From positions 1,240,001 to 1,304,000 of the forward strand of contig NC_030990.1 of assembly GCF_000149955.1 (NCBI RefSeq): a stretch of DNA of 64,000 nt, written 5' to 3'. The DNA is from Fusarium oxysporum f. sp. lycopersici 4287 (lineage: Eukaryota > Ascomycota > Sordariomycetes > Hypocreales > Nectriaceae). A model generated the notes under the pieces. That model was not told the origin of the DNA. It saw only the letters and a program-made list of their open reading frames with translations, and searched no databases. A program made the translations under genes and the position numbers. Of the stretch, positions 1 to 64,000 are shown piece after piece. How positions within the stretch are numbered: position 1 is the first letter of the stretch; every line of letters begins with the position of its first letter.

Positions 1-1071
1 CGTGGAGGATAAATATGGATATTGGAAAGCTCTAGCAGCTCCGGTGGAGGACGCCTACGTTGACCTATATTGACCCCCCAGCGCCCTCACATTATTAACT
101 GATAACGTTGGGGGAGGCTCTGTGCTTATGTGCATTGCATTGGTAGCGTTAATCAGCGTTCCACAATGGCCTTGGCAAGCCGTTTGCTCGCTGTGATTAC
201 CAATACAAAACATCCATCAATGTTCTCATTTCAGAAACAGTTCACAATAGAGTAAATTACTGTGACTCTTACGGCGTAAACAGTTCCACTTTCTTGTATT
301 ACTGAAGTACCCGGCAAGCCCCGAGACGACTCTTATACGTGTTCACCGGTTCAGGTACCCGGCGTTTAGGCGTATGCTGCAGCAGCAAAAGATGGAATTC
401 AGAGTTTGTGGCGCTAAAATCCGATGGATTACGCTGCAATGTCCGGCCGGGACAAGGGATCTGCGACTTGGCATGAATCTGTTAAAGTAAAATATGTGGG
501 GCCTTATCTCAGATCCCGAGTCAGCAACTCCACAAACTCCATAACGTTAGGCACAAAGATTCGGACACAAGAGCTAAACTCCATTCTCAGCAGTCTGCAG
601 CGCATCCACACGCTAACTGAGCTCCGGAGAAGTGACAGAAAAGAAAGGCTGACACCATTGCCTATTATGGTTAACAACTGAGCAGGTTATTTTGGATACT
701 CTTCGTCTAAATCCCTTCCATCTCCCTTAGCGTACCGGAGGCACCTTTACGTCACTACGGAGAGAAAAAAATGTGCATAACTAGGGGTCATTATAAATAC
801 AATTATTCTCAGGGTTGAGACGTTGAGAAGTCATCATTGCGTGCTACTAAAGCTCCTGCCTGTCCTGCAGCTCTCCGTTGTGAAGCTTATCTTCACCGGT
901 CTTTCCCCTTTCATAGCCAAACACTTGATAGGGCAGACCTACAGAGATAATAACTGCATACAAATATCAAAGCGGTGCCGCTCACCGGCTGATCCCCATA
1001 ATCTTTTCCCTAATAACTACAACATACACAGTTTTTCTTTCTTCTCTTAATCTCGTACAATCGCCGTCAAC
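1..1071. other. Intergenic region upstream of the ABC transporter
   Basis: No convincing gene is visible. The open frames here are short, lack family motifs and are not joined by good splice sites. The last 200 bases should contain the promoter and 5' leader of the ABC transporter starting at 1072; the start codon sits in a GTCAACATG context, close to the usual fungal CAMMATG. I could not identify a specific operator. Confidence 0.6.
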
Positions 1072-4000
1072 ATGTTGGGAAACACGGTAGACGGCGATGC
1101 TCTTCGCCGCACACAATCTTCTATGCGGCAACAGCAGCAGCAACCCATTTCTCAACAAACTGTCGAAGGTGGACAACATAATCCTACAAGCAGCAGCTCC
1201 TCCGAATCAGGTGTCGTCCAAGAAGGAAAATGGGGTGAGCGTGGACAGGAAGATGTCACTGCTCAAGAGGCCATGCAAGAATTCGAGTCTCTACGTCACA
1301 ACTTGATGAGCCTACACAAGACAAGGACAGCAGACACGCATGCAAGCAGGGCTCAGAGTAGACGGACGAGTACTGCTGCTCGAGTTCGGTCAGAGAAACA
1401 TGAACATGACTATGACGACGATGATGGTTCCAAGACCGATGTGGAAGCTGGTCCTGAAGAGAGTGAGGGTTTCGAACTCGGCCGCTTTATGCGAGAAGGC
1501 CATTTCGAAAAGCGCTCCGAGGAGGAGGGATCTCTGAAAAGAGTTGGCGTTGTGTATGAGAACCTCACCGTCAAAGGCGTCGGAAGCACAACAACTTTTG
1601 TTCGAACTGTACCTGATGCTATCCTTGGTACATTCGGCCCCGATCTCTACAATGTCCTCACCAGATATTTTCCTTCCCTCCGGATTGGAAAGCCCCCAAC
1701 CCGAACACTCATTAACGACTTCACCGGATGTGTTCGTGATGGCGAGATGATGCTCGTCCTGGGACGGCCTGGCGCTGGGTGCAGTACCTTCCTCAAAGCT
1801 ATCAGCAACAACCGCGAATCATATGCTGCCGTCGAAGGAGAAGTTTCGTACAGTGGTATTTCTGCTGCTGAGCAGAAGAAGCACTACCGAGGCGAGGTCA
1901 ACTACAACGGCGAAGACGATGTTCACTTTGCTACTCTGAGCGTGTGGAAGACTCTCGCTTTTGCGCTTACCAACAAGACCAAGATCAAGGAGAAGGCCGA
2001 TATTCCGGTTATTGTGGATGCTCTCATGAAGATGTTTGGTATCAGCCACACAAGAGATACTGTGGTTGGTGATGACTTTACCAGAGGTGTCTCCGGTGGT
2101 GAGCGAAAGCGAGTTTCAATTGCAGAGACACTGGCTTCCAAGTCTACCGTGATGGCATGGGATAACTCTACTCGAGGACTCGACGCATCGACTGCCCTTG
2201 ACTACGCACGATCTCTGCGTATTATGACAGATATTAGCAACCGAACCACTCTCGTAACCTTGTACCAGGCCGGAGAGGGTATTTACGAGTTGATGGATAA
2301 GGTTCTGGTCATCGATCAAGGCCGACAGATCTTCTCCGGACCTGCCAACAAGGCAAAGCAGTATTTCATTGACCTTGGATTCGAATGTCCCGAACGACAG
2401 ACGACAGCAGACTTCTTGACTGCCGTCACCGATCCGACCGAACGACGCTTCCGACCCGGATTTGAACACCGCGCTCCCCGAACACCAGAAGAGCTTGAGT
2501 CGGCTTTCAGGAACTCACCACACTACCAAGAGCTCCTGGCTGATGTTGCTGCATACAAGGAGTCTCTTCACCGGTCTGACTACCAAGACGCGAAGAGGTT
2601 TCAGGGGGCCGTCCAGGAGTCGAAGTCAAAGCACGTCTCCGACAAGTCACCTTACACCATCTCGTTCCCCCGACAGGTGCTTGCTTGCACTAAGCGAGAA
2701 GCCTGGCTCCTGTTCGGCGATACCACAACACTCTGGACAAAGCTCTTCATCATCATCTCCAACGGTTTCATTGTTGGATCTCTCTTCTATGGACAGACCG
2801 AAGACACGGCAAGTGCTTTCAGTCGTGGCGGTACCATCTTCTTCTCGATTCTCTTCTTGGGCTGGCTTCAACTCTCTGAGCTTATGAAGGCTGTGTCTGG
2901 GCGTGCCGTTGTTGCTCGACACCACGACTATGCTTTCTATCGTCCCTCCGCTGTTTCCCTTGCTCGCGTTCTGCTCGACTTCCCTGTTATCGCTGTCCAG
3001 GTGTGCATCTTTGGTCTCATCATGTACTTCATGACTGGGCTTGATGTGGATGTGTCAAAGTTCTGGATCTACATGCTCTTTGTGTATACCACAACCATCA
3101 TGGTCACAGCCCTGTATCGCATGTTTGCTAGCTTGTCCCCAGAGATTGACACAGCCGTACGATTTTCAGGAATCTCGCTCAACCTGCTCATTATTTACAC
3201 CGGATACGTCATCCCCAAGACGCAGTTGTTGAAGGACTATATCTGGTTCGGCTGGCTGTACTGGATCAATCCCATCAGCTACAGTTTCGAGGCTGTCTTG
3301 ACCAACGAGCTGTCCGATAGAATTATGGAATGTGCTCCCTCCCAGCTAGTTCCGCAGGGACCCGGAGTTCAGTCTGGATATCAGGGTTGTGCGATTAGCG
3401 GAGCTACAGTCAATGCGCAGTCAGTCTCAGGAAGCGATTATCTACAAGCTACCTACAACTATAGCCGATCAAACCTATGGCGAAACTTTGGCGTTGTCAT
3501 TGCTTTTGCTGTTCTCTATATCCTCGTCACGGTATTGGCAACAGAGATGGTCAGCTTCACACAAGGTGGTGGTGGTGCCTTAATCTTCAAGAAGAGCCGG
3601 AAGGCTAAGGAACAAGCACGCAAAGCCGAAGCCCCTGTCGATGACGAGAAAGTTGTTGGAAATGGTGCCAGCACCTCTTCCGGCGTTGTCGCTGACCCCA
3701 ACCCAGGAAGTGAAGACGAAGCCTTGGAACAAATTACCGATAGCGAGTCTATCTTCACATGGCGTGACATCGAGTATACAGTTCCATATCTTGGTGGCCG
3801 AGAAGAACTTCTGAACAAGGTCAGCGGATATGCTAAGCCTGGTGTCATGGTCGCCCTTATGGGAGCTTCAGGTGCTGGAAAAACCACACTCCTCAACATC
3901 CTTTCGCAGCGTACAAGCATCGGCGTCGTTACAGGTGAGATGCTTGTCGATGGACGGTCTCTTGGCGCGGACTTCCAGAGAAACACTGGATTCTGCCTTC

Positions 4001-5823
4001 AGGGTGACCTGCACGATACAACTCAGACTGTTAGAGAGGCTATTGAGTTCTCTGCCATTCTGCGACAGGACAAGTCTGTCAGCCGTGCTGACAAGCTTGC
4101 GTACGTGGACAAGATCATCGACCTGCTGGAGCTCAATGACCTCCAAGATGCCGTTATCATGTGTCTCGGAGTGGAACAGCGCACGCGCCTAACCATCGGC
4201 GTGGAATTGGCGGCCAAGCCTTCACTGCTTCTCTTCCTGGATGAGCCCACATCTGGCCTTGACTCGCAGTCTGCTTACTCGATTGTTCGTTTCCTCCGAA
4301 AGCTGAGCCGCGCTGGTCAGGCGATCATCTGCACCATTTCACCAGCCAAGCTCTGTTCTTATTCAGCAGTTTGATATGGTCCTTGCTCTGAACCCTGGAG
4401 GTAACACATTTTACTTTGGCCCCATGGGCGAGAATGGAGAAGACGTCGTCAAGTACTTCTCGGACCGCGGTGCTGTCTGCCCCCCTAACAAGAACGTCGC
4501 CGAATTCATTCTTGAGACTGCTGCACGACCGCACAGGCGGCCTGACGGCACCAAAGTTGATTGGAATCAGGAATGGGTTGAAAGTGAGGAAGCCCAAAAA
4601 GTGCTTGAAGAAATTGATGGTCTCAAACGAGTTCGAAGTTCCGCAACGGAGGGAGTAGTTTCTTCAAACAAGGAGCACTCTGAATTTGCTGCACCGACTT
4701 GGCTTCAGACGGTCGAGTTGACCAAGCGTATGTTCCGGCAACACTGGCGCGACCCCTCTTACATCTATGGAAAGTTTTTCATTGCGGTCATCTTTGGCAT
4801 CTTCAATGGCTTTACCTTCTGGAAACTTGGCTACACGATGCAAGACATGCAGAACCGCATGTTCACTTGCTTCTTGATCGTGACAGTTCCTCCCACCATC
4901 GTCAATGGCGTCGTCCCCAAGTTCTTTACCAACATGGCGCTTTGGCAAGCCCGAGAATATCCTTCTCGTATCTACGGATGGTTTGCTTTCTGTACTGCCA
5001 ACATTGTTTCTGATATCCCAGCGGCTGTAGTGTCAGCAGTGTTGTACTTTGTGTTGTGGTACTGGCCCACTGGACTTCCAACCGAGAGCTCTGTTTCAGG
5101 CTACACGTTCCTGATGACTCTTCTCATCTTTCTTTTCATGACAAGCTGGGGACAATGGATCTGCGCGTTTGCCCCCAGCTTTACCGTTATCTCCAATGTA
5201 AGGTCTGCCCTCGATAATATATCTTGTCGTACTAACAGCATTAGGTCTTGCCCTTCTTCTTTGTCATGTTCGGTTTGTTCAACGGTGTTGTTCGCCCATA
5301 TGCCTCACTTCCTGTCTTCTGGAGGTTCTGGATGTACTACGCGAACCCCTCTACATACTGGATTGGAGGCATCCTGGCAGCGACTCTTGATGGCACTCCA
5401 GTGGAATGTTCGTCCGAAGAGACTGCCAAGTTTGACGCTCCCCCGGGACAAACATGCCAAGAATATGCAGGAGCATTTGCAGACTCCGCCGGAGGATATC
5501 TCGTCAACCCCAACGCCACGAGTGCTTGCGAGTTCTGCCCAATGTCTTCTGGTAACGATTACCTAGCGTCGCTCAATATTGATGCGAGTGACAAGTGGAG
5601 AGGTATGCTGACCCAACCAAGCCGTATCGACACAATGTATTAACATACTGCAGATTTTGGCATCTTCCTAGCATTCTGTGTGTCCAACTGGATGCTCGTT
5701 TACTTCTTTATTTACACAGTCCGTGTTCGGGGATGGAGCTTTGGCTTTGGAACGATCTTTGGAGGGTTGGGCAAGTTGGTTGATCTGATCAAGAAGCCGT
5801 TTCAGCGAAAGAAGGAGGAGTAA
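1072..5823 (+). CDS. PDR-type (ABCG) full ABC transporter, with a 1-base frameshift
   Basis: Plasma-membrane drug-efflux pump of the fungal pleiotropic drug resistance family, order NBD1-TMD1-NBD2-TMD2. NBD1 has the family's degenerate Walker A (GRPGAGCST), an intact signature (VSGGERKRVS) and the degenerate Walker B ending WDNSTRGLD. NBD2 has a canonical Walker A (GASGAGKTT), a degenerate signature (LGVEQRTRLTIG) and Walker B LLLFLDEPTSGLD. This asymmetry is normal for PDR pumps. Introns are 5198-5244 and 5603-5653. The frame breaks at T4337-4339: reading ATT-TCA gives a stop at 4372-4374 (1100 residues), whereas with one T fewer the frame reads TIHQPS, the expected H-loop, and runs through TMD2 to TAA 5821-5823. 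Exons minus one base total 4653 nt (1550 residues), the usual full length. As written the protein lacks TMD2. Substrate unknown. Confidence 0.93.
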
Positions 5824-6066
5824 GAAATCGATTTAGTAAATGCAATTTAGAAAGGATATGGAAAAGTACTAGCGAGGATTTGAGATATAATAGACAAACC
5901 GGGTTGGCAAACGAAGAATCGTACAGCCCTTAATACTACATCTAACACCAGTTTCTCATATTGTTCAGTAGCAACTGTAACAAATTGTCTCCGCCAAATG
6001 TACCCCAGAACCGAGTATGTTGAAGTATAATTTCATCTATTCAACCCTCCCAACAAGGCTCAGTCA

Positions 6067-7051
6067 TCATTCAGCATCACGCTTCATAGCCTCCTGAACC
6101 CAAACCGATCTCTCCCTCCCCAGCTTTTTCAGCTCTTCGTCCGGCAACTCATTGAGCTGAAGGTAAATATGAGGACTCGGCACATTGCGGCCTTTCTCAA
6201 ACCCAGGACGCTCGAGGAGCTTGTACATCCAGTTCTTGACGTGAGGAAACTCGTCAATCTGGGAGAGGCCACTGTACTCTGCAGGTGGAAATTAGTGGCC
6301 TTTATGTATACAATCCCTGAGTGAAATGCTTACTGTATGCGGTAGTCCATGGCCAAATGGCGATGTCGGCGATGCTGAGATGATCGCCAACAAGATATCC
6401 GGATGGATTTTCTGCAAGAGCCTTGTCCATCGTTCGGTACAGGCGGCGCGTTTCGTTGACGTATCGTTTCAGGGCATATGGATAATCACCAAAAGCAGAC
6501 ACTTTATTCTATCAGTTCAGTTACCCCTTTTATCTCGGCTCAATACTGGTAACGTACTCTCAAAGTGGTTTGCCTGACCTTGCATAGGGCCGAGACCACT
6601 GACTTGCCAAAAGAGCTATGGGGACTTCGATTAGATATCTCTCCAACAGTAACTTGTAGGTATGGGACTTACCCAGCTCGTCATCTGCCAGTACTCTTTG
6701 GTACCACGGGGATACGAGATCTTGTGGTCCTTGTCATACCGTTCCACAAGATACTGCAAGATAGCACCACTTTCCCAGATCTTGAGTTCGTTGCCGTGCT
6801 CGTCTGTGTCAACAATGGCTGGGATACGACCGTTTGGGTTGATGTCAAGAAACCACTCCTCTTTCTGTTCGTGTTCGAATAGTTTAATTGCATGAGCCTA
6901 TATATATGGACTACGTGAGAAGTAGACACAACTATTTTGGGACTAGGGTTCGTACATTGTACTTCAAGCCCAGCTCCTCAAGTGCAATGGAGATCTTGAG
7001 TGGGTTGGGAGTGCCTTCGCAGTAGAGAGTGATCATATTCTCGGCTGACAT
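6067..7051 (-). CDS. Ure2-like glutathione S-transferase
   Basis: Predicted cytosolic glutathione transferase of 252 residues that would conjugate or reduce electrophiles. Five exons: 6956-7051, 6673-6897, 6558-6615, 6334-6501, 6067-6278; the splices close exactly in frame (759 nt). The thioredoxin-fold N-terminus starts with [14 protein letters not shown] and contains NPNGRIPAI and the glutathione-contacting ESGAILQYL motif (about residues 50-85). The region [18 protein letters not shown] and the C-terminal helical domain with [11 protein letters not shown] are typical of the fungal Ure2/GTT type. It is convergent with the ABC transporter (243 bp apart) and divergent from the transcription factor at 7729. 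A detoxification role with the transporter is inference from family and position. No prion-type Asn-rich N-terminus is present. Confidence 0.92.
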
Positions 7052-7728
7052 AGTGGTCTAGGGTCTGAAGCTGTGCAGAGATTTGATGATAATTAGAGGT
7101 CAAATGTTAATGCTTTCAATTCTGAATTCTTGATGCTTCTACTTTGCGGACGGCTCTTGGTTCATATTTATACACATCCTGTTCTCCCATGCCTTAAATC
7201 TTTCGCGTTCGAAAGTCGAGGTCATTATTCATCGTTCTCTGCCCTTAGATTAAGAAACCATCAACTTCATGACTGCTTTGTACCCCAAACGGTTCATGGT
7301 ATCACCGAAGAGGCTTAGAAGGATAAGGATCTGCTGTGTCACCGCCTTCTCCTTGAACACAATGACCGTTGGCCACTTGCTAAAGAAGGGCAATGGTAAA
7401 TCAAAAAGGGCAAAAGCTATAATTGAAATTCTAAGAGATGTACCAGGAATGGTAAATGGTATTTCAATAATGGTAAGGAGCTAGAGTTTGCGCCCTGGTG
7501 CTTAGAAGTTGGAATCTGGTATGATTATCAATCCTCTCTGCTTCCGCGGAGCCTTTGAAATCACACGCCTAAGACTGACACTCAACTTGTGGTGGGCCTC
7601 ATTTGGGATTGATGACCTCAGAATCTGACTCTAGACAATAAATCAAATAAAAGTACTGTTTTCATGTTTCCTCAATGCTTTGCCCCAAACCTTTGTCTCG
7701 TTCTAGCACATGTTTAGTTGGTGTCACG
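7052..7728. promoter_or_regulatory. Divergent promoter between the glutathione transferase and the transcription factor
   Basis: 677 bp separate the two divergent start codons, so regulatory elements for both genes should lie here. I see no gene. It contains TCCGCGGA at 7543-7550, identical to the pleiotropic drug response element bound by Pdr1/Pdr3 in budding yeast. Whether a Fusarium-type regulator uses this site is unknown. Confidence 0.55.
7543..7550. promoter_or_regulatory. PDRE-like palindrome TCCGCGGA
   Basis: Perfect match to the yeast pleiotropic drug response element, located 179 bp before the transcription factor start and about 490 bp before the transferase start. An identical octamer occurs at 32838-32845, so a chance match in 64 kb is quite possible. 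Confidence 0.3.
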
Positions 7729-9382
7729 ATGGCAGGGATGGATAAGCCTCCAGAGGAAAAACGTCTCCTCTTCATTAATACCAATGAAAACAATTTTCCT
7801 CCACGTAGAAATCAGCATAATTCAATTGATTCCGAGGTCCGTCGCCATGTTATGCTTGATATTGGCAAGGCCCGACGAAAGCCATCAAAGGACCGCCAGT
7901 TCGTCACCTTGACATGGCAGACACAAAAGCACACCGGCAAACAAGAAAGTCCAAAGAGAAGACACTATGGCCATTCAAAAACACCCGAGGAGTGCCAGGC
8001 CACAATAAGCACGCCTACATTGTATGCATTGGCTGTCTTCGAGAAGGAATGGGGAGAAGATTCGTTCTCGGCATACGGATTTACTCTTATCATGGCCACA
8101 GGGAAGAATGCTATGAGCGGCAGTAAGTGAACTCAAGTCCTATGATAATCTAGTTAGATGTTTCGTACGTACTGAATCTGAGGATACAGCTTATTCGGCA
8201 AATACATTTTGGTCCCCCTTCGCCTTCAGAAAGTCTGCCTTCCTGAAGCACTACCAGCAAATCTTTAGTTCACCAGATGTTCTTATCCCATTATACCGTC
8301 GATCATCACTAGAACTCAAGTCCATAGCGCTGGAGCGCTCACTTATGACAATCCAGTGTATCGAGTCCAGACTTGCAAGCTCTGATACGAGTTGGGCAAC
8401 ATCGGACAGCGTTATTAGCGCTGTTCTGGCACTAATCTGCTACAATGTAAGCTTCGCATCATATATAGATTCTTCTTGGTCGGATAACTGAAATTGTGGT
8501 AGTTTTCCAACCTAGATTTTGACCAAGCGATGGTTCACATCAGCGGTATCTGGATGGTGATTGAGGCCAGGGGCGGCATTTCTACCTTAGAGAATAATCA
8601 GGACCTACTTCTCATGATATCATGGTATGTGCGAAGCCTTTCTGCTACGTTATCAGTTATATTCAGCGACTCAATGGTCCGTCAGGGTCGATATCACGGC
8701 AGCACTTCTGCACAACACGAAACCCTTATTTCCACTACCCATGAACCTAGACGCATTCGTTCGCCCAGGCCTGAACATGCTCCCAGGTCCGCTTTTCGGC
8801 CTCCTTAACGACGATATATTGTGTTATGAGCGCTTTCTGGCGGTTCTTGCATGTATGGGAGATTTGAATGCACTTGCAACATTCCTCCAGACCGAGCAGG
8901 TGACCAAGGGCGATGCCATCTGGAGCGACGAAGAGCAAATGAGTCTCCTTTTGAACCCAATTGCGCATGACTTATTGAACCAACAACAATTGGAGCCTCC
9001 GAAGCCTGATACACCATACGCAATAATCTTGGAGTCGCTTAGGCTTGGTGCTATCATCTGGATTATACAGGTGAAGCGAAGGTGCCGCTCTTATCCTGGG
9101 ACTGCTCAAGCACGTATCACGACACTCCTCAGAACAATATCAAATGACACAGAAGCTGATATTCCATGGAACTGCAGTGCAGACCTGCAGGTTGTTCGTC
9201 TCTGGCTCCTGGTTCTTTGCAGTGTCAGCGAACCTAGTGGCCAGGACTATTCGACCTTGATGCGAATAATAGCTTCCGAAATGAAAGAACTGAACCTGGT
9301 GACTTGGGGCCAACTTATTTCTATCATACGGCGAATGCCCTGGATCTACTTGAGTGAAGTGCCGGACTTGAGCACCTTGTGA
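7729..9382 (+). CDS. Fungal-specific transcription factor domain protein (PF11951 type), no zinc cluster seen
   Basis: 489-residue protein. Exons: 7729-8122, 8190-8446, 8503-8624, 8686-9382 (1470 nt, frame closed). The N-terminus, with KRLLFINTNE, then EVRRHVMLDIGKARRKPSK, is the usual opening of proteins carrying the PF11951 fungal transcription-factor domain. The middle part has the family pattern of a C-terminal activation/regulation domain: ISGIWMVIEARGGI followed, across intron 3, by ISWVDITAALLHNTKPLFP. No Cys6 binuclear cluster is visible, so DNA binding is not shown; many members of the family lack it. The ATG at 7729 was chosen over an in-frame upstream one because the family begins close to it. 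Diverges from the glutathione transferase, suggesting local regulation (inference). Confidence 0.85.
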
Positions 9383-9843
9383 TGCTGGTTCAGGGGTATA
9401 TTGGAGAACATTATGAGTCCAACCTCCGTACAAGGATATCAAAGTTCCCATTCCGACTTCAGTTACTTATTTCTTTAATATATTCATTTTAAAGACCTCA
9501 AGACATGAAACAATACTCCAGATAGTTCTGGTAATCAATGCTAAAGCAGTGTCCTTGCTACCTAGGCACCAGAACATTCCCCTTTGAACCATTTCTCTTT
9601 CCCCTCTGGCAATCTGTGAGACTAGGCAAGGTATCCAATAGTAGCTCCAGCCTCATACTGGCAGCGAATCACTGTCAAATTCATTATATGACGTGACAAG
9701 CTCATTCACTGATGAGGATCTAAGAAACAAAAATCTCCACAATTCATACGATCTTCTTGCATCTTCTTGCCTCCTTTTGCTTCCCTTGCTTCCTAGTTGC
9801 TTTCCAGTTACTTCCTTTACTTTCTCAGCTTCGTTACTTGTTT

Positions 9844-9884
<41 letters not shown>

Positions 9885-10571
9885 CAGTGGCTTCCCTCTT
9901 CTCCTCTAATTTCCTTCTCTCGCATCCCTTCATTTGCACACTCAAGCTTCGCCGGTGTTGAATCCCAGCCTCACAACTCAGATCATAAGACGCTTCAAGG
10001 TAAGTCAATTTGCTATTAATACTCTATGCTTCACTTACTGATTATTTATCATTAGATTCCCGGTTGTTGTGTCCTCTTTCTTGGTTGCTGTAGCTTCCAA
10101 ATGCAGCTTCGCGTGTAAGGAAAGCCGATCTTGTAATCCACTTCAGCTAGAGTCTTTTGGCCTCCTTCGGCTTAGGTATGTCGTCTCTCTTCTGAAGATG
10201 ATGTTCTCTATCTCTGACAATTTGTTCTAAGATCCCAAGCCACCTTACTGTCGCTCTCGCTGTCGCAGATAAGCTCCTCCGGACATCGTGGCCCACTCCG
10301 TTGGTATGTTTCTTCTTAACCATCGTCCGGTTCCTTTCTCTAATCAACATTCCAGTAGCGATATTTGGTCTCAATAGCCGTCGCCTCCCAAAAGCGATCC
10401 TTTGGTCGCTGTCGGTTCAGCGGGTACCCGCCAGTCCTTGACGTCAAGCTCACACAGCCTGGCTAATCTCGCAACAAGAACCCCTTCAAGAAGAGGCCAT
10501 CTCGACCTCCATATTGGGGCCAACTTCATCTCGTCACCTTCTTTGGTGCCATTGTAGTCTCCAGTTTCATC
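9383..10571. other. Intergenic and leader-like region with CT-rich tract and candidate leader introns
   Basis: No protein gene is supported. The stretch 9740-9845 is pyrimidine-rich and ends in a 39-T run. Downstream are three canonical-looking introns: 10000-10055 (GTAAGTC to ATTAG, 56 nt), 10176-10231 (GTATGT to CTAAG, 56 nt) and 10304-10355 (GTATGT, TCTAATC, TCCAG, 52 nt). This looks like the spliced 5' part of the broken gene that follows. The pieces between these introns contain open frames but no start codon that joins them, and TAG codons interrupt the frame after 10355. Confidence 0.45.
9846..9884 (+). repeat. 39-nt poly-T tract
   Basis: An uninterrupted run of 39 T, followed directly by CAG. 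It is by far the longest homopolymer in the window. It ends a roughly 100-nt CT-rich stretch typical of strong filamentous-fungal promoters and leaders. Confidence 0.95.
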
Positions 10572-11640
10572 ATGGAAGACCCCAATCTGACCGAGGCGCC
10601 AGGTGCCGCGCAATGCCCTTCCTCCCAGTCGGCTGAGCTCAAAGACTCCTCAGGAAGACCCCATTGTGGTCAGCCTATCGCTGGGGCCACTCCCTTGGGT
10701 ACTCCTGTCGGCGCATCTGAGGACGATGCTGAGTCTCCTGGGTCTACTCCGCTCCCCTCTTCCGCGTTCAAGATGGCAGGTCATCAGTTTCCAGACGCCG
10801 TTTAGAAAGCGGCTTAGGAGAGCACCAAGGCCTCGCCACTGACTTATGAGCCACAAGAGGGGTCAACCACCAACTCCGGCGCCTCCATTGAGCCTTCTTC
10901 ACCAAGCACAATTCGCGGTGTCATGACCCCAAAGCCTGGGTCAGCAGATATATCAGATGGCAATGCCGATCTTGAGGGGTCATCTTCGGTCTCTCATGAA
11001 GAGGCCGTGTTGAATCTTGAAGACAAGATTCGCCAATTTGAATCCCAACTACGAGAACGCAATGAGTCCAGTTCAGTTCTCACGGTCCCCTATCCATCTC
11101 TGAAGCGCAAGATGCAAGATGAACTCTATGACCCCGTTTCCAAAAAGATGAAACCAGCGTCTCAAGTCAGCCCGGAAATGGGCTCATTATCGACGGAAGT
11201 TGCAGGTCGCTACATGAGTTTCATCCACAACGAAGTGTTCCGAATCGCAGGGAGATCAGGCCTCATCAACCCGGCCGACTTCGACGTGGGGTCAGATGGG
11301 GTCATTGGCCTGTCGAAGCATGCCTTGAAAAGGGTATATTCAGACGATAAGTCCTAGACCGTTGCTGGAGGCGTTGCCAACGGGTTACTGTGCACCGAGA
11401 GGACTCTATGATGGCATCGACGCCAAGTTGCCGGACAGAGGGCATTGGTTTCGGGAATGGTTTTGGGGGAAGATATCTTCCGACATTAGTTTTGAGAGGC
11501 AGGACTTACATGCTATTTTGGGTTCATTTGGCAGCAGAGAAAGCCGTCTAAACACTTGCATCTTGTCACTTTTGGGTGTATATAGAGATCTTGTTGAGGT
11601 CATATCTGAGCTAAAGAGTTACTCTTGGTTGGAGGGTTAA
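10572..11640 (+). pseudogene. Broken gene of unknown function
   Basis: A coding-like stretch interrupted three times. From ATG 10572 the frame encodes an acidic Ser/Pro-rich segment up to TAG 10803-10805; the same frame has a second TAG at 10815-10817 and then stays open to TAG 11355-11357, covering a segment with LNLEDKIRQFESQLRER (coiled-coil-like), PSLKRKMQDELYDP, and YMSFIHNEVFRIAGRSG. The next frame then opens (about 11340-11640) with a Trp-rich globular-looking end containing GHWFREWFWGK. No intron of believable length with good splice sites bridges either break, so I call it a decayed gene; a 40-nt intron hiding both TAGs (GTCATC donor at about 10779) is a weak alternative. I do not recognise the family. 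The leader introns at 10000-10355 probably belong to it. Confidence 0.5.
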
Positions 11641-13619
11641 AAGGTCGCTGGCTAGAGACAAGGCTAGTTATCTATTCAAAGTTCAAGTTTTAGCTATGGC
11701 CCCTCAGAAACAAATACCTGTTCTTCTGCTTTGACTGAAAACACATCGCGAATTAACTCATTCTGTCGTGTTATCATAGCTAATTGTATACCTCGTATCT
11801 TGATATCGATATCGTTGGTGGGCATTCAAGGGGTGGTCATAAAGGGGTCACTCGGGTATGATAGATCATCAACACATCATGGGGTCACAAGAGCTTGAAT
11901 GGTGCCATTTCAATCTTATCTCTTTTCTTTACACATCTTCATCAAGGCCCCTTCATTCCATAGAGCTCCAGTAATCCCGCGATGATTGATGGCTCGTAAA
12001 GAAGCACAAGTTAAGGTTACTTGTAGACTATCAGACTCAAGAATCTATGATACAGATGAAATTGATGTCCATCCAATCTTTGAAGGGGCTCCAATTGGCA
12101 CCTTCAATGAGATCCATCCAAAGTTTGACTACATCAAATTTGATATCCCCTGTTGTGCCACATGTGCCATTCCCCTTGAATATTAGCTGACAACTCTTTC
12201 CATATAACACCCAACTTGTGGATATCATCAGCCGAAGTCTCCAGAATACTCTAAAACGTGGCACTAGACAGCTGAACAAGTATTTATGGAAACACTTTAA
12301 ACTCACGATATAAGCATTGGCGGTGTAAGGTTTCTCTCTCAGCACGGGGAATTTTTTTCACGATCGCGCACTCTCTCGACGTGGGCCACAGCGGGACGGC
12401 ACGGGAGGTCTCCATTTTGGCTTTTCAGCCCTACGGGTCACTTCAACGTGTCTAACGGTTGATGAAGTATCAACATTTGTGAGTCAGTTCGTGAAAATTC
12501 TGAACAGAACAACGAGGTTCTCCATGGTTGAGTTGGCAATTGGTTGACTCAGCGTAACGGACATCCATGTAAGTCGGGCCCTCGCTAAAGAGTTAGGTTC
12601 TGCTGTACAATACGCGAACTGTTGAATTGCTGTAGCCTCGGGCTTCACCGTCTGCTGATTTTTACATAAGTGGTCCTCCGTGGCAAAGTATGTACTGTAA
12701 CGGTAACAGTTACAGCAAGAAGCTGCTGTTGGTATAAAGCCGTGTGCTCATGTATCTATCATCCAGCCGGGATATTTCTACTCAACCACATATCAACACC
12801 TGTACTGTACTCTGTAACACAAGACAAGTGGATACACAAGGGTTGTACCATTTTGCGAATTCACAAATAAATAAGCCTTCTCACCTCATAGAGCAAGTCA
12901 ACAATACTGAACCGTGCTGCTCGAAGCGACTCTCGCATATCGTTCGTCAATTTATTGTGGAGGATCATCACCTTTTAAGAGACGAGGGTACATATCACAC
13001 CCCTGCATCTTCAGTTCTCAGTCCCTCTCCTCAGTCCCGTTCAGGCCAGTTCGCCGCGAGATGCGCAGACTGCAGCAGAGAATCAGAACTCAACAAAGCC
13101 AAGCTCCAAGCTAAAGAAAAAAAAAGAGAACCTTTCCTCTTTTCCACTGGACGACACTCCAGCTCTCAGGGGTTAAAGCGCAACCCGCTACTGTGCAGTG
13201 GTGGAGTAGGAAAAAGAGACCCCTGAAACGCGCGAATCGTATCTCCAGCCACTCGAATTTACGGTGAGGAAGGATCATCGCGTGTGTGTCCCGTGCGTGC
13301 CCGTGCCCGCCGTGGCCCCTCCGAGCCGAGTAGACTGACACTACTGTACCTCACTCTTACAGTACAGCTCTGACTTGCATCTGCATTGGATCTTTCGTTC
13401 GCAGCAGCGCACATCCGCCCTTTACTCGTTTCGATCCAGATTTTCCTCAGAATCAGAGTGAGGATTAATCAACGACACGAGATAATTCTCCAATTGAATT
13501 AATAGCGCCTTTTCTTTCACGAATGCGCACAGTCTGAGCTTTCCCTCCCTCTACCTCTCTTTCTCTCATTCTGAAATCTCACCACCAAAAAAATCCAGCC
13601 ACCGAGAATCCTCAAAAAG
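11641..13619. other. Gene-free region
   Basis: No open frame with family resemblance or good splice context. The last few hundred bases before 13620 are CT-rich and end in CACCAAAAAAATCCAGCC, as expected for the promoter and leader of the gene that follows. A GC-rich patch lies near 12360-12410. I see no RNA gene or repeat. Confidence 0.5.
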
Positions 13620-14336
13620 ATGGGCTTCCTCGACTGGAACGACGGTGCCTCCGTCCTCTCAGGCAGATCTCGCCGTCACAAATCCTCTCGCTCTCACAAG
13701 AAGCGCCGTTCGCGATCCCGCTCCCGCTCTAGCTCCCGTGAGCGTGGCCGTGGTGGCTTCGCGGATATGGCAGACTCCTTCTTTGGCGGAGATCGCTATG
13801 GCAAGCACAATTCCTCGCGCGCTTCATTCTTTGGACTTGGTGGTAACAACAGCCGCTCGAGCTTCTTTGGGAACAGTAATTCTACCCCTCCCAGCCTCAT
13901 ACCTCGGAATCGAAAGGTGCTAACTAGCTTACTAGGTCGCTCATCTTACTACAAGCGCTCCCCACGTCAAGGCTTCGTCCAGAAGACATACAAGCAACTC
14001 AAGCGTCTCCTCCGCGACCTCGTCCATTGGGCTAAGCGCCACCCATGGAAGGTCTTCTTCGTCGTTATCATGCCCCTCATCACGGGGGGAGCTCTGACTG
14101 CTCTTCTTGCCCGCTTCGGCCTACGTATCCCACCCGCCATTGAGCGCATGCTTGGCGTCGCCTCCAAGGCTGCCACGGGCGACTCGTCCGGCCTCGTAGG
14201 CGAAGCTGTCCGCATGGCCAGCGGTTTTGGCGGCAACAGCGCTGTTCGCGTAGAGCGCGACACGCACTCCTACAGCGGTGGCGGTGGTGGCGATACTTGG
14301 GGTGGTTTCGCTGATATGGCCAAGAAGTGGATGTGA
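13620..14336 (+). CDS. Conserved-looking small basic protein with one membrane helix, function unknown
   Basis: Start in AAAAGATGGGC context. The N-terminus is a strongly basic SR/RS-rich stretch (residues about 17-45), followed by Gly/Ser/Phe repeats (SFFG, ASFFGLGG, SSFFGN). Residues about 140-165 form one hydrophobic helix (VFFVVIMPLITGGALTALLA) preceded by a basic KRLLRDLVHWAKRHPW segment. The tail is Gly-rich. Unspliced length is 238 residues. A canonical 60-nt intron can be drawn at 13876-13935 (GTAATT donor, TGCTAAC branch, CTAG acceptor); removal joins SFFGN to SRSSYYKRSP in frame and gives 218 residues. Because the intron is a multiple of three and has no stop, both forms are translatable; I think the spliced form is the main product. 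Function not recognised. Confidence 0.8.
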   Translation: MGFLDWNDGASVLSGRSRRHKSSRSHKKRRSRSRSRSSSRERGRGGFADMADSFFGGDRYGKHNSSRASFFGLGGNNSRSSFFGNSNSTPPSLIPRNRKVLTSLLGRSSYYKRSPRQGFVQKTYKQLKRLLRDLVHWAKRHPWKVFFVVIMPLITGGALTALLARFGLRIPPAIERMLGVASKAATGDSSGLVGEAVRMASGFGGNSAVRVERDTHSYSGGGGGDTWGGFADMAKKWM

Positions 14337-15240
14337 TGTTACTTCAGCGAGATGGCGTCGTTGCTTTGGACTTGTGACACTACCTTTTGGACGAGACGCA
14401 CGCAATTGGCTTTCCTTGAGGCGTTTCAGGAACGGAACGGAATGGAATGGGAAGGATTTACTTGGGAGGATTATTGAGCCCGCATCGCCATATTACTGGT
14501 GATTTTACATAGAGACTGCAAGGCAGCATTCTTGAATACATTTCACGACTTAATGACCCCTGAATGTTGAGCTTTGTACCTGTCTGGAGAATGTGATCGC
14601 CTTCTTCCCAAACTCTACGATATCATCCTTGTCCCAAAACAGACCCAACATTCATCATGTCAGGAATAGGGTTACGAGGCATACCTCACGTCGTCGTAGA
14701 TTCAGATTCAAAGTCATTTCAGCACTATGTTCATTACTAGTTCTGTGCATTTACCAGCCGCCTCCGCAAAATACCTAGTTAGAACTCATATCCCACTACG
14801 TCTTCCTCATATTGACAGCGGCATAAATGCCACATATGGGTTGTCCAACTCCTTGAGGAGTCCAAGCTACCCAAGTACCTGACTCAACCATCGGCCCTGT
14901 CGACCTGGGAGTCAGGTACATGAGGCCATGCCAGATACCAATGCTATTCATGCAATCATTAACCTCTGCGCCCATTCCGTTCCTTAAACTAAAATACTTG
15001 GGTTTCCATCGATCCAAGGCCTGTACCAGGTCTGTTGATGCCTTGTTTCTTGACCAATAATGTTAATCTGGCCATTGCTCCATGCAGTGGCCCCAAATAG
15101 AGTCGACTTGGTAAGGCTGCCGAGTAAAGCTTCTCGGATGCAGGATGCCATAAAGAATATTGTACATGCGCCGTGCAATTGCAACGGCAGTCATAGAACG
15201 CCAACGCTGTAGAGTTTCTTCAAGTCGCATATCTCATTCA
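14337..15240. other. Convergent intergenic region
   Basis: Lies between two convergent genes and should hold both 3' ends. Only short, unconvincing frames are present; no RNA gene or repeat was recognised. Confidence 0.55.
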
Positions 15241-18063
15241 TTACTTCGCCTCACCCTCTTTCTCCTTAGCGGGCTTCCAAAACTGCATCATTCGACCCAG
15301 TTTCTTCGTTCGGCTGCTCTTTGCTTTCTTGTGATTCTCGTCGTTGTCCAGTGTGACCTCCATTGAGAGCTTGCTCCGTTCACCATGAGAGCTACTGATG
15401 AGACGGCTGAGGCTGGCAAGACTTGATCGACGTCGTCCAAAAGCAGCAGAGGAAACTGAAACTGGTCGAGGTTCTCGGAGAGTGGGCTGTGATTGACGCT
15501 GGCTGGGTAGAAACATGCTTTCCCTCGTCATTGTAGAGTTGCTAGATGTCAATGAGGGGATATCATAATCCACTGAAACTCGAACCTCGGGTCCAGGCTC
15601 TCCCATCAAAAGCAAAGACCGAAAGTTGTTGTCGTCGGTAACTGATGAGGGGGCTGTTGAGATTCGCTGAACCTCAACAGACATAGGCGACCGAGGAGAC
15701 GGGAAAGAAGACGAGTAGCTCATGGCGTAAGGGCTGGTCGGAACATTGGCTGGTGCAGGAAGATGCAAGGGGCTGACTTCACCAGGTGACAGATCCTTGG
15801 TGCCTGAGAACCTTCTCAATGAAGAAGGGGTAGAATCAGTAGCCTCAGTTCGCTCAGCAGGCATGAAAGGGGATCGAAAAATCACGCTTGGCATCTCCTC
15901 GGCGATAACGCTTTCGTGTAAAGATGACCTCGAGCGCTCACCCCGCACCGTACTGGCAGATATTTGATCCTTGTCACTCAGGCTGGAGGTGGTTCGCCTC
16001 ATGGCCTGGTTCGGCTGGCTTGAATTGTGAATTGAAAGCTTGTCTTGCGAGTCACGTAAGGGATCTCTTGTAACAGCAGCTGGAGGTGTAGCATCACTGT
16101 CAGAGTCAGTCTCTTCTTCAGAAGAGTCATCTGTTGTCCCAGATCTGGCATTGTCGTCATCATCCTCTTCATCTTCTTCGAAAACATCGGCCATTGTTGA
16201 GCTGCTGTTGTAACGGTGCATGCCAGCACGGCCTGGATCAAATGGAGGTAGATCGGGAGCAGATTCCGCTCGACGATGATAATGCATACCAGGACCACTG
16301 AAGCCCTTCATGCCTTGAGCACTGTGAAGTCGCCGCTTGCCGGCACCGCCAGCAGCTCGTTGCGCTGCCTCCCACTCTGGATTGAGTGGTAGAGGGGTGT
16401 TGAACGGGCCGAGAGCTGCGTCGAGGTCGATCATAGGATATGATGATTCATCTGCTGATCGCTTCGGTGCTTCATCTTGAGGAATGTTGGGAGATTCGGT
16501 GACAGTGAGAGTTGGTGTAGAAATCTCCAACAATTCAGGCTCTCCATACATCGCATCCTCGCCTTCGTATCGAGCGACTCTAGGAGCTGGTGGAGTTGGA
16601 GGTCGGCCGCCCTCGGATTTTGATCGCTTGCTGTGAGATTTAGGCTTTCGTGGCAAGATAGCCCCAGCCCAGCCTTTCACCTTCTTCTTTTTCTTCTTAC
16701 TCTTTTTGCTGCTCTTACTCTTGACGGGAGTGATTTCAGCATTTTCGCCAACTGGATCAATTCCATGTCCAGTCACGGGCAATGCCTTGGTTAACAGATC
16801 AATTGACCCGGCGCTCTGTGGTCTCTTGCCAGGTGATGTGTTCCCAGCTGATGAGTCTCGAACGAAAAATGACCAGCGCTTCCTTGTCGGACTTGGTTCA
16901 GGATCTTCCGCTTTGGGAGCCTCAGCAAAATTGAGTAATGTCGGAATCGAATTTCGACGCTTTGGTGAAGATGGCGTGTTAGCCTGATCAGGAGTACGCT
17001 CGAGGATAGCACCTGCAGTGCTTGGCCTCGAATCTGAAATTTCGCGAGTTGATGTTTGAGATAATGGCGAAGGGCTATCACGGCCGTTGTGAGACGCAGC
17101 TGAAACAATTGACGATATGCTGCCAGATACAGAGTGCCCAGGTCGCGCTGTTACTGTACTGGAAGTCTCATTAGAGACGAGGGACAAAGGTCGTGGGATA
17201 AACTCAAGCGTGTCAGAGAAGCCGACACGAGCTTTGGGTTGTTTGGGGCTTCCGCTCGGTGAAGGGACTGAAACAAGCTCCTCAGTTTCTTTTGGCGCCT
17301 CGGGTTCCGGAGCAGATTCAGGCTCAGGAATAACCTTCTCATCTAGAGGTAGAGACGGCTGGTTGCTAGGCTGGCCGAAGGTGGTCGGGCTAGTCGGTGC
17401 GCTGTTTCCTCGGCCGGCGGCATCAAAGACGGGAGGCTGGAGAATTGGTAAGTCATTTGTTGAGATTGCGCCTGAAATCCCTCTTCGATGGCCTCTTCTT
17501 GGTGGTTGAAATGTTGGCGTTACGAGTCCACTCTCTGACTTGGTAGGACTAGTGCTCATGATGGCGATCGAGTTGCCCTCGCGGATACGTCCCCCAACAA
17601 ATTCACTCCCACCTCTTCGATGTCCATGGCCGCCGGGTCGCTGTGATGATGCGATATTTCTAGGAGAATGAGGTGAAATTGGAGGAGTCAGGAGAAAATT
17701 GTTCTCGCGGTCTGGCGAAAGTAGAGCACCAGGGTTGAAACTAAAGTCAGGCAATGCCGAACGAGACTGTCCCTCTGCATTTTCAGCAGAAAACCCAAAG
17801 CTGAAGTTGGGAGTCTCAATGGCCGACATGGGACGACGACCGGTCGCTCGCGAGAAGGAAGAGGGCGCGGACGCTGGGGCAGGCGGTTTGGCTGGAAAGA
17901 CGAATGGAGGGTTTGGCGGTGGCTCATCGAGCTGAGCCTGTGATTCAACCGATTGAGGGCCAGTAAATGAGTTCATTGAGGAAGCGAATCGATCGGAAGG
18001 GCTATCGAACGCTGGACCGGGAGTTGGACGGGTTAGCCGCTCGGGGCCAAATGCGGTTGCCAT
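15241..18063 (-). CDS. 940-residue Ser/Pro-rich disordered protein ('cell wall proline-rich protein' type) with NDR-kinase-like sites
   Basis: Single-exon gene. The protein is low-complexity and Ser/Pro/Arg-rich throughout, with no membrane helix or signal peptide, so the name 'cell wall proline-rich protein' used for such ascomycete proteins is probably misleading; it looks cytosolic. Visible elements: FVFP at residues 54-57; three HxRxxS sites (H148-S153, H192-S197, H596-S601); a Lys-rich stretch at about 450-465 that could be a nuclear or membrane-binding signal; an acidic stretch FEEDEEDDDD near residue 635; and a basic C-terminus. HxRxxS is the consensus of the NDR/LATS kinase Cbk1 (COT-1 in moulds), and FxFP resembles its docking motif, so a role in the polar-growth pathway is a specific but untested inference. 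The start ATG 18063 follows an open 5' leader. Confidence 0.85.
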   Translation of the reverse strand: MATAFGPERLTRPTPGPAFDSPSDRFASSMNSFTGPQSVESQAQLDEPPPNPPFVFPAKPPAPASAPSSFSRATGRRPMSAIETPNFSFGFSAENAEGQSRSALPDFSFNPGALLSPDRENNFLLTPPISPHSPRNIASSQRPGGHGHRRGGSEFVGGRIREGNSIAIMSTSPTKSESGLVTPTFQPPRRGHRRGISGAISTNDLPILQPPVFDAAGRGNSAPTSPTTFGQPSNQPSLPLDEKVIPEPESAPEPEAPKETEELVSVPSPSGSPKQPKARVGFSDTLEFIPRPLSLVSNETSSTVTARPGHSVSGSISSIVSAASHNGRDSPSPLSQTSTREISDSRPSTAGAILERTPDQANTPSSPKRRNSIPTLLNFAEAPKAEDPEPSPTRKRWSFFVRDSSAGNTSPGKRPQSAGSIDLLTKALPVTGHGIDPVGENAEITPVKSKSSKKSKKKKKKVKGWAGAILPRKPKSHSKRSKSEGGRPPTPPAPRVARYEGEDAMYGEPELLEISTPTLTVTESPNIPQDEAPKRSADESSYPMIDLDAALGPFNTPLPLNPEWEAAQRAAGGAGKRRLHSAQGMKGFSGPGMHYHRRAESAPDLPPFDPGRAGMHRYNSSSTMADVFEEDEEDDDDNARSGTTDDSSEEETDSDSDATPPAAVTRDPLRDSQDKLSIHNSSQPNQAMRRTTSSLSDKDQISASTVRGERSRSSLHESVIAEEMPSVIFRSPFMPAERTEATDSTPSSLRRFSGTKDLSPGEVSPLHLPAPANVPTSPYAMSYSSSFPSPRSPMSVEVQRISTAPSSVTDDNNFRSLLLMGEPGPEVRVSVDYDIPSLTSSNSTMTRESMFLPSQRQSQPTLREPRPVSVSSAAFGRRRSSLASLSRLISSSHGERSKLSMEVTLDNDENHKKAKSSRTKKLGRMMQFWKPAKEKEGEAK

Positions 18064-21000
18064 CTTCTCCTCAGCCGCGCAGCGGCAACGAAGTGATGGA
18101 CAACAATGTGTGAATTAAAGGTTCATAGGACAAGCAAGGCAACCGTTTTAGAACCACCGGGCTCGCTTAATTATTCGGTTCGAGTAAATGTTGGCGATGT
18201 CGAAGAGGGTCGCGTCTGAGGCGTCACAAGCAACGATCAGTATAGATCTTGAGATTGAGATTGAGCACGCAAAAAAGGCCAAGAGTGTCGGCTTCGAGAA
18301 GAGAATATTGCTACAAATAATGGCGAGCAAGTCGTACTGGGGTAACGGACCAGATAACACGGCAGCAACAGGCTTGAAAGTCGTCGAGATGAATCGCGGA
18401 AAATTGGCTGGACGAACAACTCGAATGGCGGATGTTAAAACTATGGTATGTAAAGAAAAGGAGTGGACGGCCAAGACCAGCGCAACTCTACAAAAACAAG
18501 AGAGCAACTGGAATCGCACCAAGAAAGAAGAGGTCGGGAGGAGGAAGGAAGAAAATCTTCGCTCGCAAAGGCGGCGTTTTCGATTTGAGGTGCGGCCGGA
18601 GAGATGAAGAAGAGAGGACGGGACGGGACGGGGGAGGGGGGATAAAACGCGATTTCGTGATAAAAGGCAGGCCAGAGGGAAAGAGGTAAAGCCAAATGCA
18701 CTTGTGTTCAGCCACGCCCAGCAAGCGCAAGTGTATGCAAGTGCAAGGGGTCCCCACCTCACTGCCAACTGACTGTGATGGGGGTACGTATGGGCAGGTA
18801 CCGCTGCAACCAACACGACTGCGAATAGACGGCCGGAAATGGCCAGGGAGGACATGCATCTCTAGTACCTCTGCGCTTCCTTCCAACTTTGGCCAGGCCC
18901 CAGGCCCAAAGGTAGGCCCCCTAGTCATAGTAGTTCATGATCCCTAATCCCTAGTTCCTTAGTTCTTAGTCCAGGTACCTGGCTTGCTGGCGTGGTCCTG
19001 GACAATCCGCCCTGGCATCCACAGTCCACACTCGAGAGAGACACGACATGGCCAAGGGGCGCCACCGCTCTCGGGGACTCCAGCTGCCCGTGTTGGGTGC
19101 CAAGATTGGATCGAGTGGATGCCAGTGGAAGGCGGTTCAGAATCGACTCGGTGTTAAGGTGACCCGATCAAGAAGCCGAAGGAACCCAAAAGGGATTGTG
19201 TGTGATGAACTATGCTACTTTTTGGTAACATGCGTGCAGTCTGATGCATTGTGAAAACGCTACTAAAACGTGGAGAATACCTGGGCATAGCCAAGGGAGT
19301 CATATCAAAAACACAGATAGTCCTTGCGCTTGTCGTTTGTTCTGACTTCTTCCAAGGCGGCAGCGGTAAGCACCCAGGCACCCTTCGCTAGACCTGGGTT
19401 TCCTTCCCTTCATGAATTCTTCCTCTCCAGGGGCGGCCGGGCCTCGTCGACTCCGCTTGGCGGTGGAGCTTTTTTTTTAATCCACCCCAAAACCAGACCC
19501 GCACTGTGTTGTCCTTGAGGCAAATTGCACCAAGCGGTCATTCTTCTTGTTATTGTCTTGACTGGATGTTAATAATTTTCGGATATGCCATCTTATGCTG
19601 CCAAATATCAATTAATCTATCTCTGTTATTCATGACAGTCTGACAAGAGCATAATCATTTTATTGCGCTATCAGCGATGAACAAACCCTCCTGCTCCTCG
19701 CCCAATCTTACTGAAACAGGACAGCATTACCATCATGGATATTGATCTTCATCAACTGCAGTGGTACACTTTCATGGCGGTCACCATCTCATGACAGGTA
19801 CTGTCAATATCGGTACATGAGACTCCAAGTCCACATCTGCACTGTGACCTCGCAGGTCGACTACAAGTATCCCTGGCTCTTTGTTCGTTCGCGGCACTGC
19901 GAACGCTCTCGAGGTGCTTGCTGCTGCTCTGTTGGGCGCTCCAGGCCTCTGTTATTCGTCTGCTGTTTCTGTCAGGGGCCACCTAACAACCCTGCCCCTG
20001 TCACCCTCAGTGCACGCCGTGTACCTGCACCAAAGGTGCACTTGTGCATGCATACAAAAGCGCTGCAAGCCACGACAGATGGAGGAAGATGCAAGCGAGC
20101 AGTCTTGAGCAAGTGACATCAAGCGTCGAACCTAATGCATGTTGGAAAGACAACTCCATCATGTGAGAGAGACTCTCTTGCAATTATCTTCCCGATGCTC
20201 CATATCAATGATCTTCAATCCTCCCATGCCCAAACTCACCAAGCGCCTTTACCAGGGATGGCCTCCAGGTTTGGGAGCGGGGGAGGCGAACATCAAAGTG
20301 GAGGTCAAGGGATGAGTAACGGTTACAGTGGGCGGCACGATGTCTTGCGCACTTGCTCAATGGCCGCGACAATCTAACGGCCTTGGCGGTCGCGCATTCG
20401 AAAATCAAGTATCGATGGCCTTGGCCGGGCATCATAGATAACTATCACGAGAGTCGTTTTTTCGGACATTTGCCAAACTCTGAAGAGAAACTAGTTAAAA
20501 GTTGTTCACGCCATCAAACGCTGGAAACAGGAAGAGATCCTAGTCGATTAGCGACCGGCTGAGTTACAATAAGCATTGCTACCGTTTGGTGGTCAGCGGG
20601 CAGCTGCAGGTCAGGATTCGGATGATAACCGGCTGACCACTTTGAGAATACAATTCATAGGCTCGAGTCACCTTCAACCAGCAGGTATCTCTTATCGACG
20701 GCATGGCGGAACGTCTGTACCGGTCCAAGAGGTCAGCGACACATGAGCGGGAAAGCTTCACGGCCAAGGGAATCGACGATTTGTCTTGAACAAAGGTTTC
20801 TAGCGCAGCCTTCGCCTAGAAATTATCGTAAGATGCATGATCGATTTCGCATTTGTGTCGCTGTACATAGTTTTCGGTGATTTCTCTGCAACCCATACAC
20901 AGCTGTACCTTGATCTGGTGTAAGTCAGAGGCCAATCATATGCATTGAGAGACCAGGAGGCTGCTGTAGTAGGCAGCCACCAACGAAAAGATCGATCTCA

Positions 21001-24000
21001 AGAAGGGGCGGGACCTAGATCAACGGTACCATCCATTGAAACACCACAACAACTAAAGTTAAGGTAGGGAGTTTAAACGACACGATAGTTTCCGCATGCA
21101 ATAATCATGAATTCATATTACTATACGATAGTGCCGAGCCATCCGCCAACACGCCTTGACAGAAACAAAGCAGGTTTGTATCTATCCACTCTCAACCTCA
21201 CTAATTCACACCAACCGTGTAAAGTATCGTACAGGCGAGACATGGCTTGCATGATAAATCGGGGCGAGAACCAGTCGTTAACTGCTATGCGCCACAAAAG
21301 CCCTGAAAGATACAATACGATGCTGTATACAGTATGGCAGAGCGCGTATCTTTTGTGTTGTGTTAGGTATTTTGCCTTTGCGGGTTTTATTGAGTTCTTA
21401 TCCGTTGCTTTTTCCTTCTTCCCCAGTTGACCTGAGATCTGTCCAGGATAAGCTGGCAGGCCACCTGGCCCATCGGCCTGACCAGGTCAGAGGTTACGAG
21501 GTCGAGAACACGACCACAACAAACCGATTCACCAAAACGATGGCCCCAGGACTTATCAAGGTTAGTTAGGTTGTGATCTATCAACCAGGTTGCCAGGAGC
21601 CCTTGAAGATTACGTATTGCCCTCGTCCGAGCGCTCTGATTTACAGGCCAAAGAGTTCCGATTTTAGATCTTGACAGATGGGTCAGTCGACTGGCCCATT
21701 GTATCTCAACGGGAAAGTTGTTTGCCGAGAGTATCCCGAATTACTTGTTTTGCTGTTTGCATTTTCTCATCATACAGTGAAAGCCTTGGTCTTTGTAGTC
21801 CCAGCTTAACGCCATCCTCGCTACGCACGGGGCCAGGAACAGCCTTAATTCCCCTTGTCTATTCCCACACTGGTACCCGTACCTGAAAGTCATCCCTTGA
21901 TTGAGACCTTGAAAGATGTGGCAGCTGATGACGGATGCGGTTGAGGCTGAGGCTGCTGCCCATCTGTGCAGGGGCACTTGTAAAAACACTTTGCCTCGTT
22001 CATCTGGGACGGGAGATTCACCAAGGCAACGGTATCAGACTGCAACCTCTGATTGGCTTTTGTTTTGATTTCCTGTCTAATTGCTTTTTGAAATTCACAG
22101 CACGTCAGACAAGCCGACGGGTTGATCATGGATCTGTCTCTATCATGGATGGTTTGTTTCAACAAACTCAATCCGGGTATTGACAGCTACCGAGCTTGAA
22201 ATGGCAGGCGCCCCTCCCGTGTAACGATGGCAACAATTTTCATCTCGAATTTTATTGCATTGGCAATCTATTGCTCTACGCGCTTATACACTGCTTCCCC
22301 AACAAAGGTTATCCTGGCCTGCCTGATAGTCATATTTAACGTCAGATCTACACCAATATCCGATGACACCGCCAAATCATGCACAGACTAAAATGATCGC
22401 AAGGTACTTGGCGCATCGGAAATATGGCCGAACTTGGTATAAACAAGACGGGACGGTTTTCAAGACTCAACAACGCCTAAATTAAGCATGGCGGAACAAT
22501 TTAGACAAAACACAAGTTGCATCTGTTGATCGATGGTTGTCGTGACAATTGTGTGTTGGCAAACAAAGCAATTGCATGATATCTCAACTCTACAAACCTG
22601 CATGCATACATTGCCTGCCAAGGGCCAGTTTTGACACCTTGTAACATTGACTCCTCATGTCTTGCCCAGACCTGGGGGGTTCATGGGCAGACACTCTCAT
22701 GGAGCCAGGTCCACCAGCTAAGCCACTGTACAAGGATTCTCCCTCTTTCGAGCCTTCGAATTCCCCCGTTTTGCTCCACCGTGCACTCATTACCGGCCAA
22801 TTTCACGGTCGAGAAAGAAAAAAAAAAGAGGCTTGCAATTCCCATCTTAGGTCAGCCTGCCACCGTTCAGCTCGTCCACGAATAACCTCCCTCAGGCGCA
22901 TCGCGATGAAATGAAGGCTTTCTTGTATGCATAAGCAATCTCGCCAACATCTCAACGAGGAAGCTATGTGATACCGTTCGACACGGGTGGCATTCCTATT
23001 ATTATCTGCAACGGTAATAAGCCAATTTGCCCAGCTAATTACGATTTCCTCTTCATTCCGTCATGAGGTCCATCTCCCTGCGTTGCGGTGAAGGAGGCCT
23101 CGGGACGGATCCAATGTTGACAGGAGACAGGACAGATTCCCAAAAATATCTACCGTGTTTTTAATGGGGTTGAGGAATACCCGAATTTAGCACGCGATGG
23201 TTCATCGTCATTTCGTGGCCTTGGCTCTGGGCCCATGATAGACGGGATGTCATTTACGTAGGATTCGGCCACGATACCGAAGGAACATGGCCCAATCTGG
23301 CCTCTAACCCGCATCAGTCGTGTCCCACTATGACATTGTAGTGTCATGGGTGTTGATTACGATGAGCCCGATTAATCCTCGCATTATTGGTGTTCATCCA
23401 TACTCTTTCATGGCATGTTCTTGGTTGAAAACTTGTGATGGACGCGTCCTTCGAAGTGTCTCTCCAAAGACTCCACATAGTAATGTCTCTGCCTTTCGGA
23501 AATGTCTCTGTAATCTAATGCATGCATTTGCAATAATGTTAATTAATCTAATTACATAGTAAGCACCATTGAAGTGCGTACGTCAACAACTTGCTTCTGG
23601 CCAGTGATAGGCTCATGGTTTGGCCGAGGCTATCTCCCTTAATGCATACTCATACGGTTGGCCCCCTTTCATACAAATGCCTGACATGAACGTAAACGAA
23701 CATGTAGTTGGCAATACGAACAGTCATTACCCCTGCTCCAATCACATCACTTGATCAGCGTCTTAACGGTTAGCTTCCATGCATCGAAGTCAAAGCCACC
23801 TGCGAGAAACTGCAAACTAGAAATCCTTGTAAACCTTGAAGACCATCAGAATGGCTAGGGGAGTTGAGAAAAATCCGAGGCCTCGATCTTGAGTGATAAA
23901 AATACTTGGGTGACCATAGAATATAAGGTTTAGGAGTTTTGACTGGTTATTATTAGCCCTTTCACTGAAGGTCTCGGATCTTTTTGCTCCCCTAGAAACT

Positions 24001-24490
24001 GGATCTGAGGCTTACAAGTTCGCAGCTGAAAGACGTAGCCAATAGCGTAGATTCTCCCTCGACTGACAGCTAAGCAGGGACGGGATGGCGCATTATTGGA
24101 AGACTCGTCAGCGCCGAAGAAAGACAGTCAAACTATTGAATGGAGCAAAGAATAGCCGAGCCGAGGCGAGCTCAACCTTTGATTATTATTAGGAGCTCAT
24201 CTGAAGGGGCCAGAAGTCTTCAGATCGTGAAACAAAAGCACCAAGCGACGTGACAAGATCGCCCCTTATCTGCCCCTGAATTAAAGTGTGGGGAGCTACC
24301 TGGACCCTGGATTTGAGCCACAGTTCTGGACCAAGTGTGGAGGCGCACAGCCACAGCTTTATCATGACTCTCACCGCCTCTGAGATAGTGCCCCGCTACA
24401 ACATTTTTTGACTGGCAGAAAAATTGGTGAAGCGCGCAAGATCGCTCAAACGACACGCCTTAGTATCAAAGCCAGATACACAGCAACAGT
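18064..24490. other. 6.4-kb gene desert
   Basis: The first few hundred bases are the promoter and leader of the minus-strand gene ending at 18063. A 235-residue frame on the minus strand at 18148-18855 is Ser/Arg/Leu-rich with no family features and is probably chance in CT-rich leader sequence. From 19 to 24.4 kb only short frames occur, with no splice-joined coding chain, tRNA or transposon that I could recognise. An AT-rich, repeat-poor spacer. Confidence 0.5.
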
Positions 24491-24962
24491 ATGTCTGATA
24501 CGGAGAAAACAAACCTGACTCCCGCTCCTGCGGCGGAGAAGACTCTTGGCATGCGCAAGAATGGTAACATCACCTCACAGCATTGGTTGTATATGAATAC
24601 ACCAAGCTAACTGCTCTGTAGGCAAGCAATGGCATGCCCCCAAGAAGGCCTTCCGACCTACCGCTGGCCTGAAGTCATATGAGAAGCGAACGCAAGAGCG
24701 TGCTCTCATGGCGCAAGTCAAGGCCAAGGAGAAGGAGATGAAGGACGAGAAGGAACAGGAGCGCCAGGTAGGCCCAGATTCTCCTCACATTAGACGAGAC
24801 ATGATCTAAATTAAGAAACAGCGCAAGATTGCAGCCATTAAGGAGAAGCGAGCAAAGAAGGAGGAGGCTGAGCGATACGAGAAGATGGCCGAGAAGATGC
24901 ACAAGAAGCGAGTCGAGCGACTAAAGCGCAAGGAGAAGCGAAACAAGCTGATCAACTCATGA
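24491..24962 (+). CDS. CGR1: rRNA-processing protein CGR1
   Basis: Small, highly charged nucleolar protein needed for processing of 60S ribosomal subunit precursors. Three exons (24491-24563, 24622-24767, 24822-24962; 360 nt) encode 119 residues, the usual CGR1 length. The diagnostic block [18 protein letters not shown] (about residues 19-36), then [12 protein letters not shown], is followed by a continuous Lys/Arg/Glu-rich helix containing [21 protein letters not shown] and ending [12 protein letters not shown]. Intron 2 has two possible acceptors six bases apart (AAG at 24815 and CAG at 24821), which would add or omit Lys-Gln. I used the second, which better fits the family's RQRK-I pattern. 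Confidence 0.95.
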
Positions 24963-25884
24963 TCGCGGGATGGTTTTGGTGGTTTAAATTTGATTGGAGC
25001 AGACATATATCGACAGCATTATGATTTACGATGCGGTATACCTCAGACTACAACTTGCAACGGAAAGATTAGGTTAGACAATACGGGAGCAGCACAATAT
25101 ACCTGGGCGTTGGAATATGCAATCAAATCTTGGCGGATCAATTACCAGGTTCTCCGGCTATCGAGTGGTTATTTGTCTTCGTGTGATTAAAGGTTTCTAA
25201 ATCTAATATGCATCATCGATTCATAAACCGGCTGGTTCGGGACTGAGTCGAGCTCTAACTGAGATTCATTTGCTGTAGGAGAGCCAACCGATATCTTCGA
25301 AAGACAGCAAGTGACATGAGGTCCACAGATCTTAAATGTCGAGTTGACGAAACCAACATACGTGAATATTCTAGTAGAGCCATCTACTGGTTTCTTTGGG
25401 GATTTTGGCCTTAGTTAAAGACCTCCGTTGTGGATATTGTGGTGACTATGACACCATTCTGAGCTTGACAAACCGATGGCACTTGCCACAACATTCGAGC
25501 TGCTTTAAATATCACGAAAGGAAAGACTACATGTGACTACGAGTATCTGATACTATTGAAAACGTATTCGGATACTATATGTAGCTTATGTGGAGATGTT
25601 TCGATCTTTGTATGCATCTACATTCAAGTGACATGTGAAACTGCCGGTTTGCAGGGGTCCACTAAACCACCCCCGAAGTTGACCATTCGACGATCGCCTG
25701 ATGCAACCACCCAACAAACCTGGAATTCTACTGCTTCAAGCCCTCTTTTGGGTAACCCACCCATCCATGCGTCACAGGGTCCAGGCATAGAGTTTTTCTC
25801 AAGACCTACAGTACGGTCACTATAGCTGCAGGCAGGACGAATCGGGATCAGCCACACTACCAACGGGGGAATACCGCTCACGCC
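24963..25884. other. Intergenic region
   Basis: 3' end of CGR1 and promoter of the next gene. Nothing else recognised. Confidence 0.55.
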
Positions 25885-27014
25885 ATGGCCTCAGCAGGCT
25901 TTACGAGTCCCCGAAACTCTACAAACTCAGTCTCCAGTGTTCGTTCGAGCAGCCGACATCAGTTAAAACGATCCATCACCGAGCTCGCGTCGCCCGTGAA
26001 GCTCGGCCGTCGAGAGAAGAAAGAACGCGATCGATATAATGAGGACCGCGCCGTGCATGCGCACCACATCTCAATCTCCCATCCCGTGTCCGCGAACCCG
26101 CAATATCAAGGCAGAGCATCAGTAGACATTATGACACGCTCGGAAGGCGTCACGCCGTACATGAGCCCCGATCAGAGTCGGAGGCCAAGCTTGATGCTTT
26201 CGAGAGAGGAGGAGAACAAAGCTCCCAACGTCCCTGCTCCGCCGGAACCCAAGACCAAGGAGAAGATACTGGAAGATCAGGCTAAGACGTCCTCGCAGGT
26301 CGAGTAAGATACTACATATACCCTTATCTGGTGCTATATAGCTGACGCATTCATAGGGGCCTGAAGCAATCACTGGTCGAGCTAGGATCCTTCTCTACGT
26401 CCACAGCCCGGCGACTTGACGAGACATACTACGCGGTTCTTGAGAAGATGAGTACACTCCAGTCAACTGTTTCCGCCTTGAAGGAGTTGGCGGAGGAGTC
26501 TCAGAGCATCCATCGAAATTTTGAGAAGGACGCTTGTGAAATTGAAAACGATATTACATCACAGATTGCAGCAATGGGCCAGTTCAAGGAGCACCAGGAG
26601 AACATCGAATCACTCACGACCCGTGTCCAAGATGGCCGCGCAAGGATTCGCGCTCTTAGTGATCGAGTCGATATTGTCCGAGAGCAAGTTGAGCTCTGGG
26701 AGCGTCTGGACAAGGAGTCTCAGGACAAGACACGATTGAGGTTGAGAGCTATCATTATATGCATCACGGTTGTGTTCCTTGCAGTGGTGGTTCTGTTCTT
26801 TGGTGCTCAGTATGTCTCAAGACATAGTTCACTCTTGGGTGGTGATAACTCGAGCACACCTCGTGTTGCAGAGTCTATCATCCAGTCGCATAAGGGAGCA
26901 GCACATCCATCATTGTCTCTTCGAAGACCTGAGAAGAGCGGTGTTCCATATTCGAAGAGGAAACAGGTGCATACACATGCAGAGGAGGAGCTTCGCGTTT
27001 TTGATGAACTGTGA
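25885..27014 (+). CDS. Coiled-coil protein with one C-terminal-half membrane helix, unknown function
   Basis: 358 residues from two exons (25885-26303, 26357-27014). Residues 1-140 are disordered, Ser/Arg-rich, with basic stretches such as GRREKKERDR. Residues about 140-265 form an amphipathic helical/coiled-coil region (DETYYAVLEKMSTLQSTV, REQVELWERLDKESQDK). One strong membrane helix follows at about 271-291 (AIIICITVVFLAVVVLFFGA), then a short Ser/His-rich tail of about 65 residues. The arrangement (cytosolic coiled coil, helix near the C-terminus) suggests a membrane-anchored tether or SNARE-like organisation, but there is no SNARE central Gln/Arg layer that I can identify. Conserved-looking, not named. 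Confidence 0.85.
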
Positions 27015-29046
27015 AATTGTTGGTTCTCACATTAATTGCTTTCATTCGATACCCATCACAGCGCGCACATCGCATAACTCATTTATTCCCTTTGTACTGG
27101 CAGGATTTTAACAGATAGTTGATTCACATCGAGATTGTTCTTCAATAAAGCACTACCTCAATATCGATGCATCGTTCGGTTCATGGATAAAGCCAACTAT
27201 GGGATCGGTCAACTTACCCTACATCAGCCATAAGAAGTCTTGCAAAAGTGTTTCGACTCAATTCATAATAACACTGAAGCCAGTTCTGTAAGCGGCCATT
27301 GCAAGCATCATAGATAATGGTGGCATGCGATCATTGATGCGTAGATATGAGGCACCTGGCATGTTTGTATTGCTTAAACTACTGAAAATCTCACGGCTGT
27401 CCTCACTCACTGAATGTCTATAGAGATGTCAAGCCTGACATTTGTCTCGCTGACTCTTATTCCAAGGGTTTGATATAATTTACGATGCTAATGATACCTA
27501 CCTAGTACTCTCGTTAGGAACATTTCCGTCTTTCCTGTTCAAGCCAACGACTCCTGCGCCGAGTCGCTGCCGGCGCCACACTTCGGAGCCTCCGTGTCAC
27601 GTTTCCCCACCGCCGAGCCGTGTCCCGGAGTCAGTCCCCCAATTGCCTGGTTCAGCTCTGCTTTGACCCAAATTGCCAAGGATTAGAGACTCGAATCGGT
27701 TGACCAAGGCCGAACGTTCTCCGTGAAACCGTGCTGAGCCCAGAACCTAGACAGAGCGTTGAGCTTCTTTCTGACTTTATTTACTGAAGGGAGGGCTACC
27801 CTACGCCATCGAAATTAACAGGAAGACAAAACATAAGAGCCTCCCAGGGCTGTGACATATCGTAAACAATGTCCGGAACGTTCCCATTTAGCAACTCATG
27901 TAAGGTGCTGGCCAATAAAGCACAGACTCGGCATTGCGTAACTCATCGTGGCGGGGCAAAAGAATCTCTCTCTAATTCCCCATTCTGGTATACATTTCGA
28001 TGATTGGCTTACTCGTAAGAAATGCCCAATCTCTTATTATTTCGCGGCGTAATCCCGTGCTTGGTCAAAGTTCTCAGCAGCCACAATGTCAACGCACACA
28101 GAGTGGATATCACCGTGGCCAGTGTGGCTTGTATTCATCGAGGTCGAAATGAGACTGATATTCGGATCAACAAACAGGATCGGCTGCCTGTTTTAGATGC
28201 CGAACGGGCTGATCAAACGAGATGAGTCGTCGTCACTGTAGTGCTGACAGTTTTTGGCAGCGGATAATCAAGAAACTGCGAGTCTATGAAGCTAGAGAAC
28301 TCCTTACAACAAAGACAAGTCGGGAGTTGCTTGGCATCAGTCTATAGATCGTAGGAAAGCCCCCTTCGTATTGATAATAGTTCATCACTAAAATGTCTGT
28401 TCAGCCTTACATTAGGCGCCCTGGACCATTGACTATACCAAAAACTAAATAGCCGTTACATTAGTTTGATATCAAAAAAGTTTGACTGTCATGCCGGGCA
28501 TCCATAACACGGCAAAAAGGACCCGATAAAGCAGGGTTGTGAGAGTCTGGGCGAGTGGCTTGGTACTTGGCAACACACGTCATGCCCCTCGCTTTGGCGC
28601 TTATTACACGCAAGTGCCCAGCGTGAGGAGTACCTTAAAAAGGTTGAGGTCTGTAATGCAAAGAAAGAAAAGTTCCACCATTTGAGGTCCTGTTTCTTTG
28701 ACCGTTCTGTTCGTGATACCCTGAAGAAAAGACGCTGATGTGAGTCCCTATCAACAGCCGACAACATTACGTAGCTGCGCTCCATAAGGCACTTTTTAGC
28801 GTACTAACGAAGCTTACTGCAGCTTTGCCCCGCCAAACGAAAGGCAGTCCAGTCCAGACCAAACCAACAATATTCCGGACGTTCTTCTGACGCAAAACTA
28901 CCCCAACTTCGCCGAGTCTTCTACATACATCGATATCGATTTATAACAGACATTGATAGCGGCCGACCTTCTGAACCGTGAAATACTTCTCTTCCCTACA
29001 AGACCTACACGAAAAGCTCTCTATAATCGACTGTTGCGCAACAGAC
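27015..29046. other. Intergenic region
   Basis: Two kilobases without supportable genes. A GC-rich patch lies at about 27550-27640. The final 100-200 bases are the likely promoter/leader of the PX-domain gene. No RNA gene recognised. Confidence 0.5.
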
Positions 29047-32000
29047 ATGGCTGCTGAGGCCGGAGATACGCCCGCAGTTGTTGAGGATGCTACTGCGAAT
29101 CCTCCATCTACCGTTGATCTCCCAGTGCGATCAAAGCAAGATGCTACGCCGCCACCAGGCCAGACGCTGACTGGCAAGCAAGAACATTGTAAGTGTTGCA
29201 ATGCGCATTGATTTGAGATCAAAGGCGATGTAATAGATGCTGATATATGCTTTTACATATTAGACCTCAAGAGAGAGCTTATTTCGGAGCAGGTAAAGTG
29301 GGAAATAAACGAACTCAACTCTACCACCGCCCTCCAGCGCTTCGGCGCGCCATTTCGATCCGATCACGGTGAAGTCCCCCCTGAGGAGTCCGAATTGCCC
29401 ATTCTGCGATACATCTTCGTCCACCATGTTCGCGACTTTCCCTTCCTTGATAAGGCGCGCGAGAAGGAGTTCTGGCAGGACAAGCTTCAAGTGGTGAGTA
29501 ATGATGATGCGATTTGCCCATGGTCGATCTGACGCTAATGGACTATAGTTCCTCGAGTCGTTCGCAGGAAAGCAGATTTCATCGTCGGAGGATCGCCTAG
29601 AGGAGACGAAGCGACGAAAACTAGCCATCAAGGCTAGGAAGCTTGTTGAGCTAATGATGGTCTCTGGAATTGGAACATCATCAGGATTCGAGGAGCGCAT
29701 TCGATTTTCAGAGATTGAGATTGTTGACAGCAATGCTATCGACACCGGTGTCATGCATACTCTACCTGAGGGCAACTATATTAATGGTTGGGATGTCAAT
29801 GTCGCTGGCGTGCGAGTCACCCAAGTCAAGCGTACGATCCGAAAGCACAAACACGCCGAATTTATCCTGCGCATCAAGAAGAAGGGTGAATTGGAGCACT
29901 ATGTTGGGCGAAGATACAGCGACTTTGCCAAACTTCACAGCCGATTGCGACAAGAGCTTCCTGGTCGAGTTGTACCAGAAATGCCCAAGAAGAACAAGTC
30001 AGATACTACAACAACGATCGCCTTTACATCCATGTTCAGCAATGGAAACGAATCAGATGCTTCCTCTATTTCTTCAGTTTCGACAAGACCCAATGGTTAT
30101 TCATCTATGTTGACGCCTGGTATGATCCACCCCATCTTTATTGGATTACTTATGCTAACGCTATGAAGGTCACCGTAGGGCTGGGTCTGCGGCATCATTC
30201 AGATCGAATCGATCCAAAGGGCTCAATTCCCCTAGAATTCCATCTCCTCGCGTGTCTACTGAGGGGGGAAGACTTAGCCCTGCTGTCCGCCAGGATTCGG
30301 ATAAGTCAGATAAGTCAGATAAGTCAGAGGTATGAGTGAGGCAGTACATGACTTCCACAGCCAACTAACAAGATACATAGACTGTTGTTCTATGGCGTGA
30401 AAACCAAAGAATTTCACTTAGGGCGTTCTTGCGATCTGTACTCCACAACCCCCAATTTGCTAATACCAAGGCTATGCAAGACTTTCTGAGTGGCGAGCCC
30501 ATTACTCCCACAGACGAGGATGTTGAAGATATTCTTCGAAGGAAGGAGGTGGATGAGAAGCGCATGGAAGAGCAAAAGCAATTCTATGAAATCGCGAGGA
30601 AACGAGCCGCCGACCTTGATGAGTACATGGAACAGTGAGTGTTATCTCACATCGGTCACAAACCTGAGCTGACATATTCCAGGTTCCGTCGCGATATAGT
30701 AGAACACAACGGACTTACCATGCTCTTCAAGGAGATCAAGGAAAAGGAGACGATCCAGGATCTCAGTATCCAATATCGAAAGTTCGCTGAGTGGCTTCGT
30801 ATTGAGATTGCTGCCGTCATCTATCACCTCTTCCTGGCTGAGGACAACTCCCCTGAGCTCTTTGCTCAAGCGAGACGCATTCACTCTCTCATCCCGTACT
30901 CGGTTATCAAGAACGTTATCCGAATTGCAAACCCCGCAGCAGTCATGTCTGGTGTCTTGGACATCTTCCTAGCTCAACCATTCGGTACACGGTCATTGAT
31001 GCAGAGGATTTTCTCACTTACACTCAATGACGGTATCAAGAGCTTCCAAAAGTCGATCGATATCCTCGCTAGCAAGATTGACGATCCTGTTTTCTCAGGC
31101 AAGCTCTACAAGTACACACATGCCGAAGAGCACATCAAGGTAGCCATTCGTGAAGAGGCTGAGGCGGATGATGTGGATTTGATCGTGGCGATTATGAGAT
31201 CTGATCTCATTGAACCAGGGCTTACAGGAGAGCAAATCCAGAGGCTCTACAACGCATATGTCGCTTTCAACAACGCGGTGGAGAACATTGACGAGGAGCT
31301 GCGCCAGGGCGCTCAACTGTTTTCGTACATGAAGCAGTACTTGAAGCTCTGCACAAGACAGAGGGACAAGGAGATGATGCTCCAGTTAATCGAGGAGCCG
31401 GTAACCCTCCAGCTATTCCGAGATCTCTTTACCATCTTCTACGAGCCTCTCGTACGAGTCTACAAGTCGGCAAACGTGTACAATAGTGTTACTGACTTCG
31501 CCGTCTTTATTGATGACATGATCCAGGTAAGAGAAGCAGCTATCTCCGAATCGAAACTGCATGCTAACATGTGTATAGGTCGTCGACAAGTGCAGAGAGC
31601 AAGATGCATCGGCTGATCCAAACCAGACTGTTCAGGCTTTCATTGATCTTTGCCAGCGACACGAGCACAACTTTTACAAGTTTGTCCATGAAGTGCATAC
31701 TCATGATAATGGCCTCTTTACACAGCTCATGGGCTGGATTGAGGGTATCCTCGAGTTCTTGCGAAAGGGCCCTAAGAACGGAACCCTTAATGTCAACGCC
31801 TTGTTCGAGGGCGGTGTCAGTGCTGGAATTCTGGATAAAGACAAGGCAATTGCAGAGATCAACTCTCTTATTGCATGGCAAGAGGCTCGAAAGAAGTGGC
31901 ACAACGATAAAACCAGGCAGAAGATGGCAGCCGAGGGCCATGCAGGAAGTGACATGATGCCAACGGCAATGGCTTTCAACTCATCAGACTTTGGATTAGA

Positions 32001-32226
32001 CAGCGAAGACCTCGAGGACATGGCTTATGATGATGGCTCAGAGGACGAGGCAGAGGCAGAGGCAGAAGATGAGTTGGATCCCATCGAGGCTGAGAGGCGA
32101 CGCAGAGCCAAGCGACAGGATCGCTTGCGACGAAGCGCTGGAGAGCCCGTTAAGCCTCCTGTGAGAGAAGTCCACAAGCTGACCGACAATTTCTTGGTCA
32201 TGCTTCGTGAAGTATTATCGAATTAG
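29047..32226 (+). CDS. PXB/PX-domain lipid-binding protein, Ypr097w/Lec1 type
   Basis: 949 residues from seven exons: 29047-29188, 29264-29493, 29549-30119, 30169-30329, 30381-30634, 30683-31526, 31579-32226 (2850 nt, frame closed). The N-terminal 160 residues match the PX-associated (PXB) region, including YLKRELISEQVKWEINEL and ILRYIFVHHVRDFPFL. A PX phosphoinositide-binding domain follows at about 205-330, with the core RRYSDFAKLHSRL (residues 245-257). The central linker is disordered and holds DKS repeats. The second half (about 490-870) is the long helical domain of the family, with PYSVIKNVIRIANPAAVMSG and QPFGTRSLMQRIFS. The tail is acidic then basic. Yeast Ypr097w (Lec1) binds membranes and influences ergosterol movement between plasma membrane and lipid droplets; the same role here is inference. 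Confidence 0.9.
30300..30326 (+). repeat. Three tandem copies of GATAAGTCA coding DKS-DKS-DKS
   Basis: A 9-bp unit repeated three times exactly, inside exon 4 of the PX-domain gene, in the disordered linker just before the intron donor at 30330. In frame, so unit gain or loss would not break the protein. Confidence 0.9.
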
Positions 32227-33398
32227 ATTTAGTAAGATATCCTGGTTGCGGTTGCATACGGGTTAGGAGGACTTGTTTTACAAGGGAAGAAAGAGAAGGA
32301 GTTGGCTGTACTGATTCTGGCAGTATAAAGATACAGAGCGACATGATTATAAAGTCAGGGAATGATGGAGAATGGTAGAGCCAGTAGACGTCAAGATTCT
32401 ATCTTTAATTCTTGAATGTCCTGGCGTTTAAATGTGACGTATCTCATATTTTATTGTGGTCTGAGAGGTCTAAGACCAAGAAGTAGAATACGAAGGTGTC
32501 CTGAGGAATGCCTTTCAACATCTGATCAAACTTTACGAATATATATGATCATAAGTTCCAAGGCTCCCATCATGACGCTTAGGTTAAGCGTAGTCTTTTA
32601 TTGTTTTAGCTCATCACAGGAGAAAGAGGATTCTTTCCACGTTCTATTTGAACCCTGTGAGTTGTCAAGGCTTTAGACTGCAGTACGAAAACCGGACTTT
32701 GATGACCGGCCCCGAAAATTGGTTCCGGGCCGGGTCGTGTTGTTACGACTGACAGCAGCTGGAGGTGGAGCCGTCAGCACATGCCGTTGGTATCGGAATA
32801 GGCGGGGGAAACGGGGAGCCGAAGGGCAAAATGTACATCCGCGGACACGTGATGAGATTGTCTTTAACGTCATGGATTTGTTAGACTCACAAAGGCGAAT
32901 CTTCCCGATCCATTGGGCTTTGATGTTGGACGAAGATCGAAGGAGGATAACATTGGATGCAGTATTATGAGAACAGTTGAGAATTAAAAAACCAATTGGC
33001 TTCGACAACGACACACCTCGGACTCAAGGAGCTCTATCATTTGACAGCACAGCGAGGTCATTGACTTCCGAGTCCCTATATCTTCAGTGGCTTACAGCGT
33101 CCACGTCCAGTAGGCGGCGAATAATCGGCGCTGCTAATAAGCCAACGCTGATTGGTTGGATCAACCGAGGAGCCGAGAGAATCCGTCCGATCGAGGCTCG
33201 CGAAGGACGAGAGACCCAAAAAAACATCAAGGGGAATTGTCGATTGGTTGGACAGTCAATTCAATCCATTCTCTCTCTCCTCCAAAACCACATCTAACAA
33301 AAGTCCTGCTCCTCCGCCACCCGAGGATATCGTCAAATACCACCCTTTCGATTCTCCCCGCGGATGCAGTTTGGTCTTGGTCATAGTGACTTTAGTTG
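32227..33398. other. Intergenic region upstream of SDH1
   Basis: 3' end of the PX-domain gene and the promoter/leader of SDH1. CT-rich leader sequence appears at 33260-33360. A TCCGCGGA octamer sits at 32838-32845. No gene supported. Confidence 0.55.
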
Positions 33399-35673
33399 AT
33401 GATGGCTTCTTCTATGGCAATGAGGAGATTGGCCGTCGGCCCTGCTGTGAGTAGTCCCTGGTCTGGCTTCTGCGATGGCATCATGAAACAGATTGTCCGC
33501 CGCAGAAGCTTCGTCAGCTCCTCAATGCGCTTTGCTAACCTCTTGATAGTTCACGCGGGCTGCTAGGTTCCCTTCTCGAGCTTTCTCCACCACTCGACCT
33601 GTTGGTACGCTTCCATCCGAATCCTACGCGCAGCTTTGAAATACTGACGAGCTGTCCACAGCCCGAGTTATCACTGGCAATGGTCCTCTGCGAGCTAAGG
33701 AGGCCTCTCCTTTCGTGAGCAACAAATACGCCGTCATCGTACGTCTACCCGATCATCCGCGAATCACAGATCTCGTCAATTGACACTTTTCAGGACCACG
33801 AGTATGATGCTCTCGTCGTTGGTGCTGGTGGTGCCGGTCTGCGAGCTGCTTTCGGTCTCGCTGAGGCTGGCTTCAACACTGCCTGTATCTCCAAGCTTTT
33901 CCCTACTCGATCTCACACCGTCGCCGCCCAGGGTGGTATCAACGCTGCCCTAGGTAACATGCACGAGGACGACTGGCGATGGCACATGTACGATACCGTC
34001 AAGGGTTCCGATTGGCTGGGTGACCAGGATGCTATTCACTACATGACCCGAGAGGCTCCTGCTTCCATTATCGAGCTTGAGAACTACGGCTGCCCCTTCT
34101 CGCGAACTGAGGATGGCAAGATGTGAGTCTGGACTTTGAAATCCGCCCACACAGCGGCTACTGACAATTTCATCAGTTACCAGCGAGCTTTCGGTGGTCA
34201 ATCCAAGCAGTACGGAAAGGGTGGACAGGCTTACCGATGCTGCGCTGCTGCTGACCGAACCGGCCACGCCCTTCTTCACACTCTCTACGGACAGTCTCTC
34301 CGACACAAGACCAACTACTTCATCGAGTACTTCGCCCTCGACCTGATTATGCAGGATGGTGAGTGCCGAGGTGTCCTGGCCTACAACCAGGAGGACGGCA
34401 CCCTGCACCGATTCCTTGCCAACCACACTGTTCTCGCTACTGGTGGATACGGCCGAGCCTACTTCTCTTGCACATCTGCCCACACCTGTACCGGTGACGG
34501 TATGGCCATGGTTGCCCGTGCCGGTCTCCCCAACCAGGATCTTGAGTTCGTTCAGTTCCACCCTACCGGTATCTACGGAGCTGGTTGCCTGATCACTGAG
34601 GGTTCTCGTGGTGAGGGTGGTTACCTCCTCAACTCTGAGGGTGAGCGATTCATGGAGCGATATGCCCCCACCGCCAAGGATCTTGCCTCTCGTGATGTCG
34701 TTTCTCGATCCATGACCATGGAGATCCGTGAGGGCCGTGGTGTTGGTGCTGAGAAGGATCACATCTACCTCCAGCTCAGCCATCTGCCCGCCGAGATTCT
34801 TGCTGAGCGTCTGCCCGGTATCTCTGAGACCGCTGGTATCTTCGCTGGTGTTGATGTCCGCAAGCAGCCCATTCCCGTTCTTCCTACCGTCCACTACAAC
34901 ATGGGTGGTATTCCTACACGATACACTGGTGAGGTTCTTACCGTTGACGAGAAGGGTGAGGACAAGGTTGTCCCTGGTCTGTACGCTTGTGGTGAGGCCG
35001 CTTGTGTGTCTGTCCACGGTGCTAACCGTCTGGGTGCCAACTCTCTTCTCGATCTTGTTGTCTTCGGTCGTGCCGTTTCGCACACCATTCGTGACAAGTT
35101 CAACCCCGGTGACGCCCTGAAGCCTGTTGCCGCTGATGCTGCTTCCGACCACATCGAGGTCCTCGACAAGGTCCGAACTGCTGATGGTCCTAAGAGCACC
35201 GCTGAGATCCGACTTGCCATGCAGAAGGCTATGCAGACTGATGTCAGCGTTTTCCGAACCCAGGAGAGTTTGGACGAGGGTGTTCGCAAGATGAAGGAGA
35301 TTGATGGCATGTACAGCCAGGTTGGCATGAAGGATCGCAGCATGATCTGGAACTCTGATCTCGTTGAGACTCTCGAGCTCCGCAACTTGCTCACCTGCGC
35401 GTAAGTTTTTACTCTATTCTGACACACCGAAGTAATATTGACACGATGTACAGTATCCAAACTGCCACCTCTGCCGCCAACCGAAAGGAGTCTCGTGGTG
35501 CTCACGCCCGCGAGGATTTCCCCGAACGAGATGACGAGAACTGGATGAAGCACACCCTTTCTTTCCAGAAGGAGCCTCACGGCAAGGTCGACCTGGCCTA
35601 CCGAAAGGTCATCGCCAACACCCTGGACGAGGCCGAGTGCAAGCCCGTGCCACCCTTCAAGCGTGTGTACTAA
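33399..35673 (+). CDS. SDH1: Succinate dehydrogenase flavoprotein subunit, mitochondrial
   Basis: Flavoprotein subunit of respiratory complex II, oxidising succinate to fumarate in the TCA cycle at the mitochondrial inner membrane. Six exons (33399-33446, 33550-33604, 33662-33738, 33794-34122, 34177-35400, 35454-35673) give 650 residues, the normal size. Residues 1-36 are an Arg/Ser-rich presequence ([20 protein letters not shown]). The FAD dinucleotide fold is [14 protein letters not shown] (66-79), and His101 in the motif [10 protein letters not shown] is the covalent FAD attachment site. Active-site blocks [23 protein letters not shown] and [18 protein letters not shown] are intact, as is the C-terminal domain. 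Either of two adjacent ATGs may be used; I chose the first. The first three introns cluster near the presequence, suggesting it was assembled by exon addition, a common pattern for mitochondrial proteins. Confidence 0.98.
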
Positions 35674-36554
35674 GCGTTTGCTGATCTGGACACGAAGAAG
35701 TACTTGGGAAGGAGTTTTTGTTAGCTTGTTGGGAAACTTGGCATGCATGATTCTACGCAGGGCAGCGTCTCCTTTGTGACAAGATGTGCGGTATATATAT
35801 CCTTTGGGAAGAGGAGGCGGGCATGATAAGCAGCGAGAGAATGGTCTCTGTTGGGTCTTAGGATGAAGACTTGGCAAGGGACGTGTATTTGTCGACATTT
35901 TGTAGTTCAAAAGAAGTTAAGAGACTTAAAAAGAAGATTTTCTATGTACCTTGTGTCACTATGTCTACAACCTATTGTTTTGCTTGGTAAGATTGATACT
36001 TTCGTTTAAGAGCCTAATTTTAGTTCTAAACCCATATGCATTATTAGACCCGTCAAATGTTGGTCTAATTCATGAAAGCTACAAGCTCGACCCAACATCA
36101 AAGTTCTTAGGGGCACTGCACATAAGTAATTCAATGATCGATGGGCAGAATAGTGCGTTCACGTATTTGATGGAGTTGTGTCTGCGGTGAATAGGTCTAT
36201 GCCATTGTTCTCTCCGTCCAACGCTGTGGTGTACCTGTTGTTCACGAGGAGTCTAATCCAGAACAAAGAATCTCAATACAATGATTGCATGTAAGAGGCA
36301 ACGTTCAGTGAATTTACTGATAACAGTGAATTGTTGCAATGGCCGTCTCTATTATAAAATGGCACATTCTTTCGACGCTGTAGTCTCAAGTCTACAACTC
36401 ATCTTAGCTTCCTAAGCACCAGACTTCGCATCTCAGCAGCCAAACCCAACTGTCGTCCTAAGTTCATCACCACTCCCCTTCAGGTACGCAGTAGGATTTC
36501 ATAAACGTTACGTGACTACGTATATCAGCTCTCACCAGGCCCTCCCTATCCAAT
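35674..36554. other. Intergenic region
   Basis: 3' end of SDH1 followed by AT-rich sequence and the probable leader of the small Cys-rich gene. Nothing else recognised. Confidence 0.55.
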
Positions 36555-36824
36555 ATGTGCCGTCAAGTCACCCGCGTTGCCTCGTGCTGGCTCTGTAAAT
36601 CGAGACTCGAACCTTTTGGCCGATTCTTCCCTTGCGGTACCGTTATCACTGCAGGGAAAAAGGGCTGCGACATTCTGGAGCTAAAGGAAAACGTCGGCCC
36701 TGGGGATTTGCTATGTCATGTGTGCCTTAAGATTACTGATGGGAAGAACAAGCTCAACAGGAAGCAGACTCTACCCGAGTCCCCCCAGGCGGTGGGAAGA
36801 TGTGAGTTGGCAGTGATGGGGTAG
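36555..36824 (+). CDS. Small Cys-rich protein, probable zinc-binding, unknown function
   Basis: 89 residues, single exon, preceded by a CT-rich leader (36400-36550) and an ATATG start context. Eight cysteines are present, including two CxxC pairs, C11-x2-C14 and C54-x2-C57, with C2, C27, C38 and C83 in addition. Two CxxC knuckles about 40 residues apart look like a zinc-ribbon-style fold. It has no signal peptide, so it is not a typical secreted effector. I do not recognise a named family; the small size leaves some chance that it is not a real gene. Confidence 0.5.
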   Translation: MCRQVTRVASCWLCKSRLEPFGRFFPCGTVITAGKKGCDILELKENVGPGDLLCHVCLKITDGKNKLNRKQTLPESPQAVGRCELAVMG

Positions 36825-36993
36825 AGACTGGACATTGAACGTACTGAGACTGAAAATCAGGAATAGGATAAAAAAGGATTTAGTGGTGGTGGTATCTCCT
36901 ATGCTTGTTACTTCCTTGTGTTGGTATCTCTCTATGTTATTGGTATAATGCGTGGAAAACGAAACGCAAGTCGCTAGCTGTCAATGAGCACGA

Positions 36994-37808
36994 CTATCTG
37001 TTTGAGACAGAATCTTCGCTAAATAGCCACCCTTCTTCCTCGTCTCTGGGTATATCCCCCTCAGTCCTCTCAAAGTTATTTTGTAATGTGGACGACTTTG
37101 CTTGTGTTCTCTCGTAGTAAGCCACGAAAACTAGAATCATGTGAACGAGACTGAACAAACCAATTGCAAGTCAGTAAGATAAAAATGTGAGACTTTAACA
37201 TAGCAGTAGACTTACACTTTGGTGATGCCGAAACATCCAAGCGCTCGTCTCCCAAGATGTGACTCGTCTGTGCTTGGAGCTGAGCCGGGAACTGCGTGAT
37301 CCGAAGGACCGAAATAACCACAGGTAAGTGACAAGATTGCAAAGAGAATCGACAAGGGAAGATCGAGGTAAATCCGTACGGAGGGACTAAAGCTGCGATA
37401 TCTTCTGGTCCAGAGATGGATAGAGTCCGCAAAGTTCCATATTAGAGCAAGGGTAGTCTAAGTTGTTTTCTTCGTTAATAGGTGAAAGAGTCATGAGAAT
37501 AGATAGGTACATACGATAACCCCAAAGAAGATGATGGAGATTGTTCCATCACTAGAACTAGAGGCCAATAAAGAGACAATGACAAGAAGAAGAGCGTCAA
37601 CACAGATGGAGAAGAGACGAAGGTTAAGTCTGGCCTTCCATATATGATCTTTGGCGGGAAGAGATGATGTATTGTGAGCTGACAACGGTTGTACCTGTTC
37701 TCGAGGCTGGTCTAAAGGTTGATCTTGTGTTGGTGTTGAGCCTTGCTTAGGTGTAGAATCGAAGTCGTCATGATACTGCGGTCCAGCCATTGTAAGTGGA
37801 ATAGCCAT
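36994..37808 (-). CDS. Four-helix (MARVEL-like) membrane protein, unknown function
   Basis: A spliced gene whose exons look unremarkable singly: 37515-37808, 37216-37457 and 36994-37150, with introns of 57 and 65 nt; exons total 693 nt (230 residues), TAG at 36994-36996. A disordered Gln/Pro-rich N-terminus is followed by membrane helices at SICVDALLLVIVSLLASS, IIFFGVITTLALIWNFA, YLDLPLSILFAILSLTCGYF and VLVHMILVFVAYYERT, then an acidic tail EGDIPRDEEEG. Four helices with short loops and an Arg/Asn start of helix 1 resemble fungal MARVEL-domain proteins. An in-frame ATG at 37790 would give 224 residues. No function inferred beyond membrane organisation. Confidence 0.75.
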
Positions 37809-38264
37809 CCTGCAGCTACGACTGCACTTGATCAACAAATATGCCAAGAAATGGAAAGAAGAAAATTGATGCGATCAGACGAGATTACATAAGAGGAAGA
37901 AAAGGATGAACACAGAGCCGTCATCTTTTAATGCTTACCGCTCATAATGGTAAAACGAATCCTGAAGGAAGATGGATATATTTCTAGAGCCAGAGGACCC
38001 CTGTTTAGGTACCCGCGGACCCGTGCTACGCCAAATGAGGGGCTCATGGAGGCTCAGCTTCCGAGAGTCTCTTTTAGTAGCCAAACTGAACTGACAAGGC
38101 AATACCCTGTCAAAGTTCATAGCTATGCCTATTGTCTCTTGGCGATGTTGCATTTTGAGGCTGATTCCAAGTGATTGACAGGATATTGCGGCCGGTGACT
38201 AGTGGAACTGTCGGCAGTTGTCCGTCTATGAAACAACTCTATTTTAAACTGTATACTTTTTATT
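37809..38264. other. Intergenic region
   Basis: Promoter of the four-helix protein (to its right on the plus strand) and 3' end of the MFS gene. The 75-codon frame at 37947-38174 has no support. Confidence 0.5.
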
Positions 38265-39946
38265 TCACCTTTCCTCCTTCCTATCCTGTTCCTCGCTTTG
38301 TTCTTCATCTTCTGTTTGTGTTATCACGGGCTTTTCTCGTCGAGGATGCCAACCTCCTGTCCAGCCAATCCATCCCTTTTCCCTGGGTCCTCTTGCGACA
38401 GCAATCAAGATGGACAATCCGACGAATGCGACTGTTCATATCCACATTAGCAATTTGCTTGCGAAAGAAGAGAGTTTTGAGAACGCAGAGACTGTTGAGT
38501 TGACTTACTGCTGCACCCACCGCTTCTCCTCCAGCCTCCACTAGCGTATAGTCTGTTTCCCACCGCCGTGCCTGTCAATTGACCAGCAAACGCCAGAGCC
38601 ATATAGGCCGTGTTAACTCTATTTCGCGCCTTGGGATTGATGCTGAAGATGGCTGCGCGGTTTGACACTTGTGCTGTCTGCATACCGACATCTATACCGA
38701 TAGCCTGAATCACAGGTCCAGCAACAGTGAAGTTTCCAGTGAAAGTTCCCACGATAGCTCCAGTCAACGCCAGGATCTGGCCGTCTATTGTCGAGAGTAG
38801 AGGCACATAACGATCAATCAGCCTCCCAATCAAGGGGATCGACAAGATAGTCGCAAGCGCAGTAAGAGAAAAGAGACCAATCTGTAGAGATGTATAGTCA
38901 AAGGGCGGAGAAGCGAGTAGAAATGTCAATGTTGTCCAAAACGACGTGAACACAGCTGACAGCGAAAAGGCAATGAGACAAGCCTGTATCAGAACAGGCT
39001 CAGTGACCATCATACGAGGAATAGACCAAAGAGCATAGAGATAGTTCAGCCCATCCGGATTGGTAGACGGATAGTCAGGCATGAAGCAGAAGAGCACAGC
39101 AACCATGAGGTACTGCAGGCCGCATGCCAGCCAGTAAATGTTGCGCCAACTTGTGAAATTCGCTACCACTCCTGAGAGCAACCTCGCCATCAACAGGCCC
39201 AGCATAAGTCCTGATGTGACGATAGCAAGAAGAGAGGCCTTTCGATGCGCTGGCGCAAAGTCTCCCACTAGGGGAACCATCAGCTGTGGTGTCACTGTGG
39301 TAGCACCGCATACAAAAGATAAGGCACGGAAGACGGTAAAGTCATTTGTTACACAGAGTCCTATCCACTACATGATGTCAGCTGCTGGATATAGTAATAT
39401 GCTACAGAGCTTACCATTGTTGCAGTGGCCAAAACTAGAGCTATGATGAACGGGCGTCTTTCGAGAATATCCCCGAGCGGTAGAACAAAAATGAGACCAG
39501 CTGCGTAGCCTGACTGTAACAAAGTTGCAACCTGGGATGATTCTTCGTATGAGACATTGAAAGTTGCGGCTATCTTGTTGAGAATTGGCTGGTTGTAGTA
39601 GAGGTTGGCAACTGTGATACCTGATGCCTATTTCTGTCAATCCATATTGACTTTTTGGAGTTGAGGTGATTAATTAACATACCATGGCGTAGAGACAGCA
39701 ATGTCTCATAGACAAAGCTGGTGGCGACTCATCGTTCCATCGACAATTCTTTGGTGTCAATATCCTACGAAGGAAACTCGTTTCATACTTTGAAGACTGC
39801 AACACGACGTTGCCGGAGCCCATTTCTTCAGCTGACTCGACTGAATTGCGAACCTTGGTGTCCTCGGCTGAATCTTGACTCGGAAATGTTTCCGTGATGC
39901 TATCACCAGAGACATTTGGCCTCTCAGGTTGATTCGAGGACGTCAT
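38265..39946 (-). CDS. Major facilitator superfamily transporter (12 helices)
   Basis: 500 residues from four exons: 39683-39946, 39415-39627, 38509-39367, 38265-38431 (1503 nt). The cytosolic N-terminus of about 75 residues is Ser/Glu-rich. Twelve hydrophobic segments follow; the loop between helices 2 and 3 has PLGDILERRPFI, the MFS motif A (consensus GxLxDRxGRR) in the degraded form common among bacterial-type DHA/arabinose-like permeases in fungi. The C-terminal part contains GRLIDRYVPLLSTIDG and, after the last splice, helix 12 (AFVGLSILIAVARGP) and an acidic Gln/Glu-rich tail. The last intron (77 nt) must be removed to reach helix 12. Substrate unknown. No biosynthetic genes lie beside it, so a role in nutrient or drug export cannot be chosen. 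Confidence 0.9.
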
Positions 39947-40883
39947 CGTTGCTCAACAGACACGTTGATGAGAGTTAAACAGAAACGGTGATCAACAAAT
40001 AGTCAACATGCTAAGAACGCGAAAAAGGCGTACCCTTGTGGGAGTTATATAAAAGATGATCAACAATGGCAAAAAATTAGCATGATCAATAGTCGTCAAA
40101 GTGGGTTATTGTCTAACTACATATTCCCAATGGAGTTGCGGAATGGCAAACACGGAGTTGGCTAGCTATCTAAGCAGAAAGCACGCAAGACAATGGACGG
40201 GGATTACGACATTCTGCTTCTTTTCCCTCCTTTTGTCCATGGAAATGGGGTCAACTAATGTTGTGCTGCTAGGAGAGGTTGACCGGATATAAATGTCCGT
40301 AATATCCGCCTCTCAGAGAGTCAGCAGCTTCGTTGCAACCCTAGATATGTAATACAGTTCGGGTTCCGTATGCAGCCGTTGAAGACTAATCAACCCAAAT
40401 TTAATTAAGCTCAGATGAATCGGTACGTAGGGTCTTGATATCATAGACTTTGAAGCCAAAGAATGAAAGAAGAACAAGCCTAGCTATAGTTGCCATATAT
40501 AAGCTATTGTGATGAATTATGGCCAGGTCATTAGAAGTTTGGGATCGTTATTAAGGTTGGAGTACAGCTACAATGCCAGAGGCCAAGAAAACTAGAGCTG
40601 AAATTGGTATAATACGAGGTTTCTTGTCTACAAGTCATCTTTATTCCAATTGACTAAGACCATCCCAAAATATCACTGATAGTCGGCACATGAAGGCCCA
40701 AAGCAGAGAGTCTGAACACAAGGCATATCCCAAATCTAGTCCTTTTCATGAATGGCATCTACTATAACATGGCAAGCATTTAAGATTTAACCGTCCTTTT
40801 GACAAAATACATCCTCCCCGTTTCACACCAACTCCATCCACTCCCAGCCCCAGTCAACTTTTGTTAGAAGGCACTCCCAAAGT
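39947..40883. other. Intergenic region
   Basis: Promoter of the MFS gene and 3' end of the Erj5-type gene. AT-rich, no coding frame or RNA gene recognised. Confidence 0.55.
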
Positions 40884-42223
40884 TTACCTCTTCTTGCCCT
40901 TGCGCTTGCTAGCCTTGCCTTGCGAAGCGCCAGATGCCTTGGCCTTGGTGAGAGAATCGGTGCTCTTGTCAAGAAGCTCAAAGTCCTCGCCGGCGGAGTC
41001 AGTGCTGGGGGTGGGCTGGGGAACATCAGAGTCCTCATCCTCAGCGGGGATCTCGATCTCGAGGTCGGTGGGCTTCTTGGAAAGGAAGCGGCCGGCAGTG
41101 ATGTTGAACAGGAAGATGGGTGCGCGGAAGACTGCGGTATCCTTGATGGTAGGCTTGGCAAGCTCGTTGGGCTATCACATGTTAGTTTAGCCATTTCGAC
41201 AGAATTGTGATAACTTACGTCAAGGAGGAACTCATGGACCTCGCCCTCCTCATCCTCTCCCTCGAGGTAAACATCACCAAGGGAGTCAACAACAAGGATC
41301 TTGCCATTCTCAGCAACAACTCGCTTGCGAGCACCAGTAGGTCCAGCAGCAGGGGTAGGAGTAGCAGTTCCAGAGGAAGCCTGAGCAGCACGGCGCGTCT
41401 TCTTAGCAGGACGAGCACCATCGCGCTTGGCCGCCTTCTCCTGCATACGGCGCTCTCGTCGGTTCTGGGGCAGAGGAGGAGCCTCTTCCTCGTCGCTAGC
41501 GGGCGCGGGAGATGCAGCAGGGGCTGGAGCAGGAGCTGCGTCGACGCCAGGGATGTTAAGACCACCACCCCAAGCGGTGTCGCGGGCGAACTTGATGTAG
41601 CGCTCGACAAACTCCTTCTGTCGCTTCCAGCTCATGTACAAAGTGAGGTAGTGAATACCACCACCTACAACGAGGAAAAGACCAACGATGACCGTGCCCA
41701 GGCCGGGGCGGTATCGGTTGTAGTAGTAGTCGGTGCCCTTCCAGAGAGGGAAGCCATTGGACAGGAAATGGTCATATCGGTCGCGCTCGGGGCCACGAAG
41801 GATGTTAGCGATGAGGGAGAGACGAGCCTGAGCCTCGCCGGCCTTCTTCACAGCAGCCTTGATCTCAGCATTGGTAGGAGGCTTAGTCTTTGCGCCGGCC
41901 TTCTTGTCCTTTCCAGCCTTGGATCGCATTCCCTGTCTGACCTTGTCCGGGTGCAGATTTCGGGTCTGCTTGCGATAGGCCTTGGTAATATCATCGAGCG
42001 AAGCAGAGGGAGGGACGCCGAGGATGTCGTAGAAGGTCGCAGCGGGATCGGTCTCATACTTTGAGATCTCATCTCGAATGCGAAAGATTTCGCGATCTGG
42101 GAGGATGGAAATTAGTTAAGACATGAATCAGAGGGGAGAGTAAAACATACCTTCTTTGCTCCAGGCGGCTGCCAAGGGGCTGAAGAGGGCGAGAAGCCCA
42201 ACGGACAAGTACGAGATCTTCAT
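40884..42223 (-). CDS. ERJ5: ER membrane J-domain co-chaperone, Erj5 type
   Basis: 412 residues from three exons (42151-42223, 41219-42096, 40884-41171; 1239 nt). A cleavable signal peptide of about 20 residues (hydrophobic SVGLLALFSPLAAA) leads into a lumenal J domain at about 44-120; the essential HPD tripeptide is at 73-75 in TRNLHPDK, preceded by FYDILGVPPSASLDDITKAY. The J domain contains a Lys/Ala-rich insertion after HPD. A membrane helix follows (TVIVGLFLVVGGGIHYLTLY), then a cytosolic tail with Ala/Pro and Lys/Arg-rich stretches. This topology, lumenal J domain plus one helix, is that of Erj5/Jem-like proteins that stimulate the ER Hsp70 Kar2/BiP during folding. The long conserved-looking C-terminal block before the Ser/Lys tail (FLFNITAGRFLSKK) is of unknown function. 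Confidence 0.88.
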
Positions 42224-42699
42224 CTTCAACCGTCGATGCGATGAAGAAGAGAGGAAGAAGCGGTACAGCAAAAGGGAAAAAAAGAAGACAGAGAAGAAGA
42301 GATGAGAGAGGGCAGGGGGTTGTAACGGTTCCTGGGCTAGAGCGTAGCTTAGATCTTCATCCCTACCTCTACAGTACTTTTTTTAGTGGAGGGGGGGAAC
42401 CTATTGCAGAAGGCCAGCTGTCCAATACTGCACTACAGTACTGGTCAAACTCACCCAATACAAACGCAAAGGCAAGCGCCTCAATTGAGGAGTTTGGCCA
42501 AACATAAGGTACGTAGGCGGGCTGTGATAATGTATTGCAAATAAATTAATTGCTACTGTAACCACTGTTTGTGGCTTTTGAGGCAACGAGACCCTTTATG
42601 TTGCACTATTTGGGGTTGTATAACAGGGGTTCAAGCATGTCTACCCCTTCGGATACAATGGGCATTTTCAATTCTCGATCCCTACCCAAAGCCACAATA
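42224..42699. other. Intergenic region
   Basis: Promoter of ERJ5 and 3' end of the peptidase gene; both run leftwards. Nothing else recognised. Confidence 0.55.
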
Positions 42700-45159
42700 T
42701 CAACTGCCGGTGTCATACATGTCAACTCGATACTCAGACTCTTGCTGCAGATGACGCTTGAAGAATTCCCTTTGGCGAGCAAGACCATACTTCTCTCCCC
42801 CACAGCCATGTCCACCACCAGGAATAAATAGAAACTCATAATTCTTACCCGCCTTGTTCAAGGCATTCACCATTTGAAACGTTGAAGATGGATCGACATT
42901 ATCGTCCATATCTCCAGCAATCAGCATCAAGGGCCCCTTGAGTTTCTTGGCGTGAGTTATGTTAGATGCTTTCTCATATGCCTCATCCACTGGGTATCCC
43001 ATCCACAATTCGTTCCACCATAACTTATCCATGCGGTTATCATGACAACCTGAATCTGCTATACCGGCTTTGAAGAAATCACTGTGGTGAAGCATTCCTG
43101 CTACAGCGTTTTGTCCTCCTGCTGAAACGCCCATGATTCCCACTCGAGAGAGGTCCATCCATGGTCGTGAAGATGCTGCAGCTTCCAACCAAGCGATATG
43201 GTCTGGAAGCCCTGAATCGTGAAGATTCTTATAGCAGACATCATGGAAGCTTTTGTTTCGCCAGTTTGTACCCATTCCGTCAATGACCACGACGATGTAC
43301 CCTTCATCTGCCCATCGCCGTCGATCTGAGAGAGTTGAAAATGCTTTGGGGACCCGAAAGTTATGAGGCCCAGCATAGATCTCATCAAACACGGGATATT
43401 TCTTGGTGCTGTCAAAGTCGACGGGTCGAATGATGATTCCGTATATAAGTGTCTTGCCATCCCGGCCAGGGGAAGCGAACCTCTCGGGAGAAGACCATCC
43501 CTTATCTTCCAACTCTTTCGAATCCGTCTTCTCGAGTGTCATTATCTCTTCTCCAGACTCGCTTTCACGAAGAACTGTTGTCGGTGGGCAATCTATCCTT
43601 GACCAAGTGTCTATCAAGTAGCGTTTGTCTGGAGAGAAAGACCAAGAGTGAGTTCCATCTCCATCTGTGAGAACCTTGAAATCTGACCCATCGAAATTGA
43701 CTCTTGCTAGATGTGCGTGATAGGGGTCTTCACCGTCCTTCAGTCCATAGCCTCGCACCCAGATTCGACGATGATCTTTGTCCACAGACTCTACAAAATT
43801 GACCATCCATGACCCTTTTGTGATCTGGTTCTTGACTGAGCCAGTTATGAGGTCGATCAGATACAGATGATTGTATCCGTTGCGCTCACTAGCCCAGATG
43901 AGTTCATCAGAGTCTCTGAGGAGCTTAAAGTATGACTTAGTATAGTCTACAAATGTGCGGCTCTTCTCTTCCACGAGCGTCCTGACACTCCCGTCAACTT
44001 TGATACCAATCAATCTGGTATGTTGATGGCCACGCTCGTTAAAATAAAAGAGATATTCCTGGCTGTTAGGATTCCATTCCAGATTGCTCACTTGGTAAGG
44101 GTCCCTGAAAAGCGAATCGTCAGTTGCAACTTCGCTATGAGTGTTGAGGTTAAAGAGTCGAGGTCTGTCGACCCTGACACGGTCACCTGGTTTGAGATAT
44201 GTCTTTGTGTGAAGTTTTGGCTCAATCTGATCTTCTGGAGATGATTCCACCAGGTTGATCTTACGGTCTTGCCCCGGGGTATACTGCCATGCGACTGCAT
44301 GCTGCTTGTCTGGCGATATGTATAAGCGTCTTTTGTCGTAAGGGCTCTCTTCGTTTCCTTTCTCAGACAGTTCAAAGGCTTCATCGTTCTCATTTTTGTA
44401 CCATACGTTGAAGTCTCTGACATAGAGACATGGGCCGTTTTCGGGCTCCGTTGGTTCTTCATCAGTTTCAGAATCTTCATCGTCGCTGGGCGGAGATGCC
44501 TCAGGGATAGAGTCACTGAGATGCTCGATGATAGCGATATGATTTCCCTCGTCAGGTGCTGAATAGACTGCCCTGGATTTTTCGTTCGACACATCTACCA
44601 GTCGCCAAACATGGCCCACGTATGTAATCTGTCGTTTTGTTTCGCCATTCCTGATCGACATATATGGAATAGCTTTTGCTTTCCAATCGATCCAAAACAC
44701 CCTGAGGGTTTTGCCTGTACGATTCACAAAATCGACGGTGACTTTAGTGTCACTATGTGCAGAAATGACTTCTTGTTGGAGCAGGTGATCTGGTTCAGTG
44801 GTGAATTGTCCCTCCCACTCTTCGAGTTGACTATTTGGCCCAAACTGCCACTTTCGATTGTCGAAGCGGAATCGGACACATGATTCGTCTGGGACCGGTT
44901 CAATCCAGTTGAAAGGAAGAGAGAATTGGTCAATCTCTTCGTTTGTCTTCTCGCGCAGAGCCTCAGCGAGTTGCCTGTGGTCAAACGCTAACTCGCGAAT
45001 CTTTCCACGGACATCAACAAAGAGAAACTGGCATTTGGCAGGTGAGATATTCTGCTTATACCAAAATGCGTCGCCTCCTGGTAGCCAGCGAGGCGTCACA
45101 TTTGTCGAGTCGATGTATTGCTGTGCTAGTTGCTCCATTACTTTACTGATAAGACTCAA
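42700..45159 (-). CDS. Prolyl oligopeptidase family serine peptidase, DPP-IV type (S9)
   Basis: Intronless, 819 residues, the length of dipeptidyl peptidase IV-type enzymes, which remove Xaa-Pro dipeptides. An eight-bladed propeller is expected in residues about 50-560, followed by the alpha/beta-hydrolase domain starting at KYPVFDEIYAGPHN. The catalytic triad is Ser679 (GVSAGG), Asp at 752-753 (GDMDDNVDP) and His784 (GGGHGCGG). Their spacing of about 73 and 31 residues fits family S9. The nucleophile motif is GxSAGG rather than the usual GWSYGG, and the oxyanion tyrosine region is replaced by the WxxE-like WWNELWMGYP, so substrate preference may differ. There is no signal peptide or membrane helix, so it should be cytosolic. 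In-frame ATGs at residues 1 and 8 are both possible starts. Confidence 0.93.
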   Translation of the reverse strand: MSLISKVMEQLAQQYIDSTNVTPRWLPGGDAFWYKQNISPAKCQFLFVDVRGKIRELAFDHRQLAEALREKTNEEIDQFSLPFNWIEPVPDESCVRFRFDNRKWQFGPNSQLEEWEGQFTTEPDHLLQQEVISAHSDTKVTVDFVNRTGKTLRVFWIDWKAKAIPYMSIRNGETKRQITYVGHVWRLVDVSNEKSRAVYSAPDEGNHIAIIEHLSDSIPEASPPSDDEDSETDEEPTEPENGPCLYVRDFNVWYKNENDEAFELSEKGNEESPYDKRRLYISPDKQHAVAWQYTPGQDRKINLVESSPEDQIEPKLHTKTYLKPGDRVRVDRPRLFNLNTHSEVATDDSLFRDPYQVSNLEWNPNSQEYLFYFNERGHQHTRLIGIKVDGSVRTLVEEKSRTFVDYTKSYFKLLRDSDELIWASERNGYNHLYLIDLITGSVKNQITKGSWMVNFVESVDKDHRRIWVRGYGLKDGEDPYHAHLARVNFDGSDFKVLTDGDGTHSWSFSPDKRYLIDTWSRIDCPPTTVLRESESGEEIMTLEKTDSKELEDKGWSSPERFASPGRDGKTLIYGIIIRPVDFDSTKKYPVFDEIYAGPHNFRVPKAFSTLSDRRRWADEGYIVVVIDGMGTNWRNKSFHDVCYKNLHDSGLPDHIAWLEAAASSRPWMDLSRVGIMGVSAGGQNAVAGMLHHSDFFKAGIADSGCHDNRMDKLWWNELWMGYPVDEAYEKASNITHAKKLKGPLMLIAGDMDDNVDPSSTFQMVNALNKAGKNYEFLFIPGGGHGCGGEKYGLARQREFFKRHLQQESEYRVDMYDTGS

Positions 45160-45752
45160 GAATAAAGACGAAAGCGAGGTTCAAGAGGAATAAGTTAGAC
45201 ATGCTGTTGCCTAATCATCGTTTTGGTCATCTTTTAGCTGAGGCATGTATGCATGCATGCGTCTACGGGTAGTCCTATTGGGTGTCACGCGGTCATGGGC
45301 GGGATTCTATACATTTATAAACCTACTTCAAGCTTAGGCCTACTTATCATGGGACATCACAGTTTGGGAGAATCTGTAATCGTGTGTAATAACTCCCAGT
45401 CAATACTGTCTTCTTCTTGCCATTAAGTCAGTACAAGTTGGTGAGCTGATGCATACTGTTGATCAGCGAACTTATACCTTATTAAGCACTTAGATATGAC
45501 TGAACTTGAATAAAAAGTAACTCTCGTCTTTTATACTCCTTCTATCTATTGCCCATTACAAAAGGGAAAGATGCTTTCCGTGTACTGCAATGATTGATGA
45601 CCAGAGATCGTGTGTAAGTAGTTGTCAGTCACGTGCTCAGCGCCAGACAGCACACCTACAGGCTATAAGAAACTTAGTGCAAAACCACCACCAAAAAGAA
45701 ACCATGAAACGAGAACAACTCAAAATACCAAAATCGAAATAGGAAAAATTAC
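45160..45752. other. Intergenic region
   Basis: Promoter of the peptidase (which reads leftwards from 45159) followed by AT-rich spacer. A GCATG-rich patch (45245-45262) is present. Nothing else recognised. Confidence 0.5.
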
Positions 45753-45759
45753 AAAAAAA
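45753..45759 (-). terminator. RNA polymerase III terminator (T7)
   Basis: Seven T on the minus strand, starting nine bases after the last tRNA base; a second run of five T follows at 45744-45748. This is the expected Pol III stop for the tRNA gene and supports its activity. Confidence 0.8.
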
Positions 45760-45768
45760 TATGAAACC

Positions 45769-45890
45769 TAGCAATTGCACGTTTCGATCGTGCGACCTCC
45801 GGGTTATGAGCCCGGCTGCGTCTGTTAGTACAGGTTGTGTGATGCAGATTGTGAGATAGACATACCGCGCTTCCACTGCGCCAAATTGCT
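45769..45890 (-). tRNA. Initiator tRNA-Met (CAT), interrupted at position 26/27
   Basis: Without 45816-45865 the gene is 72 nt, the same length as yeast initiator tRNA. The acceptor stem is AGCAATT/AATTGCT (45884-45890 with 45770-45776), seven perfect pairs, discriminator A at 45769. The D stem is GCGC/GCGC with loop AGTGGAA; base 26 is G. The anticodon stem is CCGGG/CCCGG with loop CTCATAA; the T stem is GCACG/CGTGC with loop ATCGAAA; the variable loop is AGGTC. A1:U72, three G:C pairs next to the anticodon loop, and A54 with A60 in the T-loop are hallmarks of eukaryotic initiator tRNA, so this is not the elongator. The A box is intact (TGGCGCAGTGGAA at 45871-45883). A T7 terminator follows. 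The gene reads leftwards between two protein genes. Confidence 0.95.
45816..45865 (-). other. 50-nt intron-like insertion in initiator tRNA, with spliceosomal signals
   Basis: Lies between tRNA positions 26 and 27, at the D-arm/anticodon-arm junction. It starts GTATGT (45860-45865), carries TACTAAC (45824-45830), the exact yeast branch consensus, and ends CGCAG, with the branch adenosine about nine bases before the acceptor. Length (50 nt) and layout match the protein-gene introns of this window. Canonical tRNA introns lie at 37/38 and are cut by the tRNA endonuclease using a fixed distance from the tRNA body, which this one cannot satisfy. How it is removed is unknown. Confidence 0.85.
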
Positions 45891-46828
45891 TTCTTGGTGA
45901 AAGAGTGTGGGCTTATTTGAACATATACCTCCACCCCGAGTGACTCACTGAGCCCCCCACTGCCCTCAGAGTCACCAGTAGCATCACAGTGTTGGAAGAT
46001 CGAGAATTCAAAGAGTTGTTAATGAGTTGAAGCGAAAGCCAAAGAAATTATATAAATCTAATTAAAATGGCACAGTAATATTGATCCCTATTGCGCAGAG
46101 TTGGATGCGTGTTTGGCCTGGAACGCATATCTAACGTCTTCATCAGCCTCCCATAATGAGCTTCGGTCAACATCAGGATATTCTTCATCTCATGCATTCC
46201 GAAATGTACCTTGTAGTCTTGATATCGTAATACCTCTCTCGCATAATACGAGTCGCCAGAATGAGAGCCTTACAGTCTTGTACTGAACTCAAAAAATGTT
46301 CTCGGATGCAGCTCTGCTTTTTAGCAGTCACCAGGATAATAGTAGAAAGAGATATCCCCAAGTTTTACTGATGTGGATTAGTTTTGACATAAAACCAGAA
46401 GCGTACCTAAAAGTTGTTGAGCCCATCTCAAACGCTCACACTGAACAGTGACAGTATGCAGACCTCACGAGCCATCTGTGAGGTATCATGAATGGACCTC
46501 TCAATCGACTTGCAACGCAAATCATGAATTTAGTCACTAGGATTAAAACTGCATGAAACAATCAGCCAAGTACGTATTATGGTAAAAGAGCCACTCGAAT
46601 TGAATAAAGACGTGACTGGTATGAGCTATCTGACAGATACAGCACTGGAATATACATAGACGTATATGCCCCAATATGATATGAAGAAACTAGATGCTTG
46701 ATCCCTTAGCGATGCTTGTGAAATTTTGTAATGCCGCCCAACCAAAATTTTCACTCCTCAATGATTGTTGAGCCCTTTTGAGCTTTTTGAGTAGCATTTA
46801 CCCAGCAAACATGACCCCCATCCCCTAT
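45891..46828. other. Intergenic region
   Basis: Upstream flank of the tRNA gene (which reads leftwards) and 3' end of the Hsp70-like gene. Only short frames; nothing recognised. Confidence 0.5.
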
Positions 46829-49374
46829 TCATTCCTCAGCCTCAACGTAATCACTATCGCTGTCGGCATCGGTCATATTAACGATATTGTTGTCATTGGT
46901 GTAGTTATACAAGGATCGACGAGAGCCCATCTGTACGTCATCCTCGTCATCAGTATCGTTCTGACCGGTAGAGTCGAAAGCGACACTTCCACAAGCAATG
47001 CTCTTGTTCTTGTAGTAGACTTGAAACTCCAAGGAGGACCCATCGCTGATCATGCGCAGTTCGTAAGTGATTCGGTGGAATACCTGGCCGTCTTCGTTGG
47101 TCCATACCGGTATGGTATCCCATTTGGGAAGCTCGGAAGATTTTATAACGCACATAGGCTTGACGGAATCGTCCTTGCGGGTCGGGGGAGTAGAAGCGTC
47201 CGAGGTGACGATGTCGATTTGGAGATCCTGGTCGGGGCTCGTAAGGTCCTGCCAGAAGGATGCACAAACGGGGTCATACGTAGAGACAGAGTCACCCTGG
47301 AGAAGTTAGAAATTAACATAAATGGACCCATTTGACTTACGATCTCAACAAACCACCGTGCCTGCTCGACAGCAAGGAACTTTTGCTGACCATCGTCCCA
47401 AACTCGGTCCTTGGCATCATGCACTTTGGCGTCAAAGGGCAAAATGTTCACAAGTGTTCCGTAGCTGTGACGAGATACACGTGAGGCGACCGCAACTGTG
47501 ATTGAACTGGTATGATTGGTTCTCGCCAGTCCATGTAGGACAGCTCCTCGAAGCACAGCGGTCCAGCTACAAATAATTGTCAACCAACGGAATTTCAAGA
47601 AGCGTCGAGATGACCTACGGCTTTTCACCGTCCTGTTGAAGAACGTCTATTCTGTTTCCAACAGCATCCTGAAGGTGTTCATGCAAATAAAGAGACCTTC
47701 CAAAGCCACCAACTAGGATGACAAACTAAACGATGTTAGGCAGTCTGTCATCGAACGAGATGACAAACAGACTCACCTTTGGCTTCTTCTTGTACTTGTG
47801 CTTGACTGCATCAACCTGCTTCTGAACGAGCTGTTTAACCTGCTCGACCACAGGGTCAAACACATTCTCGCGGATTTCGGAACTAGCACTGGGTTAGCTA
47901 GGACGAGGTAGATACCACGAAGACGCCCGTGAAGGTCTTGATAGAGAATTATGAACATTCCCGGGGCGCCACGATGGGGCCATTTCAAGCACTTACACGT
48001 TGATACTGAACTTGGAAGGGAAGAAGTTGGTGTCCACGGGGCCGTCGTACGAGAGCTGTATGGGCAATTCTCCGCTGGACTTGGAGAAGGAGGACTTCAA
48101 GCCGCCTTCCCAATCAGACTCCATGATCCTGTGGAAGGTCTGTTTATCGAGCCTCTTCTGAGCCTCAAAAGGGATCGTTTCCTTTAGTAGCTTTAGAAAC
48201 CTCTCGTCGAGGAACATGGCACCATATAGGCCACCTTGGTCGAGGTCAGTCAAACGTGCATCATACAGCGGCCCTGATGACTTACCATCGCCTTTGACGC
48301 TCTCACTCATAATTAGAGGATCAAGCTTCTCGATTTTGTAGGTAATGAGATCCTATTTTGTCAGAAGGGTTTCGCCAGGAAACGACAGCTACAGCTTNNN
48401 NNNNNNNNNNNNNNNNNNNNNNNNNNNNNNNNNNNNNNNNNNNNNNNNNNNNNNNNNNNNNNNNNNNNNNNNNNNNNNNNNNNNNNNNNNNNNNNNNNNN
48501 NNNNNNNNNNNNNNNNNNNNNNNNNNNNNNNNNNNNNNNNNNNNNNNNNNNNNNNNNNNNNNNNNNNNNNNNNNNNNNNNNNNNNNNNNNNNNNNNNNNN
48601 NNNNNNNNNNNNNNNNNNNNNNNNNNNNNNNNNNNNNNNNNNNNNNNNNNNNNNNNNNNNNNNNNNNNNNNNNNNNNNNNNNNNNNNNNNNNNNNNNNNN
48701 NNNNNNNNNNNNNNNNNNNNNNNNNNNNNNNNNNNNNNNNNNNNNNNNNNNNNNNNNNNNNNNNNNNNNNNNNNNNNNNNNNNNNNNNNNNNNNNNNNNN
48801 NNNNNNNNNNNNNNNNNNNNNNNNNNNNNNNNNNNNNNNNNNNNNNNNNNNNNNNNNNNNNNNNNNNNNNNNNNNNGGACTGCCGAGACGTTCATCATTC
48901 GGCGACCCTCGGCCCTGACAATGTTCTGACGACAGTGACGCCAAAGCTGTCGCAGGTAGTCGCCCAAGATCTGAACTGAGGTCTTATTAGCCCTTCAACA
49001 TTAGAGCCCGAGCTGTCTTCAGCTGAACAGAGTGTCGGATATGATCCGGGAGATCCTTCTCATCGACGAGAAGGAGCTTGAACCAGCGAAGGACAGTATC
49101 ATCCTGCGGAGTTGTCGCGCCCCATTCAGGGTCTTCATCATTCAGGTGATGATAAAAGATCGCCGAGGGGACCTTCTGCTTGTCTCCCTGGGCGAAGCTT
49201 CGCTTTTTCCAGTTGGTGGTGAATTTGATTTCGTTATTTTTGCCGGCTCGACACCACGCGATGCCTGAATATCTATAAGACTTTAGAGAGAGTACATGAG
49301 GAAGGGTTGGTTGCTTACGTGGTGCCAAAGTCAATGCCTAGCACGAGAACTGGGGTCGCCTGTTGAGCTGCCAT
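46829..49374 (-). CDS. Hsp70-like ATPase (HSPA12-type), interrupted by an assembly gap and a frameshift
   Basis: Actin-fold ATPase of the fungal Hsp70-like family, not a classical DnaK. Exons seen: 49319-49374, 48877-49272 (into the gap), 48286-48352, 47997-48234, 47777-47882, 47619-47725, 47341-47566, 46829-47296; the seven junctions outside the gap close in frame. The phosphate-1 motif spans intron 1 (LGIDFGTTYSGIAW), and phosphate-2/adenosine is FVILVGGFGRSLYL. The exon before the gap has one G too many in 48991-48993: read without it, KANKTSVQILGDYLRQLW continues the family pattern, otherwise it stops at once. The intron ending at 48353 probably begins inside the gap. The tail is acidic. 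Substrate-binding domain of classical Hsp70 is absent. Role unknown; possibly stress or heterokaryon related, by analogy only. Confidence 0.85.
48398..48876. other. Assembly gap (479 N)
   Basis: Undetermined bases inside the Hsp70-like gene. It covers the coding part between the second exon and the phosphate-2 side of the ATPase, including most of the DAGGG-type phosphate-binding region expected there. The bases just left of the gap (minus strand AAGCT after N) could be the end of a GTAAGC donor. Confidence 0.99.
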
Positions 49375-50746
49375 GTTGAATCACTGTAACGGTATCTGAA
49401 TCATTGCCTGGCTTGACGAAAGTGACGATAGTATGCCGCGAAGTATCTTCTCAAGAAAGAAGGAAGACAGGATAGCTGTATGTGCTTCAAAGGGTGGTAG
49501 GTCTGAATTTGGTGTTTTGTGGTAAAGGGGAGGAAGCGAAAGTGATTCGGAAAAGAAGCGAAAGAGGCTGAGGGAGGGGTTTTGCAAATGGTTAGCAACA
49601 ATGACTTCTGAATATCCAGTGCAATGGACAATAGCTTGACTTGACTAACCCCCGCTGCAGCCCATTGCCAGGTGTTCAAGCAATAACCACAATGTAATGC
49701 AGCTGCTCTCATATTGACTTTCTTTCGCATACATACTCACAAATAGAGTGACAATAGAGACTGTATTGCTCTTCAAGAACTTTGGAACCTTACCTCACGA
49801 CAAGCCATGATGGGAATGTTCTACGGCGCGAGACAGTCATTGTTTGACAAGATGCATATTGGTAAAGTCTCTTGTAAGGTCATAAGTGTTGAGACGATTA
49901 TTGAATCTTATTTGAATACAATAGACCCGTATCTCAACACTTGAAGGATTGCTCAATATTCGGACCTCGAGGAGACTGGAGGAGCAGTTTAAGTGAGGCA
50001 AGCTTGGAACAACTGAGTCTCTTCCATACTGCTTCCAGTCCACGCATTGCAGCTTGAAGAAAGACGCACTTAAAAAATAGTAGGCAAATTTCTTGGAATG
50101 GCTCCCTATGCGCACTTGACTGGGTGACATGAAGTTGGACGACGTCCAAGGTGATGCTCAGAAGATATATCCACCGGCCTCTATTTGAGTTAGCGCCATT
50201 GGACCCTGAAGCGATGCGCAGCTGAATTGCGGATCTGGTCCGTGCGCAACACAGCTTTCTCTTTACTCCCACCCCTCCTCTGTTCTCTGTTCTCTGTTCT
50301 CTGTCTCTCCAGCTCAAGAATCTCAGCTTCTCATCACCAGTGATTCTCTCAAACCCCAATATCGCATCCATGAACACAAATTTACAAACGGATCTCCTCA
50401 TAATCTTATTGACCGGATCTAAGGCTTCAAACTGCTTCATTTCATTTATTTCCGCGCGCATCAAGACTTGAGTTCTGTTTAGGCAGTTCCCTTCTCGTTT
50501 CTCGAAGGTGGTGTTGTTTATGCACACACCCACCCCTCGTCCATATACACTCTTCTCCCACCTTATCTTCCTCAGTCATTCTTCTCCACCACACCCAATT
50601 CTGAACACGATCCTTTTCGTCCACTGCCAATCACTTCATTTCTAAAAGGCGCCATGTTTTCATTTCAGGCATGACCTTACAATCACCATGGTTACAGACG
50701 AGACGTTTCTGAGCTGCTCTGATTGAACTTTCTTCGCGCCGTCAAC

Positions 50747-50770
50747 ATGGCCACGCAGCAGTCATTCTAG
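50747..50770 (+). other. Candidate short upstream reading frame (7 codons)
   Basis: ATG in the strong fungal context GTCAACATGG opens MATQQSF and stops at TAG 50768-50770. A second short frame starts at 50778 and continues across the intron at 50804-50850 to a stop at 50869-50871. Two short frames in a spliced leader are typical of translationally regulated or non-coding transcripts. No long frame follows, so the main product, if any, is unknown. Confidence 0.35.
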
Positions 50771-50803
50771 CGCTCGAATGTTTCTCGTGCAACGCTCTAT
50801 GAG

Positions 50804-50850
50804 GTATGTGTTGCTTGCTCAAGGCGACCACAAGAGCTAACATCGAACAG
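50804..50850 (+). other. Canonical 47-nt intron in a gene-free region
   Basis: GTATGTG donor, GCTAAC branch (50836-50841) and AACAG acceptor with the same spacing as the protein-gene introns here. It implies a plus-strand spliced transcript starting upstream, probably from the CT-rich stretch at 50250-50320. Confidence 0.5.
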
Positions 50851-53800
50851 AAAAGCTCATAAACGATAAGTTCAACCAGGTTGAACGCAAACTGTTATCG
50901 ACATACCAAATCGCACGCAAAAGTCAGCGATAATGCCATAAGCATACGCTGAAGCAGAAGACTTGCAAAGCTTTGCGACTGTCAGCATCTCAGTATTACA
51001 AATGATCACGAAGAAAACGACTCCAATTTCGTTCTGATCAACGGCCGCCCTTCATCTATGACTGAGGTCTCTCTGACTATGCTTCGTCCAAGTCAAACAC
51101 CTTTTTCTTTGCCCCACGTCCTTCATGGTCCTGGGTAGGACTTTAAACTGCCCAATCTATGGGATAGTCTTCGGACCATCACCAGGTTTTGTCACCGCCT
51201 GACCATGGTGATAGGACTCGCTCTTCAGCCTTATGGAATGAGCAGGCTCGCGCGGCCTTTAAGAGCGCTATTTGACTTACCTACCCAATCCACTGAGTTT
51301 TACTCAACTTTACCTTACCCTAACACTTTTCCGACTCACGATGTCACTAATTCTTACATCTTCACACCAAATACTCCTCTTGCAAAATCATCACTTCCCT
51401 CACTTCGTCAACTTACTCAAGCCAATAACTCACACTCCCTCGCAGCAACTCTATGCAGGAAGGAGAGGCGGCCATGTCATAGTGTTTCAAGTTACCAAAG
51501 GGGCCCAGTTTTCACCACGACATTCTCATCTTTTCTATTTCTGCATTGCTGGCCTGCTCTGTCATTTCTCTTGTGTCGTACCCTCACTTCGTTACATACG
51601 ACAGACCAAAGGGCAATTATACCACTACGGAATGACCGACATCAGTTGGACAACTGTTGTCACAATGGATCTAGAGAAGTACAGACTTACTCTTCGTTTT
51701 CCCACTCCTGGCGCATAGATGTGGTGTCCCGATGTGATGAGGATGAGGACAACCAAACTTGTGAGCTGACAGACCACTTCACTAAGTTACAAGGTCTTGT
51801 CTAAGGCACCAGGTTTCAGCCTGACCATCCCTTCCTTCTGCTCTGGGATCCGACTTTCAGTCCTTGCTACAGACCAGCGAACTGGTGCTCTAGGGTTACT
51901 TGTGCGAGTGTTGTCGTGTAGTATCGCAGCATTGCCCGTCGACCTGTGTTCAGACCCTTGAAGTGTCTATCATTTGGATGAACCATATCTACAGGCTCAC
52001 TGACACCTATATGAGCTTCAGGGTATCTTACTACACTACTCCTTTGTATAGGAGATACCCTCTTGACCCGCCGGGAGGCTTGGTACTCGCATATCAAGTT
52101 CAAACGTGTACAGTCTCCACAGTCGCCCTCATATCACACTTCTTCCTGCCTGTACATGGTGCTTAAAAGAGACCCCTAGCTTTTGGTCCAGCTGGCCATC
52201 TCGACAGCTGCATGCTAGGCAAGGACTGTGTGTGTCAATTGCCATGACTGCTTGGCCGCCGAGTTTTAGAGTTGCTCATCAAACTTCTTGATCAACTTAT
52301 CACAACTACGTTAATCCATTCAACCATCGTTCTCTTCTCCCCTACAGTGGCGCGTCTGGCGATGAGATCGATGCTACTTGGAACGATGAGACTATCGAGG
52401 TGATATAATCAACCTTGAAGACGATGAGGACACCAACACTATCAGACTCAATTTTTTTGAGGCCTCAAAGGATCCTGTCATGTATGGGAGTATAATCGGT
52501 GATAGTGGAGCTGGCTGAAGGATATGGACATGTAGTAATGGTAATTTTTCGGACTGGCTTTCATGTTGATCGGCTTTTCTGGTTGTCACATTGCGCTATG
52601 TGCTGAGGAGGAGGGCAAAACGTACACATCAAGGTAGTGCTACCTTGTCCCTAGATGGTAGGCAGACTACTGCTGGTGATCAGGGGATTAATGATGCTGC
52701 TCATACCTTGCACGGGAACACTTGTTGGATGATTAAGAAGGGCATTACTTCTAGGTCTTAGATTACACCAACACAGCATAGAGTCCTCATTTTCAAACCA
52801 TTCGTCGTGATTCCTTCAAATGTTGTTGTCTATACGAGGTTTTATGAGGAGAAAAACTGCGGTCCATCCTGACATCCGTTTTCGTCGATTTCTTGCAAGA
52901 ATTCAAGGTCTAGTCACGATGTCATCATGAAGAGTTGGAAATCCTAGACATAGTAACCAGATTCCTACACAGCCATCCCGAAAGATATCCCAAGGCTTGC
53001 CAATTAGATTCTACATATGTAGAAGCATGAGGTTGGCTAATTTTGGAACCTCGCTTGATGTTACGGAGCTCGTCGGATCAATGACTCTCCTCTTCATCAA
53101 TGAAGGATTCTGCTTTAAAATCATAGGCATTTACCAAGATCAGGAACACCCCGACTGATATATGATTGAGACTGACGTCTTGGCTTGCTCGCGCCAAACA
53201 TGAATCTTCTCGACAAACGGGTAAATGAAGGACTGAATTGGGAAACTTATGGCTTATGTGTCACTGGCCTGTATGGAAGGTAACGGGTTATTCCTGAGCA
53301 CCTTACTCCATCGTCAACTGACAGTACCTTGGTTGCCAGCATTTGGAAGATGTAACTACTGAATGGAAGACGAAATGATTTGACAAAGCAGAATCGTTTC
53401 TCATTTAAGGCCCTGCAGAGTTACAAGAGACCATCTCTTAGGCGAACAATAAAGAACCTGGTGCGCTAAGTGCTGAGCCACCAGAAGTCAGCAGATAGCC
53501 CAATGTCGTTTCGATTTAACATTGGAAGCCTAGCTATGAGAATGAACCAAGGAGCGAGGAATCCCATTCAATTTGTCTGACGGCTTCTGTCGTAACGCCC
53601 AAACAAGGAGCATATCGTTTAGGTCGGTGAATCAGGATTCCACATACATACTTGTTAGTGGCTGTCCACGACACAACAGAAACTGAACTCGGTCGAAACA
53701 GCCATGGCGCTTGACAGGGCCTCCCTGCGTATTTTTTTCAGTTCACGTAAGCCCTTCGATCACCCCAATCAACCCTCGAGCTGAGGGTGGAATTCTTGAA

Positions 53801-55683
53801 TCGCAAGGTTAGGCGAAATATTAGTTAGAGCTGGAACCTGAGTCTTTTCAGCGTTGTTCAAGGTCTCCTTGATGTAGCATCGTTTCGGCGAGGGTGTGAG
53901 AGATGCGGCTCTTCGATGAACAGGGTATGAACTTGTAAAGGGCACTGGCTTTACTAGGAATCTTGAAGCCCTACTCCGAGGCGCTAGGTGTTGCTTCATT
54001 GTAGAAGAGTGTTAAAAGGGTCTTTGCAATAACTACCATGATTCTGGCGCCCACCTTATTGGATGACAAACTTGACACCGCGAAGGTACGGGTCAAGTCG
54101 AACTCACGAAATCCCGATGACCTATGCGCAAATTGGACCCCGAGAATATGAGAAGATAAGTGTTCTTACGTTGTGTCAAGGTCGATGGCGGTAGCCTTAC
54201 CATGGGCTTCATTGTCAGGGGTTGCCGAGCTCGAATCGCGAATGTGAGTTCCTTCGCCTTGAACCTGGAGATGGTAAATAGGTAGATGCAAGAGGTCTGT
54301 CTTACAACCTGGTGTCTTGTAGCACATTCAACCTATATAGGAGAATAGTGGCTCAATCAATGAGTGGCTGACTACCACAGAGAAAGCATGGCCTTGGGTG
54401 CAAGGTGAATCAATTTGCCGGTATCATGGCCATGTCATCGTAGGTCATGTCAATGTAGTTATCATCTGAATGGAGGATAATTTTCATTCTTAGTGATTAG
54501 AGTCTAGATATCTAAGACAGCAAGGATTAACTGAGGTACACTCTTTCCTCTCTCTCGTTTCTAACTTCAATCAATATCACCTTGTATCTCAGTCCTACAG
54601 TTATCCTCCTTTTTGTATAATCCATGTCTCATGATATATAACTTCCAATCCCATATCGAGGAAGCAAGCCTTACTTACATCCAATAGCTATACTCACCTC
54701 CGAAACTCCATCTAAATGGTCTCATGCATCGCCAATCTGTCAGATTGCTGGGAAAGTTTCAGCCAGCAATGCAACCACTTCGCCACGTACTTCCGATCAG
54801 AGAAATGCCAAAACATACCAACTACTAGGTACTCAAGGAAAAGGCCGTGACTTGAGTGCCTCGCAGACACCAGAGCTCAGCACTATCACCATCTGCTTTG
54901 AATCTTAGAACGCTTTGTGCCCGTGTCAATGCAATACCTGACTGTCTTTTGCGGCGAGGCTGTTCTTTTCAGTAGTAATCTGACGATGGCAAAAGTATCT
55001 GGACTAATTACACTACACTGTGACAAAGTCTTGCTTAATGATGGCTCTGGACGTGCATAACTGGATAATCTTACGATCCTTTTCCTCTCCAAGTTGGAAG
55101 TCTAAAGGAAATCTATACTTATCAAGGTGCCAACATCACCTGAATTCTGTTCTACCGCAACTGAGCTAACAAAAGTTATGCCCTCTGCTCATAATGGCAT
55201 GAAATAATAGTGAACTATGGCTGAACTCAACATTGATTGCATGTTACTATCGTCATCTGTAAAATGAAGTCACTCGCTTTGACTAAGCTTCTCAAGCATA
55301 GTCGTCCTTGTCACAAAAACATAACCAACCATCACGTGTAACAGCCTGTCTCATTCTCAACTGCGCCTCAGCACTAGCTAGCTAGTTAACATACCTGAGG
55401 CGACGGGGACTTAGTCAACGGTTGACACCTATTAGTCCAGTCTTCGCTTGTCGATGCGTTGAAGTTTCTTCAGCTCCGTCGATTCGTGTTCGTTACCTCT
55501 TCTAGAAAAGCCAGAGCTTCCATCAGGTAAACACACCTGAAACCCCAACTCAAAGTGACAAATCCACCAATTCGGCATCATCAATGCTATTTCTAGCACT
55601 AAGCTTTTAAACTCCAACACCGATCTGTCCAAGCTTCTGTTTCACTTCCAACTCCGCTCAGACCTTCCACCCGGATCCGAATC

Positions 55684-56016
55684 ATGAAACTCCATTCAAG
55701 TCGGGATATCGCAGTTACAATAGTCTTGTACTCGCTCTTCATATGTACTGTGTCGCTGTCCACCATCTTGGGACTCGAGCACGTACCAGGATGGGGTCTC
55801 GAGATAGCTTCACTACTGAGTCAGGTCTTGTGGAGCATCTCCAAACAGACACAGCTGCTCAACACAAGACACTGGAGAACCCCAGATCCTAGTGCCCATC
55901 ATTCTACTTCTCGTAGGTCTTCATATACTCGAGTATCTGCTTCTCCACCTGTCATCAGAAAGCCACCGCAGATGCCAGCTCTCAGATCGGTCCGTCGAAG
56001 TTTTAGTACAGACTAG
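55684..56016 (+). CDS. Possible small membrane or secreted protein
   Basis: 110 residues with an N-terminal hydrophobic helix (about residues 9-30, AVTIVLYSLFICTVSLST) and a Ser/Pro/Arg-rich remainder. The preceding 250 bases look like a CT-rich leader with a possible intron (GTAAAC at 55528 to TCTAG at about 55595). The start context GAATCATGAAA is acceptable. No homology recognised; it may be chance in a non-coding transcript. Confidence 0.25.
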   Translation: MKLHSSRDIAVTIVLYSLFICTVSLSTILGLEHVPGWGLEIASLLSQVLWSISKQTQLLNTRHWRTPDPSAHHSTSRRSSYTRVSASPPVIRKPPQMPALRSVRRSFSTD

Positions 56017-58341
56017 ATGTCTACAGAGAAGTTTTGATCGCCGATCGCTATTCAGCAAAGGTCCAATCTCCCCCAGACGAGGATCACCAGTATTTCACAG
56101 TGTAGTGCATGATCGTCCACCATATGTTTCAGGGTCCTCCAGATACGTCAAGTGACTCGTGACGCCAAAGCGCTAGATCTGCGAGCACTCATGCCAATCT
56201 CTATTCCAGAGTGCAACTCTTTTAAAGTCTCAGTAACATCGTTCAAATTCAAGCTCCATCGTCAACTCTGACCGCCCTTCTCTGGCGTTTATTTGCGCTT
56301 CTGGAGCCACAATTCGAACAAAGTCAAGCGCCGTAACGTTCTCCCCTGATGGTGACCCAGCCACATTCTCAACAGCACCGCATTCTCATGCAAGACACAG
56401 CGCAACATCCTTCAAGTGGTCCAAGCATCAAAAGGAAATGAACGAGCGCCTCTTTTAGTGCTCGAGGCCCCCACGGAGCACGCAAGAGGTTCTTCGTGTT
56501 GAAGCCGCTACGATCGCTTGACGGCTGAGGAAGTCTTGTCTGAGACACTGACGCTGTTTGATACAGCTGTGTCTGTCGCAGAGTTGAAGGGAACAAGCTT
56601 GGAGTTGTGAGAGAGACAGAGACAGACAAAGAGAGAGACAAAGTGGAGGCGACTAACAATTGAAGGCTCATGAATTGAGATGAATTTATGAAGAACCCAC
56701 TTGGAATACGATCAATTGAGCAATTCAATTGGCTCATGAAACACAGTCAAAAAGACACAGAGAAACATACGAGACGAATCACACCACACCCATGCATGTC
56801 TCCCGCCTCATTGCTTTTCCCGTGTGGGCCAACGTCTCATGAAAAGAAAGCAAAGACATCATACAGTAGCATGAGAAACGGGCAAATACAACGTAAACCC
56901 CATCGAGCAAGACATTCTCGCATTTCCATACCCACAAGTAATTCAAAGTCACCATCTCCACTGCAATTCGAGCTTCCCCTGGCTGGCTAGCTCTAAGGAT
57001 TTGCTGACTGTGCTCGAGCATAGACCTTGACTCAAGAACGGTGAAATATAATTAGCGATGAACTAGTCTGATTGACAGGGCAGGTTCGCATGTACATACA
57101 GTACAGTGAGTTTGGGAGTGAGTGACCCCGATGGTTCAATCCTCCCGTGCCGTGTTCTTACTTTTTACCGCTGGGGGATTGGATTCAAGGGGTAGATCTC
57201 AATCAAAGATGATTGCAGCGATGAGCTAACAGGGGTTGACCGCTCAGGGGAGATCTGCAGGTACTCTATATTCACCAAGACACTCACTATTCGATCTTGA
57301 GAAGGGCATGAATTGTTTCAGGATAGACGGACAATAACTACATCATCGGTTATGACTTCTCTTCATCTTCTAGAATTTAATTTCACCTCTGGTGACATCC
57401 CGAGATTAACAGTAAATCATAACGCTACGGCATATTAAATTGCCTTGACGTGCCTCACCGAGTCGATTCATTTCCCACCTACCGAATGCGGAAAGTACTT
57501 CTATGTACTTTGCCCACCGCCATTTGTGAGGGCTTCTTGAAGTACCCCACAGTATCTCTCACTTACACCCTGTCTAGATCTGATGTTCCTCATCACCGCA
57601 ACAACAGAAGCAAAAAGTAACAGGGGACATGATCAACACTCATGACGAGATACAGACGATAGTCATTGATGCATTGCATATAGTATTCCATTTCCGGAAT
57701 CAATACTAGAGGCAGCACCAACACAACACCTTGAATTCCGAAGGCGGACAAAACAGTTCTAGAATCATTCTTAATGCCCCATCAAAGGTTGCCAGCCTTT
57801 CCTGGTCTGTCGGCAAGACGATGCTGTCGGTGGCTGTTGAGTTTAACCCCAGACTCAGGCACTTGTAGGGGCCGCCCCGAACTAACGTAACCACTTCACC
57901 ACAATCAATAGTCTCAGCCTCAAAGTACAAACATATCACAAGACATCAGAGGGACAGAATGTGTAGCAGCAATCGTGATATTGTTATTCATCAGAACAAA
58001 GCTAAAACTCCATCCATGATATGCATGACCGTCTTTTTGCGGTTGTTCATTAACAATTTATCTGAAAAAAATCCACCCAATAGACCTGTCCAAGGTCGTG
58101 ATGCTTGCAAAGCATGTTTGATATATCCCAAAACGCCATTCTCAGTTCGAGTGGTGAGTTAATACAATACAACGCCGGTTTTTCTTGTCCAGCAGAATAT
58201 GTCCATAGAACGCCTGTTTCCTTTGCCCTAGGACCTTTTTTGGTCGATACAGAAGATAGTGACAAAGGAGAAATATTAGAGGCGTCTAGCACCCATATCC
58301 GTTTTGCCCAGTCATAATTCGTAAAAGTACAGGTCAGGTCT

Positions 58342-59499
58342 TTAAACCTTGACGCTTCGCCTTCTCGCGGCTGCTGCCAATCCTTGCCTTAAACGGCTAC
58401 GAGTGCCATTAGGTGTCATTGGAGATCCGGGTTCAGACATAGGTGACATGGGAGACATTGGTGCTGAAGACATCCTCCTCTGGGCGAACTCGTGATAGGT
58501 TGGCGCCTTTTGAAGAATGGGTTTGGGGGCCCTCCCCTCGGAGTCTGTGCCTGGTTCTTCTCGAACCTGCTCCATGGGGAAAGTGGGTGTGAAGAGGGAA
58601 AGGTTATCCTTGGATTGACTGGCGAAATGGGTGTTGAGCGAAGGTCGACTTCGCTTCTTGACCAAGCTTAGTGTACGCTTGAAAACACCGGGTGACTTTG
58701 GTGTCTTGGGCCTCTCGGTGGCCTCTTCCTTGACCTCGGGCTCAACTTTGGCGAAGGGGTCAATGCTGAGAAAATCGGGTCGTTGCTTCTCGAGACGAGT
58801 TCCCATGCTGCTTGTTCGTGGAGGGTGCATGACTGATCCGGAAGAAGTAGTGCAGAAAGACATTCGTCGGTCGAGGACGGGAAGAGTGACTGGGAGAGTG
58901 GTGGTTCTGCGGAGGCGGCTAGGAGGTCGGGATGAAATAGACATTCTTGACGAAGGTCGGGAAGAAGCTTCACTGATGATGCTGGGAGAGACTGATCGTC
59001 GAGGGAGATCAATCACTGAGGGCTTTCCAGAGAAAACAACTGAAACGACCTTGGCGGTGTCCTCTTGACTTCCCCTTCGAGTTGACTGGGATTCATCGCT
59101 ACCAGAGTCGAATTCGAAATCGGAAAAGTCATCGGCAGAAGAAGACGCATCTTCTTCTGAAGAGAGGTAGACATCATGGGGAGTAGAGAAAGGAGCTTGA
59201 CCCTCGGGGGTAAGCTTGTGTGTCAAGAGACCATCGAGGCATCTTGAAGCTCGGAGTGAGCTCTTGGCTGGCAGCGCAGGAGCTGCAGAAAGTTGTCGTT
59301 GTGAAGGAATCATTGTTGTAGGTGTGCTTTCGGGTGACGAGTCGGCATCGGCGGAAGGAGAATAAATAGGAGGCTCTACAGATAAAGACTGTATTTGAGA
59401 TCGGGGCTGTGACTGTGTTTGTACCCGTTGGGCGAGAGCAGTATCAAGTTTTGGTGCATCAAGCTCCCTTTGTGGTTGTTGCGTCACTGCTAGAGACAT
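58342..59499 (-). CDS. 385-residue Ser/Pro-rich disordered protein, unknown function
   Basis: Single exon. Recognisable blocks are SLRASRCLDGLLTHKL (about residues 81-96), then the acidic phospho-site-like segment DVYLSSEEDASSSADDFSDF (109-128), basic Arg/Ser repeats (SSRPSSRMSISSRPPSRLRR), and a C-terminal TPKSPGVFKRTLSLVKKRSRP with AAAARRRSVKV at the very end. The SSEEDASSSADDFSDF block occurs in several ascomycete proteins of unknown function. There is no membrane helix, signal peptide or enzymatic domain; many SP sites suggest regulation by proline-directed kinases. Its promoter, on the right, carries a GGCAGGG cluster. Confidence 0.85.
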   Translation of the reverse strand: MSLAVTQQPQRELDAPKLDTALAQRVQTQSQPRSQIQSLSVEPPIYSPSADADSSPESTPTTMIPSQRQLSAAPALPAKSSLRASRCLDGLLTHKLTPEGQAPFSTPHDVYLSSEEDASSSADDFSDFEFDSGSDESQSTRRGSQEDTAKVVSVVFSGKPSVIDLPRRSVSPSIISEASSRPSSRMSISSRPPSRLRRTTTLPVTLPVLDRRMSFCTTSSGSVMHPPRTSSMGTRLEKQRPDFLSIDPFAKVEPEVKEEATERPKTPKSPGVFKRTLSLVKKRSRPSLNTHFASQSKDNLSLFTPTFPMEQVREEPGTDSEGRAPKPILQKAPTYHEFAQRRMSSAPMSPMSPMSEPGSPMTPNGTRSRLRQGLAAAARRRSVKV

Positions 59500-60006
59500 T
59501 GTCGATATATGTTATATATTATTGAATTCCCCTTAGTAGGCCCTTTGTAAAGAGGGCGGGGTACAGAGTAAAGGGAGCGAAAGCAAAGTCGTGAACAATG
59601 TCGTCAGGTCTTTCGTAGTCAGGTGGTGTTCGACGACGGTCTTGAGAGTGGCCGGTAGCGAAAGTGAGACAATGGATCCAAGACAGAACAAGACAAAACC
59701 AGACAAAAGAGACGAAAACAGAAAGAATGTCTTTGTCTTGTATTGGTATATTGGAGGGGCTCCTTGGAAATCGATAGTTGAGTTGAATGGATATTACAGA
59801 GGGAGAACAGTTCCATGAGGTTGGGGGAGTAGCATCCATTAATATGAAGACAAGTCCCTGAGAGACTCTTGCAAGCCAAATGGGCAGCAGCACAAGGTTC
59901 AGCCCAAGCCAAGGTCCCAGGTCCCTTCCTGATCCACTTGAGCCACATTCTGGTACGAGAATGGCCGTGTGAAAGGGGTCATTTTGTCACACTGTATACT
60001 TGGAGA

Positions 60007-60073
60007 GGCAGGGGCGCTTATGGTGGCAGGGGTATGGGCCATAGCGCAGAGCGTGGCAGGGCATGTGGCAGGG
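60007..60073 (+). repeat. Cluster of four GGCAGGG motifs
   Basis: Copies start at 60007, 60025, 60055 and 60067; the first two extend to GGCAGGGG and so contain AGGGG, the core of a stress-response element. Located about 510-570 bp upstream of the Ser-rich gene at 58342-59499. Confidence 0.5.
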
Positions 60074-61073
60074 TCTCCATCAAAGGATGGATTATTTTCT
60101 ATGGGGCCTCCTCAGAATTAGGTCCGCCCAGAAAAGTCGTTGAAAAAGAGGCGATAGAATTTGGGAGTAGCCTCATCAGCAGCCTGGCTATAGAGTTGAC
60201 AAACATCGACAGTCTTTAATTCATAGACCAGAACCCCTTAGAAACCACGATACTCTACCACTCATAGAGACACATAAAAAAGCCACTGCAACCTGCACCA
60301 CGACTCTCGAGATGAGTCCTGAGCCACCTGAGCCTTGGCACTGACCTCTGTCTTGTATTGAGTCTTATGCCGTCCACGAGCCGTTTCAAATCCCCCACGC
60401 TACACCAGAAAGGATGAATAGTGATTGTGATATCGAGGCTTTAAACGCCAGGGCTCTTGGGAGACCTGTTCGTTCGCTACGGATCGTTATCAGAGACATC
60501 GGCAGCTTCAGATCCCGATTAACATGTTTAAAGTCTCTTGCGTTTGCTGTATGAATATGATCTACCGGATGACAAACTCCGAATGTTAGAGATTTCGAGA
60601 TTGACGTAAATACGTTCAAGTACAAACATTTCATGTTTCCAGTATGCAGTTACTGTGTTGATGTGTTTTGCATGCGATCTTCACCAACCTCGTGGGTTCG
60701 CTCGTGGTCTTTACCTCTGACTGGTTTATCAATATGGCGTCGTCACCGGGCAACGTGGACATGAATGACCAGCCTCTTTTAGTTCGTCATTTTGGGTCAT
60801 CAATCACTCACAGAAATCATACTGACTAGCATCGACTCGAGTCACTGTATGTCGAGCTTCTACAGTGAGCCATAGCATTCTGACTTCATGTCTTTTTTTT
60901 TTATCCCTGCTGCGAGGCTTGCAGTTCTAGTTAAAGACGGACTTGCAAACGTGCATCTGCAGCCAAATGCATGATTGGGCATCTTTTGGTCGCTGCAGAT
61001 GCTACTGTAGGCGAGGCACAGAATGATTGATAAAAAAAATTCCGAAAATTCCTCGACACCGCTTTCTTTCGAC

Positions 61074-61099
61074 AGAGTCAGAGTCAGAGTCAGAGTCAT
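61074..61099 (+). repeat. Short AGAGTC tandem repeat
   Basis: Four consecutive hexamer units (AGAGTC) ending in ATTC. A microsatellite with no visible function. Confidence 0.7.
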
Positions 61100-61198
61100 T
61101 CATGATCTGCACAGGTAAAAACCTTGAATGCATCCCCCTGTCGAGGCTCTGACTGCAACTCTTTGCCACAAGAGACTCAAATCTCGGGTGAAAAGAAA

Positions 61199-61233
61199 GG
61201 CCCTGGACTATCAAGAGATGACAGTCCAGGGCC
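61199..61233. repeat. Perfect 11-bp inverted repeat with 13-nt loop
   Basis: GGCCCTGGACT at 61199-61209 pairs with AGTCCAGGGCC at 61223-61233. GC-rich and therefore stable as RNA or cruciform. It lies in gene-free sequence with no coding frame around it. Confidence 0.85.
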
Positions 61234-64000
61234 CTTGAATATTTTGTATCAGATTTGTTACCGCCCGTATTTTAGAGACTGGTTGCATCTGGGTCACCAG
61301 GCCGCGGTGGGTGGTGATGATAACTGATTAAAAATCCGTGGTGTTGTTCAGCTGGTCTTGTCTCTGCGACCTCGTTTTCGCGTATCACCAGCTCAGCGTC
61401 AAACCACATCCGAAAGCTCCACACCCACAGAGGAATACATCTCGAGACAACTCACTTAACACAAAGTAGCAGACAGTGTAGTTGACATGTTGGTCTTGAT
61501 CTGGTCGATCTTGAGTAGTCAATCACGCCTGAATGGGTCTCTACCGCGCCAGCCTGCTCAAGGCATCGTCTAGTGTGATCTCAACCCATTCACGGCATGG
61601 CTGTATCCATTAGACTGCATTAGAAGACACGATGCTGCATACCAAGACGAGGCGATGTTTTCGAGTGTATCCGTACCTATCCTGCCAACTCACCAAGCGG
61701 AGACGATGCAACAGCATGCAACATTGTAGTGTGTAGTGTGCAGTGTTAACGCAGGCACTGAGGATCTGAGGCATAGACTACCAAAAAAGTATTTCTTGAG
61801 TGGCACACTGTTTGTCGTGCCGCGCATTAGTTGTGATGCAGGAACTTGACAACACACGATCAAGATTGGGCAACCTTGTTCCTTCATGAAGCGCCCATTC
61901 TCCAGCTCACGACGAGTCTCTTGCTCCAACTGGTCCCGCTAACATCGGTGATCCGCCATGGTATCGTACCAGGAGGACGCATTCTGACCAATCATATCAT
62001 ACACTTCCGAATACTTCCATACACCCACTTTGATCGCTTTTTTGTGTCGCCAGACCGACATTTGCGTCGGGTTCGCGAGCGAGATACGATGAACCACTAC
62101 CGTTTTTTTTTTTCTCCGGCAGAAGAAAAAGTCTTGACTCGACAATCAACTTAATTAGTGGTCACCTTGTTCTCGGAGGTATTCCCATTAAACTTATCCC
62201 TGCCGGGTAAAGTCTCAACTCGCACGACAATGTGCTCATCTTCTTGAGACCTCATTTGAAGATATTCACTCTATCAACCTCAAAGCTCCCTTGTCCATCC
62301 CTTGACATGGGAATCTATAAGATACAGCCGTCATTCTATTCCCTTTGCGCTTCACCCTTTGTAGCTTTCAACCGTTAGGTCTCGAACCCCTCGATTCGGA
62401 AACCCCTTGACATCTGAGTCTCAGGTTAGTCGGCAAAGCGCCAAGAAAACAAGGGTCCGATCCAAGGGTCCAAATACTCAACGCTGATACGCTAGAACCG
62501 CTGTCGCAGGTTGGTCTGATGCTAGATGATGATGGACACGGAGAATCTTGTTCCAGTATCAAATTCTGCACCTGAGCATTCGACCATGTCGATTTGATAA
62601 GGCTAAAGGACATTATAGCCCGCGAGGATGAACACAGTGAAAGATATTCTGAGCTACATTGACGAAATCGTACTGGTACGGCCGGAAGCGATATGTAAAA
62701 CAGTGACATTTCCGTCCGAGATGAGGTCAATTTGCTCCGCTCTTGATAGCCTCATATCATTGTATGAGCGCGGTCCTGAGTCGCCAAGGGTCGGCTTTAC
62801 GAGTTTACTGTCCAAGGTACAGAGGAAGACTTATCTTTGCTGGCTATGGACGTTGGCTGCGCTGCAGTCACTGAAAGCGTCCATTCTCGGTCGAGGCGTC
62901 TCGTTGGAATGTATTTGTTGAAAGAGTCTAAATCCAGACCAATTGAGAGGCTTTGTACCTTTGCTCAATTCCAGCGTTCATAATTGTCTTTGTTATTGAC
63001 AGTGATCTACCCGTGAACCCTTATTTCATTGTTGAAGATTTTCGTTATGAACATGGATTGGCTCAAACTGGATGACGCCATGGTTTGAACTTGCAGAAGC
63101 GAAGAGAGCTTTCCCCAGGTCCACATCACTAGTGCGCCACAAACCTACAGCCACAGCATTCTCTGTAACGTCACAGTGGAGAGTCACCAGCCACTTCTAT
63201 GTGAGATCTGGCTAACTCGGATCAGGTTAGTGTCATCTAGCTACCCGTCCAGAGTCTAAATTTGGGTCTGCTCTAAGCAGCCATGTCCTTTTTTAGATCT
63301 GAAGTGTGAACTTTATGTGTCTGTCTAGACTTTTGGGTGTAAACTATTTAGAGTGCAAAATTAGTCTATACTGTGAGTACAAGTCGGCGCAGCCGTGAAA
63401 AGGATGCAACTATGGATCTCATGATAATAGTCTCCGCTCCCTTGAGGAGCTGACAAGCAACCAGCCAACTCACGTTACTATCTAAAGCTTAAACGTGATG
63501 GCTGAGTTGTCGTATTGCTTCACCCTTGAGAGTCCACGTACTCGGTTCTGGCAAACAGTATCAATAGGCGAGTGATCTACAATCAATAATCGAAACAACT
63601 TTCATCCACGTTCCAGCTTGCCCGGGCCGAAGGCGAGAATGCCTGTGAAACTAGACGTACCAAATAAACTCCTCCCTCCGCAACACTAATGAAATACCAA
63701 GTGTTTCTGTCGCTCCCTTGCCACGACCCAACTATTACGGTCTATCGGCAACATGTCTCAAATTCACCCACACTATAAATCTGTTTCTCGGATAGTTTCA
63801 CCCTTGCCTCGTGCATTCTTGGACTTCGTTTCATGGGTCGGGCCCCACGTCGATAGCATCCCTCACATATTGTCTTCTTTTCTTACCCCACGATTTCGGT
63901 ACAGAAGCAATACTCTCTGGAGTAGAAACATTTCACTGTGTAGGTACAGAAGGATGAGGCATTGGCTGACACGCATCTTGTCAAGGATCTAAAGGATATT

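Follow-up and report, generated by a model that had tools for sequence, protein, structure and literature searches.

Every initiator tRNA-Met gene found in the genome of Fusarium oxysporum f. sp. lycopersici 4287, seven out of seven, contains, at the junction of positions 26 and 27, a short insert carrying the donor, branch-site and acceptor signals of an mRNA intron. We consider it highly probable, judging from the sequence, that this insert is an old U2-type intron, now fixed throughout the initiator tRNA genes, which would be removed by the spliceosome from RNA polymerase III (Pol III) transcripts. The structure of the genes, the intron in all copies found, the conservation of its signals and the compensated changes in the stems are observed directly in the DNA and are presented below together with the other explanations that bear on them.

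One of the seven genes lies in the window, the whole stretch of 64,000 nucleotides that was analysed (C5:1240001-1304000), where it occupies positions 45890-45769 of the minus strand and consists of exons of 25 and 47 nt around a 50-nt insert (Table 1). The earlier note on this DNA had claimed that deletion of the insert leaves a 72-nt tRNA with all stems paired, and this proved correct with exact coordinates. Indeed, Watson-Crick pairs are found at 7/7 positions of the acceptor stem, 4/4 of the D stem, 5/5 of the anticodon stem and 5/5 of the T stem (21/21). The initiator identity features, the splice motifs and the terminator run that it had described are present as well: with the intron removed the gene shows A1:U72, A73, a GGG:CCC anticodon stem, the anticodon loop CTCATAA and the T-loop ATCGAAA, the insert contains GTATGT, TACTAAC and CAG with nine bases between the branch A and its end, and a T7 run follows at 45759-45753. 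GT-AG ends are obtained with one placement of the boundaries only, given that a shift by -1 yields an identical product without GT-AG. The intron site corresponds to the hinge which joins the D stem to the anticodon stem. The neighbouring gene at 42700-45144 is dipeptidyl-peptidase-like, and its best protein relative is from Fusarium oxysporum (98% identity over 100% of the query), followed by one from F. odoratissimum (97%).

Table 1. Features of the interrupted initiator tRNA-Met gene (positions are those of the window)
Feature	Coordinates	Strand	Details
Exon 1, initiator tRNA-Met positions 1-26	45866..45890	-	25 nt; presumed A box within 45883-45873
Spliceosomal-type intron, 50 nt, between positions 26 and 27	45816..45865	-	GTATGT donor, CAG acceptor; same site in 7/7 genes
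TACTAAC branch-site motif	45824..45830	-	Presumed branch A at 45825, then 9 nt to the intron end
Exon 2, positions 27-73	45769..45815	-	Anticodon arm with CAT, T-loop ATCGAAA, A73; presumed B-box region 45790-45780
T7 run, putative Pol III terminator	45753..45759	-	T-runs of at least 6 follow 7/7 genes

The genome, 61,243,666 bases in 71 contigs, was scanned with the 17-nt anticodon arm allowing up to two mismatches, which gave 74 places of which 7 are exact, the counts of such pattern searches being possibly lower bounds. The seven exact matches are all complete initiator tRNA genes, four of them on C5 and one each on C10, C11 and C12, and one of the C5 genes is situated ~ 1.7 kb beyond the window. 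The earlier note had proposed that the other copies in the genome be checked for the insertion, and all 7 initiator genes found carry it at the identical nucleotide 26/27. Their introns measure 48, 52, 48, 50, 53, 51 and 52 nt and display the donor GTATGT (7/7), the branch motif ACTAAC (7/7) and the acceptor CAG (6/7) or TAG (1/7), with 9-12 nt from the branch A to the intron end. Since the same architecture is found at the same nucleotide in seven loci out of seven, chance is excluded. An assembly or sequencing artefact, in favour of which the window offers 479 N and nothing more, has a negligible probability, as the seven loci are separate, are spread over four contigs and differ in their introns and flanks.

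Initiator tRNAs are characterised by the anticodon CAU, a GGG:CCC anticodon stem and A54 and A60 in the T-loop. After removal of the intron all seven genes exhibit these characters together with the A1:U72 pair, which is described as an initiator tRNA-Met feature (PMC8450103, available text). Furthermore, a T-run of at least six lies downstream of each of the seven genes. Upstream of it, a presumed A box and B box, assigned by eye against the consensus, are present in 7/7, so that the three elements together correspond to a Pol III gene of type 2.

The introns were then compared with those of the host mRNAs. Protein homology places six introns in genes of the window (with at least one SDH intron besides), and their lengths are 47, 53, 54, 55, 57 and 103 nt; hence the 50-nt insert is of the size of the mRNA introns around it, as the earlier note had remarked, and the 48-53 nt of the whole family fall within the host range. 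Published Fusarium mRNA introns measure 42-529 nt with a median of 57 nt and contain CTRAY in 91% of cases (PMC5677156, available text), and the distance from branch site to acceptor in fungi ranges from 6 to 36 nt (PMC5832005, available text). The donor, the branch motif, the acceptor distance and the length of all seven introns are those of U2-type spliceosomal introns (GTRNGT-like donor, CTRAY). A counterpoint to this explanation is that GTATGT is not the commonest Fusarium donor, position +4 being A in 42%, C in 32% and T in 22% of cases (PMC5677156).

Ordinary tRNA introns were examined in the same genome, 63 of 2201 candidates having been scored in an Rfam tRNA search. The six that were read, in Ser(GCT) (17 or 18 nt, three genes), elongator Met (36 nt), Lys(CTT) (12 nt) and one tRNA with 39 nt, are located at or beside 37/38 and none of them starts with GT; the elongator Met intron contains CTGAC, with GT-AG ends absent. 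Hence, the canonical 37/38 kind and the spliceosomal type both occur in this genome. The tRNA with the 39-nt intron, at C4:3375419-3375539, is named Met(CAT) by ARAGORN and has a Leu-like body with a long variable arm, so that ARAGORN has probably misplaced this intron by one or two bases.

These introns bear on a different way of removal, namely that the Sen complex and tRNA ligase would excise the insert at an unusual place. The enzyme should be there given the ordinary introns near 37/38, yet the initiator insert sits at 26/27 in 7/7, distant from the cut set by the ruler of the eukaryotic tRNA endonuclease, and shows complete U2-type signals in seven genes out of seven, which the six ordinary introns never show together. 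A simple search for a bulge-helix-bulge (BHB) found a 4-bp central helix in 0/7 initiator genes, and two controls with ordinary introns lacked one as well. Ectopic tRNA introns known from a red alga and a nucleomorph provide a precedent (PMC3978253, available text), and altogether we regard excision by Sen as very unlikely. The ectopic BHB introns and permuted tRNAs of archaea, Cyanidioschyzon and the Guillardia nucleomorph are likewise disrupted outside 37/38, but they involve cleavage of the endonuclease type whereas the Fusarium initiator genes carry mRNA-type signals; many nucleomorph tRNA introns are described as having no defined motif (PMC3978253). Canonical introns, removed by Sen endonuclease and ligase, share with the Fusarium case their location in a nuclear tRNA gene but are situated at 37/38 without the set of GT, branch site and AG.

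An intron-free initiator tRNA copy was sought across the genome by means of the spliced junction and of exon 1, and none was found, a divergent or unassembled copy being able to escape these searches. With up to three mismatches the junction occurs at one place in the genome, and the letters that follow it there are not those of a tRNA. A search with 17 nt of exon 1 and at most two mismatches gave 22 places: the 7 exact matches correspond to the seven initiator genes, the single place with one mismatch has no tRNA after it when read in context, and the remaining 14 have two mismatches. The 67 two-mismatch matches to the anticodon arm were rejected as initiator tRNA, 23 having been read in context, where the surrounding tRNA is absent in all, and the other 44 having been judged on their 17 letters alone.

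The same 67 near-matches display features of another kind. Their reverse complement resembles a primer-binding site for the anticodon region of the initiator tRNA, which we presume to reflect half-tRNA priming as in copia elements, gag-like frames adjoin the near-match in both loci whose frames were listed, and in the 23 that were read the match ends with the base that opens exon 2 (tRNA position 27). Outside this genome, an exact scan for exon 1 followed by the donor found it neither in viral contigs nor in a collection of genome contigs that holds no fungal genomes as such. YAG followed by the anticodon arm of exon 2 was met in 3 bacterial and 11 viral contigs, and these candidates were dismissed as bacterial or phage-type tRNA-Met or other DNA, the initiator T-loop being present in none.

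ARAGORN reports tRNA-Met(CAT) in 7/7 spliced extracts versus 0/7 unspliced ones. Over the whole window neither ARAGORN with default settings nor Rfam at the gathering score sees a tRNA, and for the 501 bases of 45600-46100 cmscan at E<=10 returns three unrelated weak matches and no tRNA. When introns are permitted, ARAGORN gives the right span with the wrong isotype, Ser(act) or Glu(ctc), and a different intron. Minimum-energy folds of the seven precursors contain the acceptor and anticodon stems in 7/7, the T arm in 6/7 (in the exception, C5b, pairing occurs between intron and exon 2) and the D stem in 6/7 (the exception being the window copy). In the folds of the spliced letters the acceptor, D and T arms form and the anticodon arm adopts another register in 7/7; the cloverleaf therefore rests on pairing rules and ARAGORN and not on energy.

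The comparison of the seven genes separates what is constrained from what is free. The tRNA bodies fall into three classes of 3, 3 and 1 genes, which differ from one another by 10, 12 and 6 of 72 nt, every change being in the acceptor or T stem and accompanied by a change of its partner. In the class to which the window gene belongs the 72-nt exons are identical and the introns agree in 34/52, 41/53 and 42/52 columns of their alignments, signals included; in the second three-gene class the exons are again identical and the introns share 33/53, 37/56 and 40/54 columns, signals included. Thus the splice signals are kept and the remaining intron sequence drifts, and since identical exons stand beside diverged introns with kept signals, a single recent insertion does not account for the intron. 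A working gene with a removed intron would leave this pattern, in which exons and signals are constrained and the intron body is free. TTTT occurs in 0/7 introns, and its depletion was rejected as a signal given that about 0.9 are expected from shuffled introns and that 36% of the shuffles contain none.

This pattern bears on the idea that the interrupted genes are silent, invaded copies and that initiator tRNA is supplied by another, intron-free locus. Such a reading could appeal to the fact that the window gene is invisible to default ARAGORN and Rfam, but all seven copies found are interrupted with none intact, the two-sided stem changes keep the pairing, unlike decay, and T-runs are present at 7/7, which leaves it a very improbable explanation. 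Consequently, the two readings offered by the earlier note fared differently: a spliced mRNA-type intron is supported, its splicing being deduced, and a newly disrupted copy is not, as 7/7 genes carry the intron with kept signals and compensated stems. The silent invaded copy among intact genes that it had also considered is disfavoured, because intact intron-free copies were looked for with the junction and exon 1 and none was found.

Small RNA genes with introns of the same type were found elsewhere in the genome. Both U6 loci found (2/2) contain spliceosomal-type introns, at different positions, 47 of 3779 candidates having been scored so that more may exist. The locus at C7:3890980-3891082 and downstream has introns of 49 and 51 nt according to a hand-made cutting rule, the first with the acceptor AAG, and its scores are below the family cut-off; the one at C4:3413432-3413598 has a single GTAGGT...CTAAC...TAG insert, read by eye. 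Further tRNAs with spliceosomal introns were screened for with the pattern CTAAC...AG...TTCGANNCC, which gave 113 matches versus 250 for the reversed-pattern control. Among the matches listed one tRNA was recognised by eye, at C10:922418, the screen covering the CTAAC branch form only, with T-arm introns outside its scope.

This gene, at C10:922319-922473 on the plus strand, is a tRNA-Arg(UCU) with an 80-nt intron at 33/34 of the form GTCAGT...TGCTAAC...TTCAG. ARAGORN identifies the joined halves as tRNA-Arg(tct) and itself places an 80-nt intron there. No second locus matching its exon 2 within 3 mismatches was found in the genome, and the other exact match to the Arg(UCU) anticodon arm was rejected as a tRNA, not being called by ARAGORN. 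The letters could formally be read as an Asp-like tRNA with a GTC anticodon and an intron at 37/38, but the body resembles the Arg(UCU) type of yeast. The phenomenon is thus wider than the single gene of the earlier note and comprises the initiator family and a tRNA-Arg(UCU) gene.

The way in which the introns would leave the RNA can be proposed as follows. Pol III, directed by an A box in the first exon and a B box in the second, would transcribe each gene as far as the T-run, U1 would bind GUAUGU and U2/BBP would bind ACUAAC in the pre-tRNA, and the intron would exit as a lariat to yield a normal 72-nt initiator tRNA. The intron may be older than the spread of the gene copies or may have spread along with them, and would now be obligatory. 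Transcription by Pol III, spliceosomal removal and a dependence of initiation on splicing are in each case what the sequence predicts. A variant in which the introns are removed from Pol II read-through transcripts, Pol III giving an unspliced by-product, would agree with the normal coupling of spliceosomal intron removal to Pol II; it is nevertheless very improbable in view of the presumed A box and B box and the T-run at 7/7 and of U6, a gene of Pol III type with introns in the same genome. The fission yeast U6 gene is a known precedent for the latter (cited in PMC5832005).

For a spliceosomal intron in an initiator tRNA the nearest precedents are U6 and U3. The U6 snRNA genes of fission yeast and other fungi are, like the genes described here, small RNA genes of Pol III type with GT-type introns and CTRAY-like branch sites; they differ in that U6 is part of the splicing machine, whereas the Fusarium case is a tRNA with every copy found interrupted. 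The U3 snoRNA of Pezizomycotina and yeasts is likewise a structured small RNA with ordinary U2-type introns, although it is not a tRNA. According to the available text of a 2017 paper, 138 of 310 fungal U3 genes are interrupted, F. oxysporum is among the genomes with both intron-free and interrupted U3 copies, and U3 and U6 were the only small structured RNAs then known as often interrupted (PMC5832005). Among the matches listed from an open-access library with few subscription journals, no title or abstract beginning points to a report of tRNA genes with spliceosomal introns. In the tRNAscan-SE 2.0 paper noncanonical introns are searched for in archaeal tRNAs, and its main text has no word with the stem 'spliceosom' (PMC8450103); such words are likewise absent from a tRNA intron review in its available text (PMC4090602).

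With respect to the distribution of the feature, the tRNAscan-SE 2.0 paper found a predicted gene of some CAT-anticodon subtype lacking in only 6 of 173 eukaryotes, incomplete fungal genomes being excluded, and explained this by labelling (PMC8450103, available text). This figure fits awkwardly with the feature being widespread in well-assembled fungi, and therefore its spread over fungi may be limited, or weak matches were counted. On the practical side, tRNA genes of the split kind can escape common finders, given that the Rfam tRNA model is blind to the window gene at E<=10 and that ARAGORN without introns detects 0/7.

As every initiator gene found would need splicing, the supply of initiator tRNA would depend on the spliceosome. 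We consider it likely that the spliceosome is an obligatory tRNA-maturation enzyme in this lineage, with all initiator tRNA and at least one Arg tRNA (UCU, 33/34) produced by lariat splicing of Pol III transcripts and with splicing capacity setting the initiator supply. Testable questions arise from this: whether the ordinary spliceosome acts on Pol III transcripts, whether impaired splicing lowers initiation and by what route an intron becomes fixed in a whole gene family. The results suggest that the tRNA on which all protein synthesis depends cannot be made without the machinery that splices mRNA. If true, this would break the textbook division that assigns the introns of tRNAs to the Sen endonuclease and those of mRNAs to the spliceosome, and an essential tRNA family would come under spliceosome control.
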